Shown here: one piece after another, positions 1 through 64,000 of the stretch
How the letters are laid out: each line of letters opens with the position of its first letter
How positions within the stretch are numbered: position 1 is the stretch's first letter
Assembly: GCF_029626175.1 (NCBI RefSeq)
Contig: NZ_JARUBM010000002.1
Location: 2,931,001 to 2,995,000 of the forward strand
Direction of reading: 5' to 3'
Length of the DNA: 64,000 bases
Source of the DNA: Micromonospora sp. WMMD1082
GTDB taxonomy: Bacteria; Actinomycetota; Actinomycetes; Mycobacteriales; Micromonosporaceae
The notes under the pieces: model-generated
Seen by the model: only the letters and a program-made list of their open reading frames with translations
What the model was told of the DNA's origin: nothing
Database searches by the model: none
Position numbers and translations under genes: made by a program

Positions 1-1
1 C

Positions 2-775
2 GGGCTCTCCATGGGTGAGCACGCCGCCCAGACGGCGCTGCGCTGGAACATCGAGCGGCAGGCGCAGGACGAGCTGGCGCTGCGCTCGCATCAGCGGCTC
101 GCCGCCGCGTACGACAAGGGGTTCTTCGACGACCTGATGACCCCCTACCTGGGGCTCACCCGCGATCAGAACCTCCGCCCGGACACCACCCTGGAGAAGC
201 TCGGAGCGTTGAAGCCGGTCTTCGGCGCCCAGGGGCCGGACGCCGAGCGGGCCACCATGACCGCCGGCAACTCCTCGCCGCTGACCGACGGCGCCTCCAC
301 CGTGCTGCTGGCCAGCGAGGAGTGGGCGCGCGAGCACAACCTGCCGGTGCTGGCCTGGTTCTCCTGGTCGGAGACGGCCGCGGTGGACTTCGTGCACGGC
401 GACGAGGGTCTGCTGATGGCGCCCGCGTACGCGGTGCCCCGGATGCTCGCGCGCGCCGGGCTCACCCTCCAGGACTTCGACTACTACGAGATCCACGAGG
501 CGTTCGCCTCGCAGGTGCTGGCCACCCTGTCCGCCTGGAACTCGAAGGAGTTCTGCGTCGACCGGCTGGGCCTGGACGCCCCGCTCGGCACCATCGACAC
601 CGACAAGCTCAACGTGAACGGCTCCTCGCTGGCCGCCGGCCACCCGTTCGCCGCCACCGGCGGCCGGATCGTGGCCACCCTGGCCAAGCTGCTCGCGCAG
701 CAGGGCAGCGGCCGCGGCCTGATCTCCATCTGCGCCGCCGGCGGCCAGGGCATCACCGCGATCCTCGAACGCTGA
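2..775 (+). CDS. Acetyl-CoA acetyltransferase (thiolase), C-terminal part, 5' end outside window
   Basis: This is the C-terminal two thirds of a thiolase, which condenses or cleaves acyl-CoA in beta-oxidation or acetoacetyl-CoA metabolism. The frame is open to the left edge, so the gene starts before the window; the ATG at 11 is internal, since MGEHAAQTA is a typical mid-thiolase stretch. Visible motifs are IHEAFASQ, the NVNGSSLAAGHPFAATGG block with the catalytic His, and ISICAAGGQG near the C-terminus with the second active-site Cys. The overall look resembles FadI-type thiolases. It ends with TGA at 773-775 and is followed by a 600-base gap, so it is probably the last gene of its unit. Confidence 0.93.
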   Translation, partial: GLSMGEHAAQTALRWNIERQAQDELALRSHQRLAAAYDKGFFDDLMTPYLGLTRDQNLRPDTTLEKLGALKPVFGAQGPDAERATMTAGNSSPLTDGASTVLLASEEWAREHNLPVLAWFSWSETAAVDFVHGDEGLLMAPAYAVPRMLARAGLTLQDFDYYEIHEAFASQVLATLSAWNSKEFCVDRLGLDAPLGTIDTDKLNVNGSSLAAGHPFAATGGRIVATLAKLLAQQGSGRGLISICAAGGQGITAILER

Positions 776-902
776 CCCCCCACCCGCCCGCCCAGCGCGC
801 ACCCACCCACCCCGCCCGCGGCCCCCAGCCGTTGCCATCTGACCGGTAGAGGGAGCCCCACGACAGCGCAACGGTGACAAAAGGTCCCGGCCTCGGGTTC
901 AT

Positions 903-976
903 GATCCGCGCAACTTCCCTGATACTGCTGCCTCGGGCGGAGTTGAGGCAGCAGTATCCCTGAAACTGTGCGGATC
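903..976. repeat. Long two-tier inverted repeat (possible thiolase terminator)
   Basis: The inner stem is perfect: GATACTGCTGCCTC at 921-934 pairs with 945-958 around a 10-nt loop. Outside a 3-nt symmetrical break (CCT on both sides), 903-917 pairs imperfectly with 962-976 (12 of 15, with G-U possible). There is no T-run. It lies about 130 bases beyond the thiolase stop, so it may be a terminator, but the extended two-tier stem is longer than usual. Confidence 0.7.
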
Positions 977-1101
977 TTGGGAGCGTGATCCGACGGGGGC
1001 TTTGCCCTTGCGGGCTTCGTGGTCCACGGGGGCCGAGCGGACCGCGCGGCAGACCGCATGCCCTCTTTGCGCCTGCGCGGCGTCCCGAAGAGACCGGGCG
1101 A

Positions 1102-1153
1102 CTTGGACAGTTTCTGTTTGCGCGGAGTCTGCACGGAACGGAAACTGTCCAAG
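1102..1153. repeat. 13-bp inverted repeat
   Basis: CTTGGACAGTTTC (1102-1114) is the exact reverse complement of 1141-1153, separated by 26 nt. It could be a terminator or a transcribed stem-loop. Its right arm shares the octamer GAAACTGT with the right arm of the hairpin at 903-976, suggesting the two structures are related. No function can be assigned. Confidence 0.6.
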
Positions 1154-1387
1154 ATTGACCTCGGCGATGGCTTCGGCGGCCCGGTCGGGCCGTGGCAGGT
1201 CGCTTACGTGGCGGCCATGACGGCGGCGAGTGGGTGAGGTCAGTCAGGTGGCCTGTCGTGGCGGTTGGGTAGCCAACCGAGGAACCGTTCGTAGAGCAGC
1301 GCTGGCGGCACCTGGCGCAGGTCCGACGTCGTGATGGTGTCGGTGTGCGAGTGTCAGGCGTTGCCAACGACCCGGTGGGAGCCGAAC

Positions 1388-1930
1388 ATGAGCGGAACCG
1401 AGTGGCTCAGCGTCTCGATGCCCTACGTCCTGCCTCGGCCGGAGCGGCAAGCGGACGCCTGGGCCGAGGAGGCCGCGCGGCAGGGTGGCGTCGGTACCCA
1501 GCGCCTGCTCAATGTCGGTGAGGTGATGCCCACCGGGCAGGTCGCCGAGGCGTTGGGTGTCGAGGACGGTGAGCCGGTGGTCGCTCGTCAGCGGTTGATG
1601 CTGCTGGACGATCGACCGGTCGAGCTGACCGACTCGTACTATCCGGTGTCGATCGCCCGGAACACCGCGCTGGCCGAGCCGCGGAAGATCCGTGGCGGCG
1701 CGGTCAGCCTGCTCGCGGATCTGGGTTATCGTCCGGGGCGGGTCAGGGAGGACGTGTACACGCGCCAGCCCGACGCCGTCGAGCGACGTTTGCTGGACCT
1801 GGTCGACCGGGAGTGGGTGTTGGGGCTCACCCGCGTATCGAGCACGGAGCAGGGACGTCCGGTCGAGGTGAGCGTCATGACAATGGTGCCGTGGGGGCGG
1901 CGTCTGCGATACGAGTTGTCGATTGACTGA
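1388..1930 (+). CDS. Stand-alone UTRA-domain (GntR-type ligand-binding) protein lacking an HTH
   Basis: The 180-residue product matches the ligand-binding UTRA domain of HutC/GntR regulators: GEPVVARQRLMLLDDRPVEL, a SYYPVSIARNT segment, and the final block GRPVEVSVMT. No winged-helix DNA-binding domain precedes it. The start is the ATG at 1388 with GGGAG a few bases upstream; longer readings toward 1331 add no HTH. The next gene begins 17 bases downstream and encodes a full regulator with a homologous UTRA domain (shared RPVEL/EPVELS, SYYP, GTELAE/NTALAE, RPVEAS motifs). It may be a decayed duplicate or a partner that heterodimerises with that regulator. The fold assignment is firm; the function is not. 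Confidence 0.8.
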   Translation: MSGTEWLSVSMPYVLPRPERQADAWAEEAARQGGVGTQRLLNVGEVMPTGQVAEALGVEDGEPVVARQRLMLLDDRPVELTDSYYPVSIARNTALAEPRKIRGGAVSLLADLGYRPGRVREDVYTRQPDAVERRLLDLVDREWVLGLTRVSSTEQGRPVEVSVMTMVPWGRRLRYELSID

Positions 1931-1947
1931 CGAGCGGAGCACCTGAC

Positions 1948-2664
1948 ATGGCCAGCGGAACTGACGGCCGTCCGCGCCATGAGCAGATCGCGGCCGACCT
2001 TCGCGCACGCATCATGTCCGGCGATCTCGCCCCTGGGGCGCAGCTGCCGTCGATCCCGATACTGGTGACGCAGTACTCCGCCGCCACGGCGACCGTCCAG
2101 CGCGCGCTCGCCGCGCTCAAGGCGGAGGGATCCGTCTACAGCGCGGTCGGCAAGGGTGTCTACGTCCGGGACCGGCGGCCGCTGGCAGTGGAGGCCGCGC
2201 CGTACCTTGCGCTGTCGGCGGCCGGCTTTGCCTATCGGCTTCTTGCCGTAAGAGAGGTCGTCCCGCCGATCGAGGTGGCGGAAGGTCTGGAACTGGCCGG
2301 CGGCGACCGGGCGGTACTACGGCATCGGCTGCTCCTGCACGGCGGCGAACCGGTCGAGCTGTCCTGGTCGTACTACCCGGCCGGCATCGCTCGGGGCACC
2401 GAACTGGCGGAGCGGAGCAAGATCAGTGGTGGGGTGCCGCGAGTCCTGTCAGACCTCGGCTACCCGCCACAGGAGATGCAGGACCGCGTCTCGGCGCGGA
2501 TGCCGACGACCGAGGAGGTCGAGGCGCTGTCCTTGCCGGCGTACGTCCCGGTGCTTCGGCAGTTCCGGGTGATCCGCTCGATCGATGACCGGCCGGTCGA
2601 GGCGTCCGTCCTGGTCAAGGGGAGTCACCTGCATGAGCTGCGCTATCGGCAGAGCCTGCCCTGA
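1948..2664 (+). CDS. GntR family transcriptional regulator with UTRA domain (HutC subfamily)
   Basis: This 238-residue regulator has an N-terminal winged helix-turn-helix (about 10-75: HEQIAADLRARIMSGDLAPG, LPS, ATVQRALAALKAEG, GKGVYV) and a C-terminal UTRA sensing domain (about 85-235). The family binds small metabolites through UTRA and usually represses neighbouring genes. The ATG at 1948 has GGAGC upstream. It lies 17 bases after the HTH-less UTRA gene and is probably cotranscribed with it. In canonical GntR domains the motif is LPSxxxL; here LPSIPILVTQYSA is slightly divergent but intact. Targets and ligand cannot be told from the sequence. Confidence 0.9.
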   Translation: MASGTDGRPRHEQIAADLRARIMSGDLAPGAQLPSIPILVTQYSAATATVQRALAALKAEGSVYSAVGKGVYVRDRRPLAVEAAPYLALSAAGFAYRLLAVREVVPPIEVAEGLELAGGDRAVLRHRLLLHGGEPVELSWSYYPAGIARGTELAERSKISGGVPRVLSDLGYPPQEMQDRVSARMPTTEEVEALSLPAYVPVLRQFRVIRSIDDRPVEASVLVKGSHLHELRYRQSLP

Positions 2665-2738
2665 TGGGTTGCTGATCGCCTGTGCGCCCAGCTGGACCCG
2701 GTCGGGTAGCTGGACGGCGATGCCGCGAGAATGGGCGG

Positions 2739-4163
2739 GTGACGACGATCCCGAACGTGCTCGCCAACCGGTACGCCTCGCCCGAGCTGGTCGCGCTCTG
2801 GTCCCCGGAGGAGAAGGTCCGGCTGGAGCGGCGGCTCTGGCTCGCCGTGCTCCGGGCCCAGCGGGACCTTGGCGTGCCGGTGCCCGACGGGGTGGTCGAG
2901 GCGTACGAGCGGGTGTTGAACGATGTTGACCTGGCCTCGATCGCGGCGCGGGAGCGGGTGACCCGGCACGACGTGAAGGCGCGGATCGAGGAGTTCGGCG
3001 CGCTCGCCGGGCACGAGCATGTGCACAAGGGGATGACCTCGCGGGATCTCACCGAGAACGTCGAGCAGCTTCAGGTGCGCCGGTCGCTGGAGCTGATCCG
3101 GGATCGGGTGGTGGCGACCCTGGTCCGGCTGGCCTGGCACGCACACGAGTACTCCGACGTGGTGATGGCCGGCCGGTCGCACAACGTCGCGGCGCAGGCG
3201 ACCACGCTGGGCAAGCGCTTCGCGTCGGCCGCCGAGGAGCTGATCATCGCGTACGAGCGGCTGGAGGACCTGATCGACCGGTACCCGCTGCGGGGCATCA
3301 AGGGCCCGGTGGGCACCGCCGCCGACCAGTTGGATCTCTTCGACGGTGACCCGGAGAAGGTGGCGGAGCTGGAACGGCGGGTCGCCGAGCATCTGGGCTT
3401 CCGCCGGGTGCTGGACAGCGTGGGGCAGGTCTACCCGCGCTCGCTGGACTTCGACGTGCTCGCCGCGCTGGCGCAGGTGGCCGCGGCGCCCTCGTCGCTG
3501 GCCACCACGATCCGGCTGATGGTCGGTCAGGAGCTGGTCACCGAGGGCTTCAAGCCGGGTCAGGTCGGCTCCAGCGCGATGCCGCACAAGATGAACACCC
3601 GCTCGTCGGAGCGGGTGAACGGCTTCGCGGTGATCATCCGGGGCTACCTGTCGATGGTCGGCGAGCTGGCCGGCGACCAGTGGAACGAGGGGGACGTCTC
3701 CTGCTCGGTGGTACGCCGGGTGGCCCTGCCGGACGCCTTCTTCGCCGCCGACGGGCTGTTCCAGACGTTCCTCACCGTGCTGGACGAGTTCGGCGCGTAC
3801 CCGGCGGTGATCAACCGGGAGCTGGAGCGGTTCCTGCCGTTCCTGGCCACCACCAAGATCCTGGTGGCCGCCGTCCGGCGGGGCGTCGGCCGGGAGACCG
3901 CGCACGAGGCGATCAAGGAACACGCCGTCGCGGTGGCCCTAGCCATGCGCGAGCGGGGCGCCCCCGACAACGACCTCTTCGACCGCCTCGCCGCCGACCC
4001 CCGCCTCTCCCTGACCCGCCCGGAGATCGACGCCCTCGTCTCCGACCGCGCCGCCTTCGTGGGCGCCGCCCCCGCCCAGATCCAGTCGGTGACCGCCCGA
4101 ATAACCAAGATCGCCCAATCCCACCCCAACGCCACCACCTACACCCCACCCCCCATCCTCTAA
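2739..4163 (+). CDS. purB: Adenylosuccinate lyase
   Basis: PurB splits SAICAR to AICAR and adenylosuccinate to AMP, each with release of fumarate, in cytosolic purine synthesis. The 474-residue length fits the family. Diagnostic blocks are the MTSRDLTENVEQ region, the AGRSHNVAAQ segment with a catalytic His, and the flexible signature GSSAMPHKMNTRSSERV. I take the GTG at 2739 because it opens the conserved N-terminus (TTIPNVLANRYAS); an ATG farther upstream would add an unlikely Arg-rich extension. The gene opens a purine cluster but stands apart from purSQL, separated by two minus-strand genes. A perfect hairpin follows. Confidence 0.97.
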   Translation: MTTIPNVLANRYASPELVALWSPEEKVRLERRLWLAVLRAQRDLGVPVPDGVVEAYERVLNDVDLASIAARERVTRHDVKARIEEFGALAGHEHVHKGMTSRDLTENVEQLQVRRSLELIRDRVVATLVRLAWHAHEYSDVVMAGRSHNVAAQATTLGKRFASAAEELIIAYERLEDLIDRYPLRGIKGPVGTAADQLDLFDGDPEKVAELERRVAEHLGFRRVLDSVGQVYPRSLDFDVLAALAQVAAAPSSLATTIRLMVGQELVTEGFKPGQVGSSAMPHKMNTRSSERVNGFAVIIRGYLSMVGELAGDQWNEGDVSCSVVRRVALPDAFFAADGLFQTFLTVLDEFGAYPAVINRELERFLPFLATTKILVAAVRRGVGRETAHEAIKEHAVAVALAMRERGAPDNDLFDRLAADPRLSLTRPEIDALVSDRAAFVGAAPAQIQSVTARITKIAQSHPNATTYTPPPIL

Positions 4164-4197
4164 ACCCCACCCCACCCCACCCACCCGGGCCCGACGG

Positions 4198-4259
4198 CGT
4201 TGATCATGAAGTTAGCGGGGATTTTGATCTCTAAACACCCGCTAACTTCATGATCAACG
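4198..4259. terminator. Perfect 22-bp inverted repeat between convergent genes
   Basis: Positions 4198-4219 and 4238-4259 are exact reverse complements (arm begins CGTTGATCATGAAGTTAGCG) with an 18-nt AT-rich loop. It sits between the stop of purB and the stop of the convergent YbjQ-family gene, so it can end transcription from both sides. The AT-rich arm contrasts with the surrounding GC and looks like a dispersed intergenic repeat family rather than a locally evolved terminator. I recall similar arms in Micromonospora genomes, but that needs a search. Confidence 0.85.
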
Positions 4260-4297
4260 GAGCTGTGGTCGCGGTGTTGGATGGCGAGGGTGGGGGT

Positions 4298-4759
4298 TTA
4301 GGGGTCGCGGGTGGGGGTTTCCGGGGCGGTGCGGAGGTTGGGGGCGCTGGCGGGTTCGGCGATGCCGCCGGGTTCTTCGGTGAAGGCCGGTTCCTGGGCG
4401 GTCTCTGCGGCGACCAAGGGCTGGTCGGGGGGCATGACCTCGGGGGCCTTGGGCACCACGATCACGGCCGTGCCGTAGGCGCAGATCTCCATCCACATCT
4501 CGCCGCAGTCGCGGCTGTCGAACCGCATCCCCACCACGGCGTTTGCGCCGAGCCGCTGGGCTTCCTCGCCGAGCCGGGACACCGAGTCCGTACGCCAGCG
4601 GGTGAGGTTGTCCGGCGCCGACGGGTCGTACGCGCCACCGCGCAGATTCTTCACGCCCTCGCGGTAGGGGTTGCGTGTCCTGGCCATGGAGGAGACCACC
4701 TCGCCGAGGATCTGGCGGATCTCGTAGCCGGGAAGTTGATCCGTCGTCACGACCAGCAC
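4298..4759 (-). CDS. YbjQ/UPF0145 family heavy-metal-binding-like protein
   Basis: This 153-residue protein carries the YbjQ (UPF0145/DUF74) domain, a small pentamer-forming fold of unknown role: VVTTDQLPGYEIRQILGEV at the start, NLRGGAYDP in the middle, and LGANAVVGMRFDSRDCGE near the end. The C-terminal 45 residues are a Pro/Ala/Glu-rich tail not usual in the family. I chose the GTG at 4759, which gives the standard N-terminus (VLVVTTDQLPG); an ATG at 4864 would add 35 atypical residues. It converges on purB. Confidence 0.85.
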   Translation of the reverse strand: MLVVTTDQLPGYEIRQILGEVVSSMARTRNPYREGVKNLRGGAYDPSAPDNLTRWRTDSVSRLGEEAQRLGANAVVGMRFDSRDCGEMWMEICAYGTAVIVVPKAPEVMPPDQPLVAAETAQEPAFTEEPGGIAEPASAPNLRTAPETPTRDP

Positions 4760-4888
4760 GGTTCCGATGCTCGCAGCCGTGGCTGCACCCCATCGTGAGC
4801 CCTGTTCACCTGCACGGATGCTGAAAAACCGCGCGGCGCGGACGACGGGCCCGTAGCCCACCATCCGCGCCGCCCGGGGCGCTAACCG

Positions 4889-5569
4889 TCAGACACCGGC
4901 CACCGAGGTGATCCAGGCCCGGTTGTACGCGACACTGCCGTAGTTCTGGATGCTCTGGCCGTCGGCGGTGGAGGCCACGCCGACCTGCCGCCCGCTGTAG
5001 AACTGCGGGCCGCCCGAGTCGCCTCGCCAGGCGTTGCCGTTGATCCGCGTGCTCCGGATCGCCTGCCCGCCGTACGCGTCGCTGGCGCCGTTGCTGGTGA
5101 CCTGGACGTTCGCGGTCTTGAGCTGGGTCGACGCGGAGCAGCCGCTGTAGCAGGTCATGCCCCAGCCGTAGATCGAGTTGGTCGAACCGACCGGCGGGTT
5201 GCTGGTGGCCAGGGTGACGTAGGTGGTGCTCACCGAGCTGGAGAGTCGCATCAGGGCAAGGTCGTAGCGGCTGTAGGTGGCGCTGACCGTGCGGGTGACG
5301 CCGCCGGAGGTGCGGTTGACGCTGCCCACCCGGACCGACATCGTGCCGCCGAGGCAGTGCCGCGCGGTGAGCACCCACTGCGGCGCGATGATCGTGCCGG
5401 AGCAGGTGAACGAGCCGTTGCTGAGGACCGCGGCGGCCCACGGCGCCGAGGAGACGGTCCCGCCGCCGATGATGTACGGCGTGACGGGTGAGGCGACGGC
5501 GCCGGAGCTGGCGCCTAGCGCGCCGGCCAGGGCTGCGGCGAAGACCGCGAACAGGGATCGGATGCGCAT
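4889..5569 (-). CDS. Secreted trypsin-like serine protease (S1 family)
   Basis: This 226-residue preprotein has a signal peptide (MRIRSLFAVFAAALAGALG, then ASS/AVA) followed by a short pro-segment and the mature N-terminus IIGGGTVSS, the classic IVGG-like activation site. The catalytic triad is visible: His in LTARHC, Asp in YSRYDLALMRL and Ser in GDSGGPQF. Two Cys pairs (SFTCSG/ARHC and CYSGC) fit family disulfides. The ATG at 5569 is preceded by AAGGAGC. It is an exported digestive enzyme; substrate class cannot be set firmly. The gene faces away from purS and shares a 411-base divergent spacer with it. Confidence 0.92.
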   Translation of the reverse strand: MRIRSLFAVFAAALAGALGASSGAVASPVTPYIIGGGTVSSAPWAAAVLSNGSFTCSGTIIAPQWVLTARHCLGGTMSVRVGSVNRTSGGVTRTVSATYSRYDLALMRLSSSVSTTYVTLATSNPPVGSTNSIYGWGMTCYSGCSASTQLKTANVQVTSNGASDAYGGQAIRSTRINGNAWRGDSGGPQFYSGRQVGVASTADGQSIQNYGSVAYNRAWITSVAGV

Positions 5570-5980
5570 CGGTGGGGCTCCTTCGGGGTTCGCAGGACCC
5601 GGGTTCACCGGGCCGACCTGCGGTGGCGGACGGGGGTGATCCGCCACCGCAGACGCCGATAAATCGACGTCTGACGATGTACCGTAGGGCGCCGTGAGGT
5701 GTTTCACAAGAGGTTCATTGAAACAGAATGATGTAACAGTCGGATTTCCCGGCCGCTGGCCCCGGGATGGTGCCGGGTTCGACTCGCCGGAGCCCGGCAA
5801 CAAAGCCGTATCGGGATCGCAACGAACCAGTATCGGTCTGGGAGAGCCGTGCGGGTAGGCTCGATCAGCACTCCTGGCGGCGTCCGGCCGGTGCGTCTGA
5901 CGCCGTATCTGCCAGGTAGGCTGGCTGCGCTCGCCCGTTGTGGGTCGGCACCCAACTGCGTACACAGTCAGGAGTGCCCA
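5570..5980. other. Divergent spacer between protease and purS
   Basis: This 411-base spacer must hold promoters for the protease (minus) and for purSQL (plus). I see a repeated GTATCGG (about 5808 and 5831) and a patch of lower GC near 5700-5745, but no clear operator, riboswitch or extra gene. Confidence 0.5.
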
Positions 5981-6244
5981 GTGCCTCGCGTCGTCGTCGA
6001 CGTCATGCTCAAGCCCGAGATCCTCGATCCTCAGGGCCAGGCCGTCGCAAACGCGCTGCCCCGGCTCGGCGTCAACGACGTCGCCTCGGTACGGATCGGC
6101 AGGCGGATCGAGATCGACTTCACCGGTGAACCGGACTTGGACCGGGCCCGGGAGATCGCCGACAAGCTGCTCGCCAACCCGGTCATCGAGGACTTCACGG
6201 TCCGTCTGGTCGAGGCCGACGAGCCCGCGGGCACCCGGTCGTGA
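5981..6244 (+). CDS. purS: Phosphoribosylformylglycinamidine synthase subunit PurS
   Basis: PurS is the small bridging subunit that joins PurQ and PurL in the FGAR amidotransferase complex (FGAR plus glutamine plus ATP to FGAM). The 87-residue length and the sequence [18 protein letters not shown], followed by [15 protein letters not shown], fit the family. The GTG at 5981 follows GGAG by six bases. The stop overlaps the purQ start (GTGA), the usual translational coupling in purSQL operons, which should keep the subunits in step. Confidence 0.96.
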
Positions 6245-6924
6245 CCGCCCGGGTCGGTGTGGTGACCTTCCCCGGCTCGCTGGACGACGGGGACGCGGCC
6301 CGGGCCGTCCGGATCGCCGGCGCGGAACCGGTCCGCCTCTGGCACGGCGACCCGGAGCTGCACGGGGTGGACGCGGTCGTCCTGCCCGGCGGCTTCTCCT
6401 ACGGTGACTACCTGCGCTGCGGCGCCATCGCCCGCTTCGCGCCGGTGATGGAGAAGATCGTCGACGCCGCCAGCGGTGGCCTGCCCGTGCTCGGCATCTG
6501 CAACGGCTTCCAGATCCTCTGCGAGGCACACCTGCTGCCCGGGGCACTCACCCGCAACCAGCACCTGCACTTCCGCAACCGCGACCAGATCCTGCGCATC
6601 GAGGCGACCGGCACCGCCTGGACGAACACGTTCCAGGCCGGCCAGGAGGTGCTGATCCCGGTCAAGAACGGTGAGGGCTGCTACGTCGCCGACCCGGCGA
6701 CCCTGGACGAGCTGGAGGCCGAGGGCCGGGTCGTCGCCCGCTACGTCGGCGGCAACCCCAACGGATCCCAGCGGGACATCGCCGCGATCACCAACCCGGC
6801 CGGCAACGTGGTCGGCATCATGCCGCATCCCGAGCACGCGGTGGAGGCGCTCACCGGCCCTTCCCTCGACGGCCTCGGCTTCTTCACCTCGGTGCTCAAG
6901 CATCTGGTGGGGACGCCGGCGTGA
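6241..6924 (+). CDS. purQ: Phosphoribosylformylglycinamidine synthase subunit PurQ
   Basis: PurQ is the class I glutamine amidotransferase subunit that frees ammonia from glutamine for the PurL active site. The 227-residue protein begins [15 protein letters not shown] and shows the oxyanion/strand block [14 protein letters not shown], the nucleophile Cys in [10 protein letters not shown], and the C-terminal His/Glu pair in [10 protein letters not shown]. Start is the GTG at 6241, overlapping the purS stop by four bases. purL follows after 67 bases. Confidence 0.97.
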
Positions 6925-6991
6925 CCGTCCGCGGCGGGATCACCGGTCGGCTCACCCGCCCGTCGGGCGGCGAGCGCAACGAGGAGACGTC

Positions 6992-9970
<2,979 letters not shown>

Positions 9971-10760
9971 GGCGTTGGCCGCGGCCGTCCACGGCCAACC
10001 CGGCTCGGGGGCCCGGTTCGACTGGGGTCTCGCGGGCGCGGCCGAACTCGGTCGGGTCTGCGCGGTACTGGTGGTGGTGGACGTGCTGTCGTTCACCACC
10101 ACCGTCGAGGTGGCCGTCGGGCGGGGGATGCGCGTACACCCCTTCCCCTGGGGTGAGCAGGCCGCCGACTTCGCGCGCCGGGTCGGTGCGGTCGCCGCGA
10201 CCGGCCGCCGGCAGGTCACCCGCGACCATCCGTGGTCGCTGTCGCCGGCCGCGTTGAGTCGGGCGCCGGTCGTACCCGACCTGGTGCTTCCGTCGCCGAA
10301 CGGATCGGCCATCAGCGCCGCCGCCAGCGCCACCGGGCTACCCGTGGTCGCGGCCAACCTTCGCAACGCCCGCGCCGTCGGGCGCTGGCTGATCCGCCAG
10401 GGGTACGGCACGACCGCCGCACCGATCGGTGTCGTGGCCGCCGGTGAGCGCTGGCCGGACGGGTCGTTGCGCCCGTCGGTGGAGGATCAGCTCGGCGCGG
10501 CCAGTGTGCTGGATGCCCTCTCCGGGGTGCCGGGCGGGCTCTCGGTGGAGGCGGCCATGGCGCTGGCCGCGCTGGCGAGCATCCCGGACGTGCCGGCGGC
10601 CATCCGGGGCTGCGTCTCCGGCCGGGAGCTGGTCGAGAGCGGCTTCGCCGAGGACGTCGAGATCGCGGTACGCCTCAACGCCTCCGACGTCGTTCCCCTG
10701 CTCCGCCAGGGCGTCTTCGCCGCGGCCTGACCGCTTCCGCGACACCCGGCCCGCATCGGG

Positions 10761-10810
10761 GCCGTGTCGAAGTCCCCGGCCCGGCTCGGCCGAGGACTTT
10801 CGACATCGGC
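10761..10810. terminator. Bidirectional terminator between comB-like gene and the Gly/Tyr-rich protein gene
   Basis: TGTCGAAGTCC (10765-10775) pairs with GGACTTTCGACA (10794-10805) with one bulge, and GCCG/CGGC extend the stem at both outer ends. It lies directly between two convergent stop codons. Confidence 0.7.
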
Positions 10811-10811
10811 C

Positions 10812-12884
10812 CTAGTCGTCCAGCCAGTCCAGCCGGCGACCGCCCCGGTCCTGGGACGGGCCGTCGGAGCGGCCACGGCCGGCCTGCGCCGGGTCGCCGC
10901 CGTAGCCACCACCCTGACCGCCGTAGCCGCCGGCCTCGTAGCCGTTGTCGTAGCCGTCACGCTGACGCGGGGGCTCCTGGCCGTAGCCGCCGGCCTGGCC
11001 GTAGCCACCCGACTCGTACCCGCCGCGTGACTGCGACTCCTGGCCGTAACCACCCTGGTCGTAGGCGTTGTCGTAGCTGGTGTTGTCGTAGCCACCGCGC
11101 TGACGCGGGGGCTCCTGGCCGTAGCCGCCACCCGGCTGGTCGTACCCGCCGGTCGGCTCCGTGCCGTAACCGCTGCCCGCCTGCCCGTAGCCCCGGGTGG
11201 AGTCTGGCTGGCCGTAGTCGCCGGCCGGCTCGCCCTGCCCGTAGCCGCGCGTCGAGTCGCTCTGCCCGTAACCGCCGGGCTCACTCTGCCCGTAGCCCCG
11301 GGTCGGTTCGCTCTGTCCGTAGCCGCCGGCCTCGTTCCGCCCATAGCCGCCGGGCTCGGGCTGGCCGTAGCCCTGGCCCGCCTCCGGCTGGTACACGCCG
11401 GTCGCGTACGGGTCGGCGGGGGCCGGGTAGGTGGACTCCTCACCGCTGTAGCGCCCGGTCGGCTCGTCGTACCGCTCGCCGTAGCCGGCACCGGTGCCCG
11501 CCGGCGGATAGTCCGTCCCGGCGTTGCCGGCGCCGTAGTCGCGGCTGCCGTAGCCACCGCCCGACGACGGGCTGTTGCCGTAGCCGCTGCCCGAGGAGGG
11601 GGCGTTGCCGTAACCGGGGGCACCGTAGCCGCCCGGCTCGTCGCCGTAACCGCCACCGGACCAGCCCGCCTGGCCACCCGGGGCGCCGTACGGCTGCGGC
11701 GGCGCACCGTAGGGATCCGGCGGTACGTCGTCGAGGACCGGCTGGTGCATCATCGTCGGCGCGTTGCTCAGCCCGGGGCCGCCGACCATGGTCGGGTCCG
11801 GTCCCGCGCCGACGCGGTTCACCACCCGGGTGTGATCGTCCGCGTTGGCGTACGAGCCCCGGGCCGCCGGGATGGCGCCGGCCGGGGCGCCGGCGGGAGC
11901 GTCGCCGTCGGTCTCGGCGTCCTCGTTCTCCCGACGCTTCATCCAGAGCAGCACGATCGTGCCGACGCCGACGGCCACGAAGAGGCCGCCCAGCAGGATC
12001 AGCAGCCAGCTGCCGAAGCCACCGCCGGAGTCCTCGTTGGAGGCCGGGGCCTGCGCGGCGACGCTCTCCTCGGCCGCCTCGTCCTCCTCGGCGAACTCGT
12101 CCTCGAACGGGTCCTCGGTCGGCAGCGCCGACTCGCTCGCCGACGGCGTGGCGCTCGGGCTGGCCGACGCCTGGATCGCGAGGGTGATCCGCCGCCCGGT
12201 GACGCTCTGCCCCGCGTTGGCGGTGAAGCTCGACACGGCCTGCACGCCGCTGGCGCTCGCGCCGAGGTCGATCCGTCCGGGCGCGATCGGGTTGTCGCTG
12301 CTGCCGGTGAACCGGAAGTTGCCGTCGCCGTTGGTGTTGGTCTCGCGCTGCTTGCCGGCGCTGTCCTTGAGCAGCACCAGCGCGCCCGACACGGCCTCGC
12401 CACCCTGGTTGACGACCTTGCCGGAGATCGACCGCACCGTCTGCGGCGCCTGCGTCGTCGGCGGCGGCGGTGGCGGCGCTGCCGCGCCAACCAGGGTTAC
12501 GTTCGTGCTCTGGCTCTGCTCGCCGGTTGCGTCGACGGCCCTGACCGTGATCGTGGCCTGCCCGTCAGCTGCGTCCCCCGCCAGCCGGAAGGTCGCCTGG
12601 AAGTTGCCGCTCTCGTTTACCCCGCCCCGGCTGCATCCGTCGACACAGCTGAGCCTGGGGTTGTTGGAACTCACCGTGATGTCAGCGGCATTGTCGTCTG
12701 TGATGCCGATCGAGTAGCGAACGACGGTGGTCCTTCCGGCCTCGACCCGGCTAGGGGAGGCGGACACATTGTTCACGCTTGGGGCGGCGAAGGCGGGTGT
12801 GGCTGGGACGGCGAGCAGGGCACCGACAATCAGCGCCACGACCACACCGGCCCGCTGTTGCCAGGCTCGTCGGTGTGTTGACAC
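10812..12884 (-). CDS. Membrane-anchored protein with extracellular Ig/CnaB-like domains and a cytoplasmic GYGQ-repeat low-complexity tail
   Basis: This 690-residue protein has a signal peptide (about 1-34, ending ATPAFAA), an Ig-like region (about 35-140), a Pro-rich hinge (PPPPPPTT), a carboxypeptidase-regulatory/CnaB-like domain (about 150-225, [19 protein letters not shown]), an acidic Ser/Glu stalk, and one transmembrane helix near 291-315 ([20 protein letters not shown]) followed by WMKRRE, so the C-terminus is cytoplasmic. From about residue 410 to 690 the chain is a run of short Gly/Tyr/Gln/Ser/Pro units such as [13 protein letters not shown] and [11 protein letters not shown], ending RRLDWLDD. 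This composition resembles the prion-like domains of FUS/EWS proteins. The GTG at 12884 with GGAAGGCGG upstream gives the signal peptide. I do not recognise a named family; a structural or signalling role at the membrane is a guess. Confidence 0.85.
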
Positions 12885-13042
12885 GTCCACCGCCTTCCGG
12901 ACTGACCTCCCTGACCGGCGGGTGCCGGGCGGGGGAACATCACGGTACGAATACGCCGTCGGCAACTATGCCTTGTCGGGGCGGATCGGCGCGACCCAGG
13001 GCCAGCGTGATGCTCGGCGCGGTCACACCGTATCGTCCCGTC

Positions 13043-13405
13043 GTGTCCTCTCCGTACATTAAGTCCGCCCCGGTAGCGGCGGCGTTGTCGGCGCTCGACG
13101 AGGGGCGCGCGCCCGAACGGTCGGTGCTCCGTGAGGCGGTCAGGGCCCTGTTGGCCCTCCTCGCGGACCGCGCCCCCGGCCGATCGGTGGAGGTGCGTGT
13201 CCCACCTTACGGTGCAGTTCAGTGCGTACCTGGGCCGCGACACACCCGCGGTATTCCTCCGAACACGGTGGAGATGGATCCGCAAACCTGGCTCAGGTTG
13301 GCCACGGGTCGACTCGCCTGGGCGGAGGCGGTCACGGAGGGTCGGGTGCGGGCGAGTGGTAACCGTGCGGACCTGTCCGCGTACCTTCCGCTGATACTTG
13401 AGTGA
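13043..13405 (+). CDS. Sterol-carrier (SCP2-like) family protein
   Basis: This 120-residue protein looks like the small actinobacterial sterol-carrier-family protein found next to purF (in Mycobacterium tuberculosis the purF neighbour Rv0807 is of this kind, from memory). Key stretch: [17 protein letters not shown], then [25 protein letters not shown]. The GTG at 13043 has no Shine-Dalgarno site, but TATCGT lies seven bases upstream, so the mRNA may be leaderless. Ligand and role are unknown; the linkage to purF is the main clue. Confidence 0.8.
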
Positions 13406-13468
13406 CAGCTGAGATTGGTGACACAAAGCAGCGGCTCTGTGACTGTATGTGGCGACATGGATTCGCGT

Positions 13469-13491
13469 ACACTGTCACGCGACGACAGTGT
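13469..13491. promoter_or_regulatory. Palindrome overlapping a -10-like box upstream of purF
   Basis: ACACTGTC (13469-13476) and GACAGTGT (13484-13491) are perfect inverted copies with a 7-nt spacer. TACACT at 13468-13473 fits a TAnnnT -10 element and overlaps the left arm. A repressor bound here would block the promoter, but no clear -35 box is visible, so this is only a candidate operator about 75 bases before the purF start. Confidence 0.4.
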
Positions 13492-13566
13492 GGTCCCGGC
13501 CGAGGAGTGCGGAGCAGCCCAGTGGTTTCCGCCAGGCCAGTCCAGACCAGCAAGAGGGAGCGGCAG

Positions 13567-15102
13567 GTGCCCCGAGGCGACGGCCGGCTGAGCCACGACC
13601 TTGATCCCCAACAACCCGGCCCCCAGGACGAATGCGGTGTCTTCGGCGTCTGGGCTCCGGGCGAGGAGGTCGCCAACCTGGCCTACTTCGGGCTGTACGC
13701 GTTGCAGCACCGAGGGCAGGAGGCGGCCGGCATCGCCGTCAGCGACGGCTCCGGCGTGGTGGTCTACAAGGATCTCGGTCTGGTGGCCCAGGTCTTCGAC
13801 GAGCCGACGCTGGCCAGCCTGCGCGGGCATGTCGCGATCGGGCACACCCGCTATTCGACGACCGGCGCGTCGACCTGGGAGAACGCCCAGCCGACCATCC
13901 GGGCGACCAGCGCGGGCACGACGATCGCGCTGGCCCATAACGGCAACCTGGTCAACACCGCCGAGCTTCAGCGCGAGGTGGCCGAGCGTGGCCTGGGCAC
14001 CGACGGTTCGACGAACGACACCTCACTGGTCACCATGCTGCTGGCCAGCCGGCCGGATCTCTCCGTCGAGGCCGCCGCGCTCGAGGTGTTGCCGCAGCTG
14101 CGGGGCGCGTTCAGCTTCGCCTTCATGGACGAGTCGACGCTCTACGCCGCCCGCGACCCGCACGGGGTGCGTCCGCTGGTGCTCGGGCGGCTGGAACGGG
14201 GTTGGGTGGTGGCCAGCGAGACCGCCGCGTTGGACATCGTGGGCGCCAGCGTGGTCCGCGAGGTCGAGCCGGGCGAGTTGATCGCGATCGACGCCGAAGG
14301 GCTCCGCTCCAACCGGTTCGCCGCCCCGGAGCCCAAGGGCTGCCTCTTCGAGTACGTATACATCGCCCGGCCGGACGCCACCATCGCCGGCCGCAACGTG
14401 CACGCCGCCCGGGTGCAGATCGGGCGCCAGCTGGCCAGGGAGCACCCGGTCGAGGCCGACCTGGTGATCCCGGTGCCGGAGTCGGGCACCCCGGCGGCGA
14501 TCGGCTACGCCGAGGAGTCCGGCATCACCTACGGCGCTGGCCTCGTGAAGAACCCGTACGTCGGGCGTACCTTCATCCAGCCGTCGCAGACGCTGCGCCA
14601 GCTCGGCATCCGGCTCAAGCTCAACCCGCTGCGCGAGAACGTGCGGGGCAAGCGCCTGGTCGTGGTCGACGACTCCATCGTCCGCGGCAACACCCAACGC
14701 GCGATCGTGCGGATGCTGCGCGAGGCCGGCGCGGTGGAGGTGCACGTACGCATCTCCTCGCCGCCGGTCTCCTGGCCCTGCTTCTACGGCATCGACTTCG
14801 CCACCCGCGCCGAGCTGCTCGCCAACGGCCTCGACAACGAGGGCATCCGGCGGTCGATCGGTGCGGATACGCTGGGCTACGTCTCGTTGGCCGGCCTGAT
14901 CGCCGCGACCGAGCAGCCGAAGACCCGGCTGTGTCGGGCCTGCTTCGACGGGGAGTACCCGATCGAGTTGCCCGTCGGCAACCTGATCGGCAAGCACGTG
15001 CTCGAAGGGATCGGGCGTCGGGTCGCCCACGACGCGACCGACGACACCGACGCCGCCGAGCAACTCGTCATGAAGATGTCGGCGACCACACACCGCCCGT
15101 AG
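13567..15102 (+). CDS. purF: Amidophosphoribosyltransferase
   Basis: PurF makes 5-phosphoribosylamine from PRPP and glutamine, the first committed step of purine synthesis. The GTG at 13567 (GAGGGAG upstream) gives 511 residues with a 22-residue propeptide before the N-terminal nucleophile, DE|CGVFGVW, so the enzyme is of the processed type. The glutaminase block continues with YALQHRGQEAAG and IGHTRYSTTG. The PRPP-binding loop is RLVVVDDSIVRGNT. Cys residues in LCRACFDGEYP near the C-terminus, with others, are the usual [4Fe-4S] ligands of this class. The gene lies after the sterol-carrier-like gene and before purM. Confidence 0.97.
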   Translation: MPRGDGRLSHDLDPQQPGPQDECGVFGVWAPGEEVANLAYFGLYALQHRGQEAAGIAVSDGSGVVVYKDLGLVAQVFDEPTLASLRGHVAIGHTRYSTTGASTWENAQPTIRATSAGTTIALAHNGNLVNTAELQREVAERGLGTDGSTNDTSLVTMLLASRPDLSVEAAALEVLPQLRGAFSFAFMDESTLYAARDPHGVRPLVLGRLERGWVVASETAALDIVGASVVREVEPGELIAIDAEGLRSNRFAAPEPKGCLFEYVYIARPDATIAGRNVHAARVQIGRQLAREHPVEADLVIPVPESGTPAAIGYAEESGITYGAGLVKNPYVGRTFIQPSQTLRQLGIRLKLNPLRENVRGKRLVVVDDSIVRGNTQRAIVRMLREAGAVEVHVRISSPPVSWPCFYGIDFATRAELLANGLDNEGIRRSIGADTLGYVSLAGLIAATEQPKTRLCRACFDGEYPIELPVGNLIGKHVLEGIGRRVAHDATDDTDAAEQLVMKMSATTHRP

Positions 15103-15166
15103 CATCACCCGGTTGCCGCGCCGGTCACCGTCGACGCGGCAGCCGAGGAACACAAAGGGGAGAACC

Positions 15167-16321
15167 GTGACGCACGTGTCCGAGCGCAGCGGCGCAGGAA
15201 GCAGCCCGAGCGGTGCAGGCGGGGACCGTCAGCCCTGGACGGCCGGCGCCGGCCGCCCGGCTCGCAAACGCTCGGTCTCGTACGCGGACGCCGGCGTGTC
15301 CATCGAGGCGGGTGACCGTGCCGTGGAGCTGCTCAAGTCGAAGGTGAAGCAGACCCGCCGGCCGGAGGTGATGGGCGACCTCGGTGGTTTCGCCGGCCTG
15401 TTCCGGCTGGACACCACGAAGTACAAGAACCCGATCCTGGCCTCCTCCACCGACGGCGTCGGCACCAAGCTGGTGATCGCCCAGCAGATGGACATCCACG
15501 ACACGGTCGGCATCGACCTGGTGGCGATGGTCGTCGACGACCTGGTCGCCTGCGGCGCCGAGCCGCTCTTCCTGCTCGACTACATCGCCACCGGCGAGGT
15601 CGTGCCGGACAAGGTCGCCGAGATCGGCGCGGGCATCGCCGACGGCTGCCGGTACGCGGGCTGCGCGCTGCTCGGTGGCGAGACCGCCGAGCACCCGGGC
15701 GTGCTACGTCCCGACGAGTACGACGTCTCCGCCACCGGCGTCGGTGTGGTGGAGGAGAGCGAGATCCTCAGCTCGGAGCGCGTCGAGGTGGGCGACGTGG
15801 TGATCGCCATGCGCTCGTCCGGCCTGCATTCGAACGGCTACTCGCTGGTCCGGCACGTGCTGCTGGGCGCTGGCCGGATGCGGCTGGACGTGGTGATCGA
15901 CGACTTCGGCCGGCAACGCACCCTCGGCGAGGAGCTGCTCACCCCCACCAAGATCTACGCGCAGGACTGCCTCAAGCTGATCGCCGAGGCCGACGTGCGG
16001 GCCCTGGCCCACGTCACCGGCGGCGGGATTCCCGGCAACCTGGTGCGGATCCTGCCGGAGCACGTGGACGCGGTGGTGCACCGCTCGACGTGGAAGCCGC
16101 AGCCGGTCTTCGATCTGATCCAGTCCAAGGGCCGGATCGAGGACCCGGAGATGGAGGCGACCTTCAACATGGGCGTCGGCATGTTCGCGATCGTGTCGGC
16201 GGAGGACGCCGACCGGGCGCTGGCCACGCTGACCGGGCGCGGTGTCGACGCCTGGCAGGTCGGCGAGGTGATCGAGGGCACCGGTGAGGTGCGGATGGTC
16301 GGCCAGCACACCCGAGGATGA
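15167..16321 (+). CDS. purM: Phosphoribosylformylglycinamidine cyclo-ligase (AIR synthetase)
   Basis: PurM closes the imidazole ring of FGAM with ATP to give AIR. The 384-residue protein shows SVSYADAGVSIEAGDRAVE, ILASSTDGVGTKL, the LLGGETAEHPGV block, and HVTGGGIPGNLVRILPE. About 35 Ser/Gly-rich residues precede the conserved start. The GTG at 15167 follows AAAGGGGAG. It is cotranscribed or coupled with purF (64-base gap), and the next gene downstream begins the RiPP locus. Confidence 0.97.
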   Translation: MTHVSERSGAGSSPSGAGGDRQPWTAGAGRPARKRSVSYADAGVSIEAGDRAVELLKSKVKQTRRPEVMGDLGGFAGLFRLDTTKYKNPILASSTDGVGTKLVIAQQMDIHDTVGIDLVAMVVDDLVACGAEPLFLLDYIATGEVVPDKVAEIGAGIADGCRYAGCALLGGETAEHPGVLRPDEYDVSATGVGVVEESEILSSERVEVGDVVIAMRSSGLHSNGYSLVRHVLLGAGRMRLDVVIDDFGRQRTLGEELLTPTKIYAQDCLKLIAEADVRALAHVTGGGIPGNLVRILPEHVDAVVHRSTWKPQPVFDLIQSKGRIEDPEMEATFNMGVGMFAIVSAEDADRALATLTGRGVDAWQVGEVIEGTGEVRMVGQHTRG

Positions 16322-16467
16322 TCACCGTGCGCTGATCCTCCGACCACCTGATCAGGGCTTCACCCGAGTGGTCGCCGCCGCCTAGCCTGAACAGGCACCC
16401 TCAGAGCTGTGCGGCGCGCCCATGCAGGGGTGCGCCCGGCAGCCTCAGACCGCTACGGAGGAGGGCG

Positions 16468-17601
16468 ATGGCTGCGCGGGGACGGTCATTGCGCGGGATG
16501 CGGGGCCTGGCCACCGTCCCGTCGTACGTCGTGATGCAGCCCACCACCCTCTGCAACCTCGACTGCGCATACTGCTATCTGCCGTTTCGGGCGGCGGATC
16601 GGCGGATGCCGAGCGCGGTGGCCGAGGCGGTGGCCGCCTCGGTGAACCGCTGGGCGTCGGCGGGACGGTTCTCGGTGGTCTGGCACGGCGGCGAACCGCT
16701 GGCCGCCGGCCGGGACCAGTTGGCCGCGCTGATGGCACCCTTCGGGGCCGAGGTGGAGCACCACGTCCAGACCAACGCCACGCTGATCGACGACGCGTGG
16801 TGCGAGTTCTTCGCCGCGCACCGGATGCGGGTGAGCGTGAGCGTGGACGGGCCTCGGGAGCGCAACGGCGAGCGGGTCACCCGGGCGGGCCGGCCGGCGT
16901 ACGACCGGATCGTCCGTGGGGTGGCGGCGCTGCGCCGGCACGGGCTGCCCTTCTCGGCGCTCGCCGTGGTCAACGACCCGTCGCCGGGCCGGGCGACGGA
17001 GCTGTACGACTACTTCCTCGGCCTCGGCTGCGAGGTGCTCGGCGTGAACATCGAGGAGACCGAGGGGGTCAACACCCGCGACAACGCGCACGAGGCCCCG
17101 GCCGTGACCGGGTTCTGGGCCGAGCTGGTCGCGGCCTGGCGGCGTGATCCCCGGATCCATCTGCGGGAGGTCGAGTGGTCACTGCGGTACGCCGCGGCGG
17201 TGCTGGACGGCACGGCGCACGACCTGCTGCCCGGCCGGCTCGACCCGATCCCGACCGTGGCGTACGACGGCTCGGTCGTGGTGCTCTCGCCCGAACTGGC
17301 CGGCTTCACCGATGCCCGCTACGGCGACTTCTCCAGTGGGAACGTGCTCACGACCCCGTTGCACACGATCCTGGCCGACGCGCAGCACACGACCTGGGTC
17401 GGCGAGTTCATGGACGGCGTGGAGGCCTGCCGCTCCTCCTGCCCGTACTTCGGATTCTGTGGTGGCGGCCACGCGGCCAACCGCTACTTCGAGCTGGGGC
17501 GTTTTGACGGTACGGAGACCGAGCACTGCCGCAACAGCAAGATCCGCCTACTGGAGGGAGTGTTGGATCATGCCCGAGACCACCAGTCACCGGGAGCCTG
17601 A
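16468..17601 (+). CDS. Radical SAM/SPASM peptide maturase, cyclophane-forming (AmcB-like)
   Basis: This 377-residue enzyme has the radical SAM cluster motif C29-x3-C33-x2-C36 (CNLDCAYCY), the VVWHGGEPL and VQTNATLI blocks of SPASM-family maturases, and a C-terminal SPASM segment with C321, C325, C331 and C354 (CRSSCPYFGFC, then EHC). Enzymes of this group link an aromatic ring to the side chain of the residue two positions on, making three-residue cyclophanes (triceptides) in a ribosomal peptide. The ATG at 16468 sits behind GGAGGAGG. The precursor gene starts inside its 3' end, so expression is coupled. The assignment rests on the motifs plus the unmistakable precursor; the exact subfamily is inferred. 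Confidence 0.88.
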   Translation: MAARGRSLRGMRGLATVPSYVVMQPTTLCNLDCAYCYLPFRAADRRMPSAVAEAVAASVNRWASAGRFSVVWHGGEPLAAGRDQLAALMAPFGAEVEHHVQTNATLIDDAWCEFFAAHRMRVSVSVDGPRERNGERVTRAGRPAYDRIVRGVAALRRHGLPFSALAVVNDPSPGRATELYDYFLGLGCEVLGVNIEETEGVNTRDNAHEAPAVTGFWAELVAAWRRDPRIHLREVEWSLRYAAAVLDGTAHDLLPGRLDPIPTVAYDGSVVVLSPELAGFTDARYGDFSSGNVLTTPLHTILADAQHTTWVGEFMDGVEACRSSCPYFGFCGGGHAANRYFELGRFDGTETEHCRNSKIRLLEGVLDHARDHQSPGA

Positions 17602-17806
17602 GACCGTGACGGGAGGCGGGCCCGACCGGGTCGCCGACCGGGTGCGCGAGGCCGCTGCAGGGCTCACCGCCCTGCTCCACGAGGCCGAGGTCGCGCGCCA
17701 GCTGCGGGCGGAGGTGGCGGGTGGCGACGGCGCCAGTGCGGTCTGCGCCTGGAACCACTTCGAGAACATCCCGACGTTCTACAACTGGAACAACCGTCCG
17801 CGCTGA
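17570..17806 (+). CDS. Multiple-cyclophane RiPP precursor peptide (AmcA-like)
   Basis: This 78-residue peptide overlaps the maturase gene by 32 bases (ATG at 17570, GGAGGG eleven bases upstream). Residues 1-58 form a charged helical leader (RVADRVREAAAGLTALL, then VARQLRAEVAGG). The C-terminal core is rich in aromatic and Asn residues: CAWNHFENIP then TFYNWNNRPR. It holds the aromatic-x-x triads expected for triceptide cross-linking: W61-N-H63, F64-E-N66, F70-Y-N72 or Y71-N-W73, and W73-N-N75. No dedicated protease or exporter is encoded nearby, and the product and its role are unknown. Confidence 0.85.
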   Translation: MPETTSHREPETVTGGGPDRVADRVREAAAGLTALLHEAEVARQLRAEVAGGDGASAVCAWNHFENIPTFYNWNNRPR

Positions 17807-17819
17807 CGAATCGGTACCG

Positions 17820-17865
17820 AGGGCCCGCCACACCGCCGGAGCATCGTCCGGGCGTGGCGGGCCCT
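17820..17865 (+). terminator. Terminator after the RiPP precursor
   Basis: AGGGCCCGCCAC (17820-17831) is matched by its exact complement at 17854-17865, 13 bases after the precursor stop, with TTGG following. Confidence 0.75.
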
Positions 17866-17909
17866 TGGCTCGCCGGGTGTTGACACTGCCGCCCTGGCGG
17901 GCACATGCG

Positions 17910-17938
17910 TGAGCACGCGGGGAGTTACCGCGTGCTCA
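17910..17938 (-). terminator. Terminator after the DUF3073 gene
   Basis: TGAGCACGCGG and its exact complement (17928-17938) surround a 7-nt loop, 14 bases beyond the stop of the minus-strand DUF3073 gene. Confidence 0.7.
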
Positions 17939-17952
17939 GATGTGACCGAGGG

Positions 17953-18165
17953 TCAGCGGGTCGGACGGACCCAGTTGTCCGGGTCGTCCTCGGCGGGGTC
18001 CTCGTCATCGTCGACGTACTCTTTGTAGTCGTCGTCGAAGTTGCGGTCCGACTTGCCGCTGCCGCCGAGTTCTCGCTGCAAGGCGGCGAGGTCGGTGTTC
18101 GGGGAGTGGTACTTCAGCTCCCGGGCCACCTTTGTCTGCTTGGCCTTAGCACGGCCGCGCCCCAT
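17953..18165 (-). CDS. DUF3073 family protein
   Basis: A 70-residue protein with the basic start MGRGRAKAKQTKVARELKY, then DLAALQREL, and a very acidic end (DDDYKEYVDDDEDPAEDDPD). This is the conserved actinobacterial DUF3073 protein, normally found close to purM (as in mycobacteria and streptomycetes). Its function is not known; the basic head could bind nucleic acid. The ATG at 18165 has a GAGGGGG site upstream, so the 21-residue upstream extension is left out. Confidence 0.9.
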   Translation of the reverse strand: MGRGRAKAKQTKVARELKYHSPNTDLAALQRELGGSGKSDRNFDDDYKEYVDDDEDPAEDDPDNWVRPTR

Positions 18166-18423
18166 GGCTCGACCCCCTCGCACAGAATGCGGGGCAGCCC
18201 GAAGGCGGGCCCCGATGACGTCAGGCATCTCTCGTGGCTCTTACGGTACATGGGGATGCCACCGTTCGGCACCTCGGGTTACCGTCGACCGCAACCGCGC
18301 GTCGCGGTCGTGAGGTCGTCACCCATTGTACCCGGTAAGGAGCGAGGCCGGGAACGGTCGTGACACAGGGCTAATTCCTCATGAACGCGTCGTAAACTCA
18401 TCTTAGCCGGGCATAACCGCCGA

Positions 18424-18443
18424 GGGCCGGACCAATCCGGCCC
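18424..18443 (-). terminator. Terminator after valine dehydrogenase gene
   Basis: GGGCCGGA CCAA TCCGGCCC forms a perfect 8-bp stem with a 4-nt loop, 18 bases past the vdh stop on the minus strand. Confidence 0.7.
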
Positions 18444-18461
18444 GCCCCCGGCGGCGTGTCG

Positions 18462-19544
18462 TCAGCGCAGGTGGATGGCGCGCAGCCGGCCGATCTCGGC
18501 CATCCGCCGCTCGGCCAGCCGGTCGGCGGCCACGGCCGGCGGGACGCCGTCGGCGTCGGCGAGCCGGAGGATCTCCCGCGTGGTGTCGAAGATCCGGGTG
18601 GCCCGCAGCTTCGCCCGATCGAAGTCGAAGCCCTCGATCTCGTCCGAGACCTGGATCACACCGCCGGCGTTCACCACGTAGTCCGGTGCGTAGAGGATGC
18701 CCCGGTCGGCGAGCAGCTTCTCGACGCCGGAGTGGGCGAGCTGGTTGTTGGCCGCCCCGGCGACCACCTTCGCCCGCAGGGTCGCCACCGTGTCGTCGTC
18801 CAGCGCGCCGCCGAGGGCGCACGGGGCGTACACGTCGATGTCGGCCGCGACCAGTGCGGTCGCGTCGTCGACCAGCGTGACCTGAGGATGCGTGGTACGC
18901 GCCCAGTCCAGTGCCCGTGGGCTGACGTCGGTGGCCACCACCTCGGCGCCGTCCTCCAGCAGGTGGCCGACCAGGTACTTGCCGACCTTGCCCAGCCCGG
19001 CCACGCCGACCCGCTTGCCGTGCAGCGTCGGCACACCCCAGACGTGCTCGGCCGCCGCCCGCATGCCCTGGAACACGCCCCAGGCGGTGAGGACCGAGGA
19101 GTCACCCGCGCCGCCGTGCTCGACGCTGCGGCCGGTGACGTAGCGCGTCTCGCGGGCGATCACGTCCATGTCCGGTACGTACGTGCCGACGTCGCAGGCG
19201 GTGTAGTACCGACCGCCCAGCGACTCCACGAAGCGGCCGTACGCGCGCAACAGCGCCTCGCTCTTGACCTGCTCGGGGTCGCCCCAGATGACCGCCTTGC
19301 CGCCGCCCAGGTCCAGCCCGGCGAGGGCGTTCTTGTAGGCCATGCCGCGGGAGAGGTCCAGCACGTCGGCGAGGGCGTCCGCCTCGCTGGCGTACGGGTA
19401 GAAACGCGTACCGCCGAGCGCGGGGCCCAGCGCGGTGGAGTAGATGCCGATGATCGCCTTCAGGCCGGTCTGCTTGTCCTGGCAGAACACGACCTGCTCG
19501 TGGCCCGTGGACTCCGGGTCGTCCGTGGTGGCGAATACGCCCAT
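18462..19544 (-). CDS. vdh: Valine (Glu/Leu/Phe/Val family) dehydrogenase
   Basis: NAD-dependent oxidative deamination of branched-chain amino acids to 2-oxo acids; in streptomycetes Vdh supplies acyl-CoA building blocks. The 360-residue length matches. Visible motifs are the substrate/catalytic region [30 protein letters not shown] with the catalytic Lys, [12 protein letters not shown], and the NAD fold [12 protein letters not shown]. The ATG is at 19544. It lies next to the DUF8083-like gene and bldC, the same neighbours as in Streptomyces coelicolor, which favours valine dehydrogenase over leucine dehydrogenase. Confidence 0.9.
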
Positions 19545-19782
19545 GACTGGCTCCTGTGTCGGCGGGCGCCCTTGTGGGGCGCGGACCTGGTCAACGCCGG
19601 CGGGGATGCTGCCGGTGGTGCGAGCCTAGTATCGGTCCGCGTCGGGCTGCCGGCCCCGCCGTCGCCGTCCCGCCCTCCGGGCAGCCCCGACGCGTCGCGC
19701 GTGCGCCGCGGGCGCGCCGCGCCACCGCGATCGGAGTGACGCCGAGCAACGCTCGGCTTGCGGTTCGTGGGAGGATCGCGCC

Positions 19783-20622
19783 GTGCCGTCGCTCTTCGCC
19801 TCATACCTGCGCGTGTACGAGCCGCTGACCGCCTTTCACCGGGACCGCCAGTCCTACTGGCGGCGCTACGTCGAGCAGGGGCGGGCGGTGGCCCCGGTGG
19901 AGGGGCCCGGTCGGCAGCGGACCTCGGTCATCGAGGCGCTCGGTGCCGGGTGGACGCGGCTGCCCGATCTGCCGGACGAGGCGTACGTGCTGGAGACCGA
20001 CGAGACCCTGCTGGTGTGCCCGTGGAACCTGCGTATCCGGGTGGCCGAGGCGGCGTTGAGCGCGCGGGACGGCGTGCCGCCGGTGCTGGCGGACGCCTTC
20101 GTTCCGCCGGTGTTGGCGGGGCAGGCCAAAGCGGTGGTGGAGGACTGGCGCAGCGGGGCCCGGGTGCTGGAGCACGGCGTGCCCCGGGTACACGAGCAGA
20201 TCGCGACCTGGGGCGTACCGCTGCGCTGGTTCGTGCTCTTCGAGGCGCAGGAGCGCAACCACGTGACCGCGCCCGATCGCCGGTCGCTGCGCTTCCGGAC
20301 GGAGATCTCCAAGGCCCGGCGCCGGTCGTCGCGGGCGCTGGCGGTGCTCCGTAAGTCGGTCGGCGACGCGCCGATCACCGAGGCGGTCGAGGAGGCCGCC
20401 CGCTGGCTGGAGGAGTTCCACCCGCGTTCGGTGGTCGAGCTGGACTACGGCGGGCTGGTCGAGCTGCTCCCGGACGAGACGCTGGCCGAGGACGACTCGC
20501 CGGAGCTGGTCGCGGCGGGCCTCGCCGGGCTGTCCAGGGGCGAGGCGGAGGAGGCCTCGGAGGCGTACGACAAACTGGTCGCCCGGTGGCGCGCGGTGCA
20601 ACTTCTGGAGCGGTGCAACTAG
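19783..20622 (+). CDS. Conserved actinobacterial protein of unknown function
   Basis: This 279-residue soluble protein begins MPSLFASYLRVYEPLTAFHRDRQ (GTG at 19783) and includes RQRTSVIEALGAGWTRLP, LVCPWNLRIRVAEAAL and a Lys/Arg-rich segment TEISKARRRSSRALAVLRKSVG. It has no signal peptide or membrane helix. I recognise it only as the conserved gene that sits between vdh and bldC in actinomycetes; function unknown. The conservation of position next to bldC suggests a link to development. Confidence 0.8.
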   Translation: MPSLFASYLRVYEPLTAFHRDRQSYWRRYVEQGRAVAPVEGPGRQRTSVIEALGAGWTRLPDLPDEAYVLETDETLLVCPWNLRIRVAEAALSARDGVPPVLADAFVPPVLAGQAKAVVEDWRSGARVLEHGVPRVHEQIATWGVPLRWFVLFEAQERNHVTAPDRRSLRFRTEISKARRRSSRALAVLRKSVGDAPITEAVEEAARWLEEFHPRSVVELDYGGLVELLPDETLAEDDSPELVAAGLAGLSRGEAEEASEAYDKLVARWRAVQLLERCN

Positions 20623-20874
20623 CCCTCAATCATCCCATTGTCGAGGTACAACGCGAAGCTGGTTCGTAGTTGACGCATCACGAACCGTGATCATGAGTCC
20701 GAATAAGGTAGCTTCTGGGGTGTAAAGGTTGTATAAATCGGGCATGGTTCATCCGTCCGTCTAGGGACGTTCGGCCGTTCGGCCCATGTCGGACATCGGG
20801 GACTAGCCGGACCATGGGAGACGCGTCGGCCGGCGGGACCCCGGCCGATGTCTATCCATGTGGAGGAGTGACCG

Positions 20875-21084
20875 ATGGCATCGCGAACGCATGAACCAGA
20901 GCCGCTACTCACACCGGCCGAGGTGGCGTCGATGTTCCGTGTCGACCCGAAGACGGTGACCCGCTGGGCGAAGGCGGGCAAGCTGAGCGCCATCCGGACT
21001 CTCGGCGGCCACCGCCGTTACCGCGAGTCTGAGGTCAGGGCGTTGCTACAGGGGCAGATCCCGCAGCAGCGCCAGGGGGATTGA
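20875..21084 (+). CDS. bldC: Developmental regulator BldC (MerR-type HTH)
   Basis: A 69-residue protein that is nearly only a winged helix-turn-helix of MerR type: LLTPAEVASMFRVDPKTVTRWAKAGKLSAIRTLGGHRRYRE (shown here in pieces in the family pattern). BldC in Streptomyces binds direct repeats cooperatively and holds back entry into sporulation. The ATG at 20875 follows GGAGGAG. The length and the C-terminal LLQGQIPQQRQGD fit. The 252-base upstream gap is comparatively AT-rich around 20700-20745 (ATAAGGTAGC, TTGTATAAAT) and should contain its promoter. Confidence 0.95.
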   Translation: MASRTHEPEPLLTPAEVASMFRVDPKTVTRWAKAGKLSAIRTLGGHRRYRESEVRALLQGQIPQQRQGD

Positions 21085-21121
21085 CCGACCGGTTAGAAAG
21101 CTCAGATAGCAAGCCTCACCG

Positions 21122-21149
21122 AGGGCGGCGGGATCGTTTCCGCCGCCCT
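21122..21149 (+). terminator. Rho-independent terminator after bldC
   Basis: AGGGCGGCGG and CCGCCGCCCT form a perfect 10-bp stem around an 8-nt loop, followed by TTGTC, 38 bases after the bldC stop. Confidence 0.85.
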
Positions 21150-21198
21150 TTGTCGTGCCCCGGGCGCCCCGGCACCCAGCTGCCGGTGCAGGGCCGGT

Positions 21199-21579
21199 TC
21201 ACTCGGCCAGCTCGACCCGGATCCCCACCGTGCCGCCCTCGCCCCGGCGCAGCCGGCTGCCGAGCAGGGCCAGCCGGCCGATCACCCGGTATTTCTGCTT
21301 GATCAGCCCACGAATGCGGTTGGTCGTGCCGGGATCGTAGAGGCTTGCCCGGGCCGGCACCGCCTCGCCGTGCGGCCGGCCGCGTACGTCGCACGGGGCC
21401 ACCGTGACGTCTCCGCTGCGGCGGATCCGTTTCACCTTGCCGGCGTCGGCCGTCGACCACACCGCCAGGGCGTCGCCGTCGCGGACCGCCCAGACCGGGG
21501 TCGGCACGGCGCGACCGTCCTTGCGGAATGTCGTCAAGAGGAGGTATTTCTCTGCCGCGAGGCGGTCCAACGTGGTCAC
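21199..21579 (-). CDS. PPOX-class F420-dependent oxidoreductase
   Basis: A 126-residue split-barrel flavin/deazaflavin-binding protein: LAAEKYLLLTTFRKDGRAVPTPVWAVRDG at the start is characteristic of the PPOX class, with KVKRIRRSGDVTVAPCDVRG in the middle. Actinobacterial members of this size usually bind F420, but biliverdin or FMN is possible. The GTG at 21579 lies behind GGTGGGG. It is divergent from the methyltransferase gene with only 54 bases between starts, so promoters overlap. Confidence 0.85.
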   Translation of the reverse strand: MTTLDRLAAEKYLLLTTFRKDGRAVPTPVWAVRDGDALAVWSTADAGKVKRIRRSGDVTVAPCDVRGRPHGEAVPARASLYDPGTTNRIRGLIKQKYRVIGRLALLGSRLRRGEGGTVGIRVELAE

Positions 21580-21633
21580 CCCACCAGGATACGGGCGCTG
21601 CGGCTGACTGAGCAGCCCGATAGCGTGAGGGAT

Positions 21634-22410
21634 GTGACGGGGGAACCACGGATCGGTGACGTCTTCGGGGAGCTGCTGCGCGACGCGCTGGCCGTGGCGA
21701 CCGGCATCGGCCCCCGCCCGCTGGCCGGGGGGCGCCTGCCCCGCCCGGTCATCGAGATCATCGAGCGGGACGACGGGCTGGTCAACGGCGCGCCGGCCGC
21801 GCACTACCTCGACGGGCCGCAGGACTGGCAACCGCACGACCATAGGGCGGTGGACCGGGTGCGCGGCGCGACCCTGGACATCGGTGTCGGAGGCGGGCGG
21901 ATCGCGCTGCTGCTCCAGGAGCGCGGCGTGCCGGTCACCGGGCTGGACATCTCGCCCGGTGCGCTGCAGGTATGCCGGCGCCGGGGCGTACGCGACCTCG
22001 CGCACGGCACGGTCGACGAGCACGTCGCGAGCGGGCGGCGGTACGACACCTTCCTGCTGCTCGGCAACAACCTGGGCCTGATCGAGGGGCGGGACCGGGC
22101 ACCCGCCTTCCTCGCCGCGCTGGCCGCGCTCGCCCGCCCCGGTGCGCAGGTGATCGCCCACGGCACCGATCCGTACGGCACCCGTGACCCGGTGCACACC
22201 GGCTACCACGAGCGGAACCGGCGGCGGGGTCGCCTCGGCGGGCAGCTGCGGCTGCGGCTGCGCTACCGCGAGCTGGGCACATCCTGGTTCGACTACCTGG
22301 TCTGCTCACCGACCGAGCTGGGCGAGCTGGTCCACGGCTCGGCCTGGCGGCTGACCGACGTGGACGACCGCGACGCCCCGTACTATCTCGCCACCCTGCG
22401 GCTGGCCTGA
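21634..22410 (+). CDS. Class I SAM-dependent methyltransferase
   Basis: The 258-residue product contains the SAM-binding motif I TLDIGVGGGRIALLLQERG, acidic motif II VTGLDISPGALQVCRRRG, and a later motif LLLGNNLGLIEG. Substrate is unknown. The GTG at 21634 has GAGGGA just upstream; another GTG at 21625 is possible. A stretch rich in Arg (HERNRRRGRLGGQLRLRLRYREL) lies near residue 190. No neighbour points to a pathway. Confidence 0.82.
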   Translation: MTGEPRIGDVFGELLRDALAVATGIGPRPLAGGRLPRPVIEIIERDDGLVNGAPAAHYLDGPQDWQPHDHRAVDRVRGATLDIGVGGGRIALLLQERGVPVTGLDISPGALQVCRRRGVRDLAHGTVDEHVASGRRYDTFLLLGNNLGLIEGRDRAPAFLAALAALARPGAQVIAHGTDPYGTRDPVHTGYHERNRRRGRLGGQLRLRLRYRELGTSWFDYLVCSPTELGELVHGSAWRLTDVDDRDAPYYLATLRLA

Positions 22411-22455
22411 GCCGGCGGCAGGGTGGCGAGTGGCTGCGGTCCGCAGCCCTACCTC

Positions 22456-22752
22456 TCAGACCTGAAGGGTGGGCGGGAGCTGCTCCGGGGGAAGCCCGCC
22501 GTCGCCGGTGACGACCTCCGTGGGCTGGCCGCTCTCGTCAAGGTCGACCATGGTCACGTCGACCTTGCCGTCCCCGTCGGTGTCGAACTGGAACAGGTCG
22601 GCCTTGCCGTCACCGTCGGTGTCGACCACCCAGACGTCGGGACGGCCGTCGCTGTTGGTGTCGGCGCGCAGCAGCTCGATGCGTTCGTCGCCGCGCGTCT
22701 CGATCGTCCCCTCGGTGCTCGCGCCGTCCACGGTCTCCGGTGCCTGGCTCAT
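22456..22752 (-). CDS. Small DxDxDG-repeat (Ca-binding-like) protein
   Basis: A 98-residue acidic protein with three clear EF-hand/dockerin-like loops in tandem: DTNSDGRPDVW, DTDGDGKADLF and DTDGDGKVDVT, each about 14 residues apart, followed by a fourth weaker one (DLDESGQPT). Such loops bind Ca2+ in secreted proteins, yet I see no signal peptide or membrane segment from the ATG at 22752 (GAAGGACGAG upstream). It could be cytosolic, or be exported without a signal. No family name is offered. Confidence 0.75.
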   Translation of the reverse strand: MSQAPETVDGASTEGTIETRGDERIELLRADTNSDGRPDVWVVDTDGDGKADLFQFDTDGDGKVDVTMVDLDESGQPTEVVTGDGGLPPEQLPPTLQV

Positions 22753-22844
22753 CTGCTCGTCCTTCCCTCGGTTGTCGGCGGTCTGTACCCGATCCCGCCC
22801 GCCCCCACGCCTCGGGCAGGTCCGGTGCTGCATAGAGTCGCTGG

Positions 22845-22952
22845 ATGACTGAGCGGAGCATAGAGGCTGGCTCCGGCGTGGCGGCGATCCCGCGTGCCGG
22901 CGGCGTCAACGAGCGACTCACCGTCACCGTGCGGTGGTGCCGCGATGACTGA
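22845..22952 (+). CDS. Possible 35-codon upstream small gene
   Basis: An ATG at 22845 opens 35 codons that begin MTERSIEAGSG and stop with a TGA at 22950-22952, overlapping the first codons of the dehydrogenase gene. Its start (ATGACTGAGCGG) nearly copies that gene's own start (ATGACTGAACGG), hinting at a small duplication. It could couple translation to the downstream gene or be chance. Confidence 0.25.
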   Translation: MTERSIEAGSGVAAIPRAGGVNERLTVTVRWCRDD

Positions 22953-23835
22953 ACGGTTCGTGGTGGTGGGGGGCGGCACGATGGGCCTCGGTATCGCGTA
23001 CGTGGCGGCCGGCAGCGGTCACGCGGTGGAGCTGGTCGAGGTCGACCGGGAACGCGGCGACGCGGCGGTACGCCGGCTCGCCCAGCTCTGGGAGCGGGCC
23101 GTGCAGCGCGGTCGGCTCACCGCCGAGCAGGCCGCCGCCAACCGCGCGCTGATCACCCTGCGGGCGGGGCTCGCCGAGGTCGCCGAGGCGCCGGACGTGA
23201 TCGTGGAGGCGGTACCGGAACGACCCGACCTCAAGCGGGCCGTGCTGGCCGAGGCGGAGGCGCTGCGACCGGCGCTGCTGGGCAGCAACACCTCCAGCAT
23301 CCCGATCGCCGAACTCGCGGCGGAGCTGGCGCGTCCGGAGCGCTTCTGCGGGCTGCACTTCTTCAACCCGGTCTGGGCGATGGCGCTGCTGGAGATCGTG
23401 GTCGGGCCGGCCACCGCGCCGGGGACCACGGACGCGGCCGTCGCGCTCGCCGGCCGGCTGGGCAAGGACCCCGTCGTGGTACGCGACATGCCGGGCTTCG
23501 CCACGTCGCGGCTCGGCGTGACCCTCGGACTGGAGGCGATCCGGATGCTCGCCGACGGGGTGGCCAGCCCCGCCGACATCGACAAGGCAATGGTGCTCGG
23601 CTACCGGCACCCCGTCGGGCCGCTGGAACTGACCGACCTGGTCGGCCTGGACGTGCGGCTCGACATCGCGCGCACCCTCCAGGCCGCGTACGGGGACCGG
23701 TTCGCCCCGCCACCGCTGCTGGTGGAACTGGTCGCCGCCGGCCGGCTGGGCAAGAAGTCCGGGCACGGCTTCTACCGGTGGACCGACGGCGTCCGCTCGG
23801 ACGGCACCGGGCCGGCGGCGGGGGCGGCACGATGA
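22945..23835 (+). CDS. 3-hydroxyacyl-CoA dehydrogenase
   Basis: NAD-dependent oxidation of 3-hydroxyacyl-CoA in beta-oxidation or aromatic acid breakdown. The 296-residue protein has the Rossmann motif VVGGGTMGLGIAYVAA, VEAVPERPDLKRAV, SNTSSIPIAELA, the HFFNPVWAMALLEIV block with the catalytic His, and a C-terminal domain ending LGKKSGHGFYRW. The ATG at 22945 begins MTERFVVVGGG. It overlaps the next gene (enoyl-CoA hydratase) by an ATGA, so the two make consecutive enzymes of one pathway. Confidence 0.93.
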   Translation: MTERFVVVGGGTMGLGIAYVAAGSGHAVELVEVDRERGDAAVRRLAQLWERAVQRGRLTAEQAAANRALITLRAGLAEVAEAPDVIVEAVPERPDLKRAVLAEAEALRPALLGSNTSSIPIAELAAELARPERFCGLHFFNPVWAMALLEIVVGPATAPGTTDAAVALAGRLGKDPVVVRDMPGFATSRLGVTLGLEAIRMLADGVASPADIDKAMVLGYRHPVGPLELTDLVGLDVRLDIARTLQAAYGDRFAPPPLLVELVAAGRLGKKSGHGFYRWTDGVRSDGTGPAAGAAR

Positions 23836-24575
23836 GCGGGCTGCGCGTCGAGGAGCGGCCGGACCGGCTGGTGGTCACGCTGGACCGGCCGGAGAAGCGC
23901 AACGCCATCGACACCGATCTGATCGCCGCGCTGCACGAGGTCTGCGCCGAACTGGAGGCCCGCCCCCGGATGCTGCTGCTGACCGGCGGCACCGACGGGA
24001 TCTTCGCCGGCGGTGCCGACATCGCCCAGCTGCGCGAGCGGGGCCGGTTGGACGCGCTGGCCGCGATCAACTCGGCGGCCTTCGCCCGGATCCGGGCGCT
24101 GCCGATGCCGACCGTGGCGGCGATCGACGGCCCGGCGCTGGGCGGCGGCGCCGAGTTGGCGTACGCCTGCGATCTTCGGGTCTGCTCGGCGCGGGCGGTC
24201 TTCGGCCAGCCGGAGGTGCGGCTCGGCATCCTGGCCGGCGCCGGCGCGACCCACCGGCTGCCGGCGCTGGTCGGCGAGACCATCGCCAAGGAGCTGTTGT
24301 TCACCGGCCGACGGGTGGACGCCGCGGAGGCGCTGCGGATCGGGCTGGTCAACCGGGTGGTGGCGACCCCGGACGAGCTGATGCCCGCCGCGCACGGCCT
24401 GATCGACGAGATGGCCAAGGGTTCGGCGCTGGCGCTGCGGCTGACCAAACTCGCCGTCGACGCCCCGGCCGCCGCCCATCCGCACCTGGACCTGGTCAGT
24501 CAGGCGGTGCTCTTCACCGACGAGGAGAAGCACCGCCGGATGACCGAGTTCCTCCAGCGGCGGCGCGGGAGCTGA
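23832..24575 (+). CDS. Enoyl-CoA hydratase/isomerase family protein
   Basis: Crotonase-fold protein of 247 residues. Motifs: LVVTLDRPEKRNAID, FAGGADIAQL (oxyanion loop), and AAIDGPALGGGAELAYACDLRV followed by GQPEVRLGILAGAGATHRL with the catalytic-Glu region (PEV and AGAGAT). The ATG at 23832 overlaps the dehydrogenase stop. Together they form a beta-oxidation pair; an exact substrate chain length cannot be read. A near-perfect bidirectional hairpin follows. Confidence 0.92.
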   Translation: MSGLRVEERPDRLVVTLDRPEKRNAIDTDLIAALHEVCAELEARPRMLLLTGGTDGIFAGGADIAQLRERGRLDALAAINSAAFARIRALPMPTVAAIDGPALGGGAELAYACDLRVCSARAVFGQPEVRLGILAGAGATHRLPALVGETIAKELLFTGRRVDAAEALRIGLVNRVVATPDELMPAAHGLIDEMAKGSALALRLTKLAVDAPAAAHPHLDLVSQAVLFTDEEKHRRMTEFLQRRRGS

Positions 24576-24590
24576 GGCGTCAGGAAACCG

Positions 24591-24622
24591 CGACGGCCGC
24601 ACCGGGTCCGGTGCGGCCGTCG
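24591..24622. terminator. Bidirectional terminator
   Basis: CGACGGCCGCACCGG and its exact complement are separated by just GT, forming a 32-base palindrome between the convergent hydratase and binding-protein genes. Confidence 0.8.
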
Positions 24623-24635
24623 GCGTCGGGTGGGG

Positions 24636-25994
24636 TCAGCGGGCCAGCGCCGCCAGCGGCACCTCGGCGTCGGCGAGCGCCCGGATCACCGCGGCGGACT
24701 CGCCGAAGCCGATGATCAGCACCGCGTCGGCACCGAAGTCCTTGATCTGCTTCGCGCCGTCGCTGAAGTTGATCGGCGCGGCCTCGGCGTCCTCCCCGGG
24801 CTCATAGCCGAGCAGCTTCACCTTGTCACCACCGAAACCGGCCCGCTCCAGCTCCCCCCGGACGATGTCCTGGAGGCCCTCGCCGTAGGAGTCCTGACGC
24901 GCCACGATGGCGATCTTCTGCGGGCCGTCCCGCAGGATCACGTCGGCCAGCGCGCGCCCCTGGAGGCCGTCCGGCGGGGCCGTACGGAAGTAGAGACCCT
25001 TGTCGTCCGCCGTGGTCAGGCTCGCGGCGGTGTTCGACGGGGAGAACAGGACAATGCCCGCCTTCACCACGTCGGGCAGCACGGCGGTGGAGATCCCGGA
25101 GCCGCCGGCACCGATGATCACGTGGACCCCGGCCTCGATGTGACTGGCCACCGTCGCCTTGGCGACCGTGGGGTTGGTGCCGTCGTCGCCGTCGATCCAG
25201 ACCACGTCCTCGCCCAGCACGCCGCCGGCCGCGTTGATCTCCTTGATCGCCAGCGCCGCACCGGCCGCCATCGGTGGGTTGGCCAGCGCCAGGTCACCGG
25301 TCTTGGGCAGCAGGCCGCCCAGCACGAGCGGGGCGCCGCTCTCCGGATCGGTGAAGGTGCCGGACTGCGGCCTACCCGCCGGCGGCTTCTTGGTGCTGGC
25401 CGCGTTGTCGTCACCGGCGCCGACGAACTCCATCTTGGCCTCGTTGAGCTGCTGGCCGTCGAAGTGAAGCGTGGCGTAACTGGCGGTGGCCGGCTCGCCC
25501 GCGTCGGTGAAGCCGGCCCGGGTGATCGAGGCGCTGCGGTACTCGATGTCGGTTCCCTCGCGGGCCAGGCGCAGGCACTGGTTCACCGTGGCGCAGCGGG
25601 TGCCACCGTTGGTGACGCCGACGATCTGCTTGGCGATGGCCGCGGAATCGGTCGTCCCGGCGAGCTGCGCCGCGAGCGCGCTGATCACCACCGCGTCGTA
25701 CGCCTCGGCGGCGTAGAGGTAGTCGCTCAGCCTCGGGTCCACGGACCGTAGCCGGTTCTTGAAGTCCTCCGGCAGCGGGGTGAGCGGCGTGGTGCCCTTC
25801 ATCCCGTCGACCAGGCCGGCACGGTCCTCCAACTCGTCCGGGTACGAGTTGAGCATGTTGCCGTCCGTGCCGTAGAGACGCACCTGTTGGGCGGTAGCCT
25901 CCTCGGGCTGGTCATCCCCGCATGCGCTGGTGGCGAGCAGGACCGTGGCGCAGACAGCCAGGATGGCCGTCCGCGAGCCGCGTGACATGTGCAT
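24636..25994 (-). CDS. Circularly permuted branched-chain-amino-acid-type solute-binding lipoprotein
   Basis: A 452-residue lipoprotein (signal peptide 1-24, lipidated Cys25 in LLATSAC) of the Peripla_BP_6/LivJ family, but with the two halves of the fold swapped. Residues about 38-190 hold what is normally the C-terminal part (VRLYGTDGN, AYDAVVISALAAQLAGTTD, GGTRCATVNQC, GFTDAGEPATASYATLHFDG). A Pro/Thr/Lys-rich linker follows (about 192-220). Residues about 222-452 hold the normal N-terminal part (LGGLLPKTGDLA, INAAGGVLGEDVVWIDGDDG, FSPSNTAASL, YFRTAPPDGLQGR) and stop at VIRALADAEVPL, where the family continues into the LYGTDGN-like strand. The ATG at 25994 has GAGGAAGG upstream. No permease or ATPase gene is adjacent, so it is an orphan component. 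Confidence 0.9.
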   Translation of the reverse strand: MHMSRGSRTAILAVCATVLLATSACGDDQPEEATAQQVRLYGTDGNMLNSYPDELEDRAGLVDGMKGTTPLTPLPEDFKNRLRSVDPRLSDYLYAAEAYDAVVISALAAQLAGTTDSAAIAKQIVGVTNGGTRCATVNQCLRLAREGTDIEYRSASITRAGFTDAGEPATASYATLHFDGQQLNEAKMEFVGAGDDNAASTKKPPAGRPQSGTFTDPESGAPLVLGGLLPKTGDLALANPPMAAGAALAIKEINAAGGVLGEDVVWIDGDDGTNPTVAKATVASHIEAGVHVIIGAGGSGISTAVLPDVVKAGIVLFSPSNTAASLTTADDKGLYFRTAPPDGLQGRALADVILRDGPQKIAIVARQDSYGEGLQDIVRGELERAGFGGDKVKLLGYEPGEDAEAAPINFSDGAKQIKDFGADAVLIIGFGESAAVIRALADAEVPLAALAR

Positions 25995-26148
25995 GGTCGT
26001 CCTTCCTCGGGCGAAGGTCCGCTGCGCAGACTAGCGTGCCGCGCTGGGCTGCGGGACCGTGGAGGTCGGTCTATCCGCAGGTCGCCTCCACCATGTGCGG
26101 AGAGTAACCAACGAGGGCTCCTTGACCGGCACCCCTACTGTGCGGTGG

Positions 26149-26538
26149 GTGACCGACTCGCCACAGCAGATGTTCGCCGATGCCGCCGCCATCCTCAGCT
26201 CGGCGCTCGACGGAGACCCCGACGCCGTGGTGGGGACCTTCGACGCGGTCGTCGACCGGGCCGGCCTCGCCGGGGCGTACGACGTGGCGTGGTGCCTGGC
26301 CGCGACGATGGTCGGCGATCCAGTGCCGCCGGGGGCGTGTGCGCTCGACTTCCCCGACATCGAGCAGGCCGGGTACGACGCCCGCTGGGTGGCCCGCTTC
26401 GTCAGCGCGTACGCCAACGCCGACCTCGACACCGCGCGGGCGCTCTTCGGTGCGGCGGCCGCCGACGGGCTGCTGCCGGAATGCCTGCTGACCCTGGCCG
26501 GCTCGACCGTGGCGACGCTGCGGCATCGGGCCGCCTGA
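26149..26538 (+). CDS. Hypothetical protein
   Basis: A 129-residue Ala/Asp-rich soluble protein that I do not recognise: VTDSPQQMFADAAAILSSALDGD, then AYDVAWCLAATMVGD and CALDFPDIEQAGYDARWVARFVSAY. It looks all-helical, like a small TPR-like or two-helix repeat protein. The GTG at 26149 is chosen because TACTGT lies seven bases before it (leaderless -10) and no Shine-Dalgarno is seen; upstream starts (TTG 26122) are possible. Confidence 0.6.
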   Translation: MTDSPQQMFADAAAILSSALDGDPDAVVGTFDAVVDRAGLAGAYDVAWCLAATMVGDPVPPGACALDFPDIEQAGYDARWVARFVSAYANADLDTARALFGAAAADGLLPECLLTLAGSTVATLRHRAA

Positions 26539-26590
26539 CCGTTCCCGCCGGTCGCGCTGCGTGCCCCCCGCGAGGCGGCAACGCGCGTGC

Positions 26591-27103
26591 TCATGACGCC
26601 TGGTGGACCAGCGTCGCCGCGTAGCGGGAGAGCAGTTCGTGCCAGCCGGCGGTCAGCGCCTGCCGGTAGCCCTCCGCGGCGGCGCCGTGCCGGTCGAAGT
26701 GCCGGTGCGCGACCTCGACCAGGGTGCCGGGATCGCTCGGGGTGAACAGCACCTCGACCTCGCTGGCCAGTGCCGGGTCGGGCACCGGCGCGCGGTCCGC
26801 GCCGATCTGCCAGGTGAAGACCAGCCGGCGGGGCGGATCCCAGGTCAGCACCCGCCCCCAGTCGTTGCGGAAGCCGTAGGGGCCGATCTCGTAGAGCATC
26901 CCGCCGGCATGGGGCTCCATGCCCAACTCGGCCAGGAGCGTGGGCCCGGACCAGGTGTATTCCATCACCCACCAGTCGGCGAGCCGCTCGGTGAACACCT
27001 CGTACGCCTGCTCGGCGGACGCGGGGACGAGCAGGATGCTGCGGAGCGCGAACCGCTCGTGATCCTGCTGGATGTCGGTAGGATCGGCCATCCCCTGTCC
27101 CAT
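26591..27103 (-). CDS. SRPBCC/AHSA1 family protein
   Basis: The 170-residue product belongs to the START-like/AHSA1 fold: RSILLVPASAEQAYEVFTE at the start, GMLYEIGPYGFRNDWGRVLTWDPPRRLVFTW in the middle, and TLVEVAHRHFDRHG plus AGWHELLSRYAA at the end. Such proteins bind small hydrophobic ligands or regulate; the partner is unknown. The start is the ATG at 27103 or the in-frame ATG at 27091 (MADPTDIQQD); neither has a strong ribosome site. Confidence 0.82.
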   Translation of the reverse strand: MGQGMADPTDIQQDHERFALRSILLVPASAEQAYEVFTERLADWWVMEYTWSGPTLLAELGMEPHAGGMLYEIGPYGFRNDWGRVLTWDPPRRLVFTWQIGADRAPVPDPALASEVEVLFTPSDPGTLVEVAHRHFDRHGAAAEGYRQALTAGWHELLSRYAATLVHQAS

Positions 27104-27174
27104 AGGCCCGGACCATACCGGCTCATGCCCGGGTGTGCAGCTTCCGTCGATGCCCGCCCGTCTCGCCGGCTACC

Positions 27175-27402
27175 TCACGCCGGAGGTTTCGCGGCCACGA
27201 AGCTCCCCTTGCCCTGGTGAGTCTCGATCCAGCCCCGCTCATCGAGAATCCGCAGCGCGTAGCGGATCGGGGTCGTCGATGCCCGGTACTGGACGCAGAG
27301 GTCGGCGATGCTCGGGAGCTTGTCGCCGGGCTTCAGCTGCCCGTTCCGAATGGACGCGGTCACATCCTCAATTACCTGCTCATACACGGGACGCCTGGGC
27401 AT
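27175..27402 (-). CDS. Short GntR-family DNA-binding protein (HTH only)
   Basis: This 75-residue protein is just the winged helix-turn-helix of GntR type: YEQVIEDVTASIRNGQLKPGDKLPS, TTPIRYALRILDERGWIE, HQGKGSFVA. It lacks any effector-binding domain. The ATG at 27402 is 57 bases from a perfect 17-bp palindrome (27477-27493) that lies between this gene and the divergent small genes from 27608, so autoregulation and control of those genes are likely. Confidence 0.88.
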   Translation of the reverse strand: MPRRPVYEQVIEDVTASIRNGQLKPGDKLPSIADLCVQYRASTTPIRYALRILDERGWIETHQGKGSFVAAKPPA

Positions 27403-27459
27403 GGTGTGGGGCCACCTCTCGTCAGCCCTCTGATCGTGACACGCCCGTTCGCACTCTGT

Positions 27460-27493
27460 GTATGCAGTGTTGACTCAGTATGCAGTGCATACT
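27460..27493. promoter_or_regulatory. Probable GntR operator: 17-bp palindrome plus half site
   Basis: AGTATGCAGTGCATACT at 27477-27493 is a perfect palindrome centred on G27485. A direct copy of its left half, GTATGCAGTG, lies at 27460-27469, exactly 18 bp earlier. GntR dimers bind such palindromes. It lies in the spacer between the divergent GntR gene and the two small genes starting at 27608. Confidence 0.75.
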
Positions 27494-27607
27494 AAGTTTC
27501 GAGGTGGGCCTCTCGTCAGCAGCGGTGGCCCGGCCGGGGTGGGGGCGGTTCCCCCGTTGTCGCTCCCGCCTCGGCATCCGCACCCCTCCTACCTGCGGGA
27601 GGCACCG

Positions 27608-27751
27608 ATGGCCGAGCATGTCGACGAGCAGTCCCCACCCGTACGCCCGGATCCGCCCGGCCCGCCGCGTGCCGATCTCCGGGAGCGGGCGCGGCTGATC
27701 GCGTGCCTCGCGGTGGTTGTCCTCGGCGTGCTGATCGGAGTCCTCCGGTGA
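27608..27751 (+). CDS. Small single-pass membrane protein
   Basis: A 47-residue protein: an acidic/Pro-rich head (MAEHVDEQSPPVRPDPPGPP), a short RADLRERAR stretch, and a single hydrophobic helix (LIACLAVVVLGVLIGVL) ending at Arg. The ATG at 27608 is preceded by GGGAGG. Its stop overlaps the next start (GTGA). It is divergent from the GntR gene and probably controlled by it. Function unknown. Confidence 0.7.
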   Translation: MAEHVDEQSPPVRPDPPGPPRADLRERARLIACLAVVVLGVLIGVLR

Positions 27752-27954
27752 CCTCGATGTACGACCCCGCGAGCCCGTCCCTCCTCGCCGGCATGGCGTC
27801 GGTGATCGTCGAGCGACACCAGGACGGCGGTACCTGCCAGCAGTGCACGGCCGACGGCTGCACGCAACGTGCCTGGGCGGAGCCGATCCTGACCCAGTGG
27901 CGCGCCGAGCGCCGAGCGTGGATCGCCGAGCACGACCGACGATCCGGCCGCTAG
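27748..27954 (+). CDS. Small Cys-containing hypothetical protein
   Basis: A 68-residue soluble protein, TTG-free, starting GTG at 27748 and overlapping the membrane-protein gene by four bases. It contains ERHQDGGTCQQCTADGCTQRAWAE, with a CxxC and a third Cys four residues on (C-x2-C-x4-C), then an Arg/Trp-rich tail. A metal-binding or redox role is possible. Unrecognised; likely cotranscribed with the small membrane protein under the GntR operator. Confidence 0.65.
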   Translation: MTSMYDPASPSLLAGMASVIVERHQDGGTCQQCTADGCTQRAWAEPILTQWRAERRAWIAEHDRRSGR

Positions 27955-28216
27955 CGGGAGTGCCATGGACCCTCCCGCACCCGGTCACTCACAGACCAGG
28001 CGGGCCGCACTCGCGCTCGGCGAGGAGGCCGACAACGCCGACATCATGGGGTGGGCACAGCTCAGGCATCTGCCCCCCCGCTTGCGATAGTTCGTCACCG
28101 TCGTCTGGACACCGAGGTACGCCGCCACATCCACTGCCCGCGACCCTTGGCAAGGATTCCCCTTCGGCGCAGGACACTAGGTGGCAACGGGTCAGCAAGG
28201 GAGGAGGATTGAGGGC

Positions 28217-28663
28217 ATGGACGGCAGAAGGTCCAGCATCGTGACCTCGGCTGGAACACGCCTGGGGCGCGTCGCTTCGGTTGCGTTGTTGCTCGCCGCT
28301 GCCTACGGGATCGCGCTCGTTGTCGCGGGTTTCGTCGCCCCGGCCTATAACACGGCGACAACGTCGGCCTCCTCGGGTGAGACCACGCATGGGTCGGACA
28401 CGATCGTGGGTGCGAACGGCATCGGCGCCGCGTTCGTACTCGGCGTGCCGCTGCTGGCGACTGTCCTTGTCGGGTGCGCGCTGTGGGTGCGCTCCGCCCC
28501 GTCCGCGTGGGCGTTGACCGGGCTTCTGGCTGTGCTCAATCTCCTGGCGATGGCGTCCATCGGTCTCTTCGTGCTTCCCGTCACTGCGGCCCTGGTAGTT
28601 GCCTGTAGCGCGCGCCGACGGCAGCCGAAGCAGCAGAACCCAGTCTCGGCGGAAACCCCCTGA
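28217..28663 (+). CDS. Small multi-pass membrane protein
   Basis: A 148-residue protein with hydrophobic segments at about 20-42 (VASVALLLAAAYGIALVVAGFV), 72-95 (IGAAFVLGVPLLATVLVGCAL) and 101-135 (long, possibly two helices), and a basic, Gln-rich C-terminus (ARRRQPKQQNP). The ATG at 28217 follows GAGG. I do not recognise the family. It stands alone before the tRNA cluster. Confidence 0.65.
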   Translation: MDGRRSSIVTSAGTRLGRVASVALLLAAAYGIALVVAGFVAPAYNTATTSASSGETTHGSDTIVGANGIGAAFVLGVPLLATVLVGCALWVRSAPSAWALTGLLAVLNLLAMASIGLFVLPVTAALVVACSARRRQPKQQNPVSAETP

Positions 28664-28874
28664 GCTGGAGTCATTCCTCTGCAACCGAGATGGTCCGCCT
28701 GGTTCGCTGGCCGGGGACGAAGGGTGTAGCCGCAGGAAGTTACCGGAGCGGCGAGCATGATCGGCGGCAGCCTCGCGCCGTGCGATCTACGTGCGATGGG
28801 TGGCGGCGATCATCGGCCAGGAGGGGTCAAGCACGGGCAACAGCGATCGACGCGGCTGGGTACCAAAGCAAGAT

Positions 28875-28900
28875 CCCCACCTGCGTTTCCGCTGGCGGGG
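28875..28900 (-). terminator. Terminator of the tRNA cluster
   Basis: CCCCACCTGCG and CGCTGGCGGGG form a stem with two mismatches and a TTTC loop (in plus-strand terms), 27 bases beyond the tRNA-Phe 3' end on the minus strand; the minus-strand transcript then reads ATCTTGCTTT. Confidence 0.5.
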
Positions 28901-28927
28901 ACCTCTGTAGCCCGGCGAAAGGCTATG

Positions 28928-29001
28928 TGGCCAGGGGCGGGGTCGAACCGCCGACCTTCCGATTTTCAGTCGGACGCTCGTACCAACTGAGCTACCTGGC
29001 C
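28928..29001 (-). tRNA. tRNA-Phe (GAA)
   Basis: On the minus strand a 74-nt cloverleaf starts GGCCAGGTAGCTCAG and ends with the paired CCTGGCC plus discriminator A. The anticodon loop reads CTGAAAATC (anticodon GAA). The T-arm GGTTCGACCCC is standard. CCA is not encoded. Confidence 0.96.
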
Positions 29002-29104
29002 GTGCTGCTCGGGCTCATGCTACCCGGCCTGCGGGATCGCCGCCCGGAGGGTCACATGCCCCGATACGCGGAACGCCGCGCGAGGTGCGCGGCGTCAGCG
29101 CTTG

Positions 29105-29178
29105 CGGTCCTGACGGGACTTGAACCCGCGACCTCCGCCTTGACAGGGCGGCGAGCACTCCAACTGCTCCACAGGACC
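29105..29178 (-). tRNA. tRNA-Asp (GTC)
   Basis: On the minus strand the 74-nt gene starts GGTCCTGTGGAGCAG and closes with CAGGACC plus discriminator G. The anticodon loop CTGTCAA gives GTC; the T-arm reads GGGTTCAAGTCCC. It lies between tRNA-Glu and tRNA-Phe. Confidence 0.96.
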
Positions 29179-29212
29179 TTGCTGATGGTGCATCCGGCCT
29201 TGAGCCGGACCG

Positions 29213-29285
29213 TGCCCCCAACGGGATTCGAACCCGTGCTACCGCCTTGAAAGGGCGGCGTCCTGGGCCGCTAGACGATGAGGGC
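29213..29285 (-). tRNA. tRNA-Glu (TTC)
   Basis: On the minus strand the 73-nt gene starts GCCCTCATCGTCTAG and ends TGGGGGC plus discriminator A. The anticodon loop CTTTCAA gives TTC. It is the first of the three co-oriented tRNA genes (Glu, Asp, Phe), a common actinobacterial order. Confidence 0.96.
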
Positions 29286-29439
29286 GGCCCCGCCATCATT
29301 GCACACTCGCAACGTTGAACGGACTTGCTCCCATCCGGCCCCGCCGGAGGCTTCGAAAGCATACGTGATGTGGCACCGGTCGACAAAACCGGTATGGCCG
29401 TAGCCACAACGCCCCGAAGAAGACGAGGTCAGGACCGGT

Positions 29440-30225
29440 CTAGGCGAGTCTGGTGACGCCGTGGTCACGCTTCAGGCCGGCGATCAACTTCGGGCAGGCG
29501 GCGAGGGTGGCGGCCCGGTCACCGCCCCCGTCGTGCAGCAGGACCACCGCGCCGGGACGGGCGGCCCGCTTCACCCGCTTCTCGATGGTGGCCGCGGTCG
29601 GCTTGGCCCAGTCCTTCGGGTCGACCGTCCAATGCAGCGACCGCATGTCGAGCTGCTTGGCAACCTTCACCACCTCGGCGGTCCACCGGCCGCCGGGCTG
29701 CCGGTAGAACGGCACCTCCGCATCGGGCACCGCCCGCCGGATTTCCCGGGTCGTGCGGACCAGATCGGCGCGGATCTCGGCGACCGGACGCCGACCCAGA
29801 TCGAGGTCATGGTTCCAGCTGTGGTTGCAGAGCTGATGGCCCTCCCGGACGATCCGCCGGACCAGCTCCGGGTGCTTGCGGACCTGCGTACCCACCACGC
29901 AGAAGGTGGCGGTGACCTTGGCCGCCTTCAGGCGGTCCAGCACCTTCGGCGTCCAGGCCGGGTCCGGGCCGTCATCGAAGGTGAGGGCGACCTTCCCGGT
30001 ACCCGTGGTGCGGACCAGACCGGCCGGCAGCTTGGCCGGCAGTGGCCGCAGCGGCGGCACGGTGCGGGTCGGCGAGGGTGCGGGCGACGGCTCCGGCGGC
30101 AGGGCGGCCGACGGGGGCGGGCTGGACGGGCCGGCGGCCTCGGGCGGGCTGTCGCCCGCACCACAACCGGTGACGAGCAGGACAACCAGGCCCGTGAGGG
30201 ACGCAAGCAGGGCACGATGGCGCAT
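29440..30225 (-). CDS. Polysaccharide deacetylase (NodB-type) lipoprotein
   Basis: The 261-residue protein has a lipoprotein signal (ASLTGLVVLLVTGC), a Pro/Ser linker, and a NodB carbohydrate esterase 4 domain: VALTFDDGPDPAWT with the metal-binding Asp pair, HSWNHDLDL with two metal-binding His, YRQPGGRWT, and VVLLHDGGGDRA with the catalytic His. It would remove acetyl groups from peptidoglycan or chitin-like glycans at the cell surface. The gene follows the tRNA cluster; it probably has its own promoter. Confidence 0.92.
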   Translation of the reverse strand: MRHRALLASLTGLVVLLVTGCGAGDSPPEAAGPSSPPPSAALPPEPSPAPSPTRTVPPLRPLPAKLPAGLVRTTGTGKVALTFDDGPDPAWTPKVLDRLKAAKVTATFCVVGTQVRKHPELVRRIVREGHQLCNHSWNHDLDLGRRPVAEIRADLVRTTREIRRAVPDAEVPFYRQPGGRWTAEVVKVAKQLDMRSLHWTVDPKDWAKPTAATIEKRVKRAARPGAVVLLHDGGGDRAATLAACPKLIAGLKRDHGVTRLA

Positions 30226-30357
30226 CGTTCGCTCCCGAGAAGGGGTTCGGGGTACGCGGACCCCCCGACGCTAGTTCACCCGATTTGGGTGGACCGACGG
30301 CGGGTCAGGATGCGAACGCCCTGCGTGTGGGCCGAGCGGTCAGGAAGCGGCGGGCGG

Positions 30358-31287
30358 TCAGGAGGCGGCCGGGCGGTCCACCGAATCCCGGACGGCGATG
30401 GCCAGCGAGACCGCTGCGGCCAGATCGGCCGGCCGGACCACCCCGGCGGGCAGTGTCTCGACCGGCCAGCCCGGCCCGGCCGCGAGCACCAGCAGCGGCC
30501 GGCGCGGCGCGGCGAGTACGGCGGTGAGTTGTGCCGGATCGGCGGTGGCCCGGGCGTGCGACCAGAGCACCACGACGGCCGGACCGGTCCGGTGGATCGC
30601 GTCGAGCAGCGCCGCCACCGGCACCCGGGCACCGAGCATCCGGTAGCTGACGCCCGCCTCGGACAGCGCCGCCGCCAGCGCCTCCAGCGGCAGGCTGTGC
30701 TGCTCCTCGTCGGTGCAGGAGAGCAGGATGCGGGGCGGCCCGTCGGTGGGGTGGGCCATGGCGGTCGCGGTGAGTGCCGCCGAGACGCACCGGGACAGCA
30801 GGTGCTCCACCTCGATGAGTACGCCGGTGGCGGCGTGCCGTTCACCGATGCCGGCGAGCACCGGACGCAGCAGCCGGTCCCAGGTGGCGATCACGCCGTC
30901 GGTGGCGATGGTCCGGGAGATCGTCTCGCCGATCGCCGCCGCGTCCAGTCGCATGGCGGCCCGGGCCAGACCACGGGCCGCCGGCCCCGCCCGACCGACC
31001 GGGATGGTCGTGCCGCCGCCGTCGCGGGACCGGGTGACGCCGGCGGTGGGGAGGGTGTCGGGTGCCTGCCGGGCCCAGCGGGCCGCCGCCGCAGGGCTGA
31101 TCCCCTCGGCGGTGAGCCGCCGCATCACCTCCAGCCGGGCCAGGTCGGTGGGGGTGTAGCGCCGGTGGTGGCCCGGTACGTGCTGGCTCGGCCCCAGGCC
31201 GTACCGCTGATGCCAGGTGCGCAGGGTGGTCACCGCGACCCCCAGCCGCCGAGCGACGACGCCGGCGCTCAGCGCCTCATCGGCCAC
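30358..31287 (-). CDS. MerR-type regulator with B12-binding domain (CarH/LitR-like), variant cofactor site
   Basis: A 309-residue regulator with an N-terminal MerR helix-turn-helix (SAGVVARRLGVAVTTLRTWHQRYG, HRRYTPTDLARLEVMRRL) and a cobalamin-binding module. In CarH the photosensor residues are W131-H132, E141-H142 and H177 (Thermus numbering). Counting along the chain, E161-H162 match E141-H142 and H197 matches H177, but W131 becomes H151 and H132 becomes A152. The B12 motif ExHxxG reads E195-Q-H197-S-L-P200. Start is GTG at 31287 behind GGAGCGG, overlapping idi by 11 bases. It is the last gene of the carotenoid operon and should control it, perhaps by light. Confidence 0.88.
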   Translation of the reverse strand: MADEALSAGVVARRLGVAVTTLRTWHQRYGLGPSQHVPGHHRRYTPTDLARLEVMRRLTAEGISPAAAARWARQAPDTLPTAGVTRSRDGGGTTIPVGRAGPAARGLARAAMRLDAAAIGETISRTIATDGVIATWDRLLRPVLAGIGERHAATGVLIEVEHLLSRCVSAALTATAMAHPTDGPPRILLSCTDEEQHSLPLEALAAALSEAGVSYRMLGARVPVAALLDAIHRTGPAVVVLWSHARATADPAQLTAVLAAPRRPLLVLAAGPGWPVETLPAGVVRPADLAAAVSLAIAVRDSVDRPAAS

Positions 31288-31867
31288 CCGACCGCTCCGA
31301 CGCGTCGCCTGCGGGCAGCCCGGCCGGTTCCGGTGGGTGCAGCAGCCGGTCCAGCACGCCGCCGAGCCACGGCGCGTAGCCATCGGGGTCGCGTTCGATC
31401 GCGGTGGCCAGCTGATCCGGGTCCGCCCAGCGCAGCTCGGCGACCTCCGTCGGTTCCGGGTGCAACGGCCCGTCCGGGCGGAACTCGCCGCGCAGGACGT
31501 GGTCGTACTCGACCTCGATCCGCCCGGTGGCCGGATCCTCGGCACGGTAGACGTAGACGCCGACCTCGCGCAGCGGCACCGGGCCGACGCCCAGTTCCTC
31601 CGACAGCCGCCGGTTGGCGGCCTCGGCCAGTGCCTCACCTGGCTGTGGATGCCCGCAGCAGGAGTTGGCCCAGCGCAGCGGGAAGCGGGTCTTCGTCGCG
31701 GCGCGTCGCTGGAGCAGCACCCGACCGTCCGGCGCCACGAGCAGTACGGAGAACGCCCGGTGCAGCTGGCCGGGCGGCTGGTGGGCGTCGGCGACCGTGG
31801 CCTCGCCGACGGGTCGACCCGCGTCGTCGACCAGCTCGACCAGGTGGCCTTCCCGAGACTGCGGCAT
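31277..31867 (-). CDS. idi: Isopentenyl-diphosphate delta-isomerase, type I
   Basis: Interconverts IPP and DMAPP, the C5 units for carotenoids. The 196-residue product shows LVELVDDAGRPVGEA, the Nudix-like core RFPLRWANSCCGHPQPGE with the active-site Cys, and EVEYDHVLRGEF with the metal-binding/catalytic Glu. I favour the ATG at 31867 since AAGGA is eight bases upstream; the ATG at 31876 is too close to that site. It lies 55 bases after crtI and overlaps the regulator gene. Confidence 0.93.
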   Translation of the reverse strand: MPQSREGHLVELVDDAGRPVGEATVADAHQPPGQLHRAFSVLLVAPDGRVLLQRRAATKTRFPLRWANSCCGHPQPGEALAEAANRRLSEELGVGPVPLREVGVYVYRAEDPATGRIEVEYDHVLRGEFRPDGPLHPEPTEVAELRWADPDQLATAIERDPDGYAPWLGGVLDRLLHPPEPAGLPAGDASERSGGR

Positions 31868-31922
31868 CAGCGCCATCCTTCGTTCGCGGCCACGGTGCTC
31901 CGCTGCGCCTCGCTGGTTGCGC

Positions 31923-33443
31923 TCACCGGCTCCTCCTCCCGGTGATCCGGCCTCCGCCGGCGGCCCGGCCGTCCCCGGTGATCCGGGCGGCGGCGAGCTT
32001 GCCGGAGATGAGCACCATCGGGACGCCGACGCCCGGCTGGGTGCCCGAGCCGACGAACACCACGTTGGCCAGTGACCGGTGCAGGTTGGACGGCCGGAAC
32101 GGGCCGGTCTGGAACAGGGTGTGCGCGGAGGCGAACGGCGTGCCGGCCGCCATGCCCTGCTCGGCCCACTCTGCCGGGGTGACCGCCCGCAGCACGTCGA
32201 TGCCCGCGCCGAAGCCGACGTATCCGCGTTGCTCAAGGGTGGTGACGAGCTGGTCGGCGTAGCGGGCGGTGAGGTCGCCGCGCCAGTCGAACGGCGCCCG
32301 GTCGAGGTGGGGCACCGGCGCCAGGACGTAGTAGGTGTGCCGGCCGGCGGGGGCCACCGCCGGATCCGTCCGGCTCGGGTTGGTGACCAGCAGGGACGGG
32401 TCGGACATCAGCTCCCCACGCCGGATGACCTCGTCGAACGTACGCTTCCAGGCCCGCCCGAAGTGGATGTTGTGGTGGGCGATGCGGCGATATTCCTGGG
32501 TCGAGCCGACGTGCAGGACGACGCAGGAGGGTGAGTAGGTCAGGCGGCGGGTACGGGTCGGCGGAAGCAGGTCGCGGTAGGCCACCGGCAGGTCGGGGTT
32601 GAGCACCACCGCGTCGGCGGGGACGAACTCGCCGTCCGCGGTCACTACCCCGGTGGCCCGGCCGTACGCGGTCTCCACCCGGGTCACCTCGGTGCCGTAC
32701 CGGATCTTCACGCCGTGCTTCTCGGCGGCGCCCGCCAGCCCCCGCGAGACCGCGTGGACGCCGCCGCGCGGGAAGTAGACCCCGGCCACCGAGTCGAGAT
32801 ACGCGATGACCGCGTAGATGGCCAGCGCGTCGTGCGGGGCGAGGCCGGCGTACATCGCCTGGAAGGAGAAGATCCGCCGGGTGCGTGGGTCCCGGAAGAA
32901 CTGGTCGATCTTGGTTTGCAGGCGCCGGAAGGCACCGGTGGCGAGCAGCTTGAGCAGGTTGGCGGTGAGCAGGTCGGTGGGCGCGTCGAGGTTGCGCTCG
33001 ATGAAGTCGGCCCGCTCCAGCCGCCACAGGTTCCGGGCGAAGTCGACGAACCGCAGGTAGCCGTCGGCCTCCCGGGGGCCGCACACCCGGGAGACCTCCG
33101 CCGCCATCGCGGCGGTGTCGGTGATCACGTTGAGCGTGGACCCGTCCGGGTAGTGGGCGCGGTAGGCCGGATCCAGCGGTACCAGATCGAGCCAGTCGGT
33201 CAGCTCCTCGCCGACCGCGGCGAGCGCCTCGGCGATGAGGTCGGGCATGGTGAGCACGGTCGGGCCGGTGTCGAACTCGTAGCCGTCGACGCTGAGCCGA
33301 CCGGCCCGCCCGCCCGGCACCGGTTCGCGTTCCAGCACGGTCACCTGCCGCCCGCTGCCGGCCAGGTGCAGCGCGCAGGCCAGACCGCCGAGGCCGGCCC
33401 CCACGACCACGACCCGATCCGTACGCCCGTCAACGGTCCGCAC
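31923..33443 (-). CDS. crtI: Phytoene desaturase
   Basis: The 506-residue FAD-dependent desaturase introduces double bonds in phytoene. Key motifs: the Rossmann fingerprint DRVVVVGAGLGGLACALHLAGSG, then PGGRAGRLSVDGYEFDTGPT, and the C-terminal FAD block FVGSGTQPGVGVPMVLISGKLAA. The GTG at 33443 follows GAGAGGTGG. It lies 30 bases from crtE, so crtE, crtI, idi and the B12-domain regulator make one minus-strand unit. Whether it stops at neurosporene or lycopene cannot be told. Confidence 0.95.
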   Translation of the reverse strand: MRTVDGRTDRVVVVGAGLGGLACALHLAGSGRQVTVLEREPVPGGRAGRLSVDGYEFDTGPTVLTMPDLIAEALAAVGEELTDWLDLVPLDPAYRAHYPDGSTLNVITDTAAMAAEVSRVCGPREADGYLRFVDFARNLWRLERADFIERNLDAPTDLLTANLLKLLATGAFRRLQTKIDQFFRDPRTRRIFSFQAMYAGLAPHDALAIYAVIAYLDSVAGVYFPRGGVHAVSRGLAGAAEKHGVKIRYGTEVTRVETAYGRATGVVTADGEFVPADAVVLNPDLPVAYRDLLPPTRTRRLTYSPSCVVLHVGSTQEYRRIAHHNIHFGRAWKRTFDEVIRRGELMSDPSLLVTNPSRTDPAVAPAGRHTYYVLAPVPHLDRAPFDWRGDLTARYADQLVTTLEQRGYVGFGAGIDVLRAVTPAEWAEQGMAAGTPFASAHTLFQTGPFRPSNLHRSLANVVFVGSGTQPGVGVPMVLISGKLAAARITGDGRAAGGGRITGRRSR

Positions 33444-33473
33444 CGGTGACCACCTCTCTGTGCCGGGAGCCCA

Positions 33474-34628
33474 TCATGCCGGCCGGTGGGTGGCTTCGAT
33501 CGCGAGACCGACCAGCGCGGCACGGGAGGTCTCGTCGACCGCGACCGTGTCGAGCGCGGCCAGCGCGTCCTCGACCCGCTCGTCGATCATCCGCTCGATC
33601 CGCCCGACCGCGCCCGTGTCGACCACGACCTCGGCGAGCCGGGCGATCTCCGGTGCGCCGGCGCGGCGGTCGGTGCCGTCGAGCGCCCGCAGCTGCGCCG
33701 GGGTGGCCAGCTCCCGGGCCAGCATGAGCAGCGCGGTCGGCTTGCCGGTGCGCAGGTCGTCGCCGGCCGGCTTGCCGGTGGTGGTCGGATCGCCGTAGAC
33801 GCCCAGCAGGTCGTCGCAGAGCTGGAACGCCTCGCCGACGGCCAGGCCGTAGCGGTTGTACGCGGTGGCCAGCGGGCTGTCGTCGCCGACGCCGGCGAGG
33901 CTGGCACCGAAGAGCAGTGGTCGCTGGACGGTGTAGCTGGCGGTCTTGTAACGGGCCACCCGGAGCGCCCGGTCGACCGACCAGTTCTCCGGATCGGTCT
34001 CGCCGAGGACGTCGAGGTACTGCCCGGCGACCGTCTCCACCCGCATCCGGTCGTAGCCGCGGCGCACCTCGACCAGCCGGTCGGCCGGGAGATCGGCTCG
34101 GGCCAGCAACTGGTCGGCCCAGACCATGCAGAGATCACCGATGAGCACTGCGACCGCCTCGCCGAAGCGGCCGGAGTCGCCGCTGCGACCGGCCGCCGCG
34201 TGCTGGGCGGCCACCGCCACGTGCGCGGTCGGTCGGCCCCGGCGGGTGGCGGAGGCGTCCATCACATCGTCGTGCACCAGCGCGAAGGTGTGCAGCAACT
34301 CCAGAGTGGCCAGCGCGGGCACCACCGGAGTGGCCGGCTCGCTGCCGCCGACCGCCCCACGCCATCCCCAGTAGGCGAACGTCGGCCGGACCCGCTTCCC
34401 GCCCGCCAGGACGCAGTCGCGCGCGGTCGCGGCGAAGCCGCCCATCGCCGCGTCGATCGAGGTCAGTGCGTCGACCTCGGCGGCCAGGAAGTCGGCCAGG
34501 GTCTCGTCGACGGCCGAGACGAGATCCCGGGTGTAGGCGGCCAGAACCTCCGCGATCGGGTCGTCGCCACCGACCGGCTGTTCAGGCACCACGCGAAGGA
34601 GGTTACCCGTTGGTCCGTCGCTGGCCAT
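33474..34628 (-). CDS. crtE: Geranylgeranyl/polyprenyl diphosphate synthase
   Basis: Makes GGPP from FPP or GPP and IPP. The 384-residue protein has the first Asp-rich motif in LVHDDVMDASATRRG and the second in QLCDDLLGVYGD, with GGKRVRPTFAYWG near the start and GKPTALLMLARELA at the end. It is long for the family (about 300-350) because of an N-terminal extension of about 30 residues. The ATG is at 34628. Its promoter must lie in the 64-base spacer shared with the divergent crtB. Confidence 0.93.
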   Translation of the reverse strand: MASDGPTGNLLRVVPEQPVGGDDPIAEVLAAYTRDLVSAVDETLADFLAAEVDALTSIDAAMGGFAATARDCVLAGGKRVRPTFAYWGWRGAVGGSEPATPVVPALATLELLHTFALVHDDVMDASATRRGRPTAHVAVAAQHAAAGRSGDSGRFGEAVAVLIGDLCMVWADQLLARADLPADRLVEVRRGYDRMRVETVAGQYLDVLGETDPENWSVDRALRVARYKTASYTVQRPLLFGASLAGVGDDSPLATAYNRYGLAVGEAFQLCDDLLGVYGDPTTTGKPAGDDLRTGKPTALLMLARELATPAQLRALDGTDRRAGAPEIARLAEVVVDTGAVGRIERMIDERVEDALAALDTVAVDETSRAALVGLAIEATHRPA

Positions 34629-34658
34629 GCCGCCGAGCGTACCCTAATGTTGCAAGTT

Positions 34659-34679
34659 GCGTCGATTGGTGCGTCGATT
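34659..34679. promoter_or_regulatory. Direct repeat in the crtE-crtB divergent spacer
   Basis: GCGTCGATT occurs at 34659-34667 and 34671-34679, 12 bp apart, in a spacer of only 64 bases between the crtE and crtB starts. A repeat at one-turn spacing is the kind of site a MerR/CarH-type regulator would use, and bound protein would block both promoters. The regulator gene is in the same operon, which makes it the obvious candidate. Confidence 0.45.
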
Positions 34680-34692
34680 AGGAGGAGGGCCG

Positions 34693-35604
34693 GTGGACCT
34701 GGATCTCGCCGCTGCCTACGAGAGGTGCCGTGAGCTGCACAGACGCCATGGCCGCACCTACTATCTCGCCACCCGACTGCTGCCCGCATGGAAACGGCGG
34801 CATGTGCACGCCCTCTACGGGTTCACTCGCTACGCCGACGAGATCGTCGACCAGACCGACGCCCTGCCGCCGGCCGAGCGCGCGGCGCGGCTCGATGACT
34901 GGGGTGGGCGGTTCGTCGCCGGGCTGCACGGCGAGCGGGTGACCGACCCGCTGCTCCCGGCGGTGCTGCACACCATCGCCGTCTTCGACCTCGACCGGGA
35001 GGACTTCGCCTCGTTCCTCAAGAGCATGGCGATGGACCTGACCGTCACGTCCTACCGCAGCTACGGTCACCTGCTGGACTACATGGAGGGCTCGGCCGCG
35101 GTCATCGGCACCATGATGCTGCCCGTCCTGGGCAGCTCCGACCCGGTGGCGGCCCGCGAGCCGGCCCGCCAGCTCGGCTTCGCGTTCCAGCTGACCAACT
35201 TCATCCGGGACGTCGGCGAGGATCTGGCCCGGGGCCGGACGTACCTGCCGGACGAGGACCTCGCCGCCTTCGGCGTGACCCGGGACGACCTGGCCGCCTG
35301 CCGCGTCGCCGGGCGGGCCACCGGGCCGGTGCGTGACCTGATCCGGTACGAGGTGACCCGCGCCCAGGCGCACTACGTCGCCGCCGCCCCCGGCGTCGTC
35401 CTGCTGGACGGCGCCTCGCAGTCCTGCATCCGCACCGCGTACCTGCTCTACGGCGGGATCCTCGACGAGGTGGCCGCCCAGGACTACGACGTCTTCGCCC
35501 GGCGGGCCACGGTGCCGCAGCGGCGTCGCCTGGGGGTGGCCGCCCGCGCCCTGCTCACCCCGGCCGGCAGCCCGGTCACCGTGCCGGGGCCGCGGCTGCG
35601 GTGA
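34693..35604 (+). CDS. crtB: Phytoene synthase
   Basis: Joins two GGPP into phytoene (squalene/phytoene synthase family). The 303-residue product shows LYGFTRYADEIVD with the first DxxxD motif, the IRDVGEDLARGRTYLP block with the second, and SYRSYGHLLDYMEGSAAVIG between. The GTG at 34693 has GGAGGAGGG upstream. It is divergent from crtE and thus completes the carotenoid set outside the minus-strand operon; no cyclase gene is in view. Confidence 0.94.
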   Translation: MDLDLAAAYERCRELHRRHGRTYYLATRLLPAWKRRHVHALYGFTRYADEIVDQTDALPPAERAARLDDWGGRFVAGLHGERVTDPLLPAVLHTIAVFDLDREDFASFLKSMAMDLTVTSYRSYGHLLDYMEGSAAVIGTMMLPVLGSSDPVAAREPARQLGFAFQLTNFIRDVGEDLARGRTYLPDEDLAAFGVTRDDLAACRVAGRATGPVRDLIRYEVTRAQAHYVAAAPGVVLLDGASQSCIRTAYLLYGGILDEVAAQDYDVFARRATVPQRRRLGVAARALLTPAGSPVTVPGPRLR

Positions 35605-35735
35605 GCGGGCCCGGTCGCGGGTCGCCGGTGACCGGACCAGCTCGCGGTGCGTCCGGTCTGCGTGTCGGCCGCCGGATCCGCGCCGGAGGGTGGGGCTGGC
35701 TGGCCGGCGGACCGATGGTGCGCGATGCTGGCGGC

Positions 35736-37214
35736 ATGGTGGAGCCGGAACGTGTGGACGTGGTGGTGCTCGGGCTCGGGGTCGGCGGCGAGGAGGTGGC
35801 CGGGCGGCTCGCCGAGGCCGGGTTGACCGTGGTCGGCGTCGAGCGGAACCTGGTCGGCGGGGAGTGCCCGTACTGGGGGTGCATTCCGAGCAAGATGATG
35901 ATCCGGGCGGCGAACGCGGTCGCCGAGGCGCGCCGGGTCGACGGGCTGGGCGGCACCGCCCAGGTGAGCCCGGACTGGGCGCCGGTGGCGAAGCGGATCC
36001 GGGACGAGGCCACCGACGGATGGGACGACCGGGCCGCGGTGCAGCGGCTCACCGGCAAGGGTGGGCGCTTCGTGCGGGGCAGCGGCCGGGTCGACGGGCC
36101 GGGCCGGGTCCGGGTCGGTGACCGGGTCTTCCAGGCCCGGCACGGCATCGTGCTGGGCACCGGCACCCGCCCGTCGGTGCCACCGGTCGACGGTCTGGCG
36201 GACACCCCGTACTGGACGAACCGTGAGGCCATCGAGGTCGAGGAGCTGCCCGGATCGCTGCTGGTGCTGGGCGGCGGCGCGATCGGGCTGGAGTTGGCCC
36301 AGGTGTTCGCCCGGTTCGGCGTACGGGTCACCGTCGTCGAGGCGCTCGACCGGGTGCTGGCCGTCGAGGAACCGGAGGCGTCGGAGGCCGCCGCCGCCGC
36401 GCTGCGGGCGGACGGGGTGGAGATCCACACCGGGGTCAAGGCCGCCCGGGTCGCGCACGACGCCAGCGGCTTCACCCTGCGCGGCACCGACGGCGAGGAG
36501 TTCGCCGCCGAGCGGCTGCTGGTGGTCACCGGCCGCCGCGCCCACCTCGACGAGCTGGGGCTGGAGACGGTCGGCGTCGACGCGGGCGGGCGGTACCTCT
36601 CCGTCGACGACCGGATGCACGTGACCGACGGCATCTGGGCGGTCGGCGACGTGACCGGCGAGGGTGCCTTCACCCACATCGCCATGTACCAGGCGTCCAT
36701 CGTCGTCGCCGACGTGCTCGACCACGCGCGACGGGCCGAGGGCGGCGCGGATCCGAGCGGCACCGCCAGCGTGGTCGGTGGCGCGGTCGGCGTGGCCAGC
36801 TCGCTGGCCACCACCGGGTCGAGCGGCTCGGCCGGCTCGGTGCCCCGCGCCGACTACCGGGCGCTGCCCCGGGTCACCTTCACCGATCCGGAGATCGGCG
36901 CGGTCGGCCTCACCGAGGAGCAGGCGCGCGAACGCGGCATCAACGTGCAGGTCGGCTTCACGCGGCTGTCGTCGTCCACCCGGGGGTGGATCCACCAGAC
37001 CGACGAGGTCGGCTTCATCAAGCTGGTCGCCGACGCCGACCAGGGGGTGTTGGTCGGGGCCACCTCGGCCGGCCCGGCCGGGGGCGAGGTGCTGTCCGGT
37101 CTGGCCGTCGCCGTGCACGCGGCGGTCCCGCTGGCCCAGCTCCGCCACATGATCTACGCGTACCCGACCTTCCATCGGGCGATCTCCGACGCGCTGCGCA
37201 ATCTCGGGCAGTGA
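35736..37214 (+). CDS. FAD-dependent pyridine-nucleotide disulfide oxidoreductase, non-canonical C-terminus
   Basis: This 492-residue protein of the lipoamide dehydrogenase/mercuric reductase family has the FAD motif VDVVVLGLGVGGEEVAGRLAEAG, the redox pair in GGECPYWGCIPSK, the NAD motif LLVLGGGAIGLELAQVFARFG, and WAVGDVTGEG. The usual C-terminal HPTxxE catalytic pair reads YPTFHR instead, so it is unlikely to be a true lipoamide dehydrogenase. A Gly/Ser/Ala-rich insert of about 45 residues sits between the NAD and dimerisation domains. The ATG at 35736 gives the conserved N-terminus; an ATG at 35715 is possible. Substrate unknown. Confidence 0.87.
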   Translation: MVEPERVDVVVLGLGVGGEEVAGRLAEAGLTVVGVERNLVGGECPYWGCIPSKMMIRAANAVAEARRVDGLGGTAQVSPDWAPVAKRIRDEATDGWDDRAAVQRLTGKGGRFVRGSGRVDGPGRVRVGDRVFQARHGIVLGTGTRPSVPPVDGLADTPYWTNREAIEVEELPGSLLVLGGGAIGLELAQVFARFGVRVTVVEALDRVLAVEEPEASEAAAAALRADGVEIHTGVKAARVAHDASGFTLRGTDGEEFAAERLLVVTGRRAHLDELGLETVGVDAGGRYLSVDDRMHVTDGIWAVGDVTGEGAFTHIAMYQASIVVADVLDHARRAEGGADPSGTASVVGGAVGVASSLATTGSSGSAGSVPRADYRALPRVTFTDPEIGAVGLTEEQARERGINVQVGFTRLSSSTRGWIHQTDEVGFIKLVADADQGVLVGATSAGPAGGEVLSGLAVAVHAAVPLAQLRHMIYAYPTFHRAISDALRNLGQ

Positions 37215-37285
37215 AGTGACGGATAGCGTCAATCGACGACAGAAGGCTGTTCTGTTTTTGCAGTAGTTGGACGTACGATTGCGCC

Positions 37286-38290
37286 GTGACGAAACGGCTA
37301 ACCGAGGTGGCTCGCAAGGCGGGCGTCAGTGAGGCGACCGTGAGCCGGGTGCTCAACGGCCGCGGTGGCGTGGCCGAGGCGACCCGGACCGCGGTGCTCA
37401 CCGCCCTGGACGTGCTCGGTTACGAGCGGCCCAGCAAGCTGCGCGGCGAACGGGCCCGGCTGGTGGGGCTGGTCCTGCCCGAGTTGCAGAACCCGATCTT
37501 CCCGGCGCTGGCCGAGGTGGTCACCGGCTCGCTGGCCCAGCGCGGGTTCACCCCGGCGCTCTGTGCCCGCACCATCGGCGGCGTCTCCGAGTCGGCGTAC
37601 GTCGAGATGCTGCTGGACCACCAGGTCTCCGGCGTCATCTTCGCCGGTGGGTCGTACGCGCTGGCCGACGCCGCACACGAGCACTACCGGCGGCTGACCG
37701 ACCGGGGTCTGCCGGTGGTGCTGGTCAACGCCGGCGTGGACGAGCTGGGCTTCCCCCGGGTCTCCACGGACGACGCGGTGGCGGTGGAGCAGGCGTACGG
37801 GCACCTGCACTCGCTGGGCCACGAGCGGATCGGCCTGGTGCTCGGGCCGGAGGACCACGTGCCGTCGCGGCGCAAGCTGGACGCGATGCGGCAGGTCGCG
37901 GGCTGGGCGGCGGCCGACGACGAATGGGTGGCCCGCTCCAGCTTCTCCATGGAGGGCGCCCGGGTCGCGGCGACCAAGCTGGTCGACCGGGGCGTCTCCG
38001 GGATCATCTGCGCCAGTGACGTGCTCGCCCTGGGCGCGATCCGCGCGGTGCGCCGGCTCGGCCGCTCGGTGCCGGACGACGTCTCGGTGGTCGGCTACGA
38101 CGACTCCGCGTTCATGACCTGCACCGACCCGCCGCTGACCACCGTGCGGCAGCCCATCGAGACGATGGGGCAGGCGGCGGTGGACCTGCTGGTCACCCAG
38201 ATCGAGGGTGGCGGGGTGCTCGCCGACGAGCTGCTCTTCGAGCCCGAACTGGTGGTGCGCGGATCCACCGCGCCCACGCCGCGGCGCTGA
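37286..38290 (+). CDS. LacI family transcriptional regulator of the alpha-glucan locus
   Basis: The 334-residue protein has a LacI helix-turn-helix (RLTEVARKAGVSEATVSRVLNGRGGV) and a periplasmic-binding-protein-like effector domain ending with GYDDSAFMTCTDPPLTTVRQPIETMGQ, typical of sugar-responsive members. It likely represses the binding protein-permease-glucosidase operon that starts 255 bases downstream. The GTG at 37286 has no clear Shine-Dalgarno but TACGAT lies seven bases upstream, so it may be leaderless. The inducer is probably an oligosaccharide from alpha-glucan. Confidence 0.93.
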   Translation: MTKRLTEVARKAGVSEATVSRVLNGRGGVAEATRTAVLTALDVLGYERPSKLRGERARLVGLVLPELQNPIFPALAEVVTGSLAQRGFTPALCARTIGGVSESAYVEMLLDHQVSGVIFAGGSYALADAAHEHYRRLTDRGLPVVLVNAGVDELGFPRVSTDDAVAVEQAYGHLHSLGHERIGLVLGPEDHVPSRRKLDAMRQVAGWAAADDEWVARSSFSMEGARVAATKLVDRGVSGIICASDVLALGAIRAVRRLGRSVPDDVSVVGYDDSAFMTCTDPPLTTVRQPIETMGQAAVDLLVTQIEGGGVLADELLFEPELVVRGSTAPTPRR

Positions 38291-38545
38291 GCCCGGCCAG
38301 GCCTTCCACTTCGTAACGACCCTTCCGGCCGTCGACCGCTGCCCGCGGTCGGCGGCCCGGTCGTCGTGGGCTCTGCCGTCGGGCGGGCTCGGCCGCCGTG
38401 CGGCTCTGTCGGTATCTACCGCCCAGCAGTCGAATATTTGCAGGATCAGATCGAAACCTTGCTGAGATGAGTCGCACTGGCTACAGTGACCCCACTCACA
38501 CCTGGCCTCCATGCAGACACACCCCGTTCCCGAAGGGATGGACAG

Positions 38546-39925
38546 ATGTCCGTACCGCAATACCGGAAGGCGGCGGCGCTGACGCTCGTGGCCGGCCTGG
38601 GGCTCAGCCTCACGGCCTGCTCCACGAAGAGCGACGACGCGAGTAACGATGCGAGCGGCAAGGTCACCATCACCGTCGACTGCCAGCCGGTCGGCGCCCA
38701 GAAGGAGCTGCTGCAGAACTGGAACGAGGACGTCGCCGAGTTCCAGCGGCAGAATTCCGACATCGTCATCAAGAGCGTCAGCGTCGGCGAGCAGTGCAAC
38801 AACCCGCCCGACTTCACCGCCCGCCTCGCCGGCGGCACGGTGACCGACGTCTTCTACGGATACATGACCGACGTCCAGCAGGTGCTCGACTCGGGCCAGG
38901 CACTGGACATCACCGAGTTCGCCACCGCGGAGACGATCCCCACCTGGGACAGCGTCGACCCGGCACTCAAGGAGGTCTTCACCGACGGCGGCAAGCTCTA
39001 CGCCATCCCGGTGAAGAACTACTCGATGGGCCTGGTCTACAACAAGGTGCTGTTCCAGCAGGCCGGGCTCGACGTGAACAACCCGCCCAAGACGTGGCCC
39101 GAGGTCCGGGACGCCGCCAAGAAGATCGCGGCGCTCGGCAACGGCATCGCCGGCTACGCGGAGTACAGCGCCGGCAACACCGGCGGTTGGCACTTCACCT
39201 CCCTGCTCTACTCGCAGGGCGGCCGGGTGCTGACCGAGGACGGCACGAAGGCCGACTTCAACAACGCCCTGGGCCGGCAGGTGCTGCAGAACCTCAAGGA
39301 CATGCGGTACGGCGACGACAGCATGGGCGACCGTCAGCTGCTCCAGTGGGGTGACCTGCTGACCAACGCGGGCGCCGGCAAGGTCGGCATGTTCATCGGC
39401 GCGCCGGATACCACCCAGGCGATCGTCAGCCAGTTCCAGGGGAAGTTCGAGGACTGGGCGATGGGTCCGCTGCCCGGTCAGGACGGCCCGGCAAAGGGGA
39501 CGCTCGGTGGTGGCGAGGGTTACTTCTTCAAGAAGGACCTGACCCCGGATCAGGTCAGGGCGGGTCTGAAGTGGATCGCGTACCAGAAGCTGACCCCGGG
39601 CAAGGGCCAGTTCGACTACGTCCGGGCCAAGCCGCAGAACTACCCGGTCGGTCTGCCGCAGCCGCTGCTGTTCACCAACGGCAGCGACGCGCAGCAGCAG
39701 GAGCTGGAGCTGCGCAAGGCCAACGCGAACGTCGACACCGCGAACTTCGCGGTCTTCGAGGCGAACCCGGTCCCGATCAAGGGTGAGCCGCGCAACGCGC
39801 AGGCGATCTACGCGGTGCTCGACGCGGCGATGTCCGGGGTGCTGACCAACCCGAACGCGAACATCGACGCGCTGCTCAAGACGGCCGAGGACAAGGTCAA
39901 CCAGCTCCTCGCCGCGCAGAGCTGA
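38546..39925 (+). CDS. Sugar ABC transporter solute-binding lipoprotein
   Basis: A 459-residue family 1 (MalE-like) binding protein with a lipoprotein signal (TLVAGLGLSLTACS). It shows TWPEVRDAAKKIAALG, VLQNLKDMRYGDDSM and GGGEGYFFKKDLTPDQVRAGLKWIA, typical of oligosaccharide binders. The ATG at 38546 follows GAAGGGA. The 255-base upstream gap holds the operon promoter. Placement before two permeases and GH13/GH87 enzymes points to an alpha-glucan oligosaccharide, perhaps nigero- or maltooligosaccharides. No ATPase gene is present; a shared MsiK-type ATPase elsewhere is expected. Confidence 0.93.
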   Translation: MSVPQYRKAAALTLVAGLGLSLTACSTKSDDASNDASGKVTITVDCQPVGAQKELLQNWNEDVAEFQRQNSDIVIKSVSVGEQCNNPPDFTARLAGGTVTDVFYGYMTDVQQVLDSGQALDITEFATAETIPTWDSVDPALKEVFTDGGKLYAIPVKNYSMGLVYNKVLFQQAGLDVNNPPKTWPEVRDAAKKIAALGNGIAGYAEYSAGNTGGWHFTSLLYSQGGRVLTEDGTKADFNNALGRQVLQNLKDMRYGDDSMGDRQLLQWGDLLTNAGAGKVGMFIGAPDTTQAIVSQFQGKFEDWAMGPLPGQDGPAKGTLGGGEGYFFKKDLTPDQVRAGLKWIAYQKLTPGKGQFDYVRAKPQNYPVGLPQPLLFTNGSDAQQQELELRKANANVDTANFAVFEANPVPIKGEPRNAQAIYAVLDAAMSGVLTNPNANIDALLKTAEDKVNQLLAAQS

Positions 39926-40006
39926 GCCGAGCGGGTGGGGGTCGCCGCGCCGACCCCCACCCCCGGCCCCGCAACCGTCCGGTCACCGACGTCACCAGGA
40001 GTTGCC

Positions 40007-40963
40007 TTGGCGATCACCTCCGCCCCGGCTGCCGCCAGAGCAGCGGGTCGCCCCGCACCGCCGCCCCCGGCCGGACAACGGCGGGCGAGCCTGGGCCGCA
40101 AGGTACGGGACAATCTCACCGGGCACGCGTTCCTGATCGGTGCGGTGCTCTGCTTCGCGCTCTTCTCCTGGTACCCGATGGTGCGCGGCGTCGTGATGAG
40201 CTTCCAGCGCACCCGACGCGGCGAGACCACCTGGGTCGGCTGGGACAACTACCTCCGGATCCTCGACGACCCCAGCTTCTGGACCGCCTGGAAGAACACC
40301 TTCTACTTCACGGTGCTCGCGCTCGTCCTCGGGTACGCGGTGCCGTTCTTCGTGGCGATCCTGCTCAACGAGTTCCGGCACGCCAAGGGGTACCTGCGGA
40401 TCCTGGTCTACCTGCCGGTGATGCTGCCGCCCGCCTCCGCGCTCTTCCTGTTCAAGTTCTACGCGTACGACCCCAGCGACGCCGGGCTGTTCAACGCGAT
40501 CCTCAAGGCGGTGGGCCTGCCCACCTCGCAGTGGATGCAGTCGCCCGAGATGACCATGCCGGCCATGGTGATCGCGTCGACCTGGATGAACATGGGCAGC
40601 GCGGTGTTGATCTACCTGGCCGCGTTGCAGAACATCCCCGGTGAGCTCTACGAGGCGGCCGAGCTGGACGGCGCCGGGATCTGGCGGCGGATCCTGCACG
40701 TGACCATCCCGCAGACCCGGCTGATCCTCGCGCTGCTGGCGATGCTTCAGATCGTCGCCACCATGCAGCTCTTCATCGAGCCGCTGATCCTGGCCAACGG
40801 CGCGGGCGCGGAGGACTCGGCGACCTCGGTCGCGTACCTCATCTATCAGCACGGGTTCTTCCAGAACGACCTCAACGGCGCCGCGGCGCTCGGCGTGATC
40901 ATGCTCGTGGTCCTCGCCGGCTTCTCCGCCGTCTACCTGCGGCTGACCGCGAGACAGGACTAG
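40007..40963 (+). CDS. Sugar ABC transporter permease (MalF type)
   Basis: A 318-residue inner-membrane permease with six predicted helices and the ATPase-contact EAA loop EAAELDGAGIWRRILHVTIP. The start is a TTG at 40007 with AGGAG six bases upstream; it decides the N-terminus, since the frame reads on upstream without a good site. A Pro/Ala-rich 40-residue cytosolic head precedes the first helix. It follows the binding-protein gene by 81 bases. Confidence 0.93.
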   Translation: MAITSAPAAARAAGRPAPPPPAGQRRASLGRKVRDNLTGHAFLIGAVLCFALFSWYPMVRGVVMSFQRTRRGETTWVGWDNYLRILDDPSFWTAWKNTFYFTVLALVLGYAVPFFVAILLNEFRHAKGYLRILVYLPVMLPPASALFLFKFYAYDPSDAGLFNAILKAVGLPTSQWMQSPEMTMPAMVIASTWMNMGSAVLIYLAALQNIPGELYEAAELDGAGIWRRILHVTIPQTRLILALLAMLQIVATMQLFIEPLILANGAGAEDSATSVAYLIYQHGFFQNDLNGAAALGVIMLVVLAGFSAVYLRLTARQD

Positions 40964-40974
40964 GACGGACGCCC

Positions 40975-41862
40975 ATGGCACAGGATTACGGGACCCGGAC
41001 CCTCATCTCCCAGGCGCAGCTGCGGCGCGGCCCCGGCCGGGCGCTCTACTGGACGGTGCTCGCCGTCGTGGTCGTCGGTTTCACGCTGGTCTTCCTCGGC
41101 CCGCTCTACTGGATGGTCACCGGCGCGCTCAAGTCCGGCCAGGAGATCGCGCAGACGCCACCGTCGCTGTTCCCGCAGGATCCGCAGTGGCAGAACTACG
41201 CCGACGCGTGGCACAACCTTGCGCTGGCCAAGCTGCTGTTCAACACCTTCTACTACGCCACCGGAGCGGTGCTGTTCCAGCTGGTCTTCGACACCGCCGC
41301 GGCGTACTCCCTGTCGAAGCTCCGCCCGGTGCTGGGCAACGTCATCCTCGGCCTGATGCTGGCGACGCTGATGATCCCGGCGATGGTGCTCATCGTCCCG
41401 CAGTACGTGACCGTGATCGACCTGCCGATCCTGCACATCAGCCTGCTCGACTCGCCGTTCGCCATCTGGCTGCCGCTGGTCGCCAACGCGTTCAACATCT
41501 TCCTGCTCAAGCGGTTCTTCGACTCGATCCCGGAGGACCTGATGGCGGCGGCGCTGATGGACGGGGCGAGCCCGCTGCGGACCCTCTGGTCGATCGTCCT
41601 GCCGATGTCGCGCCCGATCCTCGGCGTGGTCTCGATCTTCGCGGTGACCGCGGTCTGGAAGGACTTCCTCTGGCCGAAGCTGGTCATGCCGTCGCCCGAG
41701 ACCCGGACGGTCAGCGTCGGCATCTACGCCTTCGCCGGCGGTACGCCCATGAACGTGGTGATCGCCGCATCGGTGATCGCCGCGATACCGACCGTCATCA
41801 TCTTCCTGATCTTCCAGCGGAACATCATGTCCGGCCTGACCACCGGCGGCCTCAAGGGATGA
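40975..41862 (+). CDS. Sugar ABC transporter permease (MalG type)
   Basis: A 295-residue partner permease with TM helices near 25-50, 85-110 and others and the EAA loop (MAAALMDGASPLRTLWSIVLPMS). It lies 11 bases after the MalF-type gene (ATG at 40975) and its stop overlaps a possible start of the glucosidase gene, so the operon is tight. Confidence 0.94.
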   Translation: MAQDYGTRTLISQAQLRRGPGRALYWTVLAVVVVGFTLVFLGPLYWMVTGALKSGQEIAQTPPSLFPQDPQWQNYADAWHNLALAKLLFNTFYYATGAVLFQLVFDTAAAYSLSKLRPVLGNVILGLMLATLMIPAMVLIVPQYVTVIDLPILHISLLDSPFAIWLPLVANAFNIFLLKRFFDSIPEDLMAAALMDGASPLRTLWSIVLPMSRPILGVVSIFAVTAVWKDFLWPKLVMPSPETRTVSVGIYAFAGGTPMNVVIAASVIAAIPTVIIFLIFQRNIMSGLTTGGLKG

Positions 41863-41888
41863 CCCTCAAACCCAGAAAGCAGGTGCTC

Positions 41889-43526
41889 GTGTCCACAACA
41901 GACAGTGGTCCGTGGTGGCGTGGAGCGGTGATCTACCAGGTCTACCCGCGCAGCTTCGCCGACGGCGACGGCGACGGGACCGGCGACATCGCCGGCATCC
42001 GGTCCCGGCTGAGCTACCTGTCCGCGCTCGGCATCGACGCGATCTGGTTCAGCCCCTGGTACCCGTCTCCGATGGCGGACGCCGGCTACGACGTGGCCGA
42101 CCATCGCGACATCGACCCGGTGTTCGGCAGCCTCGCCGAGGCGGAGGCGCTGATCGCGGAGGCGCACGCGCTCGGCATCAGGACGATCGTCGACGTGGTG
42201 CCGAACCACTGCTCCGACGCGCACCCCTGGTTCCAGGCGGCCCTGGCCGGCGGTCCGGACGCGCCCGAGCGGGACCTCTTCTGGTTCCGTCCCGGCCGGG
42301 GCCCCGACGGCGACCAGCGCCCCACCGACTGGATCGGCGAGTTCGGCGGCCCGACCTGGACCCGGACCACCAACCCGGACGGCACCCCCGGAGACTGGTA
42401 CCTGCACCTCTTCGCCCCCGAGCAGCCGGACTTCAACTGGGACCACCCCCGGGTACGCGCCGAGTTCGAGGACATCCTGCGGTTCTGGTTCGACCGGGGG
42501 GTGGACGGCATCCGCATCGACTCGGCCGGCCTGCTGGTCAAGGACGCCACGCTGCCCGAGATCGTGGCGGAGCGGCCGCACCCGTTCCACGACCTCGACG
42601 GGGTGCACGAGATCTACCGGAGCTGGCGGCGGGTCGCCGACGCGTACCCCGGCGACCGGGCCCTGATCGGTGAGGTGTGGCTGCCGGACCGGCAGCGGTT
42701 CGCCAACTACCTGCGCCCGGACGAGCTGCACGCCGCGTTCAACTTCGACTTCCTCGGCTGCGCCTGGGACGCGGCGGCGCTGCGCGAGAGCATCGACGGC
42801 ACGCTGAACGCCCACGCGCCCGTCGGCGCGCCCGCCACCTGGGTGCTCTCCAACCACGACGTCACCCGGCACGTCACCCGCTACGGCCGGGCGGACACCA
42901 CGTTCAGCTTCGCGGCCAAGCGCGAGGGTGTCCCCACCGACCTGGAACTGGGCACCCGCCGGGCGCGGGCCGCCGCGCTGCTGTCGCTGTCGCTGCCCGG
43001 CGCCGCCTACGTCTACCAGGGCGAGGAGCTGGGCCTCTGGGAGGTCGAGGACATCCCCCGCGCGCTCCGCCAGGACCCGATGTTCGTCCGGTCCGGCGGG
43101 ATCGATCCCGGCCGGGACGGCTGCCGGGTGCCGCTGCCGTGGGCCGGTGACGTGCCGCCGTTCGGCTTCAGCCCGGACGGCGCGAGCGCCCCGCCGTGGC
43201 TGCCCCAGCCGGCCGACTGGAAGGACCGGACGGCCCGGGCGCAGGCCGGCGACCCGCACTCGATGCTGGAGCTGTACCGGGCGGCGATCGCCATCCGGCG
43301 TACCGAGGCGGCGCTCGGCGACGGCGGGCTGACCTGGCTGCCCGCACCGGAGAGCGTGCTGGCGTTCCGGCGGGAACCCGGCTTCACCTGCCTGGTCAAC
43401 CTCTCCGGCGCGACGGTGCCGCTGCCGCCGCACACCGGGCAACTGCTGGCCAGCGGCCCACTCGACGACGACCGGCTGCCCCCGGACACCGCCGTCTGGC
43501 TGCGTACGCCGGACGAACCCGCATAG
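41889..43526 (+). CDS. GH13 alpha-glucosidase / oligo-alpha-glucosidase
   Basis: Cytoplasmic glycoside hydrolase of 545 residues. The GH13 regions are visible: DVVPNHCSD, GIRIDSAGLLV (nucleophile Asp), ALIGEVWLP (acid/base Glu), and VLSNHDVTRH (third Asp). Start: the GTG at 41889 (STTDSGPWWRGAVIYQVYPRSF) gives the family N-terminus; an ATG at 41859 overlapping the permease stop (ATGA) is an alternative with ten more residues. It would split imported alpha-glucan oligosaccharides; linkage preference cannot be read from motifs alone. Confidence 0.93.
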   Translation: MSTTDSGPWWRGAVIYQVYPRSFADGDGDGTGDIAGIRSRLSYLSALGIDAIWFSPWYPSPMADAGYDVADHRDIDPVFGSLAEAEALIAEAHALGIRTIVDVVPNHCSDAHPWFQAALAGGPDAPERDLFWFRPGRGPDGDQRPTDWIGEFGGPTWTRTTNPDGTPGDWYLHLFAPEQPDFNWDHPRVRAEFEDILRFWFDRGVDGIRIDSAGLLVKDATLPEIVAERPHPFHDLDGVHEIYRSWRRVADAYPGDRALIGEVWLPDRQRFANYLRPDELHAAFNFDFLGCAWDAAALRESIDGTLNAHAPVGAPATWVLSNHDVTRHVTRYGRADTTFSFAAKREGVPTDLELGTRRARAAALLSLSLPGAAYVYQGEELGLWEVEDIPRALRQDPMFVRSGGIDPGRDGCRVPLPWAGDVPPFGFSPDGASAPPWLPQPADWKDRTARAQAGDPHSMLELYRAAIAIRRTEAALGDGGLTWLPAPESVLAFRREPGFTCLVNLSGATVPLPPHTGQLLASGPLDDDRLPPDTAVWLRTPDEPA

Positions 43527-43682
43527 CCCGGCGCGGTGCCGGCGGCTCCGTCCCGCCGCCGGCACCGCGCCGCCGACCCGCCCGCCGACCCTGCCCGCCC
43601 GCACCGACAAGGAGGTACCCGCACCACCGGCACGCCGCACCCACGGGGGAACTGGCCACCTGAGGAAAGGGAGAGCCCGCTC

Positions 43683-46559
43683 ATGGCCGACCACGCCGCC
43701 CCGCACCATCACCCACCCGGAAACCGGATCCGTACGACGCTCGCCGCGCTCACCGGCACCGCGCTCGTCGCCGCCTCGATCTCGGTCGTCACCCTCACCA
43801 CCACCGCGACCCCGGCCCACGCCGCCGGGCTCTCGCCGTTCGACATCGTCGGTCGGGGCGCCACCGTCCCGTTCATCGAGCACGAGGCCGAGAACGCCGC
43901 GCACAACGGCACCCGGATCGGCCCGGACCGGCGCTACGGCACCCTGCCGTCCGAGGCCAGCGGCCGGGAGGCGGTCACCCTCGACGCGGTCGGGGAGTAC
44001 GTCGAGTTCACCCTGACCGCCCCGGCGAACGCGATCACCTTCCGCTACAGCATCCCGGACAACGCCGCCGGCACCGGCCGGGACGCCACCATCGACCTGC
44101 GGGCGAACGGCACGCTGGTCAAGGCGGTGCCGGTGACCTCGAAGTACGGCTGGTACTACGGCGGCTACCCGTTCAACAACAACCCGGGCGACATCAACCC
44201 GCACCACTTCTACGACGAGGCCCGGACGCTCTTCGGCACCACGTACCCGATCGGCACGAAGATCCGGCTCCAGGTCTCGTCGACCGCGCAGTCGCCGACC
44301 TTCACCATCGACCTGGCCGACTTCGAGGTGGTCGCCGCGCCGATCGCCAAGCCGGCGAACGTGCTGGACGTGGTGACCGACTTCAGTGCCGACCCGACCG
44401 GCGCCACCGACTCCACCGCCCGGTTCCAGGCCGCCGTGGACGCCGGCCGGGCCCAGGGGCGTACGGTCTGGATTCCGCCGGGCACCTTCACCCTCTGGGA
44501 CCACGTGGTCGTCGACGGGGTGACCCTGCGCGGCGCCGGTCCGTGGCATTCGGTGCTCGGCGGCCGGCATCCCACCGACCGCAAGCGCGCCGCCGGCATC
44601 TACGGCAAGTACGTCAACGGCGGCGGTTACCGGGGCGAGATCCGGCCGCACGAGGCCGGCGGGCCCAGCCGCAACGTGGTGCTGCGGGACTTCGCCATCA
44701 TCGGTGACATCCGGGAACGGGTCGACGAGGACCAGGTCAACGCCATCGGCGGGGCGATGTCGGACTCCGTGGTGGACAACCTCTGGCTCCAGCACACCAA
44801 GGTCGGTGCCTGGATGGACGGCCCGATGAACAACTTCACCATCCGCAACAGCCGGATCCTGGACCAGACCGCGGACGGGGTGAACTTCCACTGGGGTGTC
44901 ACCAACTCCACGGTGACCAACACCTTCGTCCGCAACACCGGCGACGACGCGCTGGCCATGTGGGCGGACACCGTCCCGAACGTGGGCAACTCGTTCACCC
45001 ACAACACCATCGGCGTGACCATCCTCGCCAACCACCTGGTCACCTACGGCGGACGGGACATCCGGATCACCGACAACGTGACCGCCGACTCGGTCACCAA
45101 CGGTGGCGGCATCCACGTGGCCAACCGGTACACCGGGGTTAACGGACCGACCACCGTCGCCGGCACCATCACGGTCGCCCGCAACACGCTGATCCGCAAC
45201 GGCAACTCCGACTACAACTGGCAGTTCGGCGTCGGCGCGATCTGGTTCTCCGCGTTGAACGAGCCGATCCAGAACGCCTCGATCGTGGTCACCGACACCG
45301 ACATCCTGGACAGCTCCTACGCGGCGCTGCACTGGATCGAGGGCGCCACCAGCGGGATCAGCTTCACCAACGTACGCATCGACGGCGCCGGCACGTACGC
45401 CCTCCAGGTGCAGGCGCCCAGCCAGGTCTCGTTCACCAACGTCCGGGCCACCGGGATCGCGCAGGCCAACCCGATCCACAACTGCGTGGGCAGCGGCTTC
45501 CAGATCACCCAGGGTGCCGGCAACTCGGGCTGGTACACCGCCAACCCGTACTGCGGGCCGTGGCCGGAGCCGCAGTGGGGTGGTGGCCCGACCAGCCCGC
45601 CGCCCACCTCGCCCCCGCCCACCACCCCGCCACCGACGACGCCGCCACCCACCACGCCCCCACCGACCACGCCGCCGCCGGCCGGCGGGAACCTGGCCCA
45701 GGGCCGACCGGTCGTCGCGTCCAGCCACCACCAGACCTACCTGGCGGCCAACGCGGTCGACGGCAACGCAAGCACGTACTGGGAGAGCGTCAACAACGCC
45801 TTCCCGCAGACGCTGACCGTCGACCTGGGTACGGCCCGTTCCGTCGACCGGGTGGTGCTGAGGCTGCCCGCCGGGTGGGAGCGGCGCACCCAGACGCTCG
45901 CGGTGCTCGGCTCCACCGACGGCAACTCGTGGAGCACGCTCGCCGGTTCGGCGGGACGGGTCTTCGACCCGGCCAGCGGCAACAGCGTCTCGATCAACGT
46001 GCCCGCCGGGGAGCGCCGGTTCGTGCGGCTCAGCATCACCGGCAACACCGGCTGGCCGGCGGGCCAGGTCGCCGAGTTCGAGGTGTACGGCGGCAGCACC
46101 CCGCCACCCACCACCCCGCCGCCCACCACCCCGCCCCCGGCCGGCAACCTGGCGCTCGGTCGCCCGGTCACGGCCACCAGCCACGTCGACGTGTACGCGG
46201 CCGGCAACGCGGTGGACGGCAACGCGAACACCTACTGGGAGAGCGTCAACAACGCCTTCCCGCAGACCCTCACCGTGGACCTGGGCACCGCCCGGCAGGT
46301 GGGTCGGGTCGTGCTGAAGCTGCCACCGTCGCCGGCCTGGCAGACCCGTACCCAGACGCTGTCGGTGCTCGGCTCCACCGACGGCAACTCCTGGAGCACC
46401 CTCGCCGGATCGGCCGGGCGCACCTTCGACCCGGCCACCGGCAACACCGTGTCGATCAGTCTGCCCGCCGGTGAACGCCGGTTCGTGCGGTTGAACGTCA
46501 CCGGCAACACCGGCTGGCCGGCGGGCCAGGTCGCCGAGTTCGAGGTGCACGCCTCCTGA
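43683..46559 (+). CDS. Secreted GH87 alpha-1,3-glucanase/mycodextranase with two C-terminal discoidin modules
   Basis: A 958-residue exported enzyme: Arg-containing signal region (to about residue 48, ATPAHA), a CBM-like beta-sandwich (about 60-235), a right-handed beta-helix GH87 domain (about 240-635), a Pro/Thr linker (637-670), then two F5/8-type C modules (about 670-805 and 820-958) joined by a second Pro/Thr linker. The GH87 catalytic Asp triad of known enzymes (spaced 23 and 24 residues) is found as D398, D421 and D422 (DGVNFH, NTGDDALAMW). It would cut alpha-1,3-glucan in fungal cell walls. The ATG at 43683 follows AAGGGAG at an 11-base spacing. Confidence 0.92.
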   Translation: MADHAAPHHHPPGNRIRTTLAALTGTALVAASISVVTLTTTATPAHAAGLSPFDIVGRGATVPFIEHEAENAAHNGTRIGPDRRYGTLPSEASGREAVTLDAVGEYVEFTLTAPANAITFRYSIPDNAAGTGRDATIDLRANGTLVKAVPVTSKYGWYYGGYPFNNNPGDINPHHFYDEARTLFGTTYPIGTKIRLQVSSTAQSPTFTIDLADFEVVAAPIAKPANVLDVVTDFSADPTGATDSTARFQAAVDAGRAQGRTVWIPPGTFTLWDHVVVDGVTLRGAGPWHSVLGGRHPTDRKRAAGIYGKYVNGGGYRGEIRPHEAGGPSRNVVLRDFAIIGDIRERVDEDQVNAIGGAMSDSVVDNLWLQHTKVGAWMDGPMNNFTIRNSRILDQTADGVNFHWGVTNSTVTNTFVRNTGDDALAMWADTVPNVGNSFTHNTIGVTILANHLVTYGGRDIRITDNVTADSVTNGGGIHVANRYTGVNGPTTVAGTITVARNTLIRNGNSDYNWQFGVGAIWFSALNEPIQNASIVVTDTDILDSSYAALHWIEGATSGISFTNVRIDGAGTYALQVQAPSQVSFTNVRATGIAQANPIHNCVGSGFQITQGAGNSGWYTANPYCGPWPEPQWGGGPTSPPPTSPPPTTPPPTTPPPTTPPPTTPPPAGGNLAQGRPVVASSHHQTYLAANAVDGNASTYWESVNNAFPQTLTVDLGTARSVDRVVLRLPAGWERRTQTLAVLGSTDGNSWSTLAGSAGRVFDPASGNSVSINVPAGERRFVRLSITGNTGWPAGQVAEFEVYGGSTPPPTTPPPTTPPPAGNLALGRPVTATSHVDVYAAGNAVDGNANTYWESVNNAFPQTLTVDLGTARQVGRVVLKLPPSPAWQTRTQTLSVLGSTDGNSWSTLAGSAGRTFDPATGNTVSISLPAGERRFVRLNVTGNTGWPAGQVAEFEVHAS

Positions 46560-46561
46560 CT

Positions 46562-46600
46562 CGTGGGTGGGCCCCGGCTGCCGATCGGGGCCCACCCACG
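46562..46600 (+). terminator. Terminator between the two GH87 genes
   Basis: CGTGGGTGGGCCCCG (46562-46576) has its exact complement at 46586-46600 with a 9-nt loop, immediately after the first GH87 stop. The second GH87 gene may therefore need its own promoter, although only 61 bases remain before its start. Confidence 0.8.
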
Positions 46601-46661
46601 CCGCAAGAGCACCACACCCCGCAACGCCTCTCCACGTCCCGGAAGAAGGTGTCGATCCCCC

Positions 46662-49600
46662 ATGTCCAGATTCCGCACCCGGTTGACCGCCGTACTCGCC
46701 ACGGTCGGCCTCGCCCTCACCGCGGCGCCCGCGCCGCCGGCCGGCGCGGCCGGCGGCCCCAACCTCGCCGCCGGTCGTACCGCCACCGCCAGCAGCGTCA
46801 ACGGCCCGTACGCCGCGGCCAACGTCACCGACGGCAACGCCGGCAGCTACTGGGAGAGCAGCGGCGCCCTCCCGCAGTGGGTCCAGGTCGACCTGGGCTC
46901 GGGCCAGTCCATCGACCAGGTCAGGCTGAGGCTGCCGGCGGGCTGGGAGGCCCGCACCCAGACGCTGTCGGTGCAGGGCAGCACCAACGGGTCGAGCTTC
47001 AGCACCATCGTCGCCTCGGCCGGCCGCGCCTTCGCCCCGGGCGGCGGCAACACCGTCACCCTCGACTTCCCGGCCACCACCACCCGCTACGTCCGGATCG
47101 CCATCACCGCGAACACCGGCTGGCCGGCCGCCCAACTCGCCGAACTGGAGGTGTACGGCGCGACCGGCTCGTCGTCGACCAACCTGGCGGCGGGCCGGAG
47201 CATGTCCAGCAGCGGCCACTCCGACGTCTACGTCGCCGCGAACGCCAATGACGGCAACCAGGGCAGCTACTGGGAGAGCACCAACAACGCCTTCCCGCAG
47301 TGGATCCAGGTGGACCTCGGCGCCACGGTCACCGTCGACCGGCTGGTGCTCAAGCTGCCCGGCGGCTGGGGTGCGCGAACCCAGACGCTGACCGTGCAGG
47401 GCAGCACCAACGGGTCGAGCTTCAGCACCCTGGTCGCCTCCGCCGGGTACGCCTTCACCCCGGCGGCCAACAACACGGTGACCGTCACCGTCGGCGCGAC
47501 GTCGACCCGCCACATCCGGCTGCTGATCACCGCGAACACCGCCTGGCCCGCCGGCCAACTGTCCGAACTGGAGGTGTACGGCCCGGCCACCGGCGACACC
47601 CAGCCGCCCACCGCCCCGACGAACCTGGCGTTCACCGAGCCGGGAAGCGGACAGATCCGGCTGACCTGGTCCGCGTCGACGGACAACGTCGGAGTGACCG
47701 GCTACGACGTGTACGCCAACGGGTCACTGCGAGCCAGTGTTTCCGGTGCGACGTTGACGTACACCGACACCCAGCCGGCGAGCGCCACCGTGTCGTACCA
47801 CGTGCGGGCGAAGGACGCGGCCGGCAACGTCTCCGCGAACAGCAACACGGTGACCCGGGCGGGCAGCACGCCGGGCGGCACCAACCTCGCCGCCGGCAAG
47901 CCGGCCACCGCCTCCTCGACCGTGCACGTCTTCGCCGCGGCCAACGCCGTCGACAACGACGTCACCACCTACTGGGAGGGCGCGCCGGGTGCGTACCCGA
48001 GCACGCTGACCGTCGCGCTCGGCGCCAACGCGAGCATCAGCGCGATCGTGGTCAAGCTGAACCCGGATCCGGCCTGGGGCCCGCGTACGCAGACCTTCTC
48101 GGTCCTCGGGCGGGAGCAGTCGGCCTCCGGCTTCAGCACGCTGGTCGGCTCGGCGAACCACTCGTTCAGCCCGGCCGGCAGCAACACGGTGACCATCCCG
48201 GTGTCGGCGACCGCCGCCGACGTCCGGCTCCAGTTCACCGCCAACACCGGGTCGTCCAACGGGCAGGTCGCCGAACTCCAGGTGATCGGCACCCCGGCGC
48301 CGAACCCGGACCTCACCGTCACCAACCTGACCTTCGCGCCGGCCGCGCCGGTGGAGACCGACCAGATCACGCTCACCGCCACCGTGCGTAATGCTGGCAC
48401 GCTGGCCTCCGGCGCGACCACCGTCGACTTCGCCCTGGACGGGACGAAGGTGGGCCAGGCGAACGTCGGCGCCCTGGCGGCCGGCGCGTCGACCACCGTG
48501 TCGACCACCATCGCCGCCCGGGACGCCGGCAGCTACCAGCTCAGCGCCACGGTCGACCCGGCGAACACCGTCATCGAGCAGGACGAGTCGAACAACGGCC
48601 GGACCGCGGCGAGCGCCCTGGTGGTCAGCCCGGTGGCCAGCTCGGACCTGGTCGCCTCGGCGGTCACCTGGTCACCCGGCACGCCGAGCGCGGGCGCCAC
48701 GGTCACCTTCTCGGTGACCCTACGCAACCAGGGCACCATCGCCTCGGCGGGTGGCGCGCACGGCATCACCCTCACCGTGCTCAACGACGCCGGCACGGTG
48801 GTACGGACCCTCACCGGCTCGTACACCGGCACCATCGGCGCCGGTGCCATGGCCGGCCCGGTCAACCTGGGCACCTGGACGGCGGCCAACGGCCGGTACA
48901 CCGTCCGGGTGGTGATCGCCGCCGACGCCAACGAGTTGCCGGTGAAGCGGGCCAACAACACCAGCGAGCGGCCGCTGTTCGTGGGACGTGGCGCCAACCT
49001 GCCGTACGACATGTACGAGGCCGAGGAGGGCACGGTCGGCGGCGGGGCGCAGGTGGTCGGGCCGAACCGGACCATCGGCGACCTGGCCGGCGAGGCGTCC
49101 GGCCGCCGGGCGGTGACCCTCAACACCACCGGCGCGTACGTCGAGTGGACCACCAAGGCGGCGGCCAACGCCCTGGTCACCCGCTTCTCCATCCCGGACG
49201 CCCCGAACGGCGGTGGGATCAACTCGACGCTGAACATCTACGTCAACGGCGTGCTGCACAAGCCGATCAGCCTCACCTCGAAGCACATCTGGCTGTACGG
49301 CCCCGAGGCCAGCCCGAGTGACTCGCCGAGCGCCGGACCGCCCCGGCACATCTACGACGAGGCGAACGTGCTACTCAACTCCACCATCCCGGCGGGCAGC
49401 CGGATCCGGTTGCAGAAGGACCCGGCGAACTCCACCACGTACGCCATCGACTTCATCAACCTGGAGCAGGTGACTCCCCAGGAGAACCCGGACCCGGCGC
49501 GCTACCGGGTGCCCAACGGGTTCAGCCACGCCGACGTGCAGAGCGCGTTGGACGCGGTCCGGATGGACACCACCGGCAACCTGGTCGGCGTCTACCTACC

Positions 49601-50672
49601 CGCCGGCACCTACGAGACCGCCCAGAAGTTCCAGGTGTACGGCAAGGCGGTGAAGGTGGTCGGTGCCGGCATGTGGTTCACCCGGTTCCAGACTCCGGCG
49701 TCGCAGCAGAACACCGACGCCGGTTTCCGGGTGGAGCCCAGCGCCAGCGGGTCGTCCTTCGAACACCTCGCCTTCTTCGGCAACTACACCGTCCGCCAGG
49801 ACGGACCGGGCAAGGTCTGGGGTGAGCTGAAGGACGTCGACAACCTGACCCTGGACAACGTCTGGGTCGAGCACACGGTCTGCGCGTACTGGGGCGTCAG
49901 TGTCAGCGGCCTGAAGATCACCAACAGTCGGTTCCGGAACACCTTCGCCGACGCGGTGAACCTGACCAACGGCAGCACCAACAACCTGATCAGCAACTCG
50001 GAGGGCCGCTCCAACGGCGACGACGCGTTCGCGCTCTTCTCCGCCACCGACCAGGGCGCGTCGACCGGCAACCACGGCAACGTGTTCGAGAACCTGACCG
50101 CCACGCTGACCTGGCGGGCGGCCGGAGTCGCGGTGTACGGCGGCCACGACAACGTGTTCCGCAACCTCTACATCGCGGACACGCTGACCTACTCCGGCAT
50201 CACGATCAGCTCGCTGGACTTCGGCTACCCGTTCATCGGGTTCGGGGCCAGCCCGCCGACCCGGTTCGAGAACATCTCGCTGATCCGGACCGGCGGTCAC
50301 TTCTGGGGCGCGCAGACCTTCCCGGCGATCTGGGTGTTCTCCGCGTCGAAGGAGTTCCGCGGCATCCGCGTCAGCGACGTGGACATCGTGGACCCGACCT
50401 ACTCGGGCATCATGTTCCAGACCAAGTACACCGGCAGCCAACCGGAGAACCCGATCACCGACACGGTCTTCACCAACGTGTCGATCTCCGGCGCGCAGCG
50501 CAGCGGTGACGCCTTCGACGCCAAGTCGGGCTTCGGCATCTGGGCCAACGAGATGCCCGAGCCAGGCCAGGGCCCCCCGGTCGGCTCCGTCACCTTCAAC
50601 AACCTGCGCCTGACCAACAACCACCAGGACATCCGCAACACCACCTCCACCTTCACCATCACCCGCAACTAA
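46662..50672 (+). CDS. Secreted GH87-type protein with three N-terminal discoidin modules, FN3 and CARDB domains
   Basis: A 1336-residue exported enzyme. Order: signal peptide (1-29), F5/8 type C modules at about 31-165 and 172-307, FN3 (313-402), a third F5/8 module (405-543), two CARDB-like Ig domains (about 550-645 and 655-775), the CBM-like sandwich (about 780-940), and the beta-helix GH87 domain (942-1336). The catalytic triad spacing is kept: D1097, D1120 and D1121 (FADAVNLT, SNGDDAFALF). It is a paralogue of the gene upstream with the accessory modules moved to the N-terminal side. The ATG at 46662 (AGAAGG, long spacing) gives the signal peptide. Confidence 0.9.
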   Translation: MSRFRTRLTAVLATVGLALTAAPAPPAGAAGGPNLAAGRTATASSVNGPYAAANVTDGNAGSYWESSGALPQWVQVDLGSGQSIDQVRLRLPAGWEARTQTLSVQGSTNGSSFSTIVASAGRAFAPGGGNTVTLDFPATTTRYVRIAITANTGWPAAQLAELEVYGATGSSSTNLAAGRSMSSSGHSDVYVAANANDGNQGSYWESTNNAFPQWIQVDLGATVTVDRLVLKLPGGWGARTQTLTVQGSTNGSSFSTLVASAGYAFTPAANNTVTVTVGATSTRHIRLLITANTAWPAGQLSELEVYGPATGDTQPPTAPTNLAFTEPGSGQIRLTWSASTDNVGVTGYDVYANGSLRASVSGATLTYTDTQPASATVSYHVRAKDAAGNVSANSNTVTRAGSTPGGTNLAAGKPATASSTVHVFAAANAVDNDVTTYWEGAPGAYPSTLTVALGANASISAIVVKLNPDPAWGPRTQTFSVLGREQSASGFSTLVGSANHSFSPAGSNTVTIPVSATAADVRLQFTANTGSSNGQVAELQVIGTPAPNPDLTVTNLTFAPAAPVETDQITLTATVRNAGTLASGATTVDFALDGTKVGQANVGALAAGASTTVSTTIAARDAGSYQLSATVDPANTVIEQDESNNGRTAASALVVSPVASSDLVASAVTWSPGTPSAGATVTFSVTLRNQGTIASAGGAHGITLTVLNDAGTVVRTLTGSYTGTIGAGAMAGPVNLGTWTAANGRYTVRVVIAADANELPVKRANNTSERPLFVGRGANLPYDMYEAEEGTVGGGAQVVGPNRTIGDLAGEASGRRAVTLNTTGAYVEWTTKAAANALVTRFSIPDAPNGGGINSTLNIYVNGVLHKPISLTSKHIWLYGPEASPSDSPSAGPPRHIYDEANVLLNSTIPAGSRIRLQKDPANSTTYAIDFINLEQVTPQENPDPARYRVPNGFSHADVQSALDAVRMDTTGNLVGVYLPAGTYETAQKFQVYGKAVKVVGAGMWFTRFQTPASQQNTDAGFRVEPSASGSSFEHLAFFGNYTVRQDGPGKVWGELKDVDNLTLDNVWVEHTVCAYWGVSVSGLKITNSRFRNTFADAVNLTNGSTNNLISNSEGRSNGDDAFALFSATDQGASTGNHGNVFENLTATLTWRAAGVAVYGGHDNVFRNLYIADTLTYSGITISSLDFGYPFIGFGASPPTRFENISLIRTGGHFWGAQTFPAIWVFSASKEFRGIRVSDVDIVDPTYSGIMFQTKYTGSQPENPITDTVFTNVSISGAQRSGDAFDAKSGFGIWANEMPEPGQGPPVGSVTFNNLRLTNNHQDIRNTTSTFTITRN

Positions 50673-50700
50673 CCCCACCCCACCCTCACCCACCCCTTAG

Positions 50701-50718
50701 CCCGCGACGCATCGCGGG
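50701..50718. terminator. Bidirectional terminator after the second GH87 gene
   Basis: CCCGCGA CGCA TCGCGGG gives a 7-bp stem with a 4-nt loop, extended by C-rich/G-rich flanks, between two convergent genes. Confidence 0.7.
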
Positions 50719-50730
50719 TGGGGGTGGGGT

Positions 50731-51495
50731 TCAGGGGGTGGGGTGGCCGTGGCGGCCGGCGCCGGCGGTGAAGAGGGCGGCGCCGGTCGCGGCGTCGGCG
50801 GCCAGGGAGTGCATGCCGTATGCCAGCTCGGTGGCCAGGGCCTCCGGTTCGGGGTGGGTGGCGGTGGCCAGCACCGAGGCGCGGTCGTTGCGCAGGCAGG
50901 TCTGCGGGTGGCGGGCGATCTCGGCGGCCAGCCGCTCGGCCGCCGCCCGGGACTCACCCGGGCCGACGAGCCGGTTCACCAACCCCATCACGTACGCCTC
51001 ATCGGCGGGCACCGCACGCCCGGTGAGGATGAGGTCCATGGCCCGGCTCTCGCCGATCAGCCGGGGCAGCCGCACCGTCCCGCCGTCGATCAACGGCACT
51101 CCCCACCGCCGGCAGAAGACCCCGAGCACCGCGTCGGCCTCGGCGACCCGTAGGTCGCACCAGAGCGCCAGCTCCAGCCCACCGGCCACCGCGTACCCGG
51201 AGATCGCGGCGATCACCGGCTTGCCGAGCACCATCCGCGTCGGACCCATCGGGCCGTCGCCATCCGGCTCGACCCGGTTGCCGCTGGGCGTACCGATCGC
51301 CTTGAGGTCGGCGCCCGCGCAGAACGTGCCGCCGGCTCCCCAGAGCACCGCGACCGCCGCGTCCGGGTCGGCGTCGAAGGCCCGGAACGCGTCGGCCAGC
51401 GCCCGCGCGGTCGGCCCGTCGACCGCGTTGCGCACCGCCGGCCGGTCCAGGATCACCGTGGTCACCGGCCCGTCGCGCTCCACCCGTACCGCCAT
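50731..51495 (-). CDS. Enoyl-CoA hydratase family protein
   Basis: A 254-residue crotonase-fold protein: VTTVILDRPAVRNAVDG at the start, TFCAGADLKAIG (oxyanion loop), and AAISGYAVAGGLELALWCDLRV. It also carries GVFCRRWGVPLIDGGTVRLPRLIG. Actinobacterial crotonases of this type lack strong substrate clues. Start is the ATG at 51495, with only a weak GACAAG site. Its role is separate from the earlier hydratase pair at 23.8 kb. Confidence 0.88.
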   Translation of the reverse strand: MAVRVERDGPVTTVILDRPAVRNAVDGPTARALADAFRAFDADPDAAVAVLWGAGGTFCAGADLKAIGTPSGNRVEPDGDGPMGPTRMVLGKPVIAAISGYAVAGGLELALWCDLRVAEADAVLGVFCRRWGVPLIDGGTVRLPRLIGESRAMDLILTGRAVPADEAYVMGLVNRLVGPGESRAAAERLAAEIARHPQTCLRNDRASVLATATHPEPEALATELAYGMHSLAADAATGAALFTAGAGRHGHPTP

Positions 51496-51581
51496 CTTGT
51501 CAGCATGCCCTGCCGGGGCCTGGCTGGCTATTCGTCCTCGACGACCGGTTTGCGACGGCGTACGGCGGGAAGTCGCTACTC

Positions 51582-52433
51582 GTGCGAGCGTTGTTGACGA
51601 AGATCGAGCAAGCCTCCGGCCTGGACCGGTTCGGTGACCGGGTGCAGCAGGTTGTCCAGGGAACCCTTCGTGGGCAACGGGTCCGGGACCTGCTGCACGG
51701 GGTCTGGCTGGGCCATCCGCTGCACCCGGCGATGGTGCAGGTGCCGGTCGGCGCCTGGATGAGCGCGGCCGTGCTGGACCTGATGCCCGGCCAGCGGCGG
51801 GCAGCCACCACACTGACCGCGGTCGGCACGCTCAGCGCCGTGCCGGCGGCGGTGGCCGGGCTCAACGACTGGGCGGCGCTCGCCCGCGACCAGCGCCGCG
51901 TCGGCCTGGTGCACGCCGCGTCCAACACCGTCGGGCTGGCGCTGTACGGCGGTTCGCTGGCCGCGCGGCTCTCCGGTCGGCATGGGCTCGGCCGCGCCCT
52001 GGGCTGGCTCGGGCTCGGTGCCGTCGGCGCCGGGGCGTATCTCGGCGGGCACCTGGCGTACAAACAGGGTGCCCAGGTGAACGTGAGCGTCTCCGACCTG
52101 CATCTGATCAGCGACGGCTGGCACTCGCTCGCCGAGATGGCCGCCCTTCCGCAGCGGGAACTGGTCACCCGCCAGGTGGACGACGTATCGCTGGTCCTCT
52201 ACCGGCACGGCGACGACGTGACCGTCATGCTTGAGCGCTGCCCGCACCAGAGCGGCCCCCTCGGCGAGGGCGAGGTACGCGAGATCGACGGGCACGCGTG
52301 CGTGGTGTGCCCGTGGCACGGCAGCACGTTCCGCCTCAACGGTGGCGAGGTCGTGCACGGGCCGTCCTCGAACGACCAGCAGATCCTGCCGACCCGAGTG
52401 GTGAACGGCGTGCTGGAGGCCAGGCTGCCCTGA
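51582..52433 (+). CDS. Rieske [2Fe-2S] protein with DUF2231-type membrane domain
   Basis: The 283-residue protein joins a DUF2231 membrane region (about 40-155: HGVWLGHPLHPAMVQVPVGAWMSAAVLD) to a C-terminal Rieske domain (about 180-283) with ligands in RCPHQSGPL and VVCPWHGSTF (CxH...CxxH). Such proteins act in membrane electron transfer, but the partner is unknown. The GTG at 51582 is the only reasonable start. The next 490 bases are non-coding. Confidence 0.9.
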   Translation: MRALLTKIEQASGLDRFGDRVQQVVQGTLRGQRVRDLLHGVWLGHPLHPAMVQVPVGAWMSAAVLDLMPGQRRAATTLTAVGTLSAVPAAVAGLNDWAALARDQRRVGLVHAASNTVGLALYGGSLAARLSGRHGLGRALGWLGLGAVGAGAYLGGHLAYKQGAQVNVSVSDLHLISDGWHSLAEMAALPQRELVTRQVDDVSLVLYRHGDDVTVMLERCPHQSGPLGEGEVREIDGHACVVCPWHGSTFRLNGGEVVHGPSSNDQQILPTRVVNGVLEARLP

Positions 52434-52503
52434 CCCCGGTGCGGGCCGCGCGCGACGGGCCCGGTAGGGCCGGGCGGTCGGGCGAGGGTTACTCTCCTCG
52501 CGC

Positions 52504-52580
52504 CCTGTCGAGCTGAACCGTCTGTGCTCTCACCCTCGCCCGTCCGTGACGCGATTCACCTGTGCTATCAGCTCGACAGG
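52504..52580. repeat. 13-bp inverted repeat at the edge of the tandem-repeat region
   Basis: CCTGTCGAGCTGA (52504-52516) and its exact complement (52568-52580) are 51 bases apart. The right arm is the start of the first unit of the tandem repeat array, so the two structures overlap. Confidence 0.6.
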
Positions 52581-52815
52581 CGCGGCGGCCCACACCGGGA
52601 TCCGTCGGCGTGAACCGCGGGGCGGGCCTGGCTGGTGGTCAGCTGTGCTGTCAGCTCGACCCGGACGCGGCCTATGCAGGAAGCCCTTCGGCCCGAACCG
52701 GCGCGGGACGGGCCTCTGGCTGGTGGTCAGCGTGCTGTCAGCGCGACACGGGCACGGCCTACGCAGGGAGCCATTCGGCGTGAACCGCGCGGGGGCTGGC
52801 CTGGCTGGTGGTCAC
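52562..52815. repeat. Three imperfect tandem repeats of about 85 bp in a non-coding gap
   Basis: Units begin near 52562, 52645 and 52732 (spacing 83 and 87 bp). Each opens with GTGCTNTCAGCNCGAC and ends with a CTGGCTGGTGGTCA block. The whole 495-base gap from 52434 to 52928 contains no convincing gene. The third copy is slightly diverged. A tandem array could be a transcribed structured RNA, a binding array, or slippage product. Confidence 0.7.
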
Positions 52816-52928
52816 CCTGGTTGCCCGGCGCTGGTGCACCGCGTCCGGCTTGGCGGGCCGTCCGATCGCGCGGCGAACCGCACGGGGGAGGTTCGACGGG
52901 CGCAGTTGCCGGCCACGGCGGTCTGCCG

Positions 52929-54299
52929 TCAGTCCTTGCGGTGACGGCCCACCGGCAGTTCGCGAGGAGGGCTGGCCGGTGGGCGCCGCGCGGCAGCGCG
53001 GTCCAGCGCGGGCCGACCGGCGCGGGCCACCGCTGGCCTGCGGCGCAGGCCCAGCACCGCGCCGATCTGCGCGCCGACGATGCTGGCCACGGCCAGCACG
53101 GCGGAGACGGCGAGCGGGCGGTTCACCCGGTCCGGTTCGCCGGCTCGGGCCGCGCCCACCGTCACCACCGGCGAGTGTTCCGCCGAGGTATCGCCGCGTG
53201 CCGGTGGCTGCGCCCCCTCCGGGGTGGTCCCGGTCGGTGCGGGGGTCGCCACACCGGGCTGCTCCACGGTGCCGCCGGGCTGCCCCGCCGCGCCGCCGGG
53301 CTGCTGCACCGCGCCGCCCGGCTGCTCCACGGTGCCGCCCGGCTGCTCCACGGCGCTGCCGGGCTGATCGACCCTGCTTCCGGGCTGATCGACCGCGCCG
53401 CCCGGCGTCGGGGGCGTCGGGCGCTCGCGCTCGGCCCGATCGGGTGTGGCCGGTCCGGGTGTGGGGCGGGCCTTCGGGGCGACCAGGCGACCGGTGGCGT
53501 GTGACCGGGAGCCCTGGTCCCGCGCCTCGGCCGGAAGCTTGATCAGCTGGCCGGGGCGGATCAGGTCTGGATCGCGCAGTTCGTTGAGCGCGGCCAGCCT
53601 GCGGTAGTCGTCGAAGTCGTCGAGGTACCGGTCGGCGACCCCGCCCAGGTAGTCGCCCCTGGCGACCCGGTAGACCGGTGTGTCGGCGGCGCCGTCCCGA
53701 TCCGCCCGCGCGGCTGCCGCAGGACCGGCCGCCGTCGCTGGTCCGGTCGCCGCCGACACCGACCGTGCCGTGGGCACCGACATCGTGGTCGCCGTTGCCG
53801 GTCCGGTCGCCGCATGCGCCGACATCGCGGGTGCCGTCGCCGGGGCGAGGGCCGCCGTGGCCGCCGGTCCTGTCGCGTACGCCGGGGCGGTGTGGGCCGT
53901 GGTGGCGGCGGTGGCGGCGGGGCTGGCGGCGAGGATGAGCGCGACGGACCCGACCAGCGCGGCGGCGGCCCGTTGCTGGCGGCCCAGGCCCGGCAGTCGG
54001 GGCGCCGGCCGGTCCAGCGCCTGCGCGCCCAGCTCCACCAGCACGGAGAGGGCGAACGTGGCCCAGCCGAACCAGCCGGCTATCGCCAGCGCCCGCAGGA
54101 AGAGCTGCCCGTCGTCGCGGCTGGTCAGCGTGGCGCCGACCTCCGCGAGCGTGGGTAGGTGGTCGGGGAGCGGGTTGCCGGCGAAGGCCAGCAGCGCGAT
54201 CGGCCCGCCGACCAGCAGGCCGACCAGCGCGACCAGCGCACCGAACCCGGTCAGCAGGTGACCGACCCGCCGTACGGCGGTACCACCCGATGCGGCCAT
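52929..54299 (-). CDS. LysM-domain membrane protein with heptad PGG repeats
   Basis: The 456-residue protein has three N-terminal hydrophobic helices (about 14-41, 66-90, 110-130), an Ala/Thr-rich loop, a LysM-like domain (about 206-256, VYRVARGDYLGGVADRYLDD, then LRDPDLIRPGQLIKLP), a Pro-rich region with about seven repeats of (A/V)xQPGGx (about 298-349), and a final helix near 400-422. LysM binds glycan, so it may anchor the Tad machinery to the cell wall. The ATG is at 54299. It is the last gene of the minus-strand Tad operon, 15 bases after the TadG-like gene. Confidence 0.8.
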   Translation of the reverse strand: MAASGGTAVRRVGHLLTGFGALVALVGLLVGGPIALLAFAGNPLPDHLPTLAEVGATLTSRDDGQLFLRALAIAGWFGWATFALSVLVELGAQALDRPAPRLPGLGRQQRAAAALVGSVALILAASPAATAATTAHTAPAYATGPAATAALAPATAPAMSAHAATGPATATTMSVPTARSVSAATGPATAAGPAAAARADRDGAADTPVYRVARGDYLGGVADRYLDDFDDYRRLAALNELRDPDLIRPGQLIKLPAEARDQGSRSHATGRLVAPKARPTPGPATPDRAERERPTPPTPGGAVDQPGSRVDQPGSAVEQPGGTVEQPGGAVQQPGGAAGQPGGTVEQPGVATPAPTGTTPEGAQPPARGDTSAEHSPVVTVGAARAGEPDRVNRPLAVSAVLAVASIVGAQIGAVLGLRRRPAVARAGRPALDRAAARRPPASPPRELPVGRHRKD

Positions 54300-54314
54300 G
54301 GCAACCTTCCTTCC

Positions 54315-54740
54315 CTAGGTGACTCCGGTGAGCGCCCGCGCGGTCGCCTCGCCGGAGACGGTGACGGTGTTGGAGAAGTTGAAGAGGCCGAGCATGGCCC
54401 GGTCGTAGGTGACCCACACGCGTACCCGGATCAGGGTTTCGCCGTCGACCACCGGAAAGCTCACCTCGTGGTCGCTGGCCCCGGCGGCGGCGAGGTAGTC
54501 CCGGACGGCACGGCGGGCCTGGAGCTGGTCGATCCGCTTGGGCCCGCCCTCGATCGCGGTGGCGAGGTCGATGGCCTGGCCGCCCGCGCGAGCCGCCTCG
54601 GCCGCCAGGTTCTCGGCGCGTTGCAGCGTACGGAGCTGGCCCGCGCCGTCGAACGTCATGCCGATGATGGCGAGGACCCCGACGAGGGCGATGGCGAGGA
54701 AGATGCTCACCCGCCCGGCGTCGCCACGGCCCGCCGTCAT
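54315..54740 (-). CDS. TadG-like pilus assembly protein
   Basis: A 141-residue protein with an N-terminal segment typical of TadE/TadG proteins (GDAGRVSIFLAIALVGVLAIIGMTFDGAGQLRTLQRAENLAAEAARAGGQA). It has one helix and an extracellular part, VSFPVVDGETLIRVRVWVTY. The start ATG at 54740 overlaps the TadE stop (ATGA). Minor pseudopilin or assembly role inferred. Confidence 0.85.
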   Translation of the reverse strand: MTAGRGDAGRVSIFLAIALVGVLAIIGMTFDGAGQLRTLQRAENLAAEAARAGGQAIDLATAIEGGPKRIDQLQARRAVRDYLAAAGASDHEVSFPVVDGETLIRVRVWVTYDRAMLGLFNFSNTVTVSGEATARALTGVT

Positions 54741-55189
54741 CCCCGGCTCCGGTAACGGTCCAGTGGCGAGGTGAACGAGGCGGTGATCCGGTTTCCGCTC
54801 GGCATCGTCAGGGCCGGCAGCCTGATGTCGGAGTAGGAGACGGTGCAGGTGATCTCGACGGTCACCGTGGCGTCCTGCCCGACCTGGCTGCGGAAGGCCG
54901 CATCGAAGGTGGTGGAGTTGCCGCCGACCGAGCCGCGGAAGGTCACCACGGGGGCGCCGGTGCAGGCCACTCCCCGCCAGTCGAGCTGGTCGCGGGCCGC
55001 GTCCCGGGCCTCCCCGCGGGCGGTGGCGGCGTCCCGGGAGATGGACGCGGCCCGGGCGGCGTCGTGCGCGGCGGCCTCCAACGCCTCGCTGGCCACCGCG
55101 GTACGCCCGGCGACCCCGGCCAGCACCATCATCGCCACGAAGGCGGGCGCCAGGACGGCCACCTCGATCGAGACCGAGCCCCGGCTCAT
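54737..55189 (-). CDS. TadE-like pilus assembly protein (second copy)
   Basis: A 150-residue single-pass protein with the TadE start SRGSVSIEVAVLAPAFVAMMVLAGVAG and Ala-rich membrane-proximal helix (EALEAAAHDAARAASISRD). The start is the ATG at 55189, which overlaps the stop of the upstream gene by ATGA. A four-residue-earlier ATG at 55201 is possible. Confidence 0.85.
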   Translation of the reverse strand: MSRGSVSIEVAVLAPAFVAMMVLAGVAGRTAVASEALEAAAHDAARAASISRDAATARGEARDAARDQLDWRGVACTGAPVVTFRGSVGGNSTTFDAAFRSQVGQDATVTVEITCTVSYSDIRLPALTMPSGNRITASFTSPLDRYRSRG

Positions 55190-55677
55190 GGTGCGGTCCA
55201 TCGTTCCACCGTCCCGTGTGCGGTCTGCCGCACGGAGAAGCTGACGCCCGGCACCACCGACAGGGACCGGCCGGTCACCGTGCACGTCACGCCGACCGGC
55301 TCGCCGGGCGGGTCGGTGGCCGTCGCGACGCAACTCGGCCCCGGGTCGTTCCAGTCGACCAGCCAGTCACCGGCCTGGTGGAGGAAGGTCGTGGCCCGCT
55401 CCGCACCGGCGCCCACCGGAGCCTGGTGGAGCCGCTGGGCGTTGACCCCGATCTGCGCGGCGTTGAGCGCGGTCGAGCGGGCCATGAACACGGCGGCGAC
55501 CTGCACCGAGGCGAACAGCATCAGCAGGATCGCCGGTAGCGCCACCGCCAGCTCGACCGGGTTGCCGCCCCGTTCCCGGTCGTCGGGCGACCGTGCCCGG
55601 CCGTCCGGGGCATGCCGCCGGTGGTGCCGGGCGGCTGCCGCCACCCGGCACACTCCGGTCGACAGGACTCGGTGCAT
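55186..55677 (-). CDS. TadE-like pilus assembly protein (first copy)
   Basis: A 163-residue protein with the TadE-type segment GGNPVELAVALPAILLMLFASVQVAAVFMARSTALNAAQ (Glu in the fifth position of the helix). The N-terminus has an unusual Arg/His-rich head of about 38 residues (GVCRVAAAARHHRRHAPDGR). The ATG at 55677 lies only three bases after the pilin-like stop. Confidence 0.82.
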   Translation of the reverse strand: MHRVLSTGVCRVAAAARHHRRHAPDGRARSPDDRERGGNPVELAVALPAILLMLFASVQVAAVFMARSTALNAAQIGVNAQRLHQAPVGAGAERATTFLHQAGDWLVDWNDPGPSCVATATDPPGEPVGVTCTVTGRSLSVVPGVSFSVRQTAHGTVERWTAP

Positions 55678-55680
55678 GGG

Positions 55681-55917
55681 TCAGGGAGCCGTCGGGTCTT
55701 GGTGCGTCGGGATGTTGTCCATCCAGTCGTTGGCCGCACCGAGGGCGGCGGCGGTCACCGCCATCGCCACGGCCACCAGGCCGAAAATGATCACAGCGGT
55801 CGGCACCGGACTGTCACCACGGTCGCCGCGCAACTCGGCCAGCCGCGTTCGCAGCGCGACGTGCAGGTGGGTCAGCCGCGCGCCCAGCGCGCCATGCAGG
55901 TGGGTGAGGACGGGCAT
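55681..55917 (-). CDS. Flp-type pilin-like protein lacking the usual processing Glu
   Basis: A 78-residue protein placed exactly where the Flp pilin belongs. It has a long basic head and then GDSPVPTAVIIFGLVAVAMAVTAAALG, a helix resembling Flp pilins. Canonical Flp prepilins have Gly-x4-Glu with a Glu at mature position 5 and a following Tyr; here the segment reads PVPTAVIIFG, with neither. The ATG is at 55917. It may be a processed pilin of an atypical class or an assembly factor. Confidence 0.65.
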   Translation of the reverse strand: MPVLTHLHGALGARLTHLHVALRTRLAELRGDRGDSPVPTAVIIFGLVAVAMAVTAAALGAANDWMDNIPTHQDPTAP

Positions 55918-55944
55918 CGGTACTCCTTCGGTCGGGGTCGGGAC

Positions 55945-56808
55945 TCAGAGGCGGGCCAGGAACGGGTAGATGGCGAAGCCGAGCAGGACGAAGACCAGCA
56001 GCGCGCCGGGGATGTCGAGCCGGCTGGTCACCCCCTCGGCCCGGGCCAGGTTGTCGGTGCGGATCTGGTCGCGCAGCGAGTCGGCGCGGCTGCGCAACGT
56101 CTCGTGCACCTGCGCGCCCTCGCTGCCGGAGGAGCGCATGATCGCGCCGACGTCGCCCAGCTCCGGGATGCCGATCCGGTCGGCGAGGTCGCGCAGCTCG
56201 TCCCAGGGGGAGTGCATCTGCATCTGGGCCATCCGCAGCGCTTCCGAGATTCGGTCGAAGACCCAGCCCTCGCAGATCGCGGCGGCCCGCTCCAGCGACT
56301 GCACCGGCCCGTGCGCGGCGGAGAGCTGCAACGCGACCAGGTCGAGGTAGGTGCAGACCGCCTGGCGGAACTCGTCCCGCGCGGCGTCGGCCTTGGTCAG
56401 CACCGCCCGGTGCGCCACCAGCGCGCAGAGCAGCGCCAGACCGAGACTGCCCAGGACCGGCACGGCCAGCGGCAGGGAGATGCCGACCGCGAGGAACGTG
56501 ACGCTCAGCAGGGCCGGTGCGGACAGGCCGATCAGGGCCGACAGCAGCACGGAGAGCGCGTACTGCTCGGGCGTGCGGTCGAGCAGGGCCAGCTGCCGGT
56601 GCGGTGGGCGTAGCCAGCGGGTCAGCCCGGTGAGCCAGTCCAGACGCCGATCCGCGGGACCGGTCCGGGCGGCTCCCGGCGGCTGGTGCAGCCGGCGCAA
56701 CGCCGGGCCGAGCGCGGGGGTCGCCGGCACCAGCTCGCGGATCACCAGGAACATGCCCAGCCCGACCGTGGCCCCGGCCACGACGGCGAGGGTGAGATGC
56801 AGGTTCAC
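55945..56808 (-). CDS. TadC-like inner-membrane platform protein
   Basis: A 287-residue GSPII_F-type protein with helices near 5-25, 85-125 and 265-285 and the cytosolic domain RAVLTKADAARDEFRQAVCTYLDLVALQL, EGWVFDRISEALRMAQM. It partners TadB beneath the pilus. The GTG at 56808 overlaps the TadB stop (GTGA). Confidence 0.9.
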   Translation of the reverse strand: MNLHLTLAVVAGATVGLGMFLVIRELVPATPALGPALRRLHQPPGAARTGPADRRLDWLTGLTRWLRPPHRQLALLDRTPEQYALSVLLSALIGLSAPALLSVTFLAVGISLPLAVPVLGSLGLALLCALVAHRAVLTKADAARDEFRQAVCTYLDLVALQLSAAHGPVQSLERAAAICEGWVFDRISEALRMAQMQMHSPWDELRDLADRIGIPELGDVGAIMRSSGSEGAQVHETLRSRADSLRDQIRTDNLARAEGVTSRLDIPGALLVFVLLGFAIYPFLARL

Positions 56809-57707
56809 GCCACCACCTCGCCGGGATCGGGAGCGGGCAGGAACCGCGCCGGCCGGGGCGGTTGACTCATCGACCGCACCCAGGCCAGCAGGGCCACGAA
56901 GGCGGCGCCGAGCACGGCCATCACCACCTGCCCGAACGGCGTGCCGTACGGCTGGACGTACTCGCGGTTCAGCAGCCCGTACGCGATGGTGGCCAGCGTC
57001 ATCCCGGTGAGGAAGCGGACCGCGAACCGGGGCTGGGTGCGCTTGGCCTCGATCTCCCGCCGGGTCGCCACCTCGGCGGCGGCGGCCGAGGCGATGGAGC
57101 CGAGCACGTCGCCGAGCCGCTCGCCCCGGTCGGTCAGGTGCAGGATGAGCGCCGCGACCACCTGGTCGCAGACCGGGTCGCCGATCTCGTCGGCGAAGGC
57201 CAGCAGGGCGGAGCGGGCCAGCCAGCCGGCCTGGAGCCGGGCCGCGAGCAGGCGTACCTCCTCCTGGATCTCCTCCGGTGCGGTGTTGACCGTGCCGATG
57301 ATCGCCTGCTGGAGCCCCTGCCCGGTGGCGGAGACGTCCTTGAGCCGGCGGGTCCACTCGCCGACCGCCTCGATCCGGGCGATCGCCCGCTGCTCGGCCC
57401 GGCCGACCGAGAACAGCCACGGTGCGCCGGGCACCGCCACCGCGACCAGCAGACCGACCACGGGCAGGCCGGTCAGCAGGAAGGCCAGTGCGCCGGCCAC
57501 CACCGCGCCGATCAGCAGCGCCTGGTGCGCCCGCTGTTCGCGGGCGGTGGTGCCGGAGCCGCGCCAGAGCCGCCCGAGCCCCGGGCTCGCCCCGGGTGCC
57601 GGGCCGGGCGGCCGGCGGGTGCCGACGAGCGCGACGATCGCCAGCACCAGGCCGGCCACGCAGGCGGCACCGGAGACCACGGCGATCAGCTCGATGTTCG
57701 TACGCAC
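56805..57707 (-). CDS. TadB-like inner-membrane platform protein
   Basis: A 300-residue GSPII_F-domain protein with helices near 6-28, 62-95, 220-240 and 255-280 and the cytosolic stretch EWTRRLKDVSATGQGLQQAI, DRGERLGDVLGSIASAAAAEVATRREIEAKR. The GTG at 57707 is eight bases after the CpaF stop at 57715, in the direction of transcription. Confidence 0.9.
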   Translation of the reverse strand: MRTNIELIAVVSGAACVAGLVLAIVALVGTRRPPGPAPGASPGLGRLWRGSGTTAREQRAHQALLIGAVVAGALAFLLTGLPVVGLLVAVAVPGAPWLFSVGRAEQRAIARIEAVGEWTRRLKDVSATGQGLQQAIIGTVNTAPEEIQEEVRLLAARLQAGWLARSALLAFADEIGDPVCDQVVAALILHLTDRGERLGDVLGSIASAAAAEVATRREIEAKRTQPRFAVRFLTGMTLATIAYGLLNREYVQPYGTPFGQVVMAVLGAAFVALLAWVRSMSQPPRPARFLPAPDPGEVVA

Positions 57708-57714
57708 GCCCGCC

Positions 57715-59244
57715 TCACCGCCGACCGAGTCGGGTCTGCCGGGGCCGGCGCCAGGCGCCCTGGCCGGCCTCGATCCAGCGGCTCAGCAGCCGAGCGTCGT
57801 AGCCCACCCGCAACAGCTGGTCCCGGACCCGCTCGGGCAGGTGCCGGGGCACCGCGCGCCCGTCCGGCCCTGGGCCGAACACCTGCGTGGTGATGATCCG
57901 GCTGCCCTCGCCGACGCCCAGCACCTCCTCGACGTGCGAGACGAAGCGGTGCTTGCGCCCGCCGATGCCGGTCTCGTCGTCGACGGTGACGTAGACGATC
58001 AGGTCGAGCGCGTTGCCGGCCATCCGGCGGGCCTGGTCGACCGTCATCTCCCGGCCGTGGGCCAGCGCCAGCTCGATGATCCGCTCGCTCACCCCGGCCG
58101 GGGTACGGGCGTGGATCGTGCACATCGAGCCCCGGCTGGTGGTCATCGCCTGGAGCATCGGCACGATCTCCCGGGACCGCACCTCACCGACGATGATCCG
58201 CAGCACGCCCATCCGCAGCGAAACCGGGATCAGGTCGGCGATGCTCACCTCGCCGGCCGGGCGGCCGTCCGGCCCACGCTCGCCGTGCCCCTCCCGGGCC
58301 TCGAAGCTCATCACCGCCCGGTGCCGGTCACCCCGCCGGGCCGGCAGCAGTTCCCGGCTCTCCTCCAGCAGCACGTACGGCTCGTCGGGCGGGATCTCGC
58401 TCATCAGCGCCCGGATCACGGTGGTCTTACCGGCACCGGCCAGCCCGGCGACCATGATGTTCAGCCCGGCCCGCATCGATGCCCGGAGGAAGTCGCGCAG
58501 CAGCGGGTCTACCATCTCGTCCAGGTCGCCCCGGCTACCGGCCAGGTCGTCCAGGGTCACGTCGAGGGTGTTGTGCTTGCGGATCACCGCGTACGGGCGG
58601 TGGCTGACCAGGAACACGGCGGCCAGCCGGCTGCCGTCGGGCAGTTGCAGGTCGAGCGTGGGCTTCGAGGTGGACAGGGAGCGTTCCGTCGCGCCGGCCC
58701 GTCGGGCCGCCGCCTGGAGGATCTCCACCAGCTCGTCGTCGCTGTCGGCGATGGGTTCGACCCAGTCGACGCCGCCGCCGTGCCGGGTGATGCGGACCTG
58801 GTCGCAGCCGAGGATGTGCACCTCCTCGATGGTGTCGTCGACCAGCAGCGTCTGGAGCCGACCGAGACCGGCCAGCTCGGCGGTGACCTGGTCCAGCAGT
58901 AGACGCTCCTCGCCGGCGGCCATCGGCGTGCCGGCCCGGCGCACCGAGTCGGCGTACTCGGCGACCAGTTCGACCGCCAGCCGGGCGCGCTCGATGTCCT
59001 CCTCGTCGACGCTGAACTCCCGGCCGCGCTGCCACCGGGTGAGCCGCTCGCTCAGCTGCCGGCGCAGCTCGCGGACCACCTGGAAGTCCACCCGGGGCCG
59101 GGGCGGTGGTGCCGGTGGCGGCGCCGCGACCGGTACCGGCAGCGGCGGATGGTGCCGGCCGTTGACGGGCGGCAGCGGCGGTGCGGTGGAGGTGGCGCCC
59201 GGTGGTTGCCGGCGCGGATCCGACGAGACCGCTTCAAATCGCAT
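57715..59244 (-). CDS. CpaF/TadA pilus secretion ATPase
   Basis: The 509-residue motor ATPase of the Tad system. The Walker A is VAGLAGAGKTTVIRAL, the Walker B/Asp-rich box is RIIVGEVRSREIVPMLQAM, and MCTIHARTPAGVSERI holds the His box. A Pro-rich N-terminal head of about 55 residues is unusual. The ATG at 59244 lies inside the 3' end of the CpaE-like gene (11-base overlap). Confidence 0.94.
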   Translation of the reverse strand: MRFEAVSSDPRRQPPGATSTAPPLPPVNGRHHPPLPVPVAAPPPAPPPRPRVDFQVVRELRRQLSERLTRWQRGREFSVDEEDIERARLAVELVAEYADSVRRAGTPMAAGEERLLLDQVTAELAGLGRLQTLLVDDTIEEVHILGCDQVRITRHGGGVDWVEPIADSDDELVEILQAAARRAGATERSLSTSKPTLDLQLPDGSRLAAVFLVSHRPYAVIRKHNTLDVTLDDLAGSRGDLDEMVDPLLRDFLRASMRAGLNIMVAGLAGAGKTTVIRALMSEIPPDEPYVLLEESRELLPARRGDRHRAVMSFEAREGHGERGPDGRPAGEVSIADLIPVSLRMGVLRIIVGEVRSREIVPMLQAMTTSRGSMCTIHARTPAGVSERIIELALAHGREMTVDQARRMAGNALDLIVYVTVDDETGIGGRKHRFVSHVEEVLGVGEGSRIITTQVFGPGPDGRAVPRHLPERVRDQLLRVGYDARLLSRWIEAGQGAWRRPRQTRLGRR

Positions 59245-60034
59245 CCGGAACCCCCTGGGAGACGGGCCACGCCAACCGCGCCCGCCGCCGTTCCAGCAGC
59301 GCGCCGACCGGCACCTCCAGCCCACGGGCCGCGCGCAGCAACGGCCGTCCGGCGCGCACGGTGCCGCCCAGGCCCAGCACCTCGGCGGTACGCGGGTCGT
59401 GCGGCAGCCGGGCGATCACCGGCATCTGGAGTGCCTTGCTGATCTCGCTCTTGCCGTGGCCGTCGCCGACCAGCAGTAGGCGCAGCGTGCCGGGCGGCAC
59501 CCGGTGCTCGGCGAAGTCGCGCTGGATGCTCTGGAGCAGGGCGCGGGTGCCGGACAGGTCGGGCAGCTGCGCCCGGGACACCACCAGCACCACCGAGGCG
59601 GCGCGTAGCAGTGGCCAGGGTGGGCCGACGACGTGCAGCCGTCCACAGTCGACGATCACGTCGTACGGCGGGTCGCCGCGTTCCAGCCCGGCGAAGAAGT
59701 CGGCGAACCGCTGCCACAGCGGGGTGACGCTGCCCGCCTGGGCGGGGTCGATCACCCCGGGCAGCAGGAGCCGTTCACGGCGCGGCGCGTCCAGGTCGAC
59801 CAGCTGTGACCAGAACGCGGTCTCCAGGCTGCCGTCGCGCAACTCGCCGACGGCCAGCTCGCCGATGCCGCGCGGGCCGTCGAGCGCGCCGCCGAGATAG
59901 CCGGCGAGGACCGAGCCGCCGGCCGGGTCGCACTCGGCGAGGATCAGCCGCCGATGCCAGCTCAACGCGCAGGCCAACGCCGTGGTGGTGACGCCCGGCG
60001 AACCCTTGGCCGAGACCAGCGCGATGATCGCCAT
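59234..60034 (-). CDS. CpaE-like MinD/ParA-family protein with degenerate P-loop
   Basis: A 266-residue protein of the ParA/MinD fold, as in CpaE/TadZ localisation proteins. The deviant Walker A normally reads KGGxGKTT; here it is SAKGSPGVTTTALA, so the signature Lys is kept but the P-loop Lys is Val. CDPAGGSVLAGYLGG (the second sheet), PPYDVIVDCG and VVSRAQLPDLSGTR follow. It may therefore bind but not hydrolyse ATP. It probably sets the position of the Tad machine. Start ATG at 60034. Confidence 0.85.
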   Translation of the reverse strand: MAIIALVSAKGSPGVTTTALACALSWHRRLILAECDPAGGSVLAGYLGGALDGPRGIGELAVGELRDGSLETAFWSQLVDLDAPRRERLLLPGVIDPAQAGSVTPLWQRFADFFAGLERGDPPYDVIVDCGRLHVVGPPWPLLRAASVVLVVSRAQLPDLSGTRALLQSIQRDFAEHRVPPGTLRLLLVGDGHGKSEISKALQMPVIARLPHDPRTAEVLGLGGTVRAGRPLLRAARGLEVPVGALLERRRARLAWPVSQGVPDAI

Positions 60035-60036
60035 AC

Positions 60037-60696
60037 TCAGGCCGCCCTGGTCAGCACGACCGCGATCCGGTCCTGCGCGGCCAGCGCCACCACGGCCGGC
60101 ACGTCCCGGACGGCGAGTGCGAGGTAGACCACGACCTGGTCCCGGCCCTCGGTGGAGACGGCGTCGGTGACGGTCGCGGTGAACCGGGTGGCGCCGGAGG
60201 CCGGACGGCTGTTGTCGTTGCTCGGGGTGCTGACCAGCAGGACCTGGTCGCCGGGGCGCAGCTTCGGCGCCGGCACCTGGGCGGCTCTGAGCCCGAGGGC
60301 GAGCTGCTGTTGCCCGGGGCCGAGCAGCGGTTCGTCGGTGAGCTGGCCCATGGTCAGCAGCGTGCCGGGGGCGAGCGAGACGGCGGCGCGCATGCCGATC
60401 ACGTCGGCGAGCCGTCCGGCGGGTACCGGATCGAGCCCCTGCCCGCCGGCCACCTGCACCGTCACCAGGTCAGCAGCGGCGACCACGCTGCCGACCTCGA
60501 CGGCCCGGGCCACCGCCAGGTAGCTGCCGGTCGCGCGGACCGAGGTGACCGCGAACGCCGAGCCCAGCCCGCCGAGGGCGATCAGCAGGACGGCCAGGCC
60601 GAGCAGGCCGGGCCGCACCCGGCGTTGCCGGACCACCCGGGGCGGGGCGACCGGTGCGTCCACCGGCGGGGTTCCGTCACGGGTCGCCACGCTCAT
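60037..60696 (-). CDS. CpaB/RcpC-like SAF-domain pilus assembly protein
   Basis: A 219-residue protein with an N-terminal membrane helix (LGLAVLLIALGGLGSAFAVT) and a SAF/RcpC domain (VARAVEVGSVVAAADLVTVQV, GLRAAQVPAPKLRPGDQVLLVST). In Gram-negatives CpaB contacts the secretin and the wall; in actinobacteria it likely ties the assembly to peptidoglycan. The ATG is at 60696; only two bases separate it from the CpaE-like gene. Confidence 0.85.
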   Translation of the reverse strand: MSVATRDGTPPVDAPVAPPRVVRQRRVRPGLLGLAVLLIALGGLGSAFAVTSVRATGSYLAVARAVEVGSVVAAADLVTVQVAGGQGLDPVPAGRLADVIGMRAAVSLAPGTLLTMGQLTDEPLLGPGQQQLALGLRAAQVPAPKLRPGDQVLLVSTPSNDNSRPASGATRFTATVTDAVSTEGRDQVVVYLALAVRDVPAVVALAAQDRIAVVLTRAA

Positions 60697-60754
60697 CGGG
60701 GCCTACCTTTCGTTCGTGACTGCGGGGCTCGCAGGATCGGCTCACTCCTCGCGC

Positions 60755-61684
60755 TCACCGGGCCACCACCTGAAGCTCGTTGATCTGGATGGTGACCGGG
60801 CCGGTGGTGCGGGTGACGCCGTCGATGCTTCCGCTGTCACCACCGGTGCTGGTCCAGGTCACGGACCAATGTGTGGTCGCCTGGACCTGATACGTCCCGG
60901 CCGTTGGGTAGCCGTTGTGGTAGCCGCAGTCGGGGGAGCGCCGCCCCGCGTGTGGGCCGTCGGCGCGGTACCGGGTGCCGGGGCCGGTGCATACGACCTC
61001 GTCGCCGTTGCCCATGTCCCAGACGACCCGGGCGACCTCGGCCCGGATCGTGACGGTCAGGCCGCGATCCGAGGCGGCGGCGCTCAGCGGGCCGAACTGG
61101 CTGGCACCCGTCTCGGCCCACATCCAGACCGGCAGGCCGACCAGGCCGGGGCCGATGTCCTTGCGGGGCGCGACCGAGGCGCGGGGCGCCAGCAGGGTGA
61201 TCGAGGCGAACGCCCGGCGGGCCAGTTCCTCCGGGTCCGGCGGGGCACCGAAGCCCGGCGGCGGCGCGTCCCGCAGCTCTAGGGTCTGGTCACCCAGGGC
61301 GCCGCCGCTGCAGGTTTTCAGGTACCACTGCTGGCCCTCGGGCGGCTCGGTGGGCGGCGACTCGGCGAGCTTGTAGTAGCAGCCGTCGCCGCTGTTGAAC
61401 CAGCCGAGCAGGTCGTCGTAGCAGGGGATGGTGCGCCCCTCCCACTGGCAGACGCCACCGCCGCCGCCACCGTTGTTGCCACCGCTGCCGTTGTCGCCGC
61501 CGTTGCCGCCGCCACCGGGGGTGCCCGGGTCGTCGTCCCAGACGTTGCAGTTCGGCTGGGCCGGTGGGCACTCGGCTCCGGGGTCGGCGGCGGTCGCGGG
61601 CACCGCCCCGGCGGTCGCCAGCAGCACCGCCAGCGCGCCGCCGAGCAGGGCCCGGCGGGCGGTGCCGGTCCGCCGGGTCAGCAC
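60755..61684 (-). CDS. Secreted Gly-rich protein of the Tad locus
   Basis: A 309-residue exported protein: signal peptide to about residue 32 (ALAVLLATAGAVPATAA), a Gly/Asn-rich stretch (about 55-78), four or more Cys (GVCQWEGRTIPCYDD, GDGCYYKLAE), and a C-terminal PKD-like beta-sandwich (VWDMGNGDEVVCTGPG, AGTYQVQATTHWSVTWTS). It opens the Tad unit and may be an adhesin or tip protein. Start GTG at 61684 overlaps the upstream stop. I do not recognise a named family. Confidence 0.75.
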   Translation of the reverse strand: MLTRRTGTARRALLGGALAVLLATAGAVPATAADPGAECPPAQPNCNVWDDDPGTPGGGGNGGDNGSGGNNGGGGGGVCQWEGRTIPCYDDLLGWFNSGDGCYYKLAESPPTEPPEGQQWYLKTCSGGALGDQTLELRDAPPPGFGAPPDPEELARRAFASITLLAPRASVAPRKDIGPGLVGLPVWMWAETGASQFGPLSAAASDRGLTVTIRAEVARVVWDMGNGDEVVCTGPGTRYRADGPHAGRRSPDCGYHNGYPTAGTYQVQATTHWSVTWTSTGGDSGSIDGVTRTTGPVTIQINELQVVAR

Positions 61685-62247
61685 GGCTGGTCCTGGTGGG
61701 CCGCGCCGGCGTTGATCCGCCAGCGGCCGTCGGGATAGCGGATGGCCGTGGCGGTGACCAGGTGGCGGGAGCCCCGGGTGCCGGGCACCACCTTGTCGTC
61801 GGCGAGGTAGACCATCCGGTAGCCGCTGGCGTCGACGCAGTCCTGGATTTCCACGGTGGGCGGTGTGGCGTCCAGGTTCATCGAGACCACGGTGGGGTCT
61901 TCGGAGCGCAGCGTGCCGGCGCTGACCGCGCCGTGCTCGCGGGCCTGTCGCAGGTTGAACCGGACGCTGGTCAGCAGCGGGTCGGCGAGGAAGCGGGTCA
62001 GCTCCGGTGCCTGCGGGTCACTGCGACGGCTGGCCGTGCCGGACGCGGTGAGGTAGCCGGAGTAGGCCGCCAGCGCCGCCTTCTCCGCCGCCGCCTCGTC
62101 GGCGGCCCGCTGGGCGCCGACGGGTCTGCCCCGTTCGGGCGCGGTGGTGGTGGACGCCTCCTGAGCGCCGCCGCAGGCGGTGGTCGTGCCGACGGTGGCC
62201 GCCGCGACCAGGCCGGCCGTCCATCGGCTCAGCTGCCGTGCTCGCAC
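61678..62247 (-). CDS. Lipoprotein of unknown function upstream of the Tad operon
   Basis: A 189-residue protein with a lipoprotein signal (WTAGLVAAATVGTTTAC) followed by GGAQEASTTTAPE. The C-terminal part (FLADPLLTSVRFNLRQARE, VEIQDCVDASGYRMVY, DGRWRINAG) resembles the small secreted/NTF2-like lipoproteins of actinobacteria. The GTG at 62247 has GAGGAGGG upstream and the frame overlaps the secreted protein's start, so it is the first gene of this transcription unit. Confidence 0.75.
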   Translation of the reverse strand: MRARQLSRWTAGLVAAATVGTTTACGGAQEASTTTAPERGRPVGAQRAADEAAAEKAALAAYSGYLTASGTASRRSDPQAPELTRFLADPLLTSVRFNLRQAREHGAVSAGTLRSEDPTVVSMNLDATPPTVEIQDCVDASGYRMVYLADDKVVPGTRGSRHLVTATAIRYPDGRWRINAGAAHQDQPC

Positions 62248-62843
62248 CTCGTGCCCTCCTCGGTGCCGACCGGCGACCGCCGTCGCCGGTGTATTCGGGC
62301 GTGCGGCGGCGCGACCGGGCGGATTCCGCCGGCCCTGTCCAATACGCAGCCGCATTCACCTATATGGATCTTCTAAAAATGCACTGCCGTGGCTGGCCGT
62401 GGGTCTCGGACGTGGGTTGCGTCACATCCAAGGGGCGAGCATAGGCTGACGCCGACCGATGCAACAGAGGCAATTCACGGAAACACTCTGAGTTATGAAT
62501 GGTGGTAAAGCCGGATGGTTACCGGAAGGTTGCGAGGGCCGGTCGACGCGGGGTGGGCGCTGGGCGGAGGTGGCGGGTCGCACGGGAAACTTCACCGTCG
62601 GTCGGGCAATCGGGTGGGCGGTCGTGATGGGGTAGGAAATGGCAATGGGTCCGATCCGTCCCCTCCGGAACGTGGGAATATCGGCCGTCAATTGCGTTCG
62701 GTGGGAATTCCATATGCCCACTCGGTGCATTCGCGCCAAGACCCGACCGGCGGTGCGCGGGCCCGCTCCGGACGTTCGGCCCGCCACCCGAACCGACCGG
62801 GCACACTACTCTCCGTGATGGCGCATCGCGCGGAGCGGCCGGC
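62248..62843. other. Divergent non-coding spacer of the Tad locus
   Basis: About 600 bases with noticeably lower GC than the rest, especially 62340-62385 and 62450-62520. It separates the minus-strand Tad unit from the plus-strand prepilin peptidase gene, so both promoters must be here. I found no convincing gene; a 121-codon open frame on the minus strand (62422-62787) has no ribosome site or family look. Confidence 0.55.
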
Positions 62844-63686
62844 GTGAGCCGGGCCGACCCGCCGGGGTGGGTGCGGGACCGGGCCGGGGAGGGCGCTCCG
62901 GCGCCAAAGATCGCCCTACCGCCGGGGGCTGTCCCGGCACCGGGGGCCGCTCCGGCGCACTCTCGACCGTGGCCCCGCGTCCTGGCCGTGCTGACGCTCA
63001 CCCCGCTGCTGCGGTACGCCGTCGCCCGGCACGGCGTACCCCCGGGAACCGACCGCCGGACCGGCTGCGACACCTGCGGCGCGCCGATCGGCCCGGCCCA
63101 CCCGTGGCCGGCGCTCGGCCCGACCGCGCGCTGCGGCGGGTGCGGCGCCCGCGTCGGCGCGCCACCGGCCACCGTCGAGCTGGCCGCTGTGGCGGCCGTG
63201 GGCGTGCTGCTGGCCGGACCACCCGCCGTCGAGCTGGGCGCCGCCGCCTGGTGGCTGGCCTTCGCGGTGCCGCTGCTCTTCGTCGACATCGCCGTGCACC
63301 GGCTGCCCGACCGGCTCACCTGGCCGGCGGCGGTCGGCACCTGGCTGCTGCTCGGGGTGGCCGCGCTGACCGGCGCCGGGTCGGCGCCGTGGCTGCGCGC
63401 CATCGCCGCCGGGCTCGGACTGGCCCTCTTCTTCGCCGCCACCACCCTGCTGCTCGGCGCGCGGGGCTTCGGCATCGGCGATGCCAAGCTGGCGTTGAGC
63501 GCCGGCGCGCTGCTGGGCTGGTACGGCTGGAGCGTGCCCGTGCTCGGGTTGCTGCTGGCGTTGACGCTGTCCGGTCTGGTTGCCCTCGGGCTGCTGGTCA
63601 CCCGGCGGGCCGGCTGGTCGACCCACCTGCCGTTCGGCCCGTACCTGGTGCTCGGCACGGTTGCCGCCCTCCTGCTCGTCCGCTGA
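62844..63686 (+). CDS. Prepilin peptidase (A24 family, TadV/PilD-like)
   Basis: The 280-residue membrane peptidase matures pilin precursors. The two catalytic Asp are visible: FVDIAVHRLPDRLTWP and GIGDAKLALSAGA. The N-terminal cytosolic loop has two zinc-type pairs, CDTCG and CGGCG, more like PilD/GspO than the shorter TadV. About eight hydrophobic helices follow. The GTG at 62844 is the start. It serves the divergent Tad locus. Confidence 0.92.
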   Translation: MSRADPPGWVRDRAGEGAPAPKIALPPGAVPAPGAAPAHSRPWPRVLAVLTLTPLLRYAVARHGVPPGTDRRTGCDTCGAPIGPAHPWPALGPTARCGGCGARVGAPPATVELAAVAAVGVLLAGPPAVELGAAAWWLAFAVPLLFVDIAVHRLPDRLTWPAAVGTWLLLGVAALTGAGSAPWLRAIAAGLGLALFFAATTLLLGARGFGIGDAKLALSAGALLGWYGWSVPVLGLLLALTLSGLVALGLLVTRRAGWSTHLPFGPYLVLGTVAALLLVR

Positions 63687-63780
63687 GCGGAGGGAGGTGC
63701 GGTGCCGCTCCGCCGGGGTGTGCGGGCCGCTGCGGCGGGGAAATCTCGCTGCCGAGGTACCTGATTCCGCTGGAGGCACC

Positions 63781-64000
63781 GTGCACCGCACCCCAGACCG
63801 GCCGTCGCCGCACCCGGCCGAGCGGCACCCGGACGAGCCCGGTCACGACGAGCGTTGGCGGATCCGGCGGACCCGGGACGACCTGGACCGGCTCGGCGAG
63901 ACCGAGTCGGTCTTCGCGTTGAGCAACGGCTGGCTGGGCTGGCGCGGCACCCTCGACGAGGGGGAGCCGATCGACATGCCGGGCAGCTACCTCAACGGGT
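63781..64000 (+). CDS. GH65 glycoside phosphorylase/hydrolase, N-terminal part, cut by window end
   Basis: Only 73 codons are in the window. After a charged head, the sequence runs ETESVFALSNGWLGWRG, LDEGEP and PGSYLNG, the N-terminal signature of GH65 (maltose, kojibiose, nigerose or trehalose phosphorylase). The GTG at 63781 has GGAGG upstream. It could help use the disaccharides released by the alpha-glucan locus, but that is inference. The 94 bases before it after the peptidase stop suggest a separate start. Confidence 0.85.
   Translation, partial: MHRTPDRPSPHPAERHPDEPGHDERWRIRRTRDDLDRLGETESVFALSNGWLGWRGTLDEGEPIDMPGSYLNG

Follow-up and report, generated by a model that had tools for sequence, protein, structure and literature searches.

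Background

The closest described counterpart of the protein reported here is TpMglB-2 (Tp0684), a naturally permuted type I solute-binding protein (SBP) lipoprotein in which the first three strands of the N-lobe have been relocated to the C-terminus, and which still binds glucose and closes (PMC4990184). It was proposed as a Type Ic, or Cluster Bc, SBP, and the available part of that report raises the importance of the attachment point for transport and leaves it open (PMC4990184). A permuted type I SBP is therefore already known as a kind. A literature search for natural permutation in a substrate-binding protein, branched-chain amino acid transport or Peripla_BP_6 context found no paper. 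An earlier note on this DNA, which knew of no described permuted member of the family, agrees for the Liv family with that search, which gave none either, and was too broad for type I SBPs at large, TpMglB-2 having been described (PMC4990184). The placement in the Liv family, the break points, the recurrence of the swap and its polymorphism within one genus were not found in print by our searches.

To our knowledge, most natural circular permutations on record happened once and long ago, and no close unpermuted counterpart accompanies them. We report a permuted SBP gene from the window, the 64-kb stretch of Micromonospora DNA that was analysed, and its relatives in Actinomycetota. Its permuted order, the conservation of that order, the synteny and several changes of order among relatives were obtained by computation. 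The joint explanation that we consider quite probable is a permuted, lipid-anchored SBP of the LivJ/HAAT group whose permuted order arose repeatedly and in place, and which is an orphan in Micromonosporaceae.

A putative solute-binding lipoprotein with its halves swapped

The gene, annotated on the basis of its open reading frame and conserved order as the CDS of a circularly permuted solute-binding lipoprotein, occupies 24636..25994 on the minus strand, as do all of its parts given below. The frame is intact, as had been claimed: it starts with ATG and encodes 452 aa, with zero internal stops before the terminal one. The N-terminus is signal-like and, as read from the sequence, carries a putative lipobox signal peptide (residues 1-25; 25920..25994), whose Cys25 is invariant among 21 aligned permuted proteins; it is followed by a short post-Cys linker (residues 26-36; 25887..25919) in which pLDDT is below 50 up to residue 35. 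The old C-terminal half now comes first in the chain (residues 37-195; 25410..25886; delimited by a profile alignment of residues 37-192). Near its beginning lies the break-point strand region VRLYGTDGN (residues 38-46; 25857..25883), located by alignments and the structural model, and its Asp44 and Asn46 are invariant in 30 aligned first halves. A linker between the old C- and N-termini (residues ~196-221; 25332..25409; from the model and profile alignments) leads into the old N-terminal half, which now comes last (residues 222-447; 24654..25331), and the sequence closes with a short new C-terminal tail (residues 448-452 and the stop; 24636..24653).

That the product is a circularly permuted SBP of the LivJ/Peripla_BP_6 type is confirmed. 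Residues 224-446, in the second half, match positions 3-216 of the 343 in Peripla_BP_6 at 114.5 bits, above the curated cut-off of 31.7 for this family of LivJ/HAAT type I SBPs, and re-ordering the protein in silico yields a single Peripla_BP_6 stretch, 3-311, at 124.8 bits; the first half by itself finds in Pfam a weak match to positions 229-321 of 353 in ANF_receptor (E 0.066). The earlier note had read the LivJ/Peripla_BP_6 halves as reversed and had proposed aligning them separately. Treated in this way, each matches the opposite half of the family. In blastp both are found inside normal ORFs in swapped order, and against a normal-order profile of 489 columns residues 37-192 fall on the C-terminal end (columns 334-485; 43% identity, E 1.8e-55) and residues 216-451 on the N-terminal part (columns 108-355; 38% identity, E 3.9e-89). 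The normal protein L185 likewise matches the window in two swapped pieces (tblastn), with its residues 77-290 at 25331-24675 and its residues 303-438 at 25877-25461. The best solved relatives align by their N-terminal part to the permuted protein from about residue 221 onward. The top solved LivJ-type relatives align to a normal family member in normal order. Together the two halves cover one normal protein, with no part occurring twice. The protein thus lacks the canonical type I, or Cluster B, chain order, which makes it a permuted offshoot of the LivJ/HAAT family and no canonical type I member; by model and profile alignments it has the circularly permuted type I fold that is the trait of Type Ic / Cluster Bc.

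Conservation and genomic neighbourhood

Among the best 120 of 2753 protein matches, length varies between 444 and 453 aa, query coverage between 94 and 100% and identity between 72 and 88%. All 160 genomes of the window's genus (160/160) contain a match at E <= 1.8e-113, and conservation of the permuted order across the genus excludes chance and assembly error. The survey of the family found some match in 348 of 354 genomes, and in 29 of the 44 genera at least one genome had a best match under 1e-90, the per-genus genome counts being lower bounds. When 22 genomes were re-examined, end-to-end (permuted) matches were present in genera g2, g6, g7, g9, g14, g18, g29, g33, g38, g39 and g42, and the order was normal wherever both halves match in g4, g16, g40 and g41. 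A look for the same order elsewhere in Micromonosporaceae, another suggestion made beforehand, therefore finds it in other genera, but in some genera normal-order relatives alone were seen. Over 172 compared loci, 174 ORFs contained both halves, 104 of them permuted and 70 normal, with duplicates counted. Two Micromonospora assemblies carry the permuted gene in two overlapping frames, colinear at G261:C76:12845-14178 and similarly arranged at L073:2605-3986, through a frameshift or a sequencing error.

Searches of the 64-kb window with tblastn gave no match to liv genes, and no transporter family was recognised among the ten window ORFs scanned, which comprise acyl-CoA enzymes and others, four of them without a family. 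The earlier remark that no transporter genes are adjacent agrees with both results, and the window gene has no livFGHM importer beside it. Other permuted loci of Micromonosporaceae resemble it in this respect: a livH/livM match lies nearby in 0/13 (covering 13 of the 41 named loci) and in 0/9 further ones, among which L230 is probably the same record as L065, and L235 has a 26% ABC-ATPase-like match with livH/livM absent. Normal-order genes of the same family stand beside liv genes in 9/9 cases. The absence does not extend beyond Micromonosporaceae: one or more liv genes adjoin 22 of the 23 permuted loci from outside that family, the remaining locus being a 3.6-kb contig, and 9 of the 10 normal loci compared alongside them also have liv neighbours. 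Pfam searches of ten neighbours of permuted and normal genes returned BPD_transp_2 permeases, ABC ATPases and response regulators with ANTAR domains; for the ANTAR regulator at the liv locus we use what we take to be its name, pdtaR, and the polA-like neighbour there was recognised by eye.

Genomes G341, G102 and G316 hold, in addition to the permuted gene, a normal-order SBP in a liv operon. The genome from which the window derives has liv-type permease matches elsewhere and weakly matching SBP paralogs (L002-L004); at C2:4871897 it has an ANTAR-type regulator match with L002 and a permease match just behind.

Two genes at 22894-24575 of the window, for a 3-hydroxyacyl-CoA dehydrogenase and an enoyl-CoA hydratase, converge on the SBP gene, and ORFs resembling them occur in 30 and 42 compared loci. 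It is possible that these acyl-CoA genes are linked to the ligand of the SBP.

The neighbourhood leaves room for a different occupation of the Micromonosporaceae protein, as a stand-alone surface receptor or scavenger and not a component of transport, a proposal that we regard as somewhat doubtful. The lack of livH/livM matches at 13/13 and 9/9 permuted loci speaks for it, as does the retention of a normal-order SBP in the liv operon of G341, G102 and G316; yet the window's own genome has liv-type permease matches at other places, and SBPs can work with distant permeases. Our preferred explanation keeps the protein as an orphan in this family, where it would either feed a distant Liv-type permease or act as a receptor; permuted proteins encoded beside liv genes would most likely serve that importer.

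Both orders in one genus and probable repeated origin of the swap

The distribution survey covered Actinomycetota. End-to-end (permuted) matches occur in at least 8 of 396 genomes in a phylum sample, with any match in 280, and in at least 11 of 394 in a class sample, with any match in 326. Genus g317 contains both orders. There, at least 82 of 147 genomes match at E <= 1e-20; nine of these 82 match end to end (E <= 6.6e-178, one cut by a contig edge), and in the remaining 73 the best match is no stronger than E 4e-90. Of the 30 best-matching loci in this genus 21 have the normal order and nine the permuted one, and the latter group together as a single clade (100/99) amid normal relatives.

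For phylogenetic trees the halves were aligned separately and then set in normal register, after removal of near-identical Micromonospora, Microbacterium and freshwater rows and several long-branch rows. Tree group g1 of the permuted genes comes from genus g317 in family f7, which we infer from the named relative Aeromicrobium to be Nocardioidaceae; group g2 contains L087, L144, L145 and L150-153; group g3 is L117 and L118; group g4 is of Acidimicrobiia type; and group g5 unites Micromonosporaceae with the Geodermatophilaceae loci L074 and L143, its sisters L129/L155 being normal. The 86-row tree (34 permuted, 52 normal) contains five order changes, all five forced by well-supported branches, and the 114- and 80-row trees contain five each, four of them forced.

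Records titled Bifidobacterium breve (MAGs; L076, L079, L090, L093, L094 and L105) also carry these SBP genes. On the 114-row tree the neighbours of L076, L079 and L105 are freshwater and Acidimicrobiia-type actinobacteria, and that of L090, L093 and L094 is an Actinomycetales MAG, so these labels are probably wrong.

AU tests reject a single permuted clade, and with it a single origin, on all columns (p 2e-98 with 86 rows; p 1.7e-4 in another test) and on each half alone (p 0.0048 and 0.0007; 83 rows, without L087_1056, L236 and L233). On the 80-row set, one clade is also rejected for g3+g4+g5 (p 5e-5), g1+g2+g5 (p 4e-17), g2+g5 (p 0.009) and g1+g5 (p 4e-5), and g1+g2 is rejected when nine g1 members and two g2 rows are used (p 0.0012). 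With a single g1 member in larger trees, g1+g2 is not rejected (p 0.18, 0.14); nor is g4+g5 (p 0.38), and g3+g4 is not clearly so (p 0.31, 0.048). Because g1, g2 and g5 reject one another pairwise, the tests made imply at least three origins, and the best tree has five. In groups 1, 2 and 5 the YxxDGN strand follows the new N-terminus and the chain stops just short of the strand's former position; in groups 3 and 4 the chain begins behind this strand and has it at its C-terminal end. Two break points, one on either side of the strand, agree with separate events.

Were there instead one ancient permutation, the normal genes interspersed on the tree would have to have regained their order in some lineages by a later re-permutation, or conversion by neighbouring normal genes would have to mask the kinship of the permuted ones. 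The pairs g4+g5 and g3+g4, not clearly rejected as clades, give this some latitude, and tandem permuted-normal pairs such as L087 would permit conversion. We nevertheless judge it unlikely: the AU tests reject one clade for the full set of columns and for either half, two break points exist, reversion requires a second exact rearrangement, and an alignment of the normal family member to the top solved LivJ-type relatives runs in normal order. Repeated origin is the reading that we retain, the permutation having probably arisen more than once in Actinomycetota, in place, at the SBP gene beside a livFGHM importer.

The middle joint of the permuted g317 genes consists of the old C-terminal end and then a spacer ending like a normal post-Cys linker. 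Such a joint would result if two tandem copies fused and their outer halves were lost, and equally if the C-half moved into the post-Cys linker. The likeliest route would be a tandem copy, in which the C-half of one gene was joined to the next gene's linker and N-half while the outer halves disappeared. Tandem pairs of normal-order SBP genes occur at L088, L095, L096, L104 and L108, and no fused tandem intermediate was seen among the loci compared. At L087:435-3989 an ANTAR-type regulator-like gene, a permuted SBP and a normal-order SBP lie in tandem, convergent to liv genes; this is the sole permuted-normal tandem seen, and its two SBPs are old paralogs on the tree, not fresh duplicates.

One may speculate that the SBP gene of one conserved liv locus is a permutation hot spot in Actinomycetota, with 4-5 independent in-place events that cut the chain to either side of a single strand and include one so young that a genus is still polymorphic for it, and that the products were kept since a shift of the lipid anchor from lobe I to lobe II alters the way in which the SBP reaches its importer or closes on it; we hold this conjecture loosely.

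Predicted structure and position of the tether

The earlier note had also suggested a structure prediction. AlphaFold2 models the whole protein as a single fold with good confidence (pLDDT 86.8, pTM 0.86), and residues 1-220 of 3ip5 are matched there by residues 221-447. The VIA rows for the whole model cover mainly residues 218-451, and the first half was placed on the end of the LivJ chain by profile alignment together with the whole model. Modelled alone, the first half is poor (pLDDT 58, pTM 0.53), as expected for half a fold. Both parts of a two-lobed fold are present, as judged from the profile alignment of the halves and the pTM of the whole, and the model indicates that the protein very probably adopts the usual two-lobed flytrap fold. 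Independent domains are ruled out by the tiling of the halves, the one fold of the whole and the poor model of the first half.

Very probably an amino-acid-like ligand would be bound in the usual cleft. In an alignment counted by eye, Ser299, Thr322 and Tyr370 fall on positions 79, 102 and 150 of 2lbp, presumably ligand-contact positions of LBP; these candidate positions are conserved, as are Asp44 and Asn46 of the break-point strand. A literature search on ligand residues found no paper. The ligand, the docking, the effect of the tether and the duplication route are what we infer.

The old termini would be joined by the linker of about 25-30 residues and the new ones opened beside the lobe-II strand YxxDGN, so that the permutation would put the lipid tether on lobe II and no longer on lobe I. 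Homology places the new N-terminus in lobe II, with one strand and a helix between it and the second lobe crossing, given what we take to be the type I SBP topology; the proposal that it was tethered at the hinge gives way to a tether point in lobe II. The lipobox Cys is also kept in 18 of 18 aligned normal relatives. The swap therefore alters the place of the tether and not its presence, and anchoring alone fails to explain it, these normal relatives being lipoproteins too.

Linkers of about 20-30 residues could permit an exchange in which the halves pair between two chains and no closed monomer forms, but such a domain-swapped dimer is very improbable, as the single-chain prediction reaches pTM 0.86 and the permuted TpMglB-2 is reported as monomeric in the available part of its description (PMC4990184). 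Two half-proteins in one frame, or a decayed gene, might be suspected from the weakness of the first half alone in Pfam, and we give this hardly any credence, since the halves add up to one normal protein and repeat nothing, the whole folds confidently and the first half alone poorly, and motifs and frame are kept over the genus.

Comparison with known systems

The window protein resembles LivJ/LivK-type proteins (HAAT; 3ip5, 4n0q, 2lbp) in its family, its predicted two-lobed fold and its lipoprotein-like N-terminus, and its relatives resemble them further in having liv neighbours. Unlike them, it has its order swapped, its tether, by homology, at lobe II and not lobe I, and its old termini linked. 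The normal-order SBPs of liv loci (L185, L092, L221), flanked by the ANTAR regulator (pdtaR-like) and the polA-like gene, share their genomic place with permuted genes and rank among the normal-order proteins most closely related to the permuted groups, but have the canonical N-to-C order.

TpMglB-2, a lipoprotein, and the window protein, a putative one, are both permuted type I SBPs in which the two-lobed fold is kept, as predicted here for the latter. As far as the available part of its description extends, TpMglB-2 is a glucose-binding MglB relative and the window protein is LivJ-type, and their break points differ, that of the window protein lying beside the YxxDGN strand and that of TpMglB-2 elsewhere (PMC4990184). 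The same part describes no normal/permuted polymorphism within a genus for TpMglB-2 (PMC4990184), whereas both orders occur here in g317. In that genus they occupy one genomic place beside the same importer genes, the context of the permuted gene having been read from one genome (L173). Across related bacteria the swap has seemingly been repeated several times, so that nature itself provides an experiment in rewiring a protein. Both orders at the same place and repeated swaps together allow direct tests of the origin of a permutation, of the tandem-duplication route and of the role of the attachment point, and permuted SBPs may serve as biosensor scaffolds.
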